Positions 1 to 41,743 of a DNA stretch of 41,743 nt are shown piece by piece; position 1 is the first letter of the stretch; each line of letters opens with the position of its first letter. The stretch lies in IMG/VR virus record IMGVR_UViG_3300033552_000022, positions 1-41,743 of that record; one strand, given 5' to 3'. Position numbers and translations under genes: made by a program. The stretch comes from a virus. Under the pieces are notes generated by a model that did not search any database, was not told the origin of the DNA, and was given only the letters and a program-made list of their open reading frames with translations.

Positions 1-109
1 AAAACCGCACATTGCTAGCGTCAGTCCATGCGCCAATCGGCATCTCGGACGATGACAGGTCTTTGATGACACCGATAGAGCCACAGTTCGGCACTTCAAC
101 CTTAGCCAT
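1..109 (-). CDS. Nozzle protein, 5' fragment (duplicate of the gene at 40178-41725)
   Basis: The ATG at 107-109 and the following 36 codons are identical to the start of the gene beginning at 41725. The fragment is cut by the window edge. It is not a separate gene, only the overlap of the circular map. Confidence 0.9.
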   Translation of the reverse strand, partial: MAKVEVPNCGSIGVIKDLSSSEMPIGAWTDASNVRF

Positions 110-127
110 GCTTATGCCTTCGGCTTT
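1..127. repeat. Terminal direct repeat, left copy
   Basis: Bases 1-127 match 41617-41743 exactly. 127 is a common maximum k-mer of short-read assemblers, so this is most simply the assembly overlap of a closed circle or circularly permuted molecule, not a biological repeat. It holds the 5' end of the nozzle gene and the last codons of the 86-aa gene. Confidence 0.95.
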
Positions 128-372
128 TTGAGCTTTGCGCGCAATGCGACAGCTTTGACCTCAAGTGCGGCCAGCTTTACCTTGTCGTTCTCACGCAGCG
201 GACGAATGCTTGCCAAGTCGAGTGCCATCAATTCGGCTTCGATCTGTGCATCGAGAAATTCAGGGCTTGGGCCAGCAGCTTTGCGTGCGTCGATATCCGT
301 GGTTTCGTCAGCAGTGGCTGCACGGGTTACTTGACGCTGCTCTTTTACGTCCCAGTAGTCAATTGTGTACAT
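112..372 (-). CDS. Small structural-operon protein, possibly tail-fibre associated
   Basis: 86 aa, charged and mostly helical in appearance, with a Lys-rich C-terminus (KLKKPKA). It lies 9 bp after the tail-fibre gene and its stop is 2 bp from the nozzle start, so it is translated as part of the virion operon. A small gene directly behind a fibre gene is often a fibre assembly factor. No diagnostic motif is visible, so that role is inference from position. Confidence 0.7.
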   Translation of the reverse strand: MYTIDYWDVKEQRQVTRAATADETTDIDARKAAGPSPEFLDAQIEAELMALDLASIRPLRENDKVKLAALEVKAVALRAKLKKPKA

Positions 373-381
373 GTCGAGCCT

Positions 382-1569
382 TTACGAGTTGGAGATGCCA
401 TAGATTCGGATGCTGCCGCCAGCGACGAAGGTCGCCCCAGTAGACCAATAGAAGCGAATCCCTGACACCGTATTCGCAGCCTTGTAAGCTGCCGCCGCTT
501 CAGTTGCCGCAAACGCCGCCGCCGAGTCCTCGTACACAGCTTCAGCAAAAGCTGATTTCAGTAACGTCGCGCTATTGACGCCGGAAACCGTCAGCGTGAA
601 GTTGATGCCTTTCCCGGCGCTTGCGACGTTGCCGCCAATCGAAAGCGAAGTAGTGGCTGCGGAACTTGCTGCGCCGTTTGTTGCGACATTGATGTAATTA
701 GCGGCAGTATCGACAGCGCCAGCGGTTGCAAACCGGGCAACCAATTGATCTGTTGCAGCGCCAGTGAGTCGCAAACCAGCGCCGACGATTAACAGTGAAT
801 CAAAGTCAGCACCAAACGCCGTTAGGGCATCCAATTGAGCCGCTGCGGTAGGGGTGATTGTGGCCAGCAGCGCAAGGCCAGCTTTCACAGCGCGGCCATT
901 TGCACGCACATAGCTGATAACGCGGCCAATGTTTGCGCCGTCGCCGCGAATGGTCATCATGTCGCCCGCTGCCGTGGCGATGTTGGCAGCGCCAGGGAGG
1001 ATGAGTGCAGCACCATGCGTTAGCGTTAGTGCGCCGTCAAAAACTACGGTGCGCTCTGCGCCATTAGGAATGGTCACGCCCGTGATCGTCGTAGTGCCGG
1101 TTGCATGACGCAAATCACCATCGGGTGAGGATAGGTCCAGTGTGGCCGCGCTGGCGATATCGGCGCCCTTGATGCCCAGTTCGGAGAACGACGCTGTGGT
1201 GCCGTCCGTGCGCAGGAACTTGCCCACGTTGCCGGTCTGGCCGGGGAGGGCAGCGCTCAGAGCCACTGTGTTGACGAAATCAAGAGTGGCGTAGGCCGTC
1301 CCGCTAGCCCCAAACGCCGCCGTGATGCCGTAGGTCGTCGCCGGGAACGTGTGGGCGCCAAGCCACGTCTGACCAGCGATCAGCCCGCGAGCCGTCACCG
1401 TGTTCAGTTGCGTATGCGTCATCGTGACCGCGCCCGTAATCGCCGGGAACGAGTTTTTGAGCACGGATTTAACCAGGCGCAGATGATCGTCACCCGCTGA
1501 CTTAGGATCGGAGGCGGTCGGATTGGTGGTAACCAAATCCGAAATGTGAGTGCCGGTTTCTAATGCCAT
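382..1569 (-). CDS. Tail fibre protein
   Basis: 395 aa. The N-terminus (ISDLVTTNPTASDPKSAGDD, followed by HLRLVKSVLKNSFP) is a pattern common at the virion-attachment end of phage fibres. The remainder is Ala/Gly/Thr-rich low-complexity sequence expected of beta-structured fibre repeats, with a distinct C-terminal segment (SGIRFYWSTGATFVAGGSIRI) likely to form the receptor-facing tip. It follows the adaptor gene by 8 bp in the late operon. Together with the 574-aa spike-like protein it would make two receptor-binding candidates in one virion. Confidence 0.8.
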   Translation of the reverse strand: MALETGTHISDLVTTNPTASDPKSAGDDHLRLVKSVLKNSFPAITGAVTMTHTQLNTVTARGLIAGQTWLGAHTFPATTYGITAAFGASGTAYATLDFVNTVALSAALPGQTGNVGKFLRTDGTTASFSELGIKGADIASAATLDLSSPDGDLRHATGTTTITGVTIPNGAERTVVFDGALTLTHGAALILPGAANIATAAGDMMTIRGDGANIGRVISYVRANGRAVKAGLALLATITPTAAAQLDALTAFGADFDSLLIVGAGLRLTGAATDQLVARFATAGAVDTAANYINVATNGAASSAATTSLSIGGNVASAGKGINFTLTVSGVNSATLLKSAFAEAVYEDSAAAFAATEAAAAYKAANTVSGIRFYWSTGATFVAGGSIRIYGISNS

Positions 1570-1577
1570 GATGTTCC

Positions 1578-2192
1578 TTAGCTGCGAACGTCAGTACGGA
1601 CGCGCATGTTGCCGCCCGACTGCCAATCGATTGTGTTGACGCTGTTGATAGCGTCGAGAAATTTGCCTTCCCACCGAGCGCCGTTCACGTCGTCGCGGGT
1701 GATTTCGCGGCTTTCGGCCAGCACGCCATACAGGTAGACGTTTGGCCACTTGGTCAGCAGCGCGTTGGTGCTCGCAGCTTCGGTCAGTGGCGCCACCGAA
1801 CCGCTGTAGACGATCGCAACCGTGTACGCAGCGTCAGGCGTCGGCCCGAAGTGCAGGTTGTCGCCAATGATCGTGTACGCACGCGGCGCACCCGTGTAGC
1901 TGGCGAAGCTGTACGCGTTAGCGAACTGCTCGGGCGTCATGTAGTCGAGACTGCCGCCCAGCGCTGCGATGGATAGCGACTGGATGCCCAGCAGGGCGCT
2001 TGGCAGGGGCGTAGTGACCGTCCCGGCAACCGTGCTGACGCTTCCCGCCGTATCCATCAAGCGCGTGCGCAGCAGGGCCGCAATGCGCTTCTCGGCTAAT
2101 GCGATCAGGTCGGGAATATCGCCTGCCATATCCGAGCGATGCAGACGGCGCATTGCTGCCGCAGTCAGATCGGTGTAGGTGGCGAGAGTCAC
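1578..2192 (-). CDS. Head-to-tail adaptor protein (SU10/P22 gp4-like)
   Basis: 204 aa. The start, MTLATYTDLTAAAMRRLHRS, followed by a helical stretch with IPDLIALAEKRI, is the typical opening of short-tailed-phage adaptors that form a ring under the portal. The length suits the family. The ATG overlaps the end of the upstream 101-aa gene by 4 bp (ATGA-type coupling). The fibre gene follows, so the order is adaptor, fibre, nozzle. No enzymatic motif is expected or seen. Confidence 0.75.
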   Translation of the reverse strand: MTLATYTDLTAAAMRRLHRSDMAGDIPDLIALAEKRIAALLRTRLMDTAGSVSTVAGTVTTPLPSALLGIQSLSIAALGGSLDYMTPEQFANAYSFASYTGAPRAYTIIGDNLHFGPTPDAAYTVAIVYSGSVAPLTEAASTNALLTKWPNVYLYGVLAESREITRDDVNGARWEGKFLDAINSVNTIDWQSGGNMRVRTDVRS

Positions 2193-2494
2193 AGCGCGCC
2201 TTTCCAGATGCGGAAATCAGCATTTTCGGGGTTCTGCATGATCGCCTTTATATGGCATTCTTCTGCCATAAATTCCGCATAGGTCACGCCGGTCTCGTTC
2301 ATGTATTTTTCAATCATGACGTTTCCAATGCGCCCGACAAACCTCATTTCGGACGACCCGTGATTGCCCTCGTTGTGCTGCCGCTTGCACCATTCGGCAA
2401 TCGCGGTGCAGTCCTGCGAACTGGCGATAATTAGCCGCCCGTCCTGCTCGGCCATCGTCGTGCTAAGCGCGGAGGCGCTAGATTCGTGTGTCAT
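2189..2494 (-). CDS. Hypothetical late-operon protein
   Basis: 101 aa, not recognised. The start at 2494 is chosen because AAGGA lies 5-6 bases upstream; longer readings would run into the terminator hairpin at 2511-2534. The protein has a central segment with SSQDCTAIAEWCKRQHNEG and a C-terminal half rich in Met and Glu. It is coupled by a 4-bp overlap to the adaptor gene, so it may act at the head-tail junction or in assembly. That role is inferred only from position. Confidence 0.7.
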   Translation of the reverse strand: MTHESSASALSTTMAEQDGRLIIASSQDCTAIAEWCKRQHNEGNHGSSEMRFVGRIGNVMIEKYMNETGVTYAEFMAEECHIKAIMQNPENADFRIWKGAL

Positions 2495-2510
2495 GGCTGT
2501 CCTTGGGCGT

Positions 2511-2534
2511 AAAAAAACCCGCTCGCTGGCGGGT
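2511..2534 (-). terminator. Intrinsic terminator after the spike gene
   Basis: On the minus strand a 6-bp stem (ACCCGC/GCGGGT) with a 6-base loop is followed by seven T. It sits between the 574-aa gene stop (2544) and the next start (2494), inside the late operon. Confidence 0.8.
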
Positions 2535-2543
2535 CTTGATCTA

Positions 2544-4268
2544 CTAAACATCGGTTGTCAAAGTCGGCGCGCCGTATTGCAAGCTTGGCCGGAAGATGAC
2601 ACAGGACGCCGTGCGATTATCCGCGCCCCACGATCCCCCACGACCGAACGTTGTACCTGCAATGATGTTTCCTGCTGTGTCTTCCCATAGGTCAAGCACG
2701 TTACCAATGGCCGTGTACTGGTAGTTGTACACTTTTGCAGCAAGCGCCCAATCCATACCATTCATGGATGTCCAAAAGTGATGGTAGCGATCACCTGTGA
2801 TGGCGTCGTTGAGTGGAGCACTGGCAGTACGCAAGCTGCCGTAAATCATCGCCCCCGAAGAGTGCCGCAAAGCAATTAGGGGTGGAATATTACCTGTGCG
2901 TGGAATTACTTTGCCTTGTGTTACGTAGCGTAAAGCCGGGTCAATGGCGCAGGACGAATACGCGTTAATCAGCTTAGTGGACAGTTCCGGGTTGGTGTCG
3001 GAATCCGGCAGGCCGTAGATTCTGCCTTCTGGTGTAAAGATAAGATCACCAAACCGGCGAAGCTCATCACCATAAGAAATCGTCCAGCCTGGCGTAGCAG
3101 CAATTTGTGCATGCGTAGCGTTGGCAATTGGTGGGGCGCTCTTACCGTCCCAACCGATAATCGCGTTCTCGTCGTCGCCATCACCTGTCAAGAAATAGAT
3201 GATGCGTGTGTACGGGTCTTGAATGACACTGTGGAAGTGGTCAAAGCGGTGTGTACCGTCTGTATTGAATTCGAGCAGCTTGGTAAAGCTTACGCCATCG
3301 TTAGTAGACCGCCATACAATAGCTTGATCGTTCAGGCCACCTGACGTGCGGGGTGTGCCATTACCGGCCCCGGCCACGTTGTACTCTGCAAACAAGATTA
3401 CGTTGTCAGTACCAACACGCGCCTCACACAGCGAGCGTTGGTGCAGAGCGTGGATGCCAGCAGTACCTGAGCCTGTAACCGTACCATTTAGCGAGCCTAT
3501 ATGCAGCGACACCTGGCGATTTCCGTAGGTGCCACCTGTCGTATAGTCGGTCCCTGCTTTGTCCGTAGTGGGATTGAACCGCAGCAGGTAACGATGTGCG
3601 TACCCAGCAGTTGCATGGTGTCCAATGGCCATTACTAAGCAATTCCCCGTCCGCAGTTTCCACACATGCTGAATCAGAGCGCCTGCCCCGCCAATAACCG
3701 TACTACCGTCGTTTGTGTACACCGACTGCGTGGTGACGCCAGAGGCATCCAAGTTGAAGGCGAAAAAGCTTGTGTTTGTGCCAGCACCCGTAACGATGTC
3801 ACCAGTAAACTTGTACAGTTGCTTGGCGAAGTTGCCGAGACTCGCCCCGGTCATCACGTAGGTGCCAGCGCTTGTTTCAAAGAACGGGCGCACGTCGCGT
3901 CGGGCGAGAATCGACAGGGACGCCGAGGGAGCCGCAAGGATGGCAGGGCCGGGGGTTAGTGCCACCACACCGTCCATAGTGCACTCAACCGCGCCGTTAT
4001 TGCTGCCGATACGGCGGAAATAGAGCTTATCAACGGCAAGGTTGGCCGGCAGCGTAACGCCTTCGTTGCGCCCCAACTTGAGCCATCCGGCGCTGTTGAG
4101 TTGATAGGCAACATCACTGTCTTGCAATGCGCCTGTGTTCACCACTGTCACAGCGGTGGTTTCAGCGGTATAAGGGAACAGCGTCCCGGCGCTACTCGGA
4201 GTGGCGGTTACTGCTGCGGACTGCGCGACAGTTGTAATGCTGCCTGAAACTTGGGTATTCTTTGGCAT
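2544..4268 (-). CDS. Spike-like protein with sialidase/BNR-type propeller features
   Basis: 574 aa. The C-terminal two thirds look like a beta-propeller. WRSTNDGVSF fits the Asp-box pattern S-x-(D/N)-x-G-x-(S/T)-(W/F), and a second box-like stretch, WTSMNGMDW, lies near the C-terminus. Phrases such as RYLLRFNPTT, RIIYFLTGD and DELRRFGDLIFTPEGRIYGL read like propeller blades. The N-terminal ~120 residues resemble a virion-anchoring or decoration domain. Asp-boxes are seen in sialidases and other glycosidases, so this could be a glycan-cleaving or glycan-binding receptor protein. The catalytic arginine triad of sialidases cannot be assigned by eye. Confidence 0.6.
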   Translation of the reverse strand: MPKNTQVSGSITTVAQSAAVTATPSSAGTLFPYTAETTAVTVVNTGALQDSDVAYQLNSAGWLKLGRNEGVTLPANLAVDKLYFRRIGSNNGAVECTMDGVVALTPGPAILAAPSASLSILARRDVRPFFETSAGTYVMTGASLGNFAKQLYKFTGDIVTGAGTNTSFFAFNLDASGVTTQSVYTNDGSTVIGGAGALIQHVWKLRTGNCLVMAIGHHATAGYAHRYLLRFNPTTDKAGTDYTTGGTYGNRQVSLHIGSLNGTVTGSGTAGIHALHQRSLCEARVGTDNVILFAEYNVAGAGNGTPRTSGGLNDQAIVWRSTNDGVSFTKLLEFNTDGTHRFDHFHSVIQDPYTRIIYFLTGDGDDENAIIGWDGKSAPPIANATHAQIAATPGWTISYGDELRRFGDLIFTPEGRIYGLPDSDTNPELSTKLINAYSSCAIDPALRYVTQGKVIPRTGNIPPLIALRHSSGAMIYGSLRTASAPLNDAITGDRYHHFWTSMNGMDWALAAKVYNYQYTAIGNVLDLWEDTAGNIIAGTTFGRGGSWGADNRTASCVIFRPSLQYGAPTLTTDV

Positions 4269-4277
4269 GGCGAGTCC

Positions 4278-4574
4278 TTAGCAGTCTTCGATTGGCGTGA
4301 CGTTGACCACGCCAGCGGCGGTGTCTTGAATGGCTGCGACGTGCGTGACGCCGCGAGGGACTGCGATCACGACTGCATCGGCGGGGCTGACAAGCATGTC
4401 GGTCGCTACAGCGCTAGCCGAGCCAATGCCCAGCGTTACGCGAGCGTTTGCAGTAGCGGAAATCCGCACAAAGCTTGGCAATGCGCCGCTCGACGCGACA
4501 GGGATTGCGGAGCTGGCGGACGCTGCGCCGGTCACGATGTTCGTGCCGGTCTTTGTGACGGTGATGAAGTTCAT
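4278..4574 (-). CDS. Small capsid-associated protein, possible decoration protein
   Basis: 98 aa from an ATG at 4574 preceded by AAGGA (spacer 6). It is Ala/Val/Ser/Thr-rich with alternating hydrophobic positions (ATANARVTLGIGSASAVATD), suggesting a beta-sandwich. It lies right after the capsid gene, separated by a strong terminator, and just before the spike gene. Position and composition suit a head decoration or anchor protein, but no family is recognised. Confidence 0.6.
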   Translation of the reverse strand: MNFITVTKTGTNIVTGAASASSAIPVASSGALPSFVRISATANARVTLGIGSASAVATDMLVSPADAVVIAVPRGVTHVAAIQDTAAGVVNVTPIEDC

Positions 4575-4596
4575 CAGTTTTCCTTGTGTTGCGGCC

Positions 4597-4623
4597 AAAA
4601 AAAAGCGACCCCGAAGGGCCGCT
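4597..4623 (-). terminator. Strong intrinsic terminator after the capsid gene
   Basis: On the minus strand an 8-bp stem (AGCGGCCC/GGGTCGCT) closed by a TTCG tetraloop is followed by eight T. It lies directly downstream of the capsid gene and would boost capsid message relative to later genes. Confidence 0.9.
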
Positions 4624-4641
4624 CTACTGCGCTGCTATGGC

Positions 4642-5568
4642 TTAGGCGATATCGAGGATCGCGCCATTAGCTGCTGGGTTGATACACTCAAGCGTGCCTT
4701 CCATGACGATCTGCTTGCGGTCGGAGTCGCCAGTCTTGGCCAATTCCGTCTGCTGCCATGGCGACAGGGTGGCGAAGGCCCACTTGTCGGGCTGCAACAT
4801 CCACACGTCACGCGAGCGCTGTTGCAGGTTGACGACGGCCTTGTAGGTGCCGAAGTCCGACGCGTACACGTCAACCGACGCCATCAGGCGCTTGTCGTCT
4901 GCGTCCTTCTGGCGAACCGCATTACCGGCGAACGCCGAGAACGTTTGCTTTGCCAGCGTACCCATCATCAGGACGGTTGGGCGGCCGCCTGCGGTGTACA
5001 CCTTCTGCGCTACGTCTTTCAGCAGCGCTTCGGTGAATGCTCGGGTGGTGCCATCGGTCTGCGCCACGTTGGTGACGTAGTTCGGGGCGGCATAGCCGAC
5101 ACCGGACGACACATTGGCTGCATTCATCCAGCCTGGCAGGCCACGCAGTTGACGCGGTGCGGTAGCGGTGACGCTGTTGCGGGTCAGAGCGAATTCCAGA
5201 TCAAGCTTCATTTCGGCCGATTTCAGGGCCAATTGCTTGTTCATTTCGCCCTTGCTGCCTGCCTTATCGACGGCTTCCTGGGTGCGCGACACGCTGGCGA
5301 CTTCTTTGAGAATCTGCGTGCGGTTACCGAGGCGAACTTGTGGCGTCACGGCGGTGGCGGTCGAGTCGTCGCCCTCAGCGTGCGCGTTCACGCCAGCGGC
5401 GCGCAGTGCTTGGGTTTGCCATTCGTGCAGCGTGTTATTCGCCTTGGCTTTGCCGATCATGCTGTAGAACGGCGTCTCGGACGGCGTAATACGGTCGATG
5501 ATATCGGTCAGGTCTTCGCGGTTGCCGATTGCTGCGGTTGATACGTGGGTATTGGTTGGTGCGGCCAT
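4642..5568 (-). CDS. Major capsid protein (SU10-like, DUF5309 type)
   Basis: 308 aa. It opens with MAAPTNTHVSTAAIGNREDL and has ITPSETPFYSMIGK, features of the SU10-type HK97-fold capsid family, whose members are near this length. LEFALTRNSVT and the C-terminal NPAANGAILDI are also in keeping. It follows the scaffold gene by 21 bp with a good ribosome site (AAGGAGCC) and is followed by a strong terminator, as expected for the most abundant virion protein. It is assembled around the scaffold onto the portal. Confidence 0.85.
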   Translation of the reverse strand: MAAPTNTHVSTAAIGNREDLTDIIDRITPSETPFYSMIGKAKANNTLHEWQTQALRAAGVNAHAEGDDSTATAVTPQVRLGNRTQILKEVASVSRTQEAVDKAGSKGEMNKQLALKSAEMKLDLEFALTRNSVTATAPRQLRGLPGWMNAANVSSGVGYAAPNYVTNVAQTDGTTRAFTEALLKDVAQKVYTAGGRPTVLMMGTLAKQTFSAFAGNAVRQKDADDKRLMASVDVYASDFGTYKAVVNLQQRSRDVWMLQPDKWAFATLSPWQQTELAKTGDSDRKQIVMEGTLECINPAANGAILDIA

Positions 5569-5589
5569 GGTAGGCTCCTTAAATTTGGA

Positions 5590-6543
5590 TTACGAAAGAG
5601 CAGCAAAGGCGTTCGCGGCGTCGTTGATCGACCCGGTTTCGCCAAGGCGCTTCATTGCGGTTGTTCGTTTGTCAGGTGCGCCCGTGGCAGTGGTGCCGGA
5701 GCGTTCAACCTTGGTTGGCAGTGGCGCGATCTTCTTGACCGCCTTGCCGGCACGCTCGATAAGCGCGTCGTATTCCATGGCTTTCTTTGCCAGGAGAACG
5801 GCTCGGTGATCACCGAAATCACGCTCGGAACCCTCGAAGCCTTGCGAGCTGAGGTATTCCTTAATTGCGCCGGATTCGGCCTTGGCTTTCACAGGGTCTT
5901 TCCATGCAGGTAGCTTGGCCGTGAGTTGTTCCCACTGCTGCGCCCGATAGGTCTTCTGTGCTTCGGCTTGTTCCTGCTGATGCTGTTGATTGATCTGGCC
6001 GAGTTCCTGCTGAGCCTGAGCGAGCCGCGCTTGCCCTTCGCGAAGGGTGTGCTGCTTGATCAGGTACTCTTGCGGGTCGTTCTGTGCCAGTTCTTGGGTC
6101 AGTTCGGATGCGAGATGATCCAACCCGCTCTGTGTGGAAATAGCGAAGTTGTTCAACTGTTGAGCGTAATGCTGACGCTCTTGGCGGGCCTTGGCGGTCT
6201 CGGCTTCGGCGGTTTTCACCGTCTCTGCTGCTGCCATGGTCTTCTGCGTGTAGTCCTTCGTGCGCAGGCCGCTTTTGTAGTTCTCTGCGATCTGTTCCTT
6301 GGTCAGCTTGACTGTCTTGCCGTCGATTTCGACGGTGAAGCCATCTACGTCCGGGTCAGGCTCGTTTGCGTCTTGGTCGTCGTCATCGCCCGATAAATCC
6401 TGCTTGGCGAGCCGTTCGGCTGCTGCTTCGGGTGATTCGTCGTCCTGCGATTCATTCTCGTTTGGGCTATCGCCACCCAAAAGGGAAGAAAACGCATCTG
6501 CTGCGCTGTTTGCGTCCAATGCGCCGCTGTCTTCTGTGCTCAT
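5590..6543 (-). CDS. Capsid scaffold protein
   Basis: 317 aa. The N-terminal ~75 residues are acidic (many D/E, including SGDDDDQDANEPDPDVDG). A central Gln/Ala/Glu-rich coiled coil spans roughly residues 100-190, and the C-terminus is basic-to-mixed with KRTTAMKRLGETGSINDAAN, a pattern shared by many podoviral scaffolds. It sits between the portal group and the capsid. The ATG follows AAGGA, and two tandem terminators and a conserved GNRA hairpin lie immediately upstream, so its message is probably regulated separately. Confidence 0.8.
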   Translation of the reverse strand: MSTEDSGALDANSAADAFSSLLGGDSPNENESQDDESPEAAAERLAKQDLSGDDDDQDANEPDPDVDGFTVEIDGKTVKLTKEQIAENYKSGLRTKDYTQKTMAAAETVKTAEAETAKARQERQHYAQQLNNFAISTQSGLDHLASELTQELAQNDPQEYLIKQHTLREGQARLAQAQQELGQINQQHQQEQAEAQKTYRAQQWEQLTAKLPAWKDPVKAKAESGAIKEYLSSQGFEGSERDFGDHRAVLLAKKAMEYDALIERAGKAVKKIAPLPTKVERSGTTATGAPDKRTTAMKRLGETGSINDAANAFAALS

Positions 6544-6559
6544 GCTGTCTGTCCTTCGC

Positions 6560-6581
6560 TGGATGCCTCACGGCGTGTCCA
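6560..6581 (-). promoter_or_regulatory. Conserved leader hairpin (scaffold copy)
   Basis: On the minus strand a GCC/GGC stem closed by a GTGA (GNRA-type) tetraloop is flanked by an outer TGGA/TCCA stem. It ends 17 bases before the scaffold ATG. A near-identical 22-base element lies before TerS (11004-11025) and a related one before the portal (9396-9416). Confidence 0.5.
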
Positions 6582-6621
6582 AAAATGCCCGTTTGGGCGT
6601 AAAAAAAGCCCCGGAGGGCTG
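6581..6621 (-). terminator. Two tandem intrinsic terminators
   Basis: Minus-strand transcription first meets an AGCCC/GGGCT hairpin followed by seven T (6601-6621). It then meets a GCCC/GGGC hairpin followed by five T (6581-6599). Both lie between the portal-linked small genes and the scaffold gene. Confidence 0.75.
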
Positions 6622-6622
6622 C

Positions 6623-6970
6623 TTACAACACGACGATATCGCCGTCTGATACTTGATACGCCGGCTGACCGATCGCCACTACTGAGCTGCTACCGTTAGG
6701 CAGTTCAAACAGGGCAGGGCGCTCGTCAGGGAACCAGATGCACGTAACTTGGCGCGACTCAGCGCGGGCTGCTGTTATGACTCCCAGCCAATCGCATCCT
6801 TTGCCTTTGTCAGCATGCTTTGCTTCGATTGCAGGTGCCGGAGGTGGTCCGCTGCTATCCGTCCGTCCTCCATCGCCGCTCGTAGCGTGGCTTCCAGCTT
6901 TTCCGAGAGCTTGATCATCAGGTAGAGTTTTTCCCTTCCTTCGCTGTCGCGTGCGGGTGACTGTTTCCAT
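6623..6970 (-). CDS. Small overlapping ORF, start uncertain
   Basis: The C-terminal ~55 codons read as a plausible protein: GVITAARAESRQVTCIWFP to YQVSDGDIVVL, with alternating hydrophobics. The first 60 codons lie entirely inside the 101-aa gene in another frame and look like low-complexity shadow. The only ATG/GTG/TTG before the good part is at 6970. A true start near 6779, coupled to the TAA of the 101-aa gene, would need a rare start codon such as ATA. The coordinates therefore give the outer limit. Confidence 0.35.
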   Translation of the reverse strand: METVTRTRQRRKGKTLPDDQALGKAGSHATSGDGGRTDSSGPPPAPAIEAKHADKGKGCDWLGVITAARAESRQVTCIWFPDERPALFELPNGSSSVVAIGQPAYQVSDGDIVVL

Positions 6971-7080
6971 GCTTCCGTGTACTCCTGTTTGATATCAGCA
7001 AACGCGGCTGCGAATGCTTCGTTTTCCAGCACCAGGCGCGCTTGATCGCCGTCATAGATGCGTTGTTCAACTGTCCGCAC
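6775..7080 (-). CDS. Portal-linked hypothetical protein
   Basis: 101 aa from a GTG at 7080, preceded by AAGGAGC with 6-base spacing, overlapping the portal end by 14 bp. It is mainly alpha-helical and charged (RLVLENEAFAAAFADIKQEY, EKLEATLRAAMEDGRIA). Small helical proteins directly behind portal genes are common in podoviruses and may assist DNA packaging. No family was recognised. Confidence 0.7.
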   Translation of the reverse strand: MRTVEQRIYDGDQARLVLENEAFAAAFADIKQEYTEAWKQSPARDSEGREKLYLMIKLSEKLEATLRAAMEDGRIAADHLRHLQSKQSMLTKAKDAIGWES

Positions 7081-9388
7081 TTGCCGCTCCTTGGTTTGCT
7101 GCTGCTTCGGCCTGCATCAATGCCGCATCGCCTGCCTGCCTGGCTGCGATCTGCGCGATGACGATCTTGGTTTCGGCGTCCTTGTCGATCTTGTAGCGGT
7201 CAAGCTCAAGCCGCGCCATGTCGAGTTGCAGCGCCTCGCGTGCTTCCTCGTTGCGATACTGCTCTTTGATCGCTTCGATTTGGGCGGTCTGCTCAAGCTC
7301 AAGCTGCTTCTGCTGCGCTTCCACTTCCTGGCGGTTGCGGTCGATTTGCATCTGCATCTGCGCTTTGAACTGCTCAAGCTGCGCGTTGTGCTGGCGGTCT
7401 GCCTCGGCGCTCTGCTGCTTGAACTGCAATTCGGCCATGTGCTGCTGTTGCTGCGCTTGAGCCTTGACCACTTCGGGATTAGGCGGGGCAGGCGGCTTAG
7501 GCGGCGCTTTCGGATCAGGCGGCGCGTCAGGGTCCACAAAGAACTGATCGCCATTCTTGAAGCCCAGCGCTTCGGCAAGCTTGACGTTCGCGTTGTACAC
7601 GTTGTGTGGCGTCGCGCAGCCGATCTGCAACGCAGTCAACTGCTGCTGCATCAGCATGTTCAAGTGCTGAATCTGCTGATCCTTGTTGCCGGTGCCAAGA
7701 CCTACGTTAATGGTCAGGTCAAACTGATTCGTCCACTCACGCGGGTCAACGTGCTGCCACGTCGTACCAAACTTGACCATTTCGGCCTTGTTCTGGTACT
7801 GCGTGGTCAGCTTGAGCATCAGCTTGAACAAGCGCGTAAAGCCGGTCTCTGCGAACTGGCGCGAGATAATCTCGATACGCGAGTCGGCGCGATTGGTGAC
7901 AATGTTCGATTGCGTGGCGGTCTGACTCAGTTGCAAGCCATTGCCGCCTTGTGACTGACGCGTCCAGCCGGTCGATTCCTCGGTGGAGTTCTGAAACCAC
8001 TCCATCAGCTCCATTGCGCGGCCATTGTCGCCAGCGCCTTGATCCAGTCGGCCTACAGCGCCGGGAGCCGTGACGCGAACCACGCCACCAGGGCGCGAGG
8101 TCAGCAAGTCGTCAAGGTTCACCTGGCCAGTGACGGCGAAGTAGCGGCCATTCACTTGCAAATACGTGTTGTCCAACTGCGAGCGCAGGAGCGCGGTGCT
8201 CACACGCTGCGATTCCACAGCCAGATCAGCAGGGCATAGGCCCACGTGTTGGTGCGGCAGCGGGATAGGGCAGAGGTCAACGAACGGGTGTCCGTCGCAT
8301 GGCTCATTCTCAAGCAGCTGATCGCCGGAAATGACGATCTTGCGCCACTCAGCCACACCCGTGCCGTCAAAGTCAGCATGCGCGTAGCCTTCGGTGATCC
8401 ACACCTCGCGCTGGCCGGGGTCAACGTCCACACCGTCGCCATACTGGCGGTCAGCCAGATAGTTGCGCTCTGCTGCCTCGCTGTTGTCGCCGCCAACATC
8501 ATCGCTGCTCAGGTTCTCGACGTTCTTGTAGCCGCGAGCGCGTAGCTGATTGATCGTGCGGCGCAAGCGTCGGCCCTTGAACGTGTCATCGTCAAGCGAT
8601 TTGCAGCGGCGCGAGACAAGCATTTCCTCGGGCGGCACGTTTTCGATGCACAGACGACCGCCTTGCTTGACGCGCTTGACAGTCACGTCGTAGAGCATCG
8701 GAACCGGCTGGGCCATGAGCTGCTGAAACTGCGTTTGGGCTTGCTGTGCGGCAGGGAGAGCACTCGGATCAGCCTCAAAGGCGGCGATCATTTGCGTCAA
8801 CTGCGCCTGCATCTGCGTAAGCGCCTTCTCCTTGGCCTTCTCCGCTTCCGGATCAGGGTAGGCGCGCTGCTCGGTCGGCTCGACTTCCTCATCGTCCAGC
8901 AAGATTGCAAGCTGCACATCAGTCTGAGCACGGTATTCCTCGGTTGACTCAATCTCCGAGTCGTCCCACCAGACCATGATGTAGCCGACCTTCTGCGCCA
9001 GCGCGTCACGAATCCATGTGCTGATGATCGAATAGCCAGGGTTCTTCTTGCGCAGAATGTGGTTCAGGTAGTCGGTAGCCTGCTTGGCCTTGTCTTCGTC
9101 TTCCTCGGTCGTGGCCGCAAACTCGACCACGTTGTCCGTGCCGCAGAACGTCTTGATGAGCGGCGCTTCCATGCCAAGCACGGTATTGCGCACCACTGGA
9201 TCAACGACCGATGAGCGGCCTTCAATCTCGGGCGGCGTCAGATCGCCAATTGGCAGCGCCAGGAAGTAATTCAGGTTCTTCCGACGCGCAGCCGACAAAG
9301 CGCCGCCGCAATAATCCATCGAATCACGGATTTCTGCGTCTACGAGGGACTTGATATCCTCATCGGTCATGCGCGTAGGTTTGGTCAT
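7067..9388 (-). CDS. Portal protein (P22-type)
   Basis: 773 aa, in the size range of large podoviral portals. The N-terminal half has MDYCGGALSAARRKNLNYF, GRSSVVDPVVRNTVLG and IRDALAQKVGYIMVWWDDSE. The middle has FVDLCPIPLPHQHVGLCPAD and STEESTGWTRQSQG, typical of this family. From about residue 620 a long Gln/Glu/Ala coiled coil runs to the C-terminus and probably forms the barrel that senses DNA fill. It forms the dodecameric DNA gate of the capsid and docks the terminase. The ATG has no clear Shine-Dalgarno but lies 8 bases after a conserved hairpin. Confidence 0.9.
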   Translation of the reverse strand: MTKPTRMTDEDIKSLVDAEIRDSMDYCGGALSAARRKNLNYFLALPIGDLTPPEIEGRSSVVDPVVRNTVLGMEAPLIKTFCGTDNVVEFAATTEEDEDKAKQATDYLNHILRKKNPGYSIISTWIRDALAQKVGYIMVWWDDSEIESTEEYRAQTDVQLAILLDDEEVEPTEQRAYPDPEAEKAKEKALTQMQAQLTQMIAAFEADPSALPAAQQAQTQFQQLMAQPVPMLYDVTVKRVKQGGRLCIENVPPEEMLVSRRCKSLDDDTFKGRRLRRTINQLRARGYKNVENLSSDDVGGDNSEAAERNYLADRQYGDGVDVDPGQREVWITEGYAHADFDGTGVAEWRKIVISGDQLLENEPCDGHPFVDLCPIPLPHQHVGLCPADLAVESQRVSTALLRSQLDNTYLQVNGRYFAVTGQVNLDDLLTSRPGGVVRVTAPGAVGRLDQGAGDNGRAMELMEWFQNSTEESTGWTRQSQGGNGLQLSQTATQSNIVTNRADSRIEIISRQFAETGFTRLFKLMLKLTTQYQNKAEMVKFGTTWQHVDPREWTNQFDLTINVGLGTGNKDQQIQHLNMLMQQQLTALQIGCATPHNVYNANVKLAEALGFKNGDQFFVDPDAPPDPKAPPKPPAPPNPEVVKAQAQQQQHMAELQFKQQSAEADRQHNAQLEQFKAQMQMQIDRNRQEVEAQQKQLELEQTAQIEAIKEQYRNEEAREALQLDMARLELDRYKIDKDAETKIVIAQIAARQAGDAALMQAEAAANQGAASADS

Positions 9389-9395
9389 TAGTCTC

Positions 9396-9416
9396 GGGAC
9401 GCCTCACGGCGGTGCC
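9396..9416 (-). promoter_or_regulatory. Conserved leader hairpin (portal copy)
   Basis: On the minus strand CGCC-GTGA-GGCG forms a GNRA-capped stem ending 8 bases before the portal ATG, where the ribosome site should be. Its inner stem has one more pair than the TerS and scaffold copies. Confidence 0.45.
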
Positions 9417-9425
9417 TTTATTGGG

Positions 9426-10697
9426 TTATCCGTTGTTGAGGCGCGCATACTTCAACGCGCCGCCCCATGTGTCATTGCTCAAGCTGTCGGCCACAAGCGC
9501 CAAATAGCGGAATGCGTCGGCACCGTGCGAGAACTCGTCATGCAGCGGGTGCGCGCCTTCGCCAGTCTTCGCGCTGATGTTCCAGCGATACCGCTTCAAG
9601 CACTCGATCAGCCGCACGGTGCGTTCTTTGTTGAAGTACACACGCGGGAACATCTCACGCGCCCGATCAATGCCGGTATTCACAGCGACATTCGGCGTAG
9701 GCTGCACATTCCAGCCCAAGCCGCGCATCACCGTGGCATCGTCTTTGCCGGTCTGGTGGCGAGTGTGAAAGCCGTCATGCGGCAGGTACACATTGCCCCA
9801 GTTCATAGGTTGATCATCTAGCCGAAGCGCTTTCAACTCAGAGCTGTAGTCAGCCAGGATGCGCTGCGTACCCTCGATATAGTGAATGATTCGGACTTCG
9901 CCGGCTACCTTCTGCACGAGAATGAGCGTCATGCTGTCGGCCATACCCAAGTCGAACACAACATGCGTCTTCAACGAGCCATCGTGCGGCACCTCTCGGA
10001 TGCGATTGCCAGTGATCGACTGAGACATAGCCTCAAAGTAGATCGCGCCTTCTACGGCTGGTTTGCATTCGCCCAGCCACGTATGCCGGTAGTCCTCGCT
10101 GCGCATGGTTGCCTCTGCGTGAGCGCGCTCTTGCTCAAGCACCTGCGGAAACCATGGGTTGTCGCTGTAGTTCATCAGCACCGACACGCAATCAGGCGGC
10201 GGGCTGGTTACAAACTTCTCGTGTGTGGCGTCAGACTCAAGCTCAGGGTTGTACGTTACCCAAATCTCGCTGCCTTCCTTGCGGATGGTTGGAACAAGCG
10301 TCTTCCACGACTTGGCACTGATTGCCTGCGCTTCCTCGCACCAGCAGATATCGACGCCTTCAAACGATTTCAGCGTCGTCGCGGTCACGTCAGACAGGCC
10401 ACTGAAATAGATCACTGACCCATGCGGGCCACGTATCTCGGTCTGCAACACTTCAAACAGGTCAGAGAGGCCCATAGCTTCAATCTGATCGGTCAGCAGT
10501 TGATGCACCGACTGTTGAATACTTTTCTGCACCTCTCGCGTACACAGCACGCGGGTTTGCTTCGATGCGCAGCGAATGAGGATGGCACGCGCAAAGTTCC
10601 ACGACTTGCCACTACCCCGACCGCCTCGCGCTACCTTGTACCGATGCGGCTCAAAGAGAAACGCGAGCTTTTCCGGCCAATCAACGTTAAGCTGCAT
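9426..10697 (-). CDS. terL: Terminase large subunit
   Basis: 423 aa. Walker A is GGRGSGKS at residues 25-32, and Walker B with the catalytic Glu is VDICWCEEA, with E121/E122. The C-terminal nuclease half has VVFDLGMADS, an acidic cluster, PHDGFHTRHQTGKDD and HDEFSHGADAFRYLAL, as in the PBSX-type Terminase_3 group. It pumps DNA into the procapsid through the portal and cuts the concatemer. The gene overlaps the TerS stop by 11 bp. Length is normal and both active sites are intact. Confidence 0.92.
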   Translation of the reverse strand: MQLNVDWPEKLAFLFEPHRYKVARGGRGSGKSWNFARAILIRCASKQTRVLCTREVQKSIQQSVHQLLTDQIEAMGLSDLFEVLQTEIRGPHGSVIYFSGLSDVTATTLKSFEGVDICWCEEAQAISAKSWKTLVPTIRKEGSEIWVTYNPELESDATHEKFVTSPPPDCVSVLMNYSDNPWFPQVLEQERAHAEATMRSEDYRHTWLGECKPAVEGAIYFEAMSQSITGNRIREVPHDGSLKTHVVFDLGMADSMTLILVQKVAGEVRIIHYIEGTQRILADYSSELKALRLDDQPMNWGNVYLPHDGFHTRHQTGKDDATVMRGLGWNVQPTPNVAVNTGIDRAREMFPRVYFNKERTVRLIECLKRYRWNISAKTGEGAHPLHDEFSHGADAFRYLALVADSLSNDTWGGALKYARLNNG

Positions 10698-10995
10698 CGC
10701 CCTTGACCACGTTGATAGTGATCCCCGATAGCATCAGCTCACCATTCGGACCCGAGCCATTCAGTTGCAGCGGCAGCAGCTTGGGATAGATCGTTGACCA
10801 GAATGCACGCTCATTGGCCGGATCTTCCTGCGCCCAAGCCACGAGGCGCTCAGAGCCTCCCAGCGCTTCGGCAGCGGCTGCAATCGCATCCTTCGCTGTC
10901 TGCGTCGTCTTGTTCAGCGCACCTTTCGGGCGGCCAGGTCCGGCCAGTCCTTCGCCAATCTTGGCGTTATCCTTCGTTTTTTTAACGGTGGCCAT
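10687..10995 (-). CDS. terS: Terminase small subunit
   Basis: 102 aa. A basic N-terminus with GPGRPKGALNKTTQTAKDAI (a DNA-contacting GRPKG stretch seen in many phage packaging proteins) is followed by the helical AAAAEALGG and WAQEDPANERAFWSTIYPKLLP. The spacing and order (TerS, TerL, portal) are standard. It selects phage DNA for packaging. No Shine-Dalgarno is evident; instead the GNRA hairpin at 11004-11025 lies 9 bases from the ATG. Confidence 0.8.
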   Translation of the reverse strand: MATVKKTKDNAKIGEGLAGPGRPKGALNKTTQTAKDAIAAAAEALGGSERLVAWAQEDPANERAFWSTIYPKLLPLQLNGSGPNGELMLSGITINVVKGDAA

Positions 10996-11003
10996 GCTGG
11001 TTC

Positions 11004-11025
11004 TGGATGCCTCGCGGCGTGTCCA
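11004..11025 (-). promoter_or_regulatory. Conserved leader hairpin (TerS copy)
   Basis: Identical to the scaffold element except that its tetraloop reads GCGA instead of GTGA. Both loops are GNRA type, so the loop class is conserved while the base changes. Confidence 0.5.
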
Positions 11026-11030
11026 GCCTA

Positions 11031-11063
11031 TAAAAATGCCCCGCTGACCTTTCGGGGCGGGGC
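11031..11063 (-). terminator. Intrinsic terminator between tRNAs and TerS
   Basis: On the minus strand GCCCCG pairs with CGGGGC and is followed by an ATTTTTA tract. It is located after the two tRNA-Ser genes and before the TerS leader. Confidence 0.65.
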
Positions 11064-11098
11064 GAAGTCCATCGCGTTAGCGAGAGAGGGGAGAGAAC

Positions 11099-11184
11099 TG
11101 GCGGAAGATGAAGGAATCGAACCATCGCCCATCCCTGAGCGCCACGGTTTTCAAGACCGCTTTGAACCCTGTTCGGCATCTTCC
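11099..11184 (-). tRNA. tRNA-Ser (anticodon TGA)
   Basis: 86 nt with encoded CCA. The acceptor pairs GGAAGATG with CATCTTCC. The anticodon loop CTTGAAA gives TGA, the long variable arm is of the class II type, and the T-loop is TTCGATT. It reads serine codon UCA. It lies 5 bp after a second tRNA-Ser in the late transcript. Confidence 0.93.
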
Positions 11185-11189
11185 AAAAC

Positions 11190-11275
11190 TGGCGGAAACA
11201 CTAGGACTCGAACCTAGGCACCCTTGCGGATGTACAGGTTAGCAACCTGCTGCCTTACCACTCGGCCATGCTTCC
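11190..11275 (-). tRNA. tRNA-Ser (anticodon GCT)
   Basis: 86 nt with encoded CCA. The acceptor 5' half is GGAAGCA. The anticodon loop TTGCTAA gives GCT, with a long variable arm and T-loop TTCGAGT. It reads AGC/AGU. Its first base directly follows the TAA stop of the 57-aa gene, so it must be processed from the late message. Confidence 0.93.
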
Positions 11276-11449
11276 TTAATCTGGCACCTCCGGCCCATCG
11301 CCGTTATTCGGCAAGAGCCACCAGCCCAGTTCGCGCAATACCTCTGCGTCAGTTTCAGGCTGGCTTTCTTCGGGCGTGCATGCGTCCATTTCCTTGACAG
11401 TCCGAGGCTCGCGCCTTGGGAGATTGTCGCCGCGAAACTGGTTAGCCAT
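11276..11449 (-). CDS. Small hypothetical protein before the tRNAs
   Basis: 57 aa from an ATG at 11449 with a GAGGTG ribosome site. It begins MANQFRGDNLPRREPRTVKE and ends acidic (NNGDGPEVPD). The stop abuts the tRNA-Ser gene. It would be the first protein of the late transcript. Function unknown. Confidence 0.6.
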   Translation of the reverse strand: MANQFRGDNLPRREPRTVKEMDACTPEESQPETDAEVLRELGWWLLPNNGDGPEVPD

Positions 11450-11477
11450 GGCACACCTCGTAGGTGAGAAATGCGAA

Positions 11478-11565
11478 AAGCCCGCGATCCGTTAGGAGGC
11501 AGGCTTATTTTTGGGCGAACGAATCCGCTTAGTTGCCATGATACACATTTCCAATCGGAAAACAA
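11478..11565 (-). promoter_or_regulatory. Candidate late promoter with leader terminator
   Basis: On the minus strand TTGTTT (11565-11560), a 16-base spacer and TATCAT (11543-11538) resemble a sigma70 promoter. About 25 bases beyond the expected start, an 8-bp hairpin (11478-11506) followed by TTTTC could act as a leader terminator. Promoter, short leader and terminator ahead of the virion genes copy the arrangement of lambda pR'-tR', which is antiterminated by Q. Confidence 0.4.
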
Positions 11566-11597
11566 GTCCTATTGGAATTATTTTTGATCGGAAATGT
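11545..11597. repeat. Inverted repeat near the late promoter
   Basis: The 12-base arms ACATTTCCAATC (11545-11556) and GATCGGAAATGT (11586-11597) differ at one position. The right arm is inside the last codons of the RNA ligase gene and the left arm overlaps the spacer of the candidate late promoter. A binding site for a regulator is possible. Confidence 0.45.
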
Positions 11598-12165
11598 TCG
11601 GGAAGTCGCTTGCTTTTATCTTGACCATGCGCCCGTCTGGATGATGCCAAACGATTCCCTCTATACCGGCTTGCATGAGATACGTGCGCAAGAGGTCGAA
11701 GGTGCGCGGGGCGTCGGGCAGCACATCACGTCCATGCGGCACGAGAATGTGCTCGGTCAGGTTTTCAGGGTTTGCCCCGTGGCGTGTTCCAATCTTTGGG
11801 CCGCACGCCTCATATGTTCCGTCAGGGACAGGCCCGCCGCCGAACAGGTTGGTTTGCCCCCATAGCAGCGCCTCGATGATCCGCGCCGAGTCAGGCCCGA
11901 GCGCCGGCACCCATCCGGGCCAGTGGCCTGACTCGGCGTCTGGTTCTGGCTGCGCTGGCATGAAGTTGTGCGGGGGAGTGCGCCCAACCTTGGCGTCATA
12001 GCGCTTATACGCTATACCGTCTTTCACCATGACCGCCATGCCGTCCCACTTGCGCGTTGCTACGCCTTCGCCAGCAATGACCCACTCGGAGCCGGGGACT
12101 ACTTCATCACGCACGCGGCGGTCACCGTCATAGTTGCGCTGGAACAGGGATGGTATCTTTTTCAT
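11578..12165 (-). CDS. RLIG1-type (DUF5565) RNA ligase
   Basis: 195 aa, a compact nucleotidyltransferase-fold ligase. Motif I is TRKWDG with the nucleotidyl-accepting Lys39. A downstream motif is DGTYEACGPKIG. Motif IV is EGIVWHH (E169), and motif V contains KIK (K182, K184). The layout matches the RLIG1 family, which joins 5'-phosphate to 3'-hydroxyl RNA ends after auto-adenylylation. The order of motifs and the KPRYDAK-like stretch AYKRYDAKVGRTPP support this over DNA ligase, as no OB-fold is present. The gene sits between the Q-like gene and two tRNA-Ser genes, suggesting a role in RNA or tRNA repair. That role is inference. Confidence 0.75.
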   Translation of the reverse strand: MKKIPSLFQRNYDGDRRVRDEVVPGSEWVIAGEGVATRKWDGMAVMVKDGIAYKRYDAKVGRTPPHNFMPAQPEPDAESGHWPGWVPALGPDSARIIEALLWGQTNLFGGGPVPDGTYEACGPKIGTRHGANPENLTEHILVPHGRDVLPDAPRTFDLLRTYLMQAGIEGIVWHHPDGRMVKIKASDFPNISDQK

Positions 12166-12174
12166 AATGCAATC

Positions 12175-12513
12175 CTAACAGGATATTTTGCTTTTCAGCG
12201 AGTTAAACAGGCTTTCGATTGCCAGATCGAACAGGGTGGTGAAGTCAGCGCGCCACACCTTGACGGTCATAATCCCGTAGTGCATCAGCACCACGTTGCG
12301 CTCCATGACTGGCAGCTCGTACACGGCTGTATCGACCACTTTGACGAGGCGCTTGCTTACCTCTATCTCCATGTCTTCCAGGCTGTGGATACGGGCGTCT
12401 GGCGCTCCTACGCACTGGCGCGGTACGCCGTCAGTGATGCGGCCACCGATGGATGCGTGCTCGGCCCAACTGTCTAGTAGCGCCTTTACGTTGTCGTAGC
12501 TCTCCTGCTTCAT
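12175..12513 (-). CDS. Candidate late regulator (Q/RinA-like position)
   Basis: 112 aa. The C-terminal half, with VVDTAVYELPVMERNVVLMHYG followed by VWRADFTTLFDLAIESLF, resembles the sigma-region-4-like helices of phage transcription activators, where a 'leave no gap, count hydrophobics' helix pair precedes a recognition helix. It is the last regulatory-looking gene of the leftward early operon and precedes the late promoter region, the position of Q in lambdoid phages. Family assignment by eye is uncertain. Confidence 0.5.
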   Translation of the reverse strand: MKQESYDNVKALLDSWAEHASIGGRITDGVPRQCVGAPDARIHSLEDMEIEVSKRLVKVVDTAVYELPVMERNVVLMHYGIMTVKVWRADFTTLFDLAIESLFNSLKSKISC

Positions 12514-12638
12514 ACCCGCTCCACGTCGATATTGTTAATCTGCGGCCCTACCAGGTAGCGGTAGCCGAGCTTTATTGCGCCATGCGTCACGAGGTAGACG
12601 GATGCAGCGTAGAGGGCGATGATGGCGAGGGTGTGCAT
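12510..12638 (-). CDS. Small membrane protein
   Basis: 42 aa. ATG at 12638 is preceded by AAGGAG (spacer 6), and the stop overlaps the next ATG by ATGA. A single hydrophobic helix occupies residues 3-18 (TLAIIALYAASVYLVT), followed by a short polar tail. Function unknown. Confidence 0.6.
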   Translation of the reverse strand: MHTLAIIALYAASVYLVTHGAIKLGYRYLVGPQINNIDVERV

Positions 12639-12647
12639 GGAGGCTCC

Positions 12648-12806
12648 TTACATTGGCTGCGAAACGACGATCATCAAAATTGCAGCAGCGGTATGCTCTA
12701 GACCGTCGATTTGCCGACCGTCTAAGCGACAGCGAAGCGCCATGAGAATGTTATAAAGGGCGAACACCATAAGGATCGCGTCTAATACAGTTTTGAACAC
12801 TTCCAT
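12648..12806 (-). CDS. Small membrane protein
   Basis: 52 aa starting 1 base after the NinG stop. It has two hydrophobic stretches (residues 6-24, ending NILMALR; residues 38-50, AAAILMIVVSQPM) around a short basic/polar loop, so one or two membrane spans. It forms a pair with the following 42-aa membrane protein. Function unknown. Confidence 0.6.
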   Translation of the reverse strand: MEVFKTVLDAILMVFALYNILMALRCRLDGRQIDGLEHTAAAILMIVVSQPM

Positions 12807-12807
12807 T

Positions 12808-13407
12808 TCACGCCTCTTTCAGTTGTTTTAACTTCGATTTGTAGTGCGCCTTCAATTCCTGTAACTCTTCGATGCTCCACTTCCTCGCGGCGTCGTCAGC
12901 TTCCAGCGCCTCGACACGAGCAAGCCCGATGCGCGCAATTAGGCCGATGCGGTAATCGACAGCGTTGCCCGAGTTGTAGCGGTTCTCCTGCTTGCTCTGC
13001 GCGTGCACGTTGTCTTCGTTGAAGCGAAGGTGTGGCGCGCTGCCTCGTGAGCGGTAGTGGCCGGCATCCACGTTATTGCCCGACCAGTCCAGCGGCTTAC
13101 CGCTCGATATGCACGGCAGGCCAGCCAAACGGTCACGCTCACGGATGAAGGCGTTGAAGGCGAACTGCGCAGCCTTGATGTGGTCGGATCGCGTTTGCAG
13201 ACGACGCAAGCCCTCCTGGCGCTCGCTGCGTTCCTTGCGTACCCGCTCAGTCATCGCATGGTCGGCAGCGCAGACAGGGCCACAGCACTTGTGGGTCATG
13301 TTGCGAGGCGTGAACTCGGCGCGGCAGCTTTTGACGGCACATTTCCTTTGGCGCTGCTTGCGCTCCTTGGTGGGGAGAGGGCGCTTGAACTCGGAGCGGG
13401 TCAGCAT
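12808..13407 (-). CDS. ninG: NinG-family recombination protein
   Basis: 199 aa. Paired cysteines sit in the N-terminal zinc-like region (CAVKSCRAEF, HKCCGPVC), followed by FNAFIRERDRLAGLPCISSG and the hallmark NNVDAGHYRSRGSAPHLRF with HAQ. In lambda, NinG/Rap acts on recombination intermediates in the Red pathway, fitting the Bet/Exo pair in this genome. The start at 13407 is preferred because GGGAGG lies 7 bases upstream. It overlaps the methyltransferase end by 7 bp. Confidence 0.85.
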   Translation of the reverse strand: MLTRSEFKRPLPTKERKQRQRKCAVKSCRAEFTPRNMTHKCCGPVCAADHAMTERVRKERSERQEGLRRLQTRSDHIKAAQFAFNAFIRERDRLAGLPCISSGKPLDWSGNNVDAGHYRSRGSAPHLRFNEDNVHAQSKQENRYNSGNAVDYRIGLIARIGLARVEALEADDAARKWSIEELQELKAHYKSKLKQLKEA

Positions 13408-14156
13408 GTCAAGACCTCCCATGCTGTAGCCGCCACTCGTGGAACTTGGCCGTTGCCAAGGGCGCTAACTCGGTCCACCCTATGGGCCATCCCATGTACG
13501 CCTCGCACCAGGTTGCGTCCAACAGCCCGCCAACGGTCCACGGGAGAGTCTTCCCCATCGTCATCGAATCCCGCAATTGCCTGAATTCCTGGCTGCATGA
13601 ATCGCTCTTGAAGTCCCTCTTGGTCAAGGTCGGCAAGAATCCAGATTCGCTTTCTCTGATGGGGTGCACCAACGTCGGAAGCGGCCACAACTCCCCATAC
13701 AGCGCCATACCCCAGTTCGGAAAGGTCTCCGAGTACGCGTCCAAGCCCTCGACTAGTGAGGACTGGGCTGTTTTCCACATAGACGCGGCGGGGTCGTACC
13801 TCGCTAACAATCCTTGCCATCTCACCCCATAGCCCGCTTCGCTGACCTTCGATGCCTGCCCCTTTTCCCGCAGTGCTAATGTCCTGGCAGGGAAACCCGC
13901 CCGAAACCACGTCAATAAGTCCGCGCCAAGGCTTGCCGTCAAAGGTGCACACGTCATCCCAAACCGGGAAAGGCGGGAGTGTTCCGTCGTTTTGTCGGGC
14001 CAGTAGTACTGATCGGGCGTAGGCGTTGAACTCGACTGCGCAGACGGTGCGCCATCCGAGCAAGTGACCTCCGAGGATGCCCCCGCCGGCGCCTGCGAAC
14101 AGTGCGAGTTCTCGTAGTCCTTCATCATTGCGTTGCTGATTGACCAGGCCATTCAC
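13401..14156 (-). CDS. DNA (cytosine-5) methyltransferase
   Basis: 251 aa from a GTG at 14156 that overlaps the previous stop (GTGA), preceded by GGGGG. Motif I is ALFAGAGGG. Motif IV is GGFPCQDIS with catalytic Cys90. Motif VI is VENSP (E128). Motif VIII is QRKRIW, and motif X is ALGNGQVP with a conserved HRVDRV before it. All motifs needed for 5-methylcytosine transfer are present. The target-recognition region between residues 172 and 234 is short. It probably protects phage DNA from host restriction. A second frame is open through the entire gene. Confidence 0.88.
   Translation of the reverse strand: MNGLVNQQRNDEGLRELALFAGAGGGILGGHLLGWRTVCAVEFNAYARSVLLARQNDGTLPPFPVWDDVCTFDGKPWRGLIDVVSGGFPCQDISTAGKGAGIEGQRSGLWGEMARIVSEVRPRRVYVENSPVLTSRGLGRVLGDLSELGYGAVWGVVAASDVGAPHQRKRIWILADLDQEGLQERFMQPGIQAIAGFDDDGEDSPVDRWRAVGRNLVRGVHGMAHRVDRVSALGNGQVPRVAATAWEVLTC
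13409..14152 (-). CDS. Overprinted protein inside the methyltransferase gene
   Basis: 247 aa in another frame of the same strand, from an ATG at 14152 sharing the GGGGG ribosome site (spacing ~8). It starts MAWSISNAMMKDYENSHCSQ and ends with MGWPIGWTELAPLATAKFHE, both of which I recognise as recurring in phage hypothetical proteins. It is open for 98% of the methyltransferase length. Either it is a real overlapping gene or it is a database-propagated shadow. The closing MGWPIGWT block, reading as a coherent Trp-rich motif, favours the former. Function unknown. Confidence 0.5.
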   Translation of the reverse strand: MAWSISNAMMKDYENSHCSQAPAGASSEVTCSDGAPSAQSSSTPTPDQYYWPDKTTEHSRLSRFGMTCAPLTASLGADLLTWFRAGFPARTLALREKGQASKVSEAGYGVRWQGLLARYDPAASMWKTAQSSLVEGLDAYSETFPNWGMALYGELWPLPTLVHPIRESESGFLPTLTKRDFKSDSCSQEFRQLRDSMTMGKTLPWTVGGLLDATWCEAYMGWPIGWTELAPLATAKFHEWRLQHGRS

Positions 14157-14392
14157 GCTGCCCCCGTCTTTGGCTTTACCGCGAGGCCGCGCCATGGGAG
14201 GTTTTGGTGAGGCGAGCGATCATCGTGCTCGACGCAATTCTCGATACGGAACCAGCCGCCCAACTCCCAAAAATTGCCGTTCCAGCGCCAATAGCAAGGG
14301 TGTCCGTCATCGAACCCATCGTCACGCTGGTAGAACCCGACGCGCTTCGGCTTCACGCTGCCATCGAACCACGGTGTAAGTTTCTTGCTCAT
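14153..14392 (-). CDS. Small conserved phage protein (Trp-rich)
   Basis: 79 aa from ATG 14392, preceded by AGAGGA. An in-frame ATG at 14407 overlapping the helicase stop is possible. It contains LTPWFDGSVKPKRVGFYQRD and WRWNGNFWELGGWF, a pattern frequent in small phage proteins next to replication genes. Role unknown. Confidence 0.7.
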   Translation of the reverse strand: MSKKLTPWFDGSVKPKRVGFYQRDDGFDDGHPCYWRWNGNFWELGGWFRIENCVEHDDRSPHQNLPWRGLAVKPKTGAA

Positions 14393-14403
14393 GCTGTCCT
14401 CTT

Positions 14404-15750
14404 TCATTCAAAGCCTCTGGAACGTGGTTTGTGCTCTTGCTCGCGCTCATTGGGTGGAACCCATGCGTGCGTGAGGTCGGTAAAGTTGGTTGATGAGCCG
14501 ATGAAGTTCAGCCCGACGGTGCCGGGTTGCCCCTGACGCTGCTTGCCAGTGATCACTTCGCAAATCCCCTTATCCCGTGTCGCTGGGAAATAAGCCTCGT
14601 CCCGGTAGAGGAAAATGACGTTGGCGGCGTCTTGCTCGATTGATCCGGACATAGCCAGGTCGGCCATGATCGGGCGGCGATCTTGGCGCTTCTCGCACTC
14701 GCGGTTTAGCTGGGCCAGCAGCAGCACGGCACAGTCAAGCTCCTTGGAGAGCGCCACAGCGCCCCGCGTGTGCTCGCCAATGTCGTACGCCTTGTTCTCG
14801 CTAGAGCCACCCGTGATAAAGCTCAGTTGGTCGATCACGAGCAAGTCAAGGCCGTGCCGGCGCTTGATGCCCCGAGCCTTGGCGCGAATCTCAAGCATCG
14901 ACAGGCTGGTAGCGTCATCGATGTACATGTTGAGTTCTTGCGCCTTGGCAAAAGCAGCGGTAACGCGATCCCATGTCAGCGGGTCACTTTCCTTCGGCTT
15001 GCGCAGCCATGAGACAGACAACCCGCCAAGCGCGGCGATGTTGCGGTCGCTAACCTGCGTCTTGCTCATTTCCATGGACAGAAACAGGGACGTACCATCA
15101 ATGGCCACGTTGCGCGCCAGAGCCAAGCCCATTGCGGTTTTGCCCATGCCTGGCCGCGCAGCAAGAATTGACATGGTGCCGCGCTCAAGCCCACCGTCTA
15201 GCATCGTGTCGAGGTCACGGAAGCCGGTAGAGATTGGCTTGATCAGGCCATCCATGCGCGCTGTCAATAAATCGACATAGCCAGCAAGCAAGTCGCCAGC
15301 CTTGACCGGCTCGCTGCCTTCTTTGAATTGCGCGAGTTCATCGAGCTTTTGCGCCATGCGGTCGATAATGACTAGGGCAGGCTCTACGGCGTTTTGTGCC
15401 TCGGCCTGTGCCTGCACACCAAAACCATCAAGCGAACGCAGTAGGGCGCGATCTGACACGATTTGGGCGTGTTTGCTGACGTTCGCCCCGCTGCTTGCGG
15501 ACGCTTGGAGCGCGAACAGGTATTTCAGGCAGTCTTCGACCGAGTTTTTCAAAGCGTCGGCAACCGTGATTGCATCGGCCCGATGGCCTGCCGTGATCTG
15601 GCTCACCATTTCGGCAAAGATTGCTCGGTGGTCAGCACGGTAAAACTGATCGACGGCAAGTGTCGGGATACGGTCTAAGGCTCCGTTGTCCACCAGGAGC
15701 GAGCCGAGCACGGCCTGTTCTGCGGTAAGGCTGAAAAGTTCGCGAGTCAT
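14404..15750 (-). CDS. dnaB: Replicative DNA helicase, DnaB family
   Basis: 448 aa. The N-terminal domain is helical (SLTAEQAVLGSLLVDNGALD, as in DnaB). The RecA-like domain has Walker A ARPGMGKTAMG near residue 200, Walker B LLVIDQLSFI, a Gln-containing motif LLAQLNRECEKR and the C-terminal SGSIEQDAANVIFLYRDE typical of DnaB. It unwinds DNA ahead of the fork. The start at 15750 overlaps the replication-protein stop by ATGA. The two genes form an initiator plus helicase pair, so the phage needs no helicase capture but does rely on host polymerase. Confidence 0.93.
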   Translation of the reverse strand: MTRELFSLTAEQAVLGSLLVDNGALDRIPTLAVDQFYRADHRAIFAEMVSQITAGHRADAITVADALKNSVEDCLKYLFALQASASSGANVSKHAQIVSDRALLRSLDGFGVQAQAEAQNAVEPALVIIDRMAQKLDELAQFKEGSEPVKAGDLLAGYVDLLTARMDGLIKPISTGFRDLDTMLDGGLERGTMSILAARPGMGKTAMGLALARNVAIDGTSLFLSMEMSKTQVSDRNIAALGGLSVSWLRKPKESDPLTWDRVTAAFAKAQELNMYIDDATSLSMLEIRAKARGIKRRHGLDLLVIDQLSFITGGSSENKAYDIGEHTRGAVALSKELDCAVLLLAQLNRECEKRQDRRPIMADLAMSGSIEQDAANVIFLYRDEAYFPATRDKGICEVITGKQRQGQPGTVGLNFIGSSTNFTDLTHAWVPPNEREQEHKPRSRGFE

Positions 15751-16529
15751 AACGCCTCCCCGTGCTGGCGTTTTGCCTGCTGGCCAACAGTCGTCAGGCC
15801 GTAGCCATCGTTGCCGATGTACCAGAGCTTGAACCAGTTGCCGCGCACCGACTTTCCGAACACTGACGGCCAAGCCTTGTAGCGCTTCGCACCGTCCATG
15901 CCGTAGCGGTCCTTGAACTCAAGCCATTGCAGGCGCAGGAAGTCGCGGGACAGCCCAACCTTATCGGCATAGTCAAAAACAGAATCGTCTTCGGGGATCG
16001 GCTTTGCTTGCACCGCCTTGCAGTTTTCCAGGTACGACTTGAGCGAGATTGCAGAAAGAGATTTCCGGACAAGCCCCGCTTGCGGGGTATGGGGTAGTTC
16101 TTTATTCTCTTCTCTTCTCTTCTCTTCTCTAGGTAACGGCACGCTAACGATTGGAGCGTTACCTTTTGCGTTACCTTCATCGTTACTTTTGTGTTTTGCG
16201 ACCCGTTTTGCGGTCAAAGCGCGGTCCTTTGCGGTCTTTCCGTTGTGTCGGTCGAAGTGAGGCAGCATCAGACCATCATCAGTCTTGACCAGCCATCCCG
16301 CATTACACATGGCTTGTGCGAAACCACTAACGCAAGAGATACGGTCGAGTAACGCAAAAGTAACGCCGGGAGCGTTACCAGCGATTGTTTGTTGATCGAA
16401 CCAACGCCATACCTTGAGTAACTTTCCAACGGTCAAATCTGGATCGTCCCATTGCATTGCGGCAGTGATTGCAAACACTTCCTGCTTTTCAGGTGTGCTT
16501 GCCTCAAACTTTAACCATTCGCCCGCCAT
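15747..16529 (-). CDS. Replication initiator-like protein
   Basis: 260 aa from ATG 16529 (TGATG overlap with the upstream 49-aa gene). The N-terminal half (MAGEWLKFEAST, KLLKVWRWFDQQTIAGNAPG, LMLPHFDRHNGKTAKDRALT) is the winged-helix-like start of phage O/DnaT-like replication proteins. The middle is a Lys/Arg/Glu linker carrying repeats at DNA level. The C-terminal part (DRYGMDGAKRYKAWPSVFGK) may contact helicase. It lies directly before DnaB. Candidate origin iterons lie inside the gene, as in lambda O. Confidence 0.75.
   Translation of the reverse strand: MAGEWLKFEASTPEKQEVFAITAAMQWDDPDLTVGKLLKVWRWFDQQTIAGNAPGVTFALLDRISCVSGFAQAMCNAGWLVKTDDGLMLPHFDRHNGKTAKDRALTAKRVAKHKSNDEGNAKGNAPIVSVPLPREEKRREENKELPHTPQAGLVRKSLSAISLKSYLENCKAVQAKPIPEDDSVFDYADKVGLSRDFLRLQWLEFKDRYGMDGAKRYKAWPSVFGKSVRGNWFKLWYIGNDGYGLTTVGQQAKRQHGEAL
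16105..16129. repeat. Pentanucleotide repeat (TTCTC)x5
   Basis: Five perfect TTCTC units within the replication gene, coding on the minus strand for REEKRREE. Because 5 is not a multiple of 3, gain or loss of a unit would shift the frame. It is also a strand-asymmetric purine/pyrimidine tract next to the 12-bp repeats. Confidence 0.9.
16156..16191. repeat. Three 12-bp direct repeats, candidate origin iterons
   Basis: CGTTAC occurs at 16157, 16169 and 16181, exactly 12 bp apart, each followed by CTTT or TTTT. More copies flank it: GTAACG at 16133, 16349 and 16360 and CGTTAC at 16373. The cluster sits inside the replication-protein gene, where lambda has its origin. Confidence 0.5.
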
Positions 16530-16678
16530 CAATGCCCCCGTTCTTTTTTGCTGCCGCCGAGGATCGCGACGAGATACCGGCACAGTTCATGTGCCAGTTC
16601 GCGCTTCTCGGCTGGGGTCTTGAGGTTTTGAATATTGGCTGCGGCCCTTACCGCTGCTTGCTGCGCTGGCGACTTCAT
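16529..16678 (-). CDS. Small hypothetical protein before the replication gene
   Basis: 49 aa. The ATG at 16678 overlaps the upstream stop (ATGA), and its own stop overlaps the start of the replication protein (TGATG). It is helical: PAQQAAVRAAANIQNL then AEKRELAHELCRYLVAIL. The tight coupling on both sides supports a real gene. Function unknown. Confidence 0.7.
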   Translation of the reverse strand: MKSPAQQAAVRAAANIQNLKTPAEKRELAHELCRYLVAILGGSKKERGH

Positions 16679-17085
16679 GGCACCCCCAAAGCTGACGCCC
16701 AGGTGTTCGGCTTCTTGACCGCTGCCGCCACCCGATCCTTGGCACGGCGATGCGCTTTAACGAGGTCGTGGCGCTCGGTGCCTTTAATGCGCTTCCACCA
16801 GCTGGCGTTTTCTTCGCGCTTGGTCAGTGGTTCGGGCTTAGAAGCATCCTTGCGATTCCCATTGGCATACATGGGGATATAGGTGCCATAGAACCCGTAG
16901 CGCTGCCACTTGGCGATGTAGATCAACTTAGGCGTTTCGCTGCGCATGGCCCGAAGGTAGGAGTTCAACCTAGGCTCAGATGTGAACGTGGCGCGGGACA
17001 GGTCATGCAGGTTCATAGGGCCGTCTACAAGCGCCGCCGTGATGCGATTGCGACGAAGGATTGCTTGGCTTGATAGAGTCGTCAT
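16675..17085 (-). CDS. Winged-helix-like DNA-binding protein
   Basis: 136 aa. The N-terminus, SQAILRRNRITAALVDGP then MNLHDLSRATFTSEPRLNSY, reads like a helix-turn-helix that opens on a regulator-type winged helix, and IYIAKWQRYGFYG could be the wing. The C-terminus is basic (KREENASWWKRIKG, HRRAKDRVAAAVKK). Coupled by 4-bp overlaps on both sides in the replication operon. It could help replication or transcription; no specific family is claimed. Confidence 0.65.
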   Translation of the reverse strand: MTTLSSQAILRRNRITAALVDGPMNLHDLSRATFTSEPRLNSYLRAMRSETPKLIYIAKWQRYGFYGTYIPMYANGNRKDASKPEPLTKREENASWWKRIKGTERHDLVKAHRRAKDRVAAAVKKPNTWASALGVP

Positions 17086-17318
17086 GCTGGCTCACCCTGA
17101 CCTTGCGCAATACGCGAGCCAGTAGCCGGCGCAGAATGCAGTTGTGGGAGAGCGACGCCGCTTTTTAGCAAGTTAAAAGTGCGCACCCAATCAGCGTGAG
17201 CTGGTGAGCCGGGGTTCATGTTGTGGGAGTCGATGGAATCGCCACGCACGAATGCAGCGGTAGCTTTGTCGATGACGCGGGCGCGAAGCTGGGCGCGGGA
17301 CATGATCTGTTCATCCAT
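17082..17318 (-). CDS. Hypothetical early protein
   Basis: 78 aa from ATG 17318, preceded by AGGGG (spacer 7). It contains SRAQLRARVIDKATAAFVRG and SPAHADWVRTFNLLKSG. It overlaps both neighbours by a few bases. Not recognised. Confidence 0.65.
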   Translation of the reverse strand: MDEQIMSRAQLRARVIDKATAAFVRGDSIDSHNMNPGSPAHADWVRTFNLLKSGVALPQLHSAPATGSRIAQGQGEPA

Positions 17319-17538
17319 GGGACACCCCTGAGCGTTTGAGGGCGGCGATAGCCATGCGTTGGCGTGCAGCGTCACGCTTGGTGATCAGGTCAGCGAGGAT
17401 GGCGCGAGCGCATTCCATCTTCTTGTCGGCGTGGTCTTTGGTGACGGCGCCACATGCAACGCCACGAGGTAGCGAGCGCTCCATGTGGCGAATCTGGCCT
17501 TCTTGGTATTCGATCTGTTCTGCGAGGGTGGGCTTCAT
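17311..17538 (-). CDS. Hypothetical early protein
   Basis: 75 aa. The ATG at 17538 overlaps the preceding stop (ATGA). It is mostly helical and charged, EQIEYQEGQIRHMERSL then KKMECARAILADLITKRDAA, consistent with a short coiled coil. Not recognised. Confidence 0.65.
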   Translation of the reverse strand: MKPTLAEQIEYQEGQIRHMERSLPRGVACGAVTKDHADKKMECARAILADLITKRDAARQRMAIAALKRSGVSHG

Positions 17539-17780
17539 AACTTTACCTCTGCACCCGATTTGATACGCAGCTGATGCCCGCGCCATGACTTGTTAAACGC
17601 TTCGACCAAGCCTTTTTCGAGCAAAGCGTTCGCCGCTGTCGTTACCCGTGTGAAATTGTCCTGACGCCAGTAATACGCGTTCGGGTTTAAGCGGCCCGCA
17701 TAGGGCATGTAACCAACCGTGACGCCGGCTTTCATCGCGTCCAGCAGCTCTTGCTGGGTCTTGCTGAGTTTGGCGCTCAT
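17535..17780 (-). CDS. Small winged-helix-like protein
   Basis: 81 aa. SKTQQELLDAMKAGVTVGYM, then TRVTTAANALLEKGLVEAF, has the look of a winged helix: helix, turn, recognition-type helix, then a basic strand (HQLRIKSG). Coupled to the upstream gene by ATGA. A DNA-binding role is inference. Confidence 0.65.
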   Translation of the reverse strand: MSAKLSKTQQELLDAMKAGVTVGYMPYAGRLNPNAYYWRQDNFTRVTTAANALLEKGLVEAFNKSWRGHQLRIKSGAEVKL

Positions 17781-17971
17781 GACTCGCTCACTTTGCGATT
17801 CAGGCGGTCGATTGCTTCGCGCATGCTGTTCATCAGTTTGTACGTGGCGCGCTTGTCTTCGTGTTCGCCGGTAGCGATGGATACACGGTCAGCAGTGCGC
17901 CAATTGACCGCTGCAACGACAACGCGCTCTTTCGCGTCATCGTGCAGGGCAGGGGGTGGGAGAATTGGCAT
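17777..17971 (-). CDS. Hypothetical early protein
   Basis: 64 aa with AAAGGAAC before the ATG. The C-terminal half, KRATYKLMNSMREAIDRLNR, is helical. Overlaps the next gene by 4 bp. Not recognised. Confidence 0.6.
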   Translation of the reverse strand: MPILPPPALHDDAKERVVVAAVNWRTADRVSIATGEHEDKRATYKLMNSMREAIDRLNRKVSES

Positions 17972-18017
17972 TCTTGTTCCTTTGGGTTGTTCGGCAAATC
18001 ACTTCAATCGAAACCCG

Positions 18018-18269
18018 TTAAACCCGCATTGGGGTCTTCGCTCCACCACGTCGGGCCGGAAACCTGGCCATGTTCTGGCTATGTTTTGGCCGTTCCGTTC
18101 TGCGCCGCTCGTGACTATCATTCACTCGTCGCGGCACCCAACTGCGCACCAGATCACGTAAAGCTTTGCTGTGCGTGAGGTCTGCGTCTGTGCACTTGCG
18201 GGACAGTTCCAAGTACTCGTCGGAACTGAGCAGGGTCTTAACTACGATGTGGCGGGCGTTAGGGTTCAT
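18018..18269 (-). CDS. Putative ribbon-helix-helix protein
   Basis: 83 aa. ARHIVVKTLLSSDEYLELSR and HSKALRDLVRSWV fit a beta strand followed by two helices, as in RHH DNA-binding proteins. The C-terminal tail is highly basic (RRRTERPKH, FPARRGG). It is the second gene of the leftward operon. Moderate confidence in the fold, none in the target. Confidence 0.55.
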   Translation of the reverse strand: MNPNARHIVVKTLLSSDEYLELSRKCTDADLTHSKALRDLVRSWVPRRVNDSHERRRTERPKHSQNMARFPARRGGAKTPMRV

Positions 18270-18323
18270 TTGGTTTTTCCTTAGTTGTAGTTCAGGACTT
18301 CGGGTGATTCTGGTGATGCGAAA

Positions 18324-18563
18324 TTAGGGAGGGGTGGGGCGTCGTCGGCGGTCGCCAGCAGCGGCCCGGTCTTGCTCGACAAAGTAATCGTGCAGCGCCT
18401 CTGTGGTGCTAGTACGCGGGTCTTTGGTTTCCCGGTAAGCGATCTTGCAGATGGTCTTCTCAGGCACGCCGCTAACCTTGGCAATTTCCGGCCATAGGCG
18501 AGGCATTGCGGCGCGCAAATGGCGAACGACGAATTCGACGCGGGGGATAGGTTTGGTAGTCAT
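18324..18563 (-). CDS. Cro-like helix-turn-helix regulator
   Basis: 79 aa from ATG 18563. WPEIAKVSGVPEKTICKIAY is a clear HTH, followed by RTSTTEALHDYFVEQD. It is the first gene of the leftward operon and divergent from the repressor, the Cro position. No ribosome site precedes the ATG. The predicted -10 box ends exactly 7 bases upstream, so the message may be leaderless. It probably binds the same operators as the repressor. Confidence 0.75.
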   Translation of the reverse strand: MTTKPIPRVEFVVRHLRAAMPRLWPEIAKVSGVPEKTICKIAYRETKDPRTSTTEALHDYFVEQDRAAAGDRRRRPTPP

Positions 18564-18569
18564 GGAAGA

Positions 18570-18610
18570 ACGATAACCCATATATGGGATTTACACAACC
18601 CACAAACGGG
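18570..18610 (-). promoter_or_regulatory. Leftward early promoter with operator pair
   Basis: On the minus strand TTGTGT (18598-18593), 17 bases and TATCGT (18575-18570). Operators are CCCATATATGGG (18577-18588, a perfect palindrome, inside the spacer) and CCCACAAACGGG (18599-18610, just upstream of -35), 22 bp apart. The same layout recurs at the rightward promoter, 19949-19989. Confidence 0.7.
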
Positions 18611-18635
18611 ACATTTTTTACGGCAAAGTGCCGGG

Positions 18636-19049
18636 ATGAAGAAAACTATGCCATTGAAACAAATACTTGCTGAGAACCTAAACGCCCTGATGAAGCAAAC
18701 CATGGGCATGGACACAAACGAAAAGGTTCATGCCCGGTCGGGGATCGGACGCGGGACGATTGATCGTCTTCGCAAGTATGAAGTTTCAACCACGCTGGAT
18801 ACGGTAGACCAGCTGGCCGAAGCATTCAGCGTATCGCCGCTTGCTCTTTTGTCGCCGCCTGGGGCCGAAGCTGTCGCGCCGTTGCCATTGCGGCAGGACG
18901 ATAGCAAGACCCGGATTGATCGCTTATCCGCCGAAGAAGACTTGTGGGTTCAAACACTCAGAGCGATGGATAAACCGGAGAGGGCGCAATTGCTTGAAAT
19001 TAGCGCTGTCATGGCGAGGGCATCACGAGCTGCTGCGAACGAGCCTTAA
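18636..19049 (+). CDS. Phage repressor, HTH (CI position)
   Basis: 137 aa from ATG 18636 (18648 also possible). The HTH region is MDTNEKVHARSGIGRGTIDR, then LRKYEVSTTLDTVDQLAEAF, a typical XRE-type repressor domain in residues 10-65. The C-terminal part is short and lacks the Ser/Lys protease of LexA/CI repressors, so it is not self-cleaving; induction may depend on an antirepressor, such as that at 33042. It is divergent from the Cro-like gene. The operators on either side of it are probably its targets. Confidence 0.75.
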   Translation: MKKTMPLKQILAENLNALMKQTMGMDTNEKVHARSGIGRGTIDRLRKYEVSTTLDTVDQLAEAFSVSPLALLSPPGAEAVAPLPLRQDDSKTRIDRLSAEEDLWVQTLRAMDKPERAQLLEISAVMARASRAAANEP

Positions 19050-19175
19050 CTGGTTAAGCTCCCGCTTTTTCGGAAAGTGCTTCGCCTGAATCTCTAAAAT
19101 CAGGATGGCTTTTAGCCGCTGAGCCGGATGAAGCAAATCGAAGGCCGCAAGTAACTTCTTTTGATCGTTTGTCAT
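19023..19175 (-). CDS. Small convergent ORF
   Basis: 50 aa, minus strand, overlapping the repressor 3' end by 27 bp. NDQKKLLAAFDLLHPAQRLK, then AILILEIQAKHFPKKREL, reads as amphipathic helices. The ribosome site is weak. It may be a minor gene or chance. Confidence 0.35.
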   Translation of the reverse strand: MTNDQKKLLAAFDLLHPAQRLKAILILEIQAKHFPKKRELNQLRLVRSSS

Positions 19176-19220
19176 CTTGGATGTTTTTGCAATTCGTTAA
19201 ACGAGTGTCAAATATAGCAT

Positions 19221-19236
19221 GTAGGAAAATTCCTAC
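19221..19236. promoter_or_regulatory. Palindrome upstream of the RHH gene
   Basis: GTAGGAA-AA-TTCCTAC, perfect 7-bp arms. It lies in the 185-bp gap between the 50-aa ORF and the RHH gene. Possible operator. Confidence 0.45.
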
Positions 19237-19302
19237 GAATAAGAATAGAGCGATTTGTGCATGCTAATTCGTTGACGAAATGTCACAGATTCTAACGTTG
19301 AT

Positions 19303-19319
19303 GTTCCCATGTTGGGAAC
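19303..19319. promoter_or_regulatory. Palindrome upstream of the RHH gene
   Basis: GTTCCCA-TGT-TGGGAAC, perfect 7-bp arms, 42 bp before the RHH start. It is a plausible operator for autoregulation by the RHH protein. Confidence 0.5.
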
Positions 19320-19360
19320 GTTTTTGGTACGCGGCAGTTTGACGCCGGGAAAATTGGGCG

Positions 19361-19585
19361 ATGACGAAACCGCCCATAAATAAAGTATCACAGAAGGACT
19401 ACGTTCATTCAGCTGTGCGATTCCCTCCCGAACTTCGTGATGAGCTGCGATCAGCGGCAGAGCGCAATGGCCGAAGCTTCAACGCAGAGGTGCTGTCGCG
19501 GTTGCATGCTCAGCCAACAGATGCGGTGCTGGCCGAATTAGCAGACCTCAAGCGCCTAGTGCGGCAAATATTGGATCAGATGTAA
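19361..19585 (+). CDS. Arc/Mnt-like RHH repressor
   Basis: 74 aa. KDYVHSAVRFPPELRDELRS then AAERNGRSFNAEVLSRLHAQ is a textbook RHH fold: a strand with VRFP, helix A, NGRSFN turn and helix B. It matches the Mnt-like protein at 34062 (DYIKTALRLPRAL, NSLNAEFVARL), so the phage carries two related RHH regulators. The C-terminus (LAELADLKRLVRQILDQM) is a short coiled coil, probably for tetramer formation as in Mnt. Expressed with the repressor group. Confidence 0.8.
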   Translation: MTKPPINKVSQKDYVHSAVRFPPELRDELRSAAERNGRSFNAEVLSRLHAQPTDAVLAELADLKRLVRQILDQM

Positions 19586-19625
19586 GCGACGCGGCACGCT
19601 CCCATGCCGGAACTAGGGAATAAAA

Positions 19626-19820
19626 ATGAAAAAGATTGTAGCGTTAATTTTGATGGTTGCGTGCTCATCGGCCTTTGCAGCCATGGGCATTTTGGTTAGC
19701 TCCGAGGCGACGACCACACCTGGCGGTGCCGCAGGTTGGAAGTGCACATATAACGTGAACGGACGCAACGTGGTCACCTACACCGCGCAGGTTTGCCCGC
19801 CAACGATGAACTTCCAGTAA
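19626..19820 (+). CDS. Small secreted protein in the lysogeny operon
   Basis: 64 aa. The signal peptide is MKKIVALILMVACSSAFA, with likely cleavage after AFA. The mature part is ~46 aa with Thr/Ser/Gly and two cysteines (KCTYNV and AQVCPP) that could pair in the periplasm. GAATAAAA precedes the ATG. It is followed by a strong terminator, so it is the last gene of the repressor-linked unit and may be expressed in lysogens. A conversion or exclusion role is possible but not shown. Confidence 0.65.
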   Translation: MKKIVALILMVACSSAFAAMGILVSSEATTTPGGAAGWKCTYNVNGRNVVTYTAQVCPPTMNFQ

Positions 19821-19837
19821 TTCTACGCCTCGCCCTG

Positions 19838-19864
19838 AAAGCCCGCCTCCTAGCGGGTTTTTTT
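19838..19864 (+). terminator. Intrinsic terminator ending the immunity transcript
   Basis: GCCCGC/GCGGGT stem with a 6-base loop followed by seven T, on the plus strand, 17 bases after the stop of the secreted protein. Confidence 0.88.
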
Positions 19865-19948
19865 ACGCCAAAAATTTCCTTATTCAAAAAAGAACTCATT
19901 TCATCCCCTACTCATAACGATTGAATCTAAGTCGCATCGTCCCCATAT

Positions 19949-19989
19949 CCCACAAACGGGTTGCACATATCCCGTATCTGGGATAATAT
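19949..19989 (+). promoter_or_regulatory. Rightward early promoter with operator pair
   Basis: TTGCAC (19961-19966), 17 bases, TAATAT (19984-19989). Operators are CCCACAAACGGG (19949-19960), identical to 18599-18610, and CCCGTATCTGGG (19971-19982), 22 bp apart. The layout mirrors the leftward promoter. Confidence 0.75.
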
Positions 19990-20035
19990 CTCTACATCAG
20001 GTGCCGGTTACCTAGTTCGTGTGGAGGGGAAGCAA

Positions 20036-20809
20036 ATGACTGAATCGACAGCGAAGAAGTACCACTACGCGGTTACTCCGCAGGAGCGGCCTCAGCTCGT
20101 AGAGCTTTACAAATCAGGGGTAACTCTTGCCGCAGTTGGGCAGAAGTATGGGATTACCCGTGAGCGCGTTCGTCAGCTGCTTAAAAAAGCTGGGGTTACA
20201 AGCTTTGAGGGCGGCAGGACCATGCGTTCCTTGGCCGGCACCGATGACCGTGTTTCCGAGTTGCGAAAGAAGTCGGATCGCGCCGAGTTGCGCAGCCAGC
20301 GCAAATGGGGAATGTGTTTTGACGACTACAAAACGCACGTTGCCGAGTATGGCTCAACGTCAAAGGTCGGAAGCCCCATGAATCGCTACATTCATCAGCG
20401 CAAAAACGCGGAGCGCCGAGGTATTGAATGGGGGTTCACGTTCGCAAGCTGGTGGGCAATTTGGCAGGAATCGGGCAAGTGGTCCGAACGTGGGCGCGGC
20501 GCCTATGTGATGGCCCGTCATGGCGACGGCGCTACATCTTATTCGCCAGAGAATGTCTATATCTGCACGCAATCGCAGAATTCAAAAGACAGTTTTATCG
20601 TAAGCCCGCTGGCTGTGCGGTTTAAAGATAGGCCGTCTTTGGCTGGCACAGGTCGGGGCTGGACTTTGGATAAGCGCTGCACACTTCGGCCCTATATGTC
20701 GCAATTTCGCGGTAAAAATCTCGGCCAATTTGCAACCGCTGATGAGGCGCGTGGGGCATATCTGGCTGCGTTTGAGGAATACACCAACCAATTGAAGGCG
20801 GCAGCATGA
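20036..20809 (+). CDS. HTH protein with HNH-like C-terminal region
   Basis: 257 aa from ATG 20036, preceded by GGAGGGG. The N-terminal HTH (TLAAVGQKYGITRERVRQLL, residues ~30-50) resembles sigma-70 region 4. The C-terminal half has NRYIHQRKNAERRGIEWGFT and ARHGDGATSYSPENVYICTQ, followed by SQNSKDS, a pattern shared with small phage nucleases. It is the first gene of the rightward operon. It could be a homing-type endonuclease with its own DNA-binding domain or an early regulator. The HNH catalytic set is not complete by eye. Confidence 0.55.
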   Translation: MTESTAKKYHYAVTPQERPQLVELYKSGVTLAAVGQKYGITRERVRQLLKKAGVTSFEGGRTMRSLAGTDDRVSELRKKSDRAELRSQRKWGMCFDDYKTHVAEYGSTSKVGSPMNRYIHQRKNAERRGIEWGFTFASWWAIWQESGKWSERGRGAYVMARHGDGATSYSPENVYICTQSQNSKDSFIVSPLAVRFKDRPSLAGTGRGWTLDKRCTLRPYMSQFRGKNLGQFATADEARGAYLAAFEEYTNQLKAAA

Positions 20810-21099
20810 TCATCGCCACCACACTCATCGACCTGGCCACCACCATCTTTGCAGATGAAGGCATGAACGAAGTTCTGCGCCAGTCGGGTGCTGTAACGGC
20901 TGATTGCTGGATGGAAGGCGGTCGTGTGGTCAAGGTCACTTGCCCTGATGGGATCACGTTTCGCGGCCCATCCGGCACCCTGACGCGCCCTGACAACTTC
21001 AACGTGACCGACCTGTGCGACTTGCCTGCGCTGGCTCGCCAGATTGCCGCTGACAAGGTGGAGCGCGACGAGCAGCAGATTGCGGCGCACTACGTCTGA
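20806..21099 (+). CDS. Hypothetical early protein
   Basis: 97 aa overlapping the previous stop (ATGA). A helical start (IIATTLIDLATTIFADEGMN), a beta-rich centre (GGRVVKVTCPDGITFRGPSG) and a helical end. Not recognised. Confidence 0.65.
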   Translation: MIIATTLIDLATTIFADEGMNEVLRQSGAVTADCWMEGGRVVKVTCPDGITFRGPSGTLTRPDNFNVTDLCDLPALARQIAADKVERDEQQIAAHYV

Positions 21100-21134
21100 A
21101 TTCGCCTCTTAACCATACTGACACAGAGAACGCC

Positions 21135-21293
21135 ATGACCTTTCAAGTAACCCTCGACTTCAAGAAAGGTGCCAGCTTTGGCACCAAAGTGACCGCGACG
21201 ACTGAGGCCGACGCCATCCGCGCTGCGACTCGTTTCGCGCAGCAGAACGGCTTCGACCAGCCGGTAAAGAAGGCTAAGGCGGTGCCAGCATGA
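21135..21293 (+). CDS. Small early protein
   Basis: 52 aa. MTFQVTLDFKKGASFGTKVT, then TTEADAIRAATRFAQQNGF, is a beta hairpin plus helix, and the tail is basic (KKAKAV). Coupled by ATGA to the next ORF. Not recognised. Confidence 0.6.
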   Translation: MTFQVTLDFKKGASFGTKVTATTEADAIRAATRFAQQNGFDQPVKKAKAVPA

Positions 21294-21406
21294 ACACGAT
21301 CAAGCGCATGACAGCGGCCCTTTGGCAGGCTTGCGAAGACCATCAGTGGTTGCCCCTTGCTGTCGCTCTGTTCGGCTTGGTGCTGGTCAATATGGTGCAG
21401 GGATGA
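21290..21406 (+). CDS. Small membrane protein
   Basis: 38 aa. The start overlaps the previous stop (ATGA). One membrane span is visible (QWLPLAVALFGLVLVNMV). Function unknown. Confidence 0.55.
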   Translation: MNTIKRMTAALWQACEDHQWLPLAVALFGLVLVNMVQG

Positions 21407-21516
21407 GCGCCGTCCGCTTCGTCCTCACGCAATACCGCCTGTCCTGCCGTGTCGGATTTGGACCGCGCAGGGCGATCAAGCGCGCTTTGAGCGCATACGT
21501 ACACGGTTTTAAGTAG
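21403..21516 (+). CDS. Small basic protein
   Basis: 37 aa, the third in a chain of ATGA-coupled short genes. Basic and beta-prone (YRLSCRVGFGPRRAIKRALS). Support is mainly the coupling. Confidence 0.45.
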   Translation: MSAVRFVLTQYRLSCRVGFGPRRAIKRALSAYVHGFK

Positions 21517-21553
21517 TCCCAACGTCGGCATAGTCCCGACAGAAAGGCATCAA

Positions 21554-21982
21554 ATGTCAAACGCAGCACAGAATCAAATCGAAAGGCTGTCTGTTGCAGT
21601 ACCTATTGCCGGTTATTGGATTTGGATCGGCTCACTGGTGCGTAGCGGCTACGGTCAACTCACACACCAAGGCACGCACAAGGCGGCGCACCGCGCCAGC
21701 TTCGAGGCGTTTGTCCGCCCACTGACTCCTGGCGAATGGGTTCTGCATCGTTGTGATATTCGGGCGTGCGTCAATCCTCACCACCTTTACGCAGGTACGG
21801 CCATCGACAACCGCCGTGACATGTTGCAGCGGGGCCGGTGGACTCACCCGTTCGGTCAACGTTCGCACTGTGAGCAAGGTCACGAATTTGTGAATGGAAG
21901 CTTTGCTCTCGCGTCCGATGGAAGCCGAGTTTGCAAAGAGTGCCAGAAGCTTAAGAAGCGCATCTACAGGAGTAAAAAATAA
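21554..21982 (+). CDS. HNH endonuclease
   Basis: 142 aa. GYGQLTHQGTHKAAHRASFE followed by LHRCDIRACVNPHHLYAGTA is the HNH_3 core, with His/Asn/His in VLHRCD...CVNPHHL, and NRRDM follows. Two CxxxH/CxxC elements (CEQGHEF, CKECQK) at the C-terminus suggest a zinc ribbon. It precedes bet with a 1-bp overlap (TAATG). Free-standing HNH genes of this kind are often homing elements; it could instead assist recombination. Confidence 0.8.
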   Translation: MSNAAQNQIERLSVAVPIAGYWIWIGSLVRSGYGQLTHQGTHKAAHRASFEAFVRPLTPGEWVLHRCDIRACVNPHHLYAGTAIDNRRDMLQRGRWTHPFGQRSHCEQGHEFVNGSFALASDGSRVCKECQKLKKRIYRSKK

Positions 21983-22722
21983 TGAGTACCGCACTCGTAA
22001 CGCTTGGAGCAAAACTGTCGGACCGCTTTGGCATGGGGGAGGGCGCAGACACCCTCTCCATTCTCAAGACGACCGCCTTCAAAGGGCAAGTGAGCGATGC
22101 TCAAATGGTCGCGTTGATGATCGTCGCTGACCAGTACGGATTGAACCCATTTACCAAGGAAATCTACGCCTTCCCCGACAAGAACAACGGGATTGTGCCT
22201 GTTGTCGGCGTCGATGGTTGGGCGCGGATCATCAACACGCATCCTCAGTTTGACGGCATGGACTTCAACGACGACGGCGAGTCCATCGAATGCGTCATCT
22301 ACCGCAAGGACCGCAACTACCCGATCAAGGCCCGCGAGTATATGACCGAGTGCAAGCGCCCGACCCAGCCTTGGCAGTCGCACCCACGCCGAATGCTGCG
22401 TCACAAATCGCTGATTCAGTGTGCGCGCCTGGCATTCGGCTACGTCGGCATCTATGACCAGGACGAAGCCGAGCGGATCGTTGACGCCCCGGCGCACCAT
22501 GCCAAAGCGCGTCCAGCCGATATCGTCGGCGCGGCTCAAGCGGAATCGGCGCCGGCTAGTGCGGAGCTGGTGGCGCAACTGGAAGCTGAGGCAGATCGCG
22601 GCTACAACGCGTTTGCTGAGGCATGGGCAAAGCTGACCAAAGCCGACCGCGCATCGTTCACGCCCGAGCAAATCCAGTCTTTCAAGGCTCGCACTGACAA
22701 AGTAATCGAGGGGGAGAAATGA
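21982..22722 (+). CDS. bet: Single-strand annealing protein (Bet/RecT family)
   Basis: 246 aa. ALMIVADQYGLNPFTKEIYA, the FPDKNNGIVPVVGVDGWARI block and MLRHKSLIQCARLAFGYVGI are signature stretches of lambda Bet-type recombinases. Length is slightly below lambda Bet (261). It anneals single strands made by the exonuclease encoded next. The Ala/Glu-rich C-terminus is the expected dispensable tail. Overlaps exo by ATGA. Confidence 0.93.
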   Translation: MSTALVTLGAKLSDRFGMGEGADTLSILKTTAFKGQVSDAQMVALMIVADQYGLNPFTKEIYAFPDKNNGIVPVVGVDGWARIINTHPQFDGMDFNDDGESIECVIYRKDRNYPIKAREYMTECKRPTQPWQSHPRRMLRHKSLIQCARLAFGYVGIYDQDEAERIVDAPAHHAKARPADIVGAAQAESAPASAELVAQLEAEADRGYNAFAEAWAKLTKADRASFTPEQIQSFKARTDKVIEGEK

Positions 22723-23336
22723 GCAACCAAGGAACAGCAGAGTGGTTACTTGAGCGACTGGGCCATGCTTCGGCGTCTCGCTTCGCAGACATTCTCGCGG
22801 TAAGCGTCAAGGGCGTGCCGCTCAAGGGCCGCGAAGACTACCTGATGCAGCTTGTAACGGAGCGGCTGTACGGTCGTGCGACTGAGAGCGCATCGAGTCA
22901 GGCTATGCAGTGGGGCAAGGAGTCCGAGCCTCTGGCCCGCGCAGCTTACGAGGTCGAAACCGGCTGCATCGTGACCGAATCGGACTTTGTTAAGCACCCG
23001 ACCATTCCATTCGTTGGATGCTCGCCAGATGGCCTGATCGGCGGGGAGGGCGGCTACGAAAGCAAATGCCCAGCCAATAGCGCTATCCACATGGCGACAT
23101 GGCGCGATGGAATGCCGAAGGCGCACATCGCCCAGGTGCAGGGCTGCATGTGGGTCACTGGCCGCAAATGGTGGGACTTTATCTCCTACGACCCACGCGC
23201 CACCCCGGCATTTCGGCTCTATATCAAGCGCATCCAGCGCGACGACGATTACATAGAAAAGCTGGAAACCGAAGTCACTAAATTCCTGCGCGACGTTGAA
23301 ACGCAGATCGCAACACTCACTACGAAAGCGGCATAA
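22719..23336 (+). CDS. exo: Lambda-type exonuclease (YqaJ family)
   Basis: 205 aa. CSPDGLIG gives D104 and YESK gives E114 and K116, with the same spacing as D119, E129 and K131 of lambda Exo. GHASASRFADIL at the start and AHIAQVQGCMWVTGRKWWDF are also family features. It resects double-strand ends 5'-3' for Bet. The bet-exo pair with NinG completes a Red-like pathway; no Gam homolog is seen. Confidence 0.93.
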   Translation: MSNQGTAEWLLERLGHASASRFADILAVSVKGVPLKGREDYLMQLVTERLYGRATESASSQAMQWGKESEPLARAAYEVETGCIVTESDFVKHPTIPFVGCSPDGLIGGEGGYESKCPANSAIHMATWRDGMPKAHIAQVQGCMWVTGRKWWDFISYDPRATPAFRLYIKRIQRDDDYIEKLETEVTKFLRDVETQIATLTTKAA

Positions 23337-23338
23337 CC

Positions 23339-23608
23339 ATGGCATACGAACCTAAACCCGGCTCCCTAACGCTGTTCAAGAACGACCGCAAGGAAAAGGA
23401 TACGCACCCCGATTACAAGGGCGATGGCATGGACTTGGAAGGCAATCCGGTCTGGATTTCGGCATGGATTAAGGATGGCGCAAAGGGCAAGTTTATGTCC
23501 TGCTCCATCCAGCGCAAAGAAGCCCAGGTATCGGACGCAGCCAAGCCAGCGCCGAAGGGCTACCAGCCACCAGCAGGCGGGATTGACGACGACTTGCCGC
23601 CGTTCTGA
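23339..23608 (+). CDS. Putative single-stranded DNA-binding protein
   Basis: 89 aa. A small beta-rich domain (GSLTLFKNDRKEKDTHPDYK, NPVWISAWIKDGAKGKFMSC) is followed by a Pro/Ala linker and the acidic tip GGIDDDLPPF. The tip closely resembles the SSB C-terminus (DDDIPF) that recruits partner proteins. It follows exo by 2 bp, where SSB genes often lie. The OB fold is inferred. Confidence 0.65.
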   Translation: MAYEPKPGSLTLFKNDRKEKDTHPDYKGDGMDLEGNPVWISAWIKDGAKGKFMSCSIQRKEAQVSDAAKPAPKGYQPPAGGIDDDLPPF

Positions 23609-23610
23609 TC

Positions 23611-23955
23611 ATGAACAGCGATGCCGAAATCAACATTTTCAAGTCGCTAGATTTTTTGCGCGATAACGCGCCAGCGTACGCAAAAGCGAAATCAGAGCGG
23701 GTGTACTTGGAAGAGTACCGCAAAACAAAGAAAGCGCTTTTGATGCGTGATGCTGAGAATGCGGGGCATAAGTCAGCGGCCACACAGGAGCGCGAAGCTT
23801 ATGCCAACCCGGAGTATCTGCAAGTGCTGGATGGGTTGCGCGAAGCAGTAGAAGAGGAAGAGCGCTACCGCTGGCTGATGGTTGCGGCGCAAGCAAAGAT
23901 CGAGGCATGGCGAACAATCGAAAGCTCGCGGCGCTATGAAGCAAAGACGCTCTGA
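23611..23955 (+). CDS. Hypothetical protein of the recombination operon
   Basis: 114 aa, highly charged and helical (KSERVYLEEYRKTKKALLMR, VEEEERYRWLMVAAQAKIEA). Lies 2 bp after the SSB-like gene. The tight packing supports a recombination-linked role, but no family is visible. Confidence 0.65.
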   Translation: MNSDAEINIFKSLDFLRDNAPAYAKAKSERVYLEEYRKTKKALLMRDAENAGHKSAATQEREAYANPEYLQVLDGLREAVEEEERYRWLMVAAQAKIEAWRTIESSRRYEAKTL

Positions 23956-23979
23956 TTCCTATATGACTGAGGCGAGACC

Positions 23980-24333
23980 ATGAACAAAGAACATCGCGAC
24001 ATGTTAGCAGAAGCAGCAGCACGCAAGATTGCGATCCTTGCTTTCCTTGAGCGCCAAGTCTTGCCGGTTTCAGTTGTAGAGATACAGGCGGGGATTGGCG
24101 GCAAGCCAAGCACGATTCGTAGCTGCCTTGATCGACTGGTGCAGAAGCATCAAGTGAACGCCGAGATTGAGCGAGCGCGCAGAGGCATCCCGGTCATCAA
24201 GGTCTACAAGATTGGCGACATTGCGCAGACCGATTTCTCGTTTCAACGATGCCGCTGGGTGTCGAAGTACCCACTGAACCACAAGCGTGACCCATTCGTA
24301 GCCGCCATATTTGGCGAAAGGAAAGCAGCATGA
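23980..24333 (+). CDS. Winged-helix DNA-binding protein
   Basis: 117 aa. AARKIAILAFLERQVLPVSV, then IQAGIGGKPSTIRSCLDRLV with QKHQVNAEI, is a clear winged-helix pattern as in MarR-like or replication regulators. The basic C-terminus carries HKRDP and FGERKAA. It may regulate the rightward operon. ATGA overlap with the Ea22-like gene. Confidence 0.65.
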   Translation: MNKEHRDMLAEAAARKIAILAFLERQVLPVSVVEIQAGIGGKPSTIRSCLDRLVQKHQVNAEIERARRGIPVIKVYKIGDIAQTDFSFQRCRWVSKYPLNHKRDPFVAAIFGERKAA

Positions 24334-25775
24334 GCGCACCTACAGGAGCATCAATGAACGACCAGGCAGCATTGAAGGCAGCGGCAGAAGCGGCGAACGG
24401 CGAGCAGTGGATCGTGTCGTGCAATACCGTGCCAGAGTGGTTTGTGCAGGTAAAACGCGAAGGCGAGCAAGCCTATGACGTGGCATGCATTTGCGATAGC
24501 AATGGCTTCGGCAAGGCTGAGGCAACGTTTATCGCTGCCGCCAACCCTTCCGCCATTCTCTCGATGCTATCCGACCGCGCAGCGCTGGCAGAGGAAGTCA
24601 AGCACTGGCAGTTGAGCACCGCGCAGGCGTGCACCTCACTGGCCGACATCTACGATCACCTCGATCTGGAAGACCACGAGGTAGAAGGCGCCAGCCCGAT
24701 CATTGCCGTGTTCAAGGGGCAGGATCAGTACATCAAGAAGCTGGAAGGCGAAGTCGCAGCGCGGGCAGAGCGCGTCAAGGTGCTGGAGCAGGCATTGAAG
24801 TTCTACGCTGACGGCGAGCACTTCACCCTGCACGACGGCAGCGCATGGGATACGGTCAGCGGCGAGCCGATGAACTTCTACGAGGACGAGTCGAACACCG
24901 CCACCGTCGAGGACGGCTCGGTTGCAAAGCTGGTGCTCGCTGGCGAGAAGGTTCAGTTCGAGGTTGCCGCCACCCCAGCGCAGACCCCGACCAGCGCCGA
25001 ACTGCTGACGGACGAGGGCATCCTGCAAATGTTCGCTACTTGTATCGGCAATGAACGCGACGACGCCCGCCAAGCCTATGTTTCAACTGATGAGATTATC
25101 GACTTCGTGCGTTGCTGGATTATGCCGGCCATCACCCCCCCAGCGCAGACCGCCGCCGCCGAGGTGCGCAACGCTGCGCTGGAAGAAGCGGCCCAAATGT
25201 GTGAGGCGCAAGAAGGCTTGTCATCTGAGCTTTATTCGATAGCGAAGGGCTGCGCTATGGCTATCCGCGTTATCTCGTCCACCGCTACTATCTCGTCCGC
25301 TCCCGCTCAAGTGGCCGCTAAGAAAGCGGGCGGTCTGTCGGCCAATGAGGCCCGTTACATGTGGCTGCGCGAAAGAGCGACCCTGCAAACAGCGATCGCG
25401 CCATGCGTCCTCATGGTGGATGATGAACTGAGGCCGCAAGGCGACAACTATGGAACACTTTTCGGGAAAGCACTTGACGCCGCAATCGATGCGGCAATGT
25501 CGAAAGACCCTATTGCGATCAGACCAACTGCTGCGAAGGCTGGCGGTCCGCAGTGTGAAATAGCGCTGAAAGTAGTAAATGGCGATATTTGCTACAGATC
25601 AGACGAGGACGATCAATCTTATGGGATGTGGTGCCCTGTAACGCCTAGCTACGTCCCGCCGCATCCAGAGGGGGCAAAGTTCTATCTCGCTAAACCCGAA
25701 GACAGAACAGCCGCTGTGATGGCGGGCAATCTGTCCGAGCGCCACCTGACCGGCAACGATGGGGCGGGCGCGTGA
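24330..25775 (+). CDS. Ea22-like accessory protein
   Basis: 481 aa. The N-terminus, ANGEQWIVSCNTVPEWFVQV followed by ATFIAAANPSAILSMLSDRA, is the Ead/Ea22 signature found in lambdoid accessory regions. The body holds low-complexity Ala-rich segments and further small modules (RYMWLRERATLQTA; GNLSERHLTGNDGAGA end). Such genes are mosaic and vary between phages. The start at 24330 overlaps the previous stop; 24354 (MNDQAALKA) is an alternative. Function not established. Confidence 0.7.
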   Translation: MSAPTGASMNDQAALKAAAEAANGEQWIVSCNTVPEWFVQVKREGEQAYDVACICDSNGFGKAEATFIAAANPSAILSMLSDRAALAEEVKHWQLSTAQACTSLADIYDHLDLEDHEVEGASPIIAVFKGQDQYIKKLEGEVAARAERVKVLEQALKFYADGEHFTLHDGSAWDTVSGEPMNFYEDESNTATVEDGSVAKLVLAGEKVQFEVAATPAQTPTSAELLTDEGILQMFATCIGNERDDARQAYVSTDEIIDFVRCWIMPAITPPAQTAAAEVRNAALEEAAQMCEAQEGLSSELYSIAKGCAMAIRVISSTATISSAPAQVAAKKAGGLSANEARYMWLRERATLQTAIAPCVLMVDDELRPQGDNYGTLFGKALDAAIDAAMSKDPIAIRPTAAKAGGPQCEIALKVVNGDICYRSDEDDQSYGMWCPVTPSYVPPHPEGAKFYLAKPEDRTAAVMAGNLSERHLTGNDGAGA

Positions 25776-25975
25776 TGGGCTGGCTTCTGGCCGAGTGGGG
25801 CAAGGTTCGCCGCAACAGCGAAGCCGACCGGCGCGGCTGGGCCAGCATTGGCCGCATGTACGCCTGCGGGCGCGCCTGGACGAAAGCGAAGTGGGGCCGG
25901 GAAATCCGGCGCAGCAATCGCCTGTATCGCCTCGCACACGGCAAATCGCCTTGGCAGCCGGTCAATGGCTTCTAA
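25775..25975 (+). CDS. Small basic protein
   Basis: 66 aa from ATG 25775 (TGATG overlap). It is Trp/Arg-rich (RRNSEADRRGWASIGRMYAC, EIRRSNRLYRLAHGKSPW). A nucleic-acid-binding role is possible but not shown. Confidence 0.65.
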   Translation: MGWLLAEWGKVRRNSEADRRGWASIGRMYACGRAWTKAKWGREIRRSNRLYRLAHGKSPWQPVNGF

Positions 25976-26002
25976 CCAAATAACAGTTCCCAAGGACACC
26001 AA

Positions 26003-26983
26003 ATGACCGACCACACCGACCACAAGAGCGCCGCCGATGCGGACAACCTGCTTAACCTGCTGATCGAATCGCAGTCATCCATTGGGGGCGACTGGCGCGA
26101 ACGCCGTGACGCCGCTGTATCAGCAGCCGTCGCAAGCAAGTCAGCCCAGCCGGTTGCAGGCGAGAGCATCGATACGCCTGAGTTCCATGAACTATTAGAT
26201 GCACTGTTGCTGTCTTGGCTTGAACTCGACAAACTGCAAGGCTTTTGCAATTCCAAGAAAAAAATGGACGCTGATCAGGCCGCCCTCATCGCCCACATCG
26301 ACGCATGGCACCGCGCCCGCCCTGCACCTGCCCCGGCTGTCGGGGATGAAGACGTGCTGTCACCGGAACAGATCGTTGCACGCTTCGAGGCGGCGATTAG
26401 TCAAGACCCATCGGCCTACACAAAGGTAGGCCAAACAGTCTACCAAGTGACACAGGCCGAAGTTATCGCCTACACGCAAGCACTCACAGCCCCGAACGCT
26501 GGCGAGAATGACCTGCAAGCGGCGATATTGGCGCTTCGTCCCACCGATTCGATGGGGATGCATAGCGATGTCTACAGGCTCGGGTTCGGTGATGCAGTCC
26601 GCGCTGCCGCCGCTCTTGTCTCCGCATCGGCAATGCCAAGCGCGCCAGTAGCCCCCACTCAGCCAGCCTTGCAGGCGGGGGAGCGGGATGCCGTGCTGAT
26701 CAATTGGCTGGAAGGCGATGCCTTTGTGGCGCTTAACGCCTATATCGCTGTCTACGATGAGCATGGCCAGCCGCTTGAAAAAGAGCGCAAGCATTACCTG
26801 ATTGAGCGCGAATCGACCAATGGAACTTTTAAAGCGCCAACCGTGCGCGAAGCCATAGCCGCTGCCATGTCCACGCAGCCCACCGATGGCGCGAAAGAGT
26901 GCGCCAAAGCCAATTTCAAAGCCAAGCAGGCGGCGAAACTCGCCCCCACCACCAGCCAACAGAACAAGGAGCCAGGACCGTGA
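26003..26983 (+). CDS. Hypothetical accessory protein
   Basis: 326 aa. The acidic N-terminus carries ADADNLLNLLIESQ, the central part has ALILRPTD-like ILALRPTDSMGMHSDVYRLG, and the C-terminal part ends in a basic stretch (AKANFKAKQAAKLA). The Pro/Ala linkers (APAPAVGDEDV, PSAPVAPTQPAL) separate small domains, as in neighbouring mosaic genes. AAGGACACC precedes the ATG. Not recognised. Confidence 0.6.
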   Translation: MTDHTDHKSAADADNLLNLLIESQSSIGGDWRERRDAAVSAAVASKSAQPVAGESIDTPEFHELLDALLLSWLELDKLQGFCNSKKKMDADQAALIAHIDAWHRARPAPAPAVGDEDVLSPEQIVARFEAAISQDPSAYTKVGQTVYQVTQAEVIAYTQALTAPNAGENDLQAAILALRPTDSMGMHSDVYRLGFGDAVRAAAALVSASAMPSAPVAPTQPALQAGERDAVLINWLEGDAFVALNAYIAVYDEHGQPLEKERKHYLIERESTNGTFKAPTVREAIAAAMSTQPTDGAKECAKANFKAKQAAKLAPTTSQQNKEPGP

Positions 26984-27228
26984 GAGTCATCACCCTGATT
27001 CCACTGACGAAGCGCGCCAAGCAGATTGTCGCGCAGCACGGAGAGCGCTGGGAGGTTGTACGCCGTCAGCAAACCGTGCTGTTCAGTATTGAGCATGGTC
27101 CGTGGCTGATGGTGCAACCGCTGTCTGAGGAGCGCGCACCAGCCAACGACTTAATCACGGCCAGAGTCGAGTCAGCTTCGCGGTGGGTGCACGAATTTAG
27201 CGACGAACAGTTCAAGGTCGCACCATGA
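26980..27228 (+). CDS. Hypothetical accessory protein
   Basis: 82 aa from a GTG overlapping the previous stop (GTGA). It contains TKRAKQIVAQHGERWEVVRR and beta-like FSIEHGPWLMVQPLS. Coupled to the Lar-like gene by a 4-bp overlap. Not recognised. Confidence 0.6.
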   Translation: MRVITLIPLTKRAKQIVAQHGERWEVVRRQQTVLFSIEHGPWLMVQPLSEERAPANDLITARVESASRWVHEFSDEQFKVAP

Positions 27229-28004
27229 AAACAACAACGAAAGGACCGGCCATGAGCCAAGAATTGAATATTGCAGTATGCCCGTTCTGTGGCTCGGAAG
27301 CAGACCTACAGAGCGATTTTGGCCGTGAGCATTGGGTGCAATGTGAGAACCTGGACTGCGGGGCGACAAACGGCCAAGAATACAAGCACCCTGCGGAAGC
27401 TATAGAAGCCTGGAATCGCCGCGCCACCCCGCCAGCAGCACAGCAGGCCAGCGCGCCAGCCGGGGCGGCGGATCTGCACCAGTTCCGCACCAAGCCGGAT
27501 TGGGATGATCGCCACCCGTGGAGCAATTGGCAGGACTGCACGCCGGAAGCGTTTGCGGACTACCAGCGTATGCCGCGCTTGCATGACTGGACGTACGAAG
27601 TTCGGGCGCTCTACGCCGCCCCACTCCCGCAAGAGAGCGGGCATACCGATCTGACAGCGGCTTGCCCACGCGGCTGTACTGGGCCGGAAGCGGGCGGCAG
27701 CGGCTGTGCAGCGGTCACCGGCGACTGCTCTATGGATGCCCTCGCCACGCAGCCAAGCGCACCGCAAGGGGAACTGGCGAAGCTGCGCGAGGCGGTCAAG
27801 ATCGGCGGCACGCTGGTCGAACTGGGCAACATCGACGGCGGTAGCAAGATCGGCGCTTGCATCGACCGGGGCGACGGATCGCACTTTGAAGTGCTCGGCC
27901 TTCGGGAAGCAGAGGCGCAGGCATTGGAGTGCAGCCTGTACAAGCCTGTCGAAATGTCGATCCGCGCCGCCCTCCCGCAAGACCTTAGCGCAGAGGGGAA
28001 GTGA
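27225..28004 (+). CDS. Lar-like zinc-ribbon protein, copy 1
   Basis: 259 aa. CPFCGSEADLQ, then VQCENLDCGA and EAIEAWNRRA, is the Lar restriction-alleviation zinc ribbon (residues ~18-65). A second block (FRTKPDWDDRHPWSNWQDCT to LHDWTYEVRALY) recurs in the gene at 28168. The C-terminal part has KIGACIDRGDGSHFEVLGLR. In Rac prophage, Lar counteracts type I restriction; whether the long fusion does so is unknown. The first ATG overlaps the upstream gene, and the ATG at 27252 with GGA upstream is an alternative. Confidence 0.7.
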   Translation: MKTTTKGPAMSQELNIAVCPFCGSEADLQSDFGREHWVQCENLDCGATNGQEYKHPAEAIEAWNRRATPPAAQQASAPAGAADLHQFRTKPDWDDRHPWSNWQDCTPEAFADYQRMPRLHDWTYEVRALYAAPLPQESGHTDLTAACPRGCTGPEAGGSGCAAVTGDCSMDALATQPSAPQGELAKLREAVKIGGTLVELGNIDGGSKIGACIDRGDGSHFEVLGLREAEAQALECSLYKPVEMSIRAALPQDLSAEGK

Positions 28005-28171
28005 TGACCCAAGACGAAATGATTCAGTTCCTGCGCGCCAACCTGCGTATTGAAGTGAACAAGACGAGCGAGTACACGGGCGGCATGAACGGCAGTGGCT
28101 CGCTGTATTCCGATTCCCACACGATCCAGCTTGTGCTGGACGACGAAGTTATCAGCGAGGTGTCACTGTGA
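28004..28171 (+). CDS. Small accessory protein
   Basis: 55 aa (TGATG start, GTGA overlap with the next gene). It has MTQDEMIQFLRANLRIEVNK and a beta end (HTIQLVLDDEVISEVSL). Function unknown. Confidence 0.6.
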   Translation: MTQDEMIQFLRANLRIEVNKTSEYTGGMNGSGSLYSDSHTIQLVLDDEVISEVSL

Positions 28172-29004
28172 CCCTATCAACCAAGCAGGAAGCAGAGCTG
28201 GCACCGTGCGGCTTCTGCGGTTCGCAAAAAGTGGAGCACCTATCGTACGGCGCGACGGCGATCTGCATTCAATGCACCGACTGTGGCGCGCACGGCCCTG
28301 TAATGGAAACGATTGGCGGTGCTGAGTATGGTTGGAACCGTCGCGCCGCGCAGCCTGAGCCGGTGGAAGCGACTGGCGGGGCGGCGGCTGAGCACCAGTA
28401 CCGCACGCGGGCCGACTGGCACAAGATCTGGTCCGATTGGGAGCGCTGCACCGAGGCGAGTTATAACGACTACGTGCGCGTGCCTTTGCTCCACGACTGG
28501 CACTACGAAGTGCGCAAGCTCTACACCCGGTCCGAGCCAGCCCCCGCGCCTGTGGCGAGCGAGCCAGCGCCGAGCGCCCTGCGTTTAATACAGGACGAAG
28601 ATTTCGCCATCACTGGGCCAGCTTTGGCCATGGGCGAGACGCAGGGCCAAGCGGAGCACGCCCAGATCGATCCGATCGCCGAAACACTGATGCGCGCCGG
28701 GCACACGAAGGCCGAGGCAATCGAGTTAGCGGCTGTCGGGCGGGCGAACGTTGAGGCAGAGGAAGCCCAGCCAGCGAGCGTCTGCACGCGCAACTGCCCG
28801 ATTGACACGCCGTACGGGCCAGCCACATGCGGCAAGTGCTTGGGCGTGGATGAGCCAGCGAGCGCACCAGTGACGCCCTTCGCCGAGCGCATGACCAAGC
28901 ACTACGAAGGCGGCAGCGTGCAGATGCTCCCGGCCAGCTACTTCATGCAACAGGAAATTGGAGACTGGCGGGCTCGGGCGAGCGCACCAGGGGTGGCGAC
29001 ATGA
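28168..29004 (+). CDS. Lar-like zinc-ribbon protein, copy 2
   Basis: 278 aa from a GTG. The zinc ribbon is CGFCGSQKVEHLS, with IQCTDCGAHG and GWNRRA. The shared block is YRTRADWHKIWSDWERCT and LHDWHYEVRKLY. Further modules are HTKAEAIELAAVGRANVEAE and a Cys-rich piece (CTRNCPIDTPYGPATCGKC). It is a paralog of 27225-28004 made of reshuffled parts. Linkers are Pro/Ala-rich. Confidence 0.7.
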   Translation: MTLSTKQEAELAPCGFCGSQKVEHLSYGATAICIQCTDCGAHGPVMETIGGAEYGWNRRAAQPEPVEATGGAAAEHQYRTRADWHKIWSDWERCTEASYNDYVRVPLLHDWHYEVRKLYTRSEPAPAPVASEPAPSALRLIQDEDFAITGPALAMGETQGQAEHAQIDPIAETLMRAGHTKAEAIELAAVGRANVEAEEAQPASVCTRNCPIDTPYGPATCGKCLGVDEPASAPVTPFAERMTKHYEGGSVQMLPASYFMQQEIGDWRARASAPGVAT

Positions 29005-29264
29005 CCTGCTACCGACTAGGCGATGCCGTTATCTGCATCAATCCGTGGGGGCGCTTAAAGCTCGGTAACCGCTACGTGATGGTTGATTTCCACGAGTATT
29101 GCGGCCCGTCGTTTGAGTGGGTAAAGGGCGGCAAGCCATACGACCCCGTTGATGAAAACGATCCCATCTGGCCGCTGTTTGATGTTTGGCATAAGAAGCA
29201 CAAGGCAGCAAAGGCAAGGCGCGCTGCCCGCGCTGCTTCGGATACTCAGGGAGGCGAGGGATGA
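29001..29264 (+). CDS. Hypothetical accessory protein
   Basis: 87 aa, ATGA-coupled on both sides. It has CYRLGDAVICINPWGRLKLG, VMVDFHEYCGPSFEWVKGG and a basic tail (KKHKAAKARRAARAA). Not recognised. Confidence 0.65.
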   Translation: MTCYRLGDAVICINPWGRLKLGNRYVMVDFHEYCGPSFEWVKGGKPYDPVDENDPIWPLFDVWHKKHKAAKARRAARAASDTQGGEG

Positions 29265-29443
29265 GCAAAGGCAGCGATCAGCGCCCCGGCAAGGGCTACC
29301 AAGAAAGCCACGAGCGCATTATGCCGACACCACCGAAGCATTGCGCTATCTGCGGGTATCTGCCGAGCTGGTGCAAATGCGTAGCTACAGATAAGCCACT
29401 GACGCGGCCAGAGTACGACCGCAGGCGTTTTGAAAGGGATTGA
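29261..29443 (+). CDS. Small Cys-rich protein
   Basis: 60 aa. HCAICGYLPSWCKC is a possible small metal-binding knuckle between basic ends. ATGA start. Function unknown. Confidence 0.6.
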   Translation: MSKGSDQRPGKGYQESHERIMPTPPKHCAICGYLPSWCKCVATDKPLTRPEYDRRRFERD

Positions 29444-29445
29444 TG

Positions 29446-29721
29446 ATGAGCGAATTGAACCGGCAACAAATCTGTACGGCGCTTGGCGTTAGCGAATCGA
29501 CAATACGAAGACTAGAACACGATGGGCTACCATTTACGCCGGTTGGGGCAAGGTCACACCGTTATGATTTGGCGGAATGTAAAAAATGGTTGAGGGAGAA
29601 TAGTCAATGTCGATCTGGGACGACGCCAAGGGGCGTAAACACGTTGGAATCATGGTCGAAGGACGCCGCGTTCATCGAATCTTGCCGCAGGGCGCAACTG
29701 CGCATGACGCGAAGCTCGTAG
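29446..29721 (+). CDS. Excisionase-like HTH protein
   Basis: 91 aa from ATG 29446 (AGGGA, spacer 7). SELNRQQICTALGVSESTIR with HRYDLAECKKWL is a MerR/AlpA-like winged HTH used by excisionases and directionality factors. Residues ~54-91 are encoded in the overlap with the integrase start and are probably not part of the fold. Its position directly before int supports an Xis role. Confidence 0.65.
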   Translation: MSELNRQQICTALGVSESTIRRLEHDGLPFTPVGARSHRYDLAECKKWLRENSQCRSGTTPRGVNTLESWSKDAAFIESCRRAQLRMTRSS

Positions 29722-30557
29722 AGGCAGAGTTGCGGGCGTCAGTAGCGCGCACGCCAAAGCGGGTAAATATCCCCGGCGACCCGTCAATGATGCTGATTCT
29801 TGGACTGTACAACGAGCATGCAAAGACACTCCGCAGTGCCACGACATCATCAATGCATGCAGCTCGGGTGGCAGGTTCGGCGGTGCTGTTCAAGGCTAGC
29901 CAAGCACAGGAGTTTGCCGACCACTTCATTGCATCGGCTGGCAGATTCGCCCCGGCAACAATAAACCGCTCACTTGCCTGTGTCAAAAAGGGACTTGAAT
30001 TGGCATGGCGTCAGCGGTTGACCAGCGAAAATTACGGTCTTCGCATTAAGTCGGTGCCAGTCCATAATAAGCGGGAAGTGTTTTTAACGGTGGATCAGGT
30101 ACGGTCTATTGCGCGGCATTGCACGCCCCAGGTGCAGGCCGTTATCTGGTTCGCGCTCTTGACAGGTGCGCGGCGCGGCGAAATCTTGAAGGTAAGGGCA
30201 GAGGATATAGGGGCCGACACTATTTTGCTGCCCGCGAGTCATACGAAGATGTACAGAACGCGGGTGATTCCTATCATCCCATCGCTACGACCATGGCTAC
30301 AGCATTTCCCGGTGGCCATCACCTTTGAGGGCGTGAAGTCGGCTTGGCAGAGGGCAAGGAAGGAGGAAGGCTTAGAGCATGTAAATTTCCACGACCTGCG
30401 ACATTCTTGCGCCAGCATTATGCTAGGTCTTGGCGTCGATCTTTATACCATCAGCAAAGTGTTGGGGCATAGCAATGTCCAGACAACGCAGCGTTACGCT
30501 CACCTTCAGGTAGATGCTCAACGGGAAGCGCTCGGAAGGCTCGGAAAGCTGGTGTAA
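29607..30557 (+). CDS. int: Tyrosine integrase
   Basis: 316 aa. Catalytic residues are R189 (TGARRGE), K214 (SHTKM), H262/R265 (HDLRH), H288 (LGHSN) and Tyr297 (RYAHL). The N-terminal arm-type domain opens MSIWDDAKGRKHVGIMVEGR and the SAM-like core is near residues 65-150. It integrates the phage at the attachment site, here probably the tRNA-type locus directly downstream. It is the last gene of the rightward operon. Confidence 0.95.
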   Translation: MSIWDDAKGRKHVGIMVEGRRVHRILPQGATAHDAKLVEAELRASVARTPKRVNIPGDPSMMLILGLYNEHAKTLRSATTSSMHAARVAGSAVLFKASQAQEFADHFIASAGRFAPATINRSLACVKKGLELAWRQRLTSENYGLRIKSVPVHNKREVFLTVDQVRSIARHCTPQVQAVIWFALLTGARRGEILKVRAEDIGADTILLPASHTKMYRTRVIPIIPSLRPWLQHFPVAITFEGVKSAWQRARKEEGLEHVNFHDLRHSCASIMLGLGVDLYTISKVLGHSNVQTTQRYAHLQVDAQREALGRLGKLV

Positions 30558-30727
30558 TTTTGAGTGCAATCATGTGCAATTTGATGGATTTTACTACTGT
30601 CCAAAAGCACAGTGTCTCTCTATGAATCAGGGGTAAATTGCAACCCTGCAATAGCATTCACACTGCAAAGTTTTTTGCTTTACCTACGGGCCGTATCCGA
30701 AGCCTGTGTAAATAGCTGGTGTAATTT
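30547..30727. repeat. Candidate integrase arm-type sites
   Basis: The 14-mer AGCTGGTGTAATTT occurs at 30547-30560 (spanning the int stop) and 30714-30727. GTGCAAT copies lie at 30564 and 30574, and GTGTAAA near 30706. A set of GTGYAAT motifs between int and a tRNA is typical of attP arms. Confidence 0.5.
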
Positions 30728-30734
30728 CGTGATT

Positions 30735-30809
30735 GGGAGGTTAGCTCAGGGGTAGAGCATTCGCCTCACACGCGAAGGGTCGCAAGTTCGAAACTTGTAC
30801 CTCCCACCA
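30735..30809 (+). tRNA. tRNA-Val (anticodon CAC)
   Basis: 75 nt with encoded CCA. The acceptor pairs GGGAGGT with ACCTCCC. The D-arm is GCTC/GAGC, the anticodon loop CTCACAC gives CAC, and the T-arm is GCAAG-TTCGAAA-CTTGT. It reads GUG. It may be a functional phage tRNA, the attachment core, or both. Confidence 0.9.
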
Positions 30810-30810
30810 T

Positions 30811-31242
30811 TCAGATTACGTCCAGCATTGGGAAATAGCGGTCGATATTGTAGTCAGCGGCCATGCGCACCCCTGTTTGCTGATTGTTCTTAGTCGCTTG
30901 AGTCCTGACATACAGGACGCCTTGCTTCAGATCGTCACCACAAATTAGGTAGTACGTAGGCGTTTCGCAATCCACTGCGATAACGCAATCAACCCTGCCA
31001 TTATACGAAACCGGACTTCTTCCCCGGTGTGATTTTGAGGTAGAGCACATCAGACGCCACGTCCCGCTAGCCGTCTTGCTGGCCTTCTTTATCTGAACCC
31101 TCTTGATCCCTTCAGTCGTGTCCACGAGCAAATCGTAAGGAGCCCCATTTGTTAGTGGGCGAGACACAATATACCCCCTTCGTGCAAGTTCGGCGGCAGT
31201 CATAAGTTCGGCAATATCACCGAGTTGAGTGGTGTTTTTCAT
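30811..31242 (-). CDS. PD-(D/E)XK endonuclease
   Basis: 143 aa. The active-site set is GDIAE (E12), PYDLLVD (D37) and VQIKKA (Q50, K52), followed by RGRSPVSYNGRVDCVIAVD. This matches the PDDEXK_5 group, which includes the intron endonuclease I-Ssp6803I and related single-domain nucleases. The gene is opposite to the tRNA and lies between tRNA-Val and a degenerate tRNA. It has its own extended -10 promoter (TGCTATACT) that places the start on the ATG. It could be a homing or defence nuclease; not proven. Confidence 0.75.
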   Translation of the reverse strand: MKNTTQLGDIAELMTAAELARRGYIVSRPLTNGAPYDLLVDTTEGIKRVQIKKASKTASGTWRLMCSTSKSHRGRSPVSYNGRVDCVIAVDCETPTYYLICGDDLKQGVLYVRTQATKNNQQTGVRMAADYNIDRYFPMLDVI

Positions 31243-31301
31243 GCCCAGAGTATAGCATTGCCTTGCTTAGGTCGTAGGTTCGAAACCAGCACTTCCCACC
31301 A
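31243..31301 (+). pseudogene. Degenerate tRNA 3' part
   Basis: GTATAGCATT, GGTCGTAGGTTCGAAACC and TTCCCACCATTCA align with the D-arm, T-arm and acceptor/CCA of tRNA-Val (30735-30809), including the four bases after CCA. The anticodon arm is shortened and the T-stem has mismatches, so it is not functional. It may be a remnant of a duplicated attachment site. Confidence 0.6.
31249..31257 (-). promoter_or_regulatory. Extended -10 promoter for the nuclease gene
   Basis: On the minus strand TG-C-TATACT ends 7 bases before the ATG at 31242, predicting a leaderless message. No good -35 is visible, as is usual for extended -10 promoters. Confidence 0.5.
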
Positions 31302-31318
31302 TTCACTTTTGCCAGCTT

Positions 31319-31741
31319 TTAAGAGGCGGTTCCTTGCTTTTTATCGTATGACCGCATTGCTCCCAAGCCCAGCAATCCCAGCAATAGCTGCATAGTGATA
31401 GTGGTATCGATCACCGGGAACGCCCCGGTGTAGCTGTACGCAACGGTGGCTACAAAGCGGCCTATTGGCTCGATAACTGCGGCATACGCGAGCGATACAC
31501 CGCATACCCACATAACAAAGGGGCGAGGGCCAGCAACGAACAGCGATGAACTCGCCGCCTCAACCTTGTTCACTTCAATCTGGCCGGTAGCCAAGCGAAG
31601 GTCAGCGTCAAGTTGCGCCAGCTCGCCGCGCTGTGCCATTTCCATCACTTGCACCTTTGCCGCTGCTGCTGCCTGCGGATCAGGGAAAAGCTTGTCTACC
31701 AGAGTCCCGATCAGGGGGATAAAAGCTGCTGCTAACATCAA
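31319..31741 (-). CDS. Holin, GTA-type three-TM family
   Basis: 140 aa. EVNKVEAASSSLFVAGPRPF, then VMWVCGVSLAYAAVIEPIGR, is the hallmark of the GTA_holin_3TM family. Membrane spans are in the N-terminus (LAAAFIPLIGTLV), in the middle (FVMWVCGVSLAYAA) and near the C-terminus (TMQLLLGLLGLGA). The start overlaps the endolysin stop. It forms the membrane lesion for lysis or assists another holin encoded at 32271. Confidence 0.8.
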   Translation of the reverse strand: MMLAAAFIPLIGTLVDKLFPDPQAAAAAKVQVMEMAQRGELAQLDADLRLATGQIEVNKVEAASSSLFVAGPRPFVMWVCGVSLAYAAVIEPIGRFVATVAYSYTGAFPVIDTTITMQLLLGLLGLGAMRSYDKKQGTAS

Positions 31742-32274
31742 ACCACCTCCACACGGTTAAGCATCCATCCAAAGTAAAACTCTTCATTCTTCTGCCGCGC
31801 TTCGGTGATTTCCAGATAGCGCGCACCTTGCAGGCAGTTCAGCGCACGGGCAATCACCTTCTCGCCATCCTTGCCGCGCTTGGCGATCACGGCACGCAAG
31901 GCGCTGATGGTGGCCGGTCCAATCTTGCCGTCAACCACCAGATCGGGGAACGTGCGGGCCTGCTGGTTCAGCGCGTTCAGGATCCGTTGCAGCCAGGGGC
32001 CGGGGATGCTCACGCCCATGTTGACGCCGGTATCGATCACTTCCTCGCCAATGAGCGCGGAGACTGCTAGCACCTTGTCGAAGCCGGGATCAGTGATGTA
32101 CTGGTGCTGGTAGATCGCCGCCGCTGCTGAGCGGGTCAGGTCGCGCATGAGGCCTTGATAGCCGTACCGTCGCGCTGTCGCTTCGGTGATGCCCCAGTTG
32201 GTCGCGCCGCCTAAATCGTTGGCGTTGTTGACATAACCGCCTTCTCGGGCAATGAGGTCGTCTATGAGCTTCAT
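31738..32274 (-). CDS. Endolysin, GH108 family
   Basis: 178 aa. LIAREGGYVNNANDLGGATN with catalytic Glu11 and NWGITEATARRYGY define the glycoside hydrolase 108 lysozyme-like domain. A peptidoglycan-binding segment follows in the C-terminal half (DGKIGPATISALRA). No signal peptide is seen, so export depends on a holin. The ATG overlaps the 58-aa holin stop by 4 bp. Confidence 0.9.
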   Translation of the reverse strand: MKLIDDLIAREGGYVNNANDLGGATNWGITEATARRYGYQGLMRDLTRSAAAAIYQHQYITDPGFDKVLAVSALIGEEVIDTGVNMGVSIPGPWLQRILNALNQQARTFPDLVVDGKIGPATISALRAVIAKRGKDGEKVIARALNCLQGARYLEITEARQKNEEFYFGWMLNRVEVV

Positions 32275-32447
32275 TTGCGCCCCCGGATTAACTCGTTGCG
32301 GATCAGGATCACCACTTGAAGCGTGATGTATAGCAGCGTGGCAATGCCCACCATGTCGTTAATCGTCAGATCGAATATCGCTGACGATCCGGTTACGAGG
32401 ACAGGCGGGGCGGCTTTCACTGCGGCTTCTGCTAAGTCTTGCTTCAT
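32271..32447 (-). CDS. Small holin
   Basis: 58 aa from ATG 32447 with AAGGA upstream. MKQDLAEAAVKAAPPVLVTG, then DMVGIATLLYITLQVVILIR, gives one or two hydrophobic segments followed by a basic tail (RNELIRGRK). Position just before the endolysin fits a class II or III holin. Confidence 0.75.
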   Translation of the reverse strand: MKQDLAEAAVKAAPPVLVTGSSAIFDLTINDMVGIATLLYITLQVVILIRNELIRGRK

Positions 32448-32468
32448 GGGCTTTCCTTTTATTGGGCG

Positions 32469-32495
32469 AAAAAAAGACCCGCTCAATGGCGGGCC
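32469..32495 (-). terminator. Intrinsic terminator before the lysis genes
   Basis: On the minus strand a GGCCCGC/GCGGGTC stem is followed by seven T, between the 63-aa gene and the holin. Confidence 0.8.
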
Positions 32496-32515
32496 GAAAT
32501 TGTGTTGCTAATGCG

Positions 32516-32707
32516 TCAGGGTTGAACTAATCGAAGATTCGGGCGCTTGTGCCTTGGCCTTGCGACCACCTCTTTTTGTGCGAATCGGAATACCACGTCG
32601 ATAATCAAGTCTCTCGACCGTCCTTCCAGCGTGCGCAGACAGGCTAGGACTCGTGCCTCTGCTGGGGTGAGCGATTGCGAAGGGGCTGTGTTCGTTGTAA
32701 TATGCAT
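32516..32707 (-). CDS. Small hypothetical protein
   Basis: 63 aa from ATG 32707. LTPAEARVLACLRTLEGRS, then RDLIIDVVFRFAQKEVVARP, gives two helices, and the tail is basic (RPRHKRPNLRL). Upstream longer readings cross a hairpin. Function unknown. Confidence 0.55.
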   Translation of the reverse strand: MHITTNTAPSQSLTPAEARVLACLRTLEGRSRDLIIDVVFRFAQKEVVARPRHKRPNLRLVQP

Positions 32708-32733
32708 TATCTGATCCGTTAGGTTAGGTACCG

Positions 32734-32780
32734 GCCCCGAGCGATCCGCTAAGATTGCGTTCGGGGCTTTTCTTTTGTTT
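32734..32780 (+). terminator. Plus-strand intrinsic terminator
   Basis: GCCCCGAGCG (32734-32743) pairs with CGTTCGGGGC (32758-32767) with one G-U pair, followed by TTTTCTTTTGTTT. It is oriented against the surrounding minus-strand genes. Confidence 0.6.
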
Positions 32781-33045
32781 ACCACACGCCCTGCTGTTTG
32801 AGTTCTTCAATCCGATCCTCTACGGCGCTGTACTTTTCCATCAGACGTGTGACGGCCTTTTCGTGCTCTTGAGCTACAGCCATTACGCGGAAAAAGTTCT
32901 CTTCCCACTGATCCCGCGTACGACCCGCTTGCTCAAGCGCGTTGACGGCCAGCTCGTATTTTTTCAGCAATCGCAGGTACGGGCTACGGCTATCTCGTGC
33001 GATCTGGCTTAAAAGCTCGCCAGCATCCGGATCGTCAGCGCTCAT
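32779..33045 (-). CDS. Hypothetical coiled-coil protein
   Basis: 88 aa. ATG 33045 overlaps the antirepressor stop (ATGA). It is strongly helical (RLLKKYELAVNALEQAGR, VAQEHEKAVTRLMEKYSAVE). Co-expressed with the antirepressor. Function unknown. Confidence 0.7.
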   Translation of the reverse strand: MSADDPDAGELLSQIARDSRSPYLRLLKKYELAVNALEQAGRTRDQWEENFFRVMAVAQEHEKAVTRLMEKYSAVEDRIEELKQQGVW

Positions 33046-33779
33046 GCCTCTGCCCCTTGCTCCAAGACTGGCAATACCGTCGCTGCCCATTTGATCTGCT
33101 GGATCGGCACGCCGCTACCGTGCTTTTTGCCAGTGTCATAGATGCGGGCGAACGCACGGCCAGCGTCCAGGACTTCCCACGCGTCGCCGCGCTTCATTTG
33201 AAGGCCAGCCTCTGCTAAGAGTAGGTTCAACTTGCGTGCCGAAATGCTCTTGCGCTCACCAAGCTCCGTGGGGGTGTAAAACTGCGCCTCCTGATTCTCG
33301 GCCTCCAACTGGACATGCCCCAGCAGGGCAAGCACATTCGTGCCAGTGAGCTTTTCAACACCTTGGTTGGCGCTGATTGCGGCAGCATTTTTGTCCATGC
33401 CGATCAGCTTTGCAATGCTGAACAACGCTTTGAATTCCTTTGCCGAAGATAGAGCAGATGGCGCTTGCGGCAAAGCAACTGGCTTTGCAATTTCCCACTC
33501 GGTCATTCGGTCGTATACTTTGGCTTGAACGGCCAGCGATTCAGACATGACCATCAGCTCGGCCTCGCGCTTCGGCAATTGGTAACACTTCAAGGTGCGT
33601 CCGGTCGCGTCTTTGTACTGGGCTAAAAATTTAGCCGAGTGAATGCCAGGGTGACTCTCAATTTTGACGATAAAGTTTTTGTGTAGCAACTCGGCCCGCC
33701 CATCTTCGCGCATCGAATTGATAACATCAACGAGCTCCACGCTCGACATGGTTGGCGCGGCGGAAGTTAGCGCGCTCAT
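33042..33779 (-). CDS. ant: Antirepressor, Rha N-terminal plus ANT C-terminal domain
   Basis: 245 aa. The N-terminal Rha-like domain has HPGIHSAKFLAQYKDATGRT, CYQLPKREAELMVM and YDRMTEWE. The C-terminal ANT part carries FYTPTELGERKSISARKLNL, LLAEAGLQ and DTGKKHGSGVPIQQIKWAAT. It starts by ATGA overlap with an Arc-sized RHH gene, the arrangement of P22 arc-ant. It should inactivate the phage repressor, whose lack of a self-cleavage domain makes such a switch useful. Confidence 0.82.
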   Translation of the reverse strand: MSALTSAAPTMSSVELVDVINSMREDGRAELLHKNFIVKIESHPGIHSAKFLAQYKDATGRTLKCYQLPKREAELMVMSESLAVQAKVYDRMTEWEIAKPVALPQAPSALSSAKEFKALFSIAKLIGMDKNAAAISANQGVEKLTGTNVLALLGHVQLEAENQEAQFYTPTELGERKSISARKLNLLLAEAGLQMKRGDAWEVLDAGRAFARIYDTGKKHGSGVPIQQIKWAATVLPVLEQGAEA

Positions 33780-33937
33780 GCGGCACCGCCAGTAGCACTC
33801 GTCTTCGCCGAAGCCATCGCCTGCTTGAGAATCGTGATTACCTGGCCGTTCATAGACCGCGCATCATTCTTTGCTTGCTGGCAGATCCAGTCGCGCACAT
33901 CGACGGGAATACGTACAGTCACACCAATACTCTCCAT
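33776..33937 (-). CDS. arc: Arc-like RHH repressor
   Basis: 53 aa, the same length as P22 Arc. ESIGVTVRIPVDVRDWICQQ, then AKNDARSMNGQVITILKQAM, is the RHH fold: strand VTVRIP, helix A, ARSMNG turn and helix B. GGAGAGTACAA precedes the ATG. It is the first gene of the antirepressor message and is expected to repress its own promoter through the operators at 33960-34013. Confidence 0.85.
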   Translation of the reverse strand: MESIGVTVRIPVDVRDWICQQAKNDARSMNGQVITILKQAMASAKTSATGGAA

Positions 33938-33959
33938 TTGTACTCTCCTTTAGTTTAAA

Positions 33960-34013
33960 TGCCTTTAAATTTGAGGCATAAATGAAGCATAACTTGCCTC
34001 AGATTTAAAGGCA
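33960..34013. promoter_or_regulatory. Operator pair between arc-like and mnt-like genes
   Basis: TGCCTTTAAATTTGAGGCA (33960-33978) and TGCCTCAGATTTAAAGGCA (33995-34013) are inverted copies with one mismatch, centres 35 bp apart. Each is itself near-palindromic (TGCCT...AGGCA), as for RHH dimers. Confidence 0.75.
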
Positions 34014-34014
34014 A
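33986..34014 (-). promoter_or_regulatory. Antirepressor promoter (P-ant like)
   Basis: On the minus strand TTGCCT (34014-34009), 17 bases and TATGCT (33991-33986). One operator covers -35 and most of the spacer, and the other begins at about +1. Confidence 0.65.
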
Positions 34015-34025
34015 GTGCTATTTCA

Positions 34026-34055
34026 TTGGCGGTTGTAGGGCCTAGTGAGTACAAT
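34026..34055 (+). promoter_or_regulatory. Mnt-like gene promoter
   Basis: TTGGCG (34026-34031), 18 bases and TACAAT (34050-34055). The -10 box ends 7 bases before ATG 34062, predicting a leaderless message as for lambda cI from pRM. Confidence 0.6.
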
Positions 34056-34061
34056 CCGCGC

Positions 34062-34487
34062 ATGGCTAAGCAAGACGACTACATTAAAACTGCACTCCGA
34101 CTCCCCCGTGCGCTGCACATCCGGCTGACCGATGCGGCGGAAGCACGCGGGAATTCATTAAATGCTGAATTTGTTGCGCGGCTGGAGGGATCGTTCGCGG
34201 AGCCGCCAGAGAGTGTGTTTCAACTTCGCTACATGGAAACGCAACTTTTAGCCCGCCAATTGGATCTGGCATCTATTGCGAGACTCATCGTTGAGGTTAA
34301 ACAGCAAATATCAGATGAGAGCGTTAGCATAAAGTCTGTGAAGGCCACTCTCAACGTTCTAAGCCGCGTTACAGCGAAGCATATGCTCTCCGATGAAGCG
34401 GAGAAGGACCTGAACCAAGCTCACCAAGTTAAGCTCACCGACGTTTTGACAGAGATTCGGGATCGCCATGCAAAAGGGGAGTTATGA
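34062..34487 (+). CDS. mnt: Mnt-like RHH repressor
   Basis: 141 aa from ATG 34062, which lacks a ribosome site. QDDYIKTALRLPRALHIRLT and GNSLNAEFVARLEGSF form the RHH domain, most like Mnt and like the protein at 19361. The C-terminal ~85 residues are helical (LLARQLDLASIARLIVEVKQ), longer than in P22 Mnt (82 aa). It is divergent from the arc-like/antirepressor genes and should keep the antirepressor silent in lysogens. Confidence 0.8.
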   Translation: MAKQDDYIKTALRLPRALHIRLTDAAEARGNSLNAEFVARLEGSFAEPPESVFQLRYMETQLLARQLDLASIARLIVEVKQQISDESVSIKSVKATLNVLSRVTAKHMLSDEAEKDLNQAHQVKLTDVLTEIRDRHAKGEL

Positions 34488-34609
34488 GCATCGTCGAGTT
34501 CATGCTATGGAAGTTCGGCGCCATCTGTTTTCTCTCCTTTATCTGGGGAATCATTCGCCGTCGCCGCGAGTTGCGGGGAGAAGAAACGGATTCCGAAGAA
34601 GAGGATTAG
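34484..34609 (+). CDS. Small membrane protein downstream of mnt
   Basis: 41 aa starting ATGA on the mnt stop. One span (MLWKFGAICFLSFIWGII) is followed by a basic run RRRREL and an acidic end EETDSEED. It overlaps the ejection-protein gene tail to tail by 59 bp. Expected to be made in lysogens. A superinfection-exclusion role is speculative. Confidence 0.6.
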   Translation: MSIVEFMLWKFGAICFLSFIWGIIRRRRELRGEETDSEEED

Positions 34610-35948
34610 CCAGACGGTTACCTAACTGCGGTGCACCAGCCCGCACGCCGCCAGCAGTGGCATTCAGCGAGCGCGCTGCCAGTGACTTAAACAAAGCAGA
34701 TTTGTCAGCCATGAACATTGCCCAAGACGCAGGGCTTTGAGCTAAGGCCGCGAGACCCATCGGGTTCTTGTTCATCTCAATTAGGGCGCGTCGTTCGGCC
34801 ACCCCCATCGTGGCCAGCAGCTTAGATTCCTCTGCATTCAATGCGCCAATTCCCGGCACGGCCTCGGCAATTTCCTCCTTCAGTCCTCGTGCGAGCGCCT
34901 TCTGCACTTCGGTGTCAGCGTTGCCCGGTTGCCCATACTTCTTGGCCAGCACGCGATAAGTTCCTTGCTTTAGCGCTTGCGCGCCTTGCACAGGAATCTG
35001 TGCGCCTGGAAAGTTGGGGTGATTGGCGAAATCGTCAGCTGCCCCCCGAAGCGTGTTGAGGTCGGCTGTTGGGGTTACCTGATTGCTGAAATCGTCGCGT
35101 AGGCCGTTCAACCGGCCCAGCACTTTAGACTTATCAATCTGCGCGCCCGACGAGGCGATTTTGTCTGAGATTTGGTCATTCAGTCCGTCAACAAGCCCGC
35201 GCAATTTCTCCACGCCGCCCTTAGTTGGGTTGACGCCGTACTTGAGCAGCATTTCCACTGCCGTCTTAGCATCGCCGCTTTTCAACTGCGCGATAGTGGG
35301 CTTGATGGCGCTTTGCATCAGGCGCTTAGAACCTGCATTTACGCCATCAACAAACTTACCCCCCAGCGCTCCGGTCGCTTTTACAGCACCCGGCAGCGCC
35401 CCGCCGAGCAGTGCGCCCATTCCTGCGCTCTCTGGATCGATCAAACCCGCCGAAGCTGCGCCGGTCGCAGCGCCGCCCAGCGTGCGGATACCAAGGCCAC
35501 CAGCGCCCGTAGCGCCACCAGCACGCATGCCGCCTGACGCCAGGGAGCTAACCAGCGACGGAGCCGCGCCAACGCGTGCCGCGCCATTCGCCAACACCCC
35601 GCCAGCGCCCGCTGTACCGGCAATCTCCCCGGCCAACTTCCCGCCCTTGTACATCCACGAGTCGGTTTCCGCGCCCATGAAGCCCAATCCAACATCCATT
35701 TCAGCACGGCGACGGCGGTTTGACTCAAGCGAAAGCCCCTTGCCGTCCATGGCATCGCTGGCGATATCAATTGGAGCGAGGATAGTTGCGCCGATGGAGC
35801 CAGCCCCACGGACGGCGCCGGCTACCAGGTTGCCGACACCTTGGCCGAACCCGCCTTTCTTTGGCGGCTCTGGCGCGTCATCCACGAAAGAGTAGCTTTT
35901 CTTCTTCTCTGGCGTTGGCTCATCATCTACAAACGAATAGCTTGGCAT
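34551..35948 (-). CDS. DNA ejection protein
   Basis: 465 aa. The N-terminus carries a duplicated SYSFVDD motif (residues 3-9 and 18-24), then long Gly/Ala-rich segments (AGAVRGAGSIGATILAPIDI, GTAGAGGVLANGAARVGAAP) that look membrane-active. It is the last of three large genes at the end of the virion operon, where podoviruses encode the internal proteins that cross the envelope with DNA. Starts on the stop of the 460-aa gene (TAATG). Confidence 0.7.
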   Translation of the reverse strand: MPSYSFVDDEPTPEKKKSYSFVDDAPEPPKKGGFGQGVGNLVAGAVRGAGSIGATILAPIDIASDAMDGKGLSLESNRRRRAEMDVGLGFMGAETDSWMYKGGKLAGEIAGTAGAGGVLANGAARVGAAPSLVSSLASGGMRAGGATGAGGLGIRTLGGAATGAASAGLIDPESAGMGALLGGALPGAVKATGALGGKFVDGVNAGSKRLMQSAIKPTIAQLKSGDAKTAVEMLLKYGVNPTKGGVEKLRGLVDGLNDQISDKIASSGAQIDKSKVLGRLNGLRDDFSNQVTPTADLNTLRGAADDFANHPNFPGAQIPVQGAQALKQGTYRVLAKKYGQPGNADTEVQKALARGLKEEIAEAVPGIGALNAEESKLLATMGVAERRALIEMNKNPMGLAALAQSPASWAMFMADKSALFKSLAARSLNATAGGVRAGAPQLGNRLANPLLRNPFLLPATRGDGE

Positions 35949-37330
35949 TATTTAACCTCCACCCATTGCAGACCGTTGCTCTTATAGCGCTTGCCCGTTT
36001 CATCGTCTTGCAGGGTGCGCCCCTTGTTGCTTGTATTGGCCTTTGGCATAGCGTCCATTACCTGAGCCTTCGGCTTATCGTTCTGCCCCAAATCCTGAAC
36101 CACCATGTTCGGACGAAGGCCGTAAGTCTCCGCTTGCTTCTGATAACTCTGGTCGATGGCTTTCTGGCCAGACTGGGCCGCGCCGTAAATTTGAGCAGTG
36201 ATGTTCTTGAAGTCGGCAACTTGGTTCGGCGTCAGCACTTTGCCTTTCAGCAGCGTGTTGTGATAGTTCGTAGCACGATCAAACACGCCCGACGCCGCGA
36301 GAGCCATTCCCAATTCCGACTCTCGAACCACTGAGCCAGGATCGAGCAGCTTCATAAACTTAGTTGCGCCGGCAAGTGTTGCCGCTGGTGACATCGTAGC
36401 TTTGTCGAGGGTTGCGTTAATGGTTCGGTATGCGTCACTCACGTCCTTGAAGCCTTTCGACTGCGTGCGGTAGTCGTCGCCCATCTTCATTTCGGTGTTC
36501 ATGTTGCGCTGGATCGTCGCCGCATCGCGCGTTGCGGTTGCAATCTCGCGTGTCGCTGCTGCTTGGGCGTATGAAGCTCCTACCGTTGCGGCGTTGTTTG
36601 GCGATTGCGTATTGGCCATACGAGAAACAGGCGCGCCGCTGTAAGCGTCAAGGCCGACGGTGGAACCCCCTACATCTTGGAAGTTCAGCTTTTCTGCGAC
36701 CTCTGCATTAACAGCATCGCCACTGGTTCCGTCTTCAAAGTAAGGCTTAAACATCACCTTGCCACCGTTCTTAACCTTCTCCCAGGTTTTTACCTTCGGT
36801 TGTAGCTCTTGTGCTGACTTATACGCTGCGGCGCTCTCGCCAACATAGCCTTTTGATCGAAGGAAATCGGCGTGACTAAGTGCCAAGTCGTAGCGGCTTG
36901 GCTGGCGTGCTGGCTGCGCCTGGACTTGCTCAAGCTCCGCTGCGTTGCCAACCGTCGGCCCGTTCATATTAGATATTGCCGCAGCAGCCGGGGCGAGTTG
37001 CTTACCCTGATTGGTGTAAAAGTCCTGTGAGGCCCGCTGCACATCAGTCGCACGCAAGCGCAATGCCTCCTGATTGGCGAAGTCGCTCCGTGCGTCGCGC
37101 AGCTTCATGCCGTTCAGCTCGTTCATCTGCTTGGCCTCTTCCTCCATCAGCTTGCGGCGCTTTGCATCCTGCACCGAGCCTTGATAGCCTTGCAGCCCTT
37201 GCAGCGCGATCTGTCCGAAGTTAGCAGGCGTGCGCGATGGCCCGCTTGCTGCCATCATGCCAAGGCCCATCGAAAGCAGCCCTTGGCCTTGGTCTTCGTC
37301 CATATTGGTAAAGCGGTCGAGTAAGCCCAT
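35948..37330 (-). CDS. DNA ejection protein
   Basis: 460 aa. The opening, GLLSMGLGMMAASGPSRTPA then LQGLQGYQGSVQDAKRRKLM, is a common start of podoviral ejection proteins. The rest is helical and Ala/Gln-rich, with a C-terminal ALAASGVFDRATNYHNTLLK. It starts 1 base after the 702-aa gene. Injected with DNA to help form the trans-envelope channel. Confidence 0.7.
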   Translation of the reverse strand: MGLLDRFTNMDEDQGQGLLSMGLGMMAASGPSRTPANFGQIALQGLQGYQGSVQDAKRRKLMEEEAKQMNELNGMKLRDARSDFANQEALRLRATDVQRASQDFYTNQGKQLAPAAAAISNMNGPTVGNAAELEQVQAQPARQPSRYDLALSHADFLRSKGYVGESAAAYKSAQELQPKVKTWEKVKNGGKVMFKPYFEDGTSGDAVNAEVAEKLNFQDVGGSTVGLDAYSGAPVSRMANTQSPNNAATVGASYAQAAATREIATATRDAATIQRNMNTEMKMGDDYRTQSKGFKDVSDAYRTINATLDKATMSPAATLAGATKFMKLLDPGSVVRESELGMALAASGVFDRATNYHNTLLKGKVLTPNQVADFKNITAQIYGAAQSGQKAIDQSYQKQAETYGLRPNMVVQDLGQNDKPKAQVMDAMPKANTSNKGRTLQDDETGKRYKSNGLQWVEVK

Positions 37331-37331
37331 A

Positions 37332-39440
37332 TCAATTACCCCAAGAAGTTTTCCAGCCGTCCAAATCGGACAAGTTCATGCTCGTGCCGCCAATCCCAGC
37401 GGTGCCAGTTGCGCCGGTATATGAATTTGAAGCACCTCCGACTTTGTTGTACATGTTTAGCAGCCCCATACCCGCCGCCGCGCCACCGAACACGTTACCC
37501 GCTGTGCTGGTTGTTAGCTGCTGCTGCGGGGCAGGGTTCCTGCTCAGGTACGGCTGTAGCAGGCTGTTCTGCGCGCCCGCACGGGTCAAGGCGTAGTTGT
37601 CTTGGTTCTGCGCGCCTTGCAATGCCGTGCCAAGTAGGCCGCTTGATGCCGCCAAACCTGCCTGCTGATTGTTGCTGTTCAGGGCGTTCGTGTTCAGCAG
37701 CGACGACTGGTTAGCCAAGCCTGCCTGTTGCGTCATGTTGGCGTTGAACTGCCCGTTACCGCTGAGTAGGCTAGTGTTAAACAGGTTGTTCTGCTGATCC
37801 ATGCCAGCGTTAAACTGGTTAGCACCTTGGCTCTGGTTGGCGTTAAACAGGTTTGTGGCCTGATTTTGGCCAGCGTTGAATTGGCTGTTGGACTGGTTCT
37901 GATTGGCATTGAACAAGCTCGCGGCCTGATTCTGACCAGCGTTAAACTGGCTGCTCGCTTGGTTCTGGCCAGCGTTGAACTGACTCGCGCCGGTCAGTGC
38001 GTTGGCGTTGAACTGGCTATTGTTCTGCGTCAGTTGGGCATTTGCAGCGCTTGCCCCTTGCTGCTGGGTCGCGTTGAACTGCGATGCGTTATTGCCCGCG
38101 TTTTGGTTCGCCAGATTGGCCTGTTGCAGATTGCTTGCATTGCCAGCGTTGACGCCGAGTTGCCCCGTGTAGTTGGTCTGGTTCGCGTTCTGCGTCAGTC
38201 CTGCATTGGTCGTGCTTGCGGCCAGATTCGCGCCTTGGTTGGAAAGCGCTGCCTGCTGATCGAAACCGGCGTTAGCCATTTCACCCGACAGCAAGCCGCC
38301 GTAGTTGGTGGCCGCTGCCTGCGTGCTCGCTGCTGCGTTCTGCAAGCCTGCCTGTTGCTGCTGGCCTGCATTCTGCTGCGCCACGCCGTACTGCTGCGCG
38401 CCGAGGCCCTGAGTGGCAGACAATGCCCGGTTGGAGTCAGACTCGTAAGCTTGCGACTGTGCGCCTACCGATGCGTTCGTAGCGTTCTGGCCGAACATGG
38501 AAGCAGCACGGGCCTGCTCGCGCTGAGTATCGCCAATGGCGCGACCCTCTGCGATGCCTTGACGCGAGCCGCCGTATTGCCCCGAAATGATCGAATTGCT
38601 GCGAATGCCGCCTAGAACGTTTTCGTTCAGGTTGCGGGTCGAGTCGTCCAGCATCTGTTGAAAGCCGAGGCGGTTCTGTGCAATTGCACCGTCCGTCGAT
38701 TGCTTTAAGAACTGATTCTCGCCCGGCTTCGCATTAATGAAGCGATCGTATGAGCCGGAAAGGTCCATGCCGTTCTGTGCCGGCGCGTTGACCGATGCCC
38801 CGTTTGCCATCGTCGCGGCCATGCCCATAGGCTGGTTGACGGTCGCGCCCGATACCTGGCCAGGTGCGCCGACTTGCGCCGCTTTCATCGCATCAGGTGC
38901 GCTGTACGTTTCGCCCTTGTTCCACAGCACGTCAGCGCCGTAGGTGTTGATTCCTGGCGTCGTCGCAGCCTGCGCTGCCTGCATGTGGGACACACCGCCG
39001 TGCGATGCCTGACCGTTCGAAGCTTGGCCGTGCGAAGTCTGTCCGAGACTTGCGGCCATCTGCGCTGCTGGACCGTTCTGGAACGATGGCGCTTGCGCTG
39101 CGGTCGCTTGCGGCGCTGCGATGTTGCTATTCATCAGGCCGTTCGCGCTGTCACGCATAGCGGCCATGTCAAGCAAACCGTTCGCGCCAAGGTAGGCATC
39201 TTGGCCTTGACCATACGACAGCAAGCCTGCGCTTTGCGGCTGCTCAGCCACCTTATCAAATTGATTGAGCAAGCCGCCCTGACCATTTGCGCCAAACAGC
39301 CGATCAGCGATGCGCGGGTCTGCCATAGTGCCAATGGACGCGGCCTGATTGGCTTGCTCTGCTGCTTTCTTGTTTTGGCGCGACGAATACGCCCCACCTA
39401 CCGCGCCAATTGCGGCTGCACCTACTGCGACCCAAGCCAT
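37332..39440 (-). CDS. Large Asn/Gln-rich ejection protein with 11-residue repeats
   Basis: 702 aa. The N-terminus is a membrane-like AVGAAAIGAVGGAYSSRQNK, as in phage internal proteins. Between about residues 450 and 570 an 11-residue unit repeats, e.g. QFNAGQNQASS, QFNAGQNQAAS, LFNANQNQSNS and QFNAGQNQATN. The whole protein is low in charge and very rich in N, Q, A and S. Smaller QTSHGQASNGQASHG repeats lie near residue 135. Likely an internal or ejection protein; the repeat may form a long amphipathic helix. Confidence 0.7.
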   Translation of the reverse strand: MAWVAVGAAAIGAVGGAYSSRQNKKAAEQANQAASIGTMADPRIADRLFGANGQGGLLNQFDKVAEQPQSAGLLSYGQGQDAYLGANGLLDMAAMRDSANGLMNSNIAAPQATAAQAPSFQNGPAAQMAASLGQTSHGQASNGQASHGGVSHMQAAQAATTPGINTYGADVLWNKGETYSAPDAMKAAQVGAPGQVSGATVNQPMGMAATMANGASVNAPAQNGMDLSGSYDRFINAKPGENQFLKQSTDGAIAQNRLGFQQMLDDSTRNLNENVLGGIRSNSIISGQYGGSRQGIAEGRAIGDTQREQARAASMFGQNATNASVGAQSQAYESDSNRALSATQGLGAQQYGVAQQNAGQQQQAGLQNAAASTQAAATNYGGLLSGEMANAGFDQQAALSNQGANLAASTTNAGLTQNANQTNYTGQLGVNAGNASNLQQANLANQNAGNNASQFNATQQQGASAANAQLTQNNSQFNANALTGASQFNAGQNQASSQFNAGQNQAASLFNANQNQSNSQFNAGQNQATNLFNANQSQGANQFNAGMDQQNNLFNTSLLSGNGQFNANMTQQAGLANQSSLLNTNALNSNNQQAGLAASSGLLGTALQGAQNQDNYALTRAGAQNSLLQPYLSRNPAPQQQLTTSTAGNVFGGAAAGMGLLNMYNKVGGASNSYTGATGTAGIGGTSMNLSDLDGWKTSWGN
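37740..38095. repeat. 33-bp degenerate tandem repeats
   Basis: About ten degenerate 33-bp units encode the 11-residue (Q/L)FNA... repeats of the 702-aa protein. The third-position drift between units shows the array is old or selected at protein level. Confidence 0.7.
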
Positions 39441-39441
39441 A

Positions 39442-39927
39442 TTAATTTCCCTTCAAAAGCTGCTGCGTTTCGCGGAATGCGAGGTATTCCTGTTCGGTGT
39501 GCACGATGAATTCGCGCTCGATTTGCTCGATGTCGGTTTGGTGCGTGCCGTGTACGGTCAGCCAGCGGCAGTCGGTATGCGCATAGGCCACGCGCTTAGT
39601 CCCAGGAGGGGAAACAACGACATGGCCGGAGGTAACTCGCTGCATGCCGTCTTCGGTCGATACCGACATTTCCCCGGAAAGCAGGACGTTCAAATTCGTG
39701 TGTTTGTGGATATGGCCGGTCAGTACCGAGCCAGCAGGAATGAACAGTTCACGCCCGTAGACGCCGTGCGAAAAGTGGTCCGTGACCGGCATTTCGACCG
39801 GAGGCAATTCCCGCATTTGCCGCTCTAGCGCGAAGACCTGTTCACGCGATGGCGAATTTTCGGCAACAAAAAACCCGCTCGCGGCGGGTTCGGTTGTGGT
39901 CAGGTCGGTGGTCATAGCTTTGCCCAT
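39442..39927 (-). CDS. Cupin-like virion-operon protein
   Basis: 161 aa (or 157 from ATG 39915, which overlaps the previous stop as ATGA). GSVLTGHIHKHTNLNVLLSG, then EDGMQRVTSGHVVVSPPGTK, is a small cupin fold with HxHK metal-site-like residues. Proteins of this type are frequent in podoviral late operons, role unsettled. A terminator-like hairpin lies within codons ~12-20, where it encodes AASGFFV. Confidence 0.7.
   Translation of the reverse strand: MGKAMTTDLTTTEPAASGFFVAENSPSREQVFALERQMRELPPVEMPVTDHFSHGVYGRELFIPAGSVLTGHIHKHTNLNVLLSGEMSVSTEDGMQRVTSGHVVVSPPGTKRVAYAHTDCRWLTVHGTHQTDIEQIEREFIVHTEQEYLAFRETQQLLKGN
39868..39890 (-). terminator. Terminator-like hairpin inside the cupin gene
   Basis: On the minus strand AACCCGC/GCGGGTT (7 bp) with a 5-base loop is followed by six T. 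Lying inside the coding region, it could attenuate the message. Confidence 0.6.
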
Positions 39928-40178
39928 GCGGTTCCGTTGAACCAGTAAATGCCCGCGCCTGCGCCGGGGTTCCAGCTCACACCGTCTGCGTACCGGATAT
40001 CGCCGTCACGCGGCTTGGCCGGGGCTACGGTGCTCTTGTCGAGGTGGCCAGCAGCCAGCGCTGCAATCGCCCCTGCGATCTTCTGCACCTCGTCGCGTAG
40101 GTAGCGCTGTAGCTGCGCCGGATCGGCTGGCGGGTCGGTCGGGACGTATTGGACGCTGCTTGCATTAGTGACGCGCAT
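39912..40178 (-). CDS. Small virion-operon protein
   Basis: 88 aa from ATG 40178, which overlaps the nozzle stop (TAATG). It has RVTNASSVQYVPTDPPADPA, a helix (YLRDEVQKIAGAIAALAAGH) and a beta end (DGIYWFNG-like AGAGIYWFNGTAWAKL). The latter is common in short proteins associated with tails. Function unknown. Confidence 0.7.
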   Translation of the reverse strand: MRVTNASSVQYVPTDPPADPAQLQRYLRDEVQKIAGAIAALAAGHLDKSTVAPAKPRDGDIRYADGVSWNPGAGAGIYWFNGTAWAKL

Positions 40179-41725
40179 TAGTAAGCCCCTCCGTCTTCGT
40201 AGAAAAGTGTGTGCGAGTCGAGCCTCCACTGAAAAGCTGTTCCGGTGCCGATCCAGACGGCGATGTATCGACCCGAAACGAAGCAATCACACTGGATCGT
40301 GGTGCCAATCGTGTAGGTCATCGTCGTGTATGTCGGGTCGTCATACGGATCGTCTGCATAGCCAATCTTGACCGTGACGGTGCTGCCCACGTTGCCGGTG
40401 ATGTTCGGGCGAATGCCGGTAACCAGCGTCATGCGGTCACGCCCAGCAAGCGCCAAGCCGCGCCGCTCGATGAAGCAACTAGGCAGGGTGCCGTCGAAAC
40501 TGGCCGAAGCGTCGAGCAGGAACAGGCGCGTATCGGCACTAGCCATCATCACGCGGGCGGTATCAGGCGTGAAGTCAGGCCCATTCCATGCGGTCAAATC
40601 GCTGTCCCAGCTATCGCTATCCTGATTCCAGTTGCCGCCCAGGGAGTTATCAACCGGGCCGTATGCAGCGTGATTCAGATTCGGCAGGGTGCGAAAGCTC
40701 ACCGTCTTATCAACGTAGTTGTACACGAGCGCCTTGTTGCAGCTTGTCGCGCCGATGCTCGGATAGGCAACGAAAATCTCGTTAAGGAACGGGTTTTTGA
40801 AGCAGTACGTCATCCCACGGGTGGCTACGTCGAGGTCTTGGAAGAAGAACCGGCGCGCTTTCTTGTCGAGCACTGACGCTGCCGTGTAACCGTCATGGAT
40901 CACGATATCTGAGCCGGTCACGACGAAATGGAAGCTGTCGAGGTCCACGGCGCAGTTCATGTTGAGGATGCCCGACATGCCGAACACCTTGCGGTTGTTG
41001 AACACGAAGACGCCGCCCGAGTAGTCAAGCGCGTAGGTGCCTGACTCCTTGTAGACCATCAGGCTGTTTTTCAGGCCCAGCGCGTCAATGATCGGGTCTT
41101 GGCCTTCCGGTAGATCGAACTCGCCCGCGTCGTTGTTTTGGTCCGCGATATCCCACGTTGTCGGTAGTGCGCCAGGAACAGCAGGCGACGACCACTTGAC
41201 CATGAACGGGTAATTAACGCCCGCCTTGGTCACGTTCAGCGCGATCATGAAGTTCTTGTACTGGCGCAGCACCTTGGCCGACGTGTTCACCGGCCATGCG
41301 GTCAGGTCTACAAACTTGGTCGCAAGGTTCTGATTCCAGAACATCGGCGCTTTACCGTCGCCAGCGTTCAACACGGGGATGCCGCCGAACACGAAGCCCG
41401 ACCATGTGTTCACCGTGCCTGCGCGTGCGGTCAGGTGAGACAGGTCCGTATGCACCGTTGAGCCGGTGGCGTTCGACACTGCAAACTGCTTCGTAGCGGT
41501 CGCATACAGCCAGTAGCGCGCACCAGCGACATTGACCGGCATTAGGTACTGCGGCGCGAACGTGGGCGTGTTGTACACCTCGCCATGCCCGAGGAATTGA
41601 TATGCATAGCCGTCCAAAAACCGCACATTGCTAGCGTCAGTCCATGCGCCAATCGGCATCTCGGACGATGACAGGTCTTTGATGACACCGATAGAGCCAC
41701 AGTTCGGCACTTCAACCTTAGCCAT
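40178..41725 (-). CDS. Tail nozzle / DNA stabilisation protein (gp10-like)
   Basis: 515 aa. VPNCGSIGVIKDLSSSEMPI and AWTDASNVRFLDGYAYQFLG at the start, and repeating blade-like strands such as YKESGTYALDYSGGVFVFN and HFVVTGSDIVIHDGYTAASV, match gp10-like propeller nozzles (P22 gp10 is 472 aa). It plugs the portal-adaptor channel and carries the fibres. On the circular map it directly follows the 86-aa gene. Confidence 0.8.
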   Translation of the reverse strand: MAKVEVPNCGSIGVIKDLSSSEMPIGAWTDASNVRFLDGYAYQFLGHGEVYNTPTFAPQYLMPVNVAGARYWLYATATKQFAVSNATGSTVHTDLSHLTARAGTVNTWSGFVFGGIPVLNAGDGKAPMFWNQNLATKFVDLTAWPVNTSAKVLRQYKNFMIALNVTKAGVNYPFMVKWSSPAVPGALPTTWDIADQNNDAGEFDLPEGQDPIIDALGLKNSLMVYKESGTYALDYSGGVFVFNNRKVFGMSGILNMNCAVDLDSFHFVVTGSDIVIHDGYTAASVLDKKARRFFFQDLDVATRGMTYCFKNPFLNEIFVAYPSIGATSCNKALVYNYVDKTVSFRTLPNLNHAAYGPVDNSLGGNWNQDSDSWDSDLTAWNGPDFTPDTARVMMASADTRLFLLDASASFDGTLPSCFIERRGLALAGRDRMTLVTGIRPNITGNVGSTVTVKIGYADDPYDDPTYTTMTYTIGTTIQCDCFVSGRYIAVWIGTGTAFQWRLDSHTLFYEDGGAY

Positions 41726-41743
41726 GCTTATGCCTTCGGCTTT
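41617..41743. repeat. Terminal direct repeat, right copy
   Basis: Exact copy of 1-127. Joining the two copies makes the late operon continuous: the 86-aa gene ending at 112 is followed directly by the nozzle gene starting at 109, which equals 41725. Confidence 0.95.

Follow-up and report, generated by a model that had tools for sequence, protein, structure and literature searches.

Can a phage methyltransferase gene contain a second, nearly full-length gene on the same strand, and if so, what does the second gene encode? This question is raised by a locus in a 41.7-kb virus record, the whole of which is called the window here, where a frame for a C5 cytosine methyltransferase (alpha, frame 1) is accompanied by a second open frame (beta, frame 2), which covers about 98% of alpha and starts 4 nt away from it (Table 1). 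In the original prediction, the GTG at 14156, the ATG at 14152, a 247-codon frame ending at 13409, the methylase stop ending at 13401 and a GGGGG at 14161-14165 had been read from the sequence, and all of these were found as described.

Table 1. Features of the alpha/beta locus and its neighbours in the window.
Feature	Position	Strand	Description
Alpha frame, C5-methyltransferase catalytic chain	13401..14156	minus	GTG 14156 start, 251 aa (264 aa if ATG 14195); motifs I-VIII and X, without IX
Beta frame (second frame)	13409..14152	minus	ATG 14152 start, 247 aa; +1 relative to alpha; phrog_1008 match 1.3e-17
GGGGG, possible ribosome-binding site common to both starts	14161..14165	minus	4 nt to GTG, 8 nt to ATG; putative function
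GTGAATG	14150..14156	minus	Alpha GTG, TGA of upstream gene and beta ATG interlocked within 7 nt
Upstream 84-aa gene	14153..14407	minus	Stop is the TGA between the alpha and beta starts; possible translational coupling
NinG-like gene	12808-13422		Directly downstream of the pair; start ATG 13422 falls within alpha and beta alike; later ATG near 13407 possible
Motif I in alpha (ALFAGAGGG)	14079..14105	minus	Alignment of 57 sequences
Motif IV in alpha (GGFPCQD, Cys90)	13881..13901	minus	Alignment: G86, G87, F88, P89, C90 invariant; Q91, D92 nearly so
Motif VI in alpha (ENS)	13767..13775	minus	Alignment
Motif VIII in alpha (QRKRIWI)	13638..13658	minus	Alignment
Recognition-region part of beta (GFLPTLTKRDFK...)	13523..13642	minus	Homologous to the LLPTPxAxD region found in single-chain methylases; Ramsey gp69 matched by profile at aa 284-406
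Motif IX in beta (LDATWCEAYMGWPIGWT)	13472..13522	minus	NN/NS 0.46 in frame 2, NN/SN 0.94 in frame 1; profile match; alpha reads the same DNA as an unconstrained linker
Motif X in alpha (RVSALGNGQVPRVAATAWEVL)	13404..13472	minus	NN/SN 0.45 in frame 1; same DNA is a weakly constrained beta tail, NN/NS 0.91

When the methylase of the window was shuffled among synonymous codons, the second frame acquired 5.7 stops on average, and none of 1000 shuffled sequences was free of stops. The same comparison was extended to 64 non-redundant loci, consisting of the window and relatives fetched with the methylase protein alone, so that the choice of loci was unbiased by the second frame. Stops in relatives had been proposed as evidence against a selected frame, but 62 of the 64 loci had none, compared with 4.5 expected per locus after synonymous shuffling, and the exceptions were one locus with a single late stop (L029) and one with a single shifted frame (L101). 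By region, no stops were observed where 42 (start to WDD), 130 (WDD to motif VIII) and 83 (motif VIII to the end) were expected. The +2 frame typically contained about a dozen stops per locus, and no alternative same-strand frame in the other major genes of the window was open for more than 172 codons. In addition, the second frame was stop-free in 64 of 67 bacterial and archaeal loci with a recognised alpha, a set that is biased because it was fetched with frame 2.

Selection was estimated by classing changes according to their effect in both frames, in a simplified OLGenie style, using 27 independent pairs with 70-97% nucleotide identity, and flanking ORFs read in a mock +1 frame were used as controls. 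Over the whole of frame 2, NN/NS, a proxy for dN/dS, was 0.72 (0.62-0.81) compared with 0.95 in the controls, not the value near 1 that would have spoken against a gene, and changes silent in frame 1 that alter frame 2 were rarer than doubly silent ones (SN/SS 0.37 compared with 0.91 in the controls); the exact ratios should be taken as rough, given the small number of nearly saturated SS sites and the small control set (15 pairs), in which divergence is higher. The robust part of the result is that the constrained frame switches along the locus. In the region of motifs I-VIII, frame 1 is strongly constrained (0.16-0.23) and frame 2 moderately (NN/NS 0.54-0.67); in the motif IX region, only frame 2 is constrained (NN/NS 0.46, 0.36-0.57) and frame 1 is near neutral (NN/SN 0.94, 0.79-1.12); and in the motif X region, the constraint is mainly on frame 1, with frame 2 hardly constrained (Table 1). 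The earlier idea that the target-recognition region is constrained by both proteins is thus not supported at motif IX. The identity of frame 2 between relatives also exceeded the level forced by the residues of frame 1, with 0.408 compared with 0.298 in the region of motifs I-VIII and 0.487 compared with 0.253 in the region of motifs IX and X; here the effect size alone was used, because z-scores are inflated by the relatedness of the sequences. The second frame is open in relatives and under purifying selection, as in an overprinted gene, and is therefore a real, widely conserved gene and no coincidence.

Alpha alone has only part of a C5 methyltransferase. Motifs I, IV (PCQ), VI (ENV/ENS) and VIII, by which C5 DNA methyltransferases (PF00145) are recognised, are all on this chain, the Cys90 of GGFPCQD (GTG numbering) does not vary among the 57 sequences of the alignment, and motif X is present as SALGNGQVPRVAATAW with a C-terminal helix modelled at a pLDDT of about 90. 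Alpha matches phrog_363 (4e-61) and PF00145 (1e-28), the latter over aa 30-193 only. The statement that all motifs are present in the methylase was wrong, since the target-recognition domain (TRD) and motif IX are not in the same chain as motifs I-VIII; motif IX is absent from alpha and is found in frame 2. Likewise, no motif-IX-like string was found in the alpha frame of any of the 67 bacterial or archaeal loci with a recognised alpha. In the AlphaFold2 model of alpha, the catalytic large domain and the motif X helix are predicted with confidence, and pLDDT falls below 50 where motif IX would be expected. The model aligned to M.HhaI 10-320 over only 194 residues (Z 21), which is consistent with a small domain missing from alpha.

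The missing parts appear to be supplied by beta. The conserved C-terminus of beta consists of a variable number of (W/L)PTPxAxD units followed by LNPxWVEWLMGWPxGWTDL, in which LNPxWVEWLMGWPxGW is motif IX. Both protein ends that the original prediction had likened to phage hypothetical proteins recur, with MAWSISNAMMKDYENS and MGWPIGWTELxPLxTAKFxEW conserved in relatives. With the search-space size fixed at 100,000, the beta C-terminal profile matched the TRD/IX segment of the single-chain methylases Ramsey gp69 (E 7e-9) and prophi91-4 gp24 (4e-7) and that of Eagle gp77 (3e-7), which is the second gene of a split pair. Judged by these profile matches, the beta C-terminus is homologous to the segment between motifs VIII and X of single-chain phage methylases. 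The Mycobacterium phage Ramsey gp69 has the same order of parts in its DNA as the window (I-VIII, the LLPTPxAxD region, EWMMGWPxGW as EWMMGWPAGW, and the GNG motif X as IGNG), but all of them are in one frame, and its +1 frame contains 11 stops. The window therefore has this DNA order too, but with the recognition region and motif IX in the other frame.

The strongest argument for one two-chain enzyme, and against an unrelated second protein, comes from loci in which the complete motif set is distributed over two chains with motif X on beta. In four relatives, namely L191 (Paraburkholderia), L198 (Spirochaetia MAG), L207 (Euryarchaeota MAG) and L057 (virus), beta carries the recognition region, motif IX and motif X, and alpha stops soon after motif VIII in the first three and later, still before motif X, in L057. 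The same parts list was found in the actinophage split pairs Vash gp32/33, EagleEye gp89/88 and Eagle gp78/77, so that in all of these loci the two frames together give one full motif set. In L057:2011-3420, beta also has an insertion of more than 100 residues between motifs IX and X.

Two-polypeptide C5 methyltransferases are already known. In M.EcoHK31I, the beta gene lies inside the alpha gene in another frame. This enzyme (YGGCCR) has motifs I-VIII and X on the larger chain, with a TRD predicted on the same chain, and motif IX on the smaller chain, and in M.AquI (CYCGRG) a chain with the catalytic motifs I-VIII is accompanied by a second one that has motif IX and a large part of the recognition region (PMC3404938). 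By its description, M.EcoHK31I resembles the window in having motifs I-VIII and X on the first chain and motif IX on the second, but in the window the TRD-like sequence is in beta, beta covers nearly all of alpha with starts within 4 nt, and the methylase is a phage enzyme with no recognised restriction partner. The separation of the catalytic motifs I-VIII from the recognition region and motif IX is as in M.AquI; unlike M.AquI, the window has motif X on alpha and genes that overlap almost entirely. The M.AquI-like placement of motif X on the second chain is found in L191, L198, L207 and L057, and in Vash gp32/33 and Eagle gp78/77.

Taken together, the locus very likely encodes both chains of a two-polypeptide C5 methyltransferase, a catalytic alpha and a beta for recognition and motif IX, from almost fully overlapping genes, as judged from the sequences. 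Selection in both frames, the partition of the motifs, the homology of the beta C-terminus to the VIII-X segment and the exchange of motif X between the chains were computed directly. The large overprinted gene of the original prediction holds in that the second frame is real, selected and nearly fully overlapping, but an unrelated protein lying over a complete methylase is not supported.

Other explanations have to be weighed against this reading. The second frame could encode a separate protein with an unrelated role, such as anti-restriction or regulation, which overprints the methylase by happenstance. The N-terminal two thirds of beta, which have no recognisable homology outside this arrangement and are nevertheless under purifying selection, would fit such a protein, but the C-terminus is homologous to a methylase TRD/IX, exactly this segment is missing from alpha, and motif X moves between the chains, which makes this explanation unlikely. 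It is much less plausible still that the frame is open merely because the codon usage is rich in G+C and the methylase is conserved. Frame-1 residues do force part of the frame-2 consensus (shuffles keep 0.25-0.30 identity), and long stretches without stops in the +1 frame also occur in some single-chain methylases rich in G+C; such an origin is, however, contradicted by the stop counts, including those of the +2 frame, by the selection ratios, by the start signature and by the regional switch of constraint.

A +1 ribosomal frameshift past motif VIII, joining alpha to the second frame in one chain with I-VIII, TRD and IX, would agree with the relative frame, which is +1 in every case, and with L101, where motifs I-VIII and TRD/IX are in a single frame. 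However, conservation of the second frame begins at its own ATG, long before any point at which a shift would be useful, and the start overlap is conserved as well. A fused product would also be without motif X, since the window encodes this motif in frame 1, and inspection by eye of the alpha ends of L191, L198, L207 and Vash showed no shared sequence. We regard such a frameshift as slightly less likely than an unrelated protein. A hidden HNH endonuclease was also considered as the identity of the second frame, since out-of-frame HNH endonucleases inside phage DNA methylase genes (ShiLan domain) were described in 2025 (PMC11855218). Both cases have a second protein out of frame within a phage methylase gene, but the ShiLan-type HNH is a homing element, inserted and read in the third frame, whereas the second frame of the window is a part of the methylase without insertion, and this candidate was rejected.

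In the proposed two-chain enzyme, frame 1 would provide, as alpha, SAM binding, the PCQ catalytic loop, ENS, motif VIII and motif X, and frame 2 would provide, in the C-terminal third of beta, the target-recognition region and the motif IX that alpha lacks. The GTG and ATG starts are probably used behind one ribosome site, possibly with reinitiation of translation after the TGA of the upstream gene. The NTGA-ATG (NTG-A-ATG) start overlap was found in 44 of the 64 loci, and an upstream frame of at least 60 codons, or open at the contig edge, stops just before the beta ATG in the window and in 18 of 47 other loci. We infer that both chains would be translated and should assemble into one enzyme, which would methylate phage DNA and protect it against host restriction. 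Such protection is the likely job because no restriction gene was recognised adjoining the alpha/beta locus, which lies near a DnaB-like helicase gene and the NinG-like gene. Genes similar to the latter also follow the pair in L003 and L007.

For the N-terminal region of beta (about 165 residues), no known domain was matched. The second frame gave no recognised family in Pfam or NCBIfam, and PDB sequence searches with the frame or its profile gave no credible match. The AlphaFold2 model of beta, based on 80 sequences, was poor (mean pLDDT 57), and a fold search with such a model is meaningless. In the distant relatives L119-L122, L124 and L125, the N-terminal part of the second frame is absent, and the frame opens some 20-40 codons past the methylase start; motif IX is kept in this later-opening frame in L120-L122, L124 and L125 (for example, NPNHTEWLMGFPDGW in Rhynn), which suggests a shorter beta translated from an internal start. 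The conserved methionine of GMTxAPLT (M66 in the window) may be the counterpart of this start. It is quite possible, although we would not yet favour it, that alpha and beta overprint each other, with the recognition/IX DNA of beta read by alpha as a neutral linker and with the N-terminal region of beta, encoded across the catalytic domain of alpha, being a newly invented domain with its own function, such as holding alpha or tuning its specificity. A single-chain enzyme would then have been split between two frames, and the split would have persisted in phages and prophages of many phyla.

The pair was found in viral contigs and plasmid records, in named phages of Pseudomonas, Salmonella, Vibrio, Acinetobacter, Stenotrophomonas and others, and in genomes or MAGs of Pseudomonadota, Verrucomicrobiota, Nitrospirota, Planctomycetota, Omnitrophota, Patescibacteria, Spirochaetia and Euryarchaeota, where MAG contigs may be viral or misbinned. 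The collection was scanned with a profile of a closer beta subset, the profile of all 80 betas being too variable. In the records examined for loci of the window type, one of the overlapping frames was annotated, never both; it was frame 2 for phPA-G and SOVA965 and otherwise frame 1. The beta product is already a database family, since 79 of 80 second-frame proteins matched phrog_1008, but this entry ('DNA methyltransferase') is silent on the overlap, the motif split and a two-chain enzyme. Our literature search, which covered subscription papers thinly, found no paper on the alpha/beta overlap.

Among phage and prophage 'orphan cytosine methylases' with a single annotated gene, many probably represent only half of the enzyme, and, if the two-chain reading is true, expression of the annotated frame by itself would yield inactive protein. 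Same-strand gene overlaps that are almost complete are seldom so widespread, and selection in this one clearly switches locally between the frames. Methods for overlapping genes, and the question of how two proteins are started from one ribosome site, can therefore be tested cleanly on this pair. A natural split methylase would also be of interest for targeted-methylation designs.

Several loci depart from the common arrangement. In L101:1986-2771, the methylase frame continues into WPTPTATDWK...LMLWPIEWTDLKPL, motif X is in another frame and the second frame is shortened, which can be explained by one indel, either natural or an assembly error. In L179:2386-3484 (Gallionella), the second-frame N-terminus runs into first-frame methylase sequence and frame 2 goes on in the third frame, again by an indel or assembly error. 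In L130:1427-1936, L138:2461-2967 and L173:2461-3006, a stop interrupts alpha, before motif VIII in L138 and just past it in L130 and L173, with beta intact and motif X downstream in the same frame; broken genes or read errors may explain these loci, as may an arrangement in three pieces. The single-chain mycobacteriophage methylases L123:1191-2534 and L208:283-1857 have several LLPTPxAxD units in the recognition region, and the split versions likewise differ in the number of units, which might be a modular means of changing specificity.
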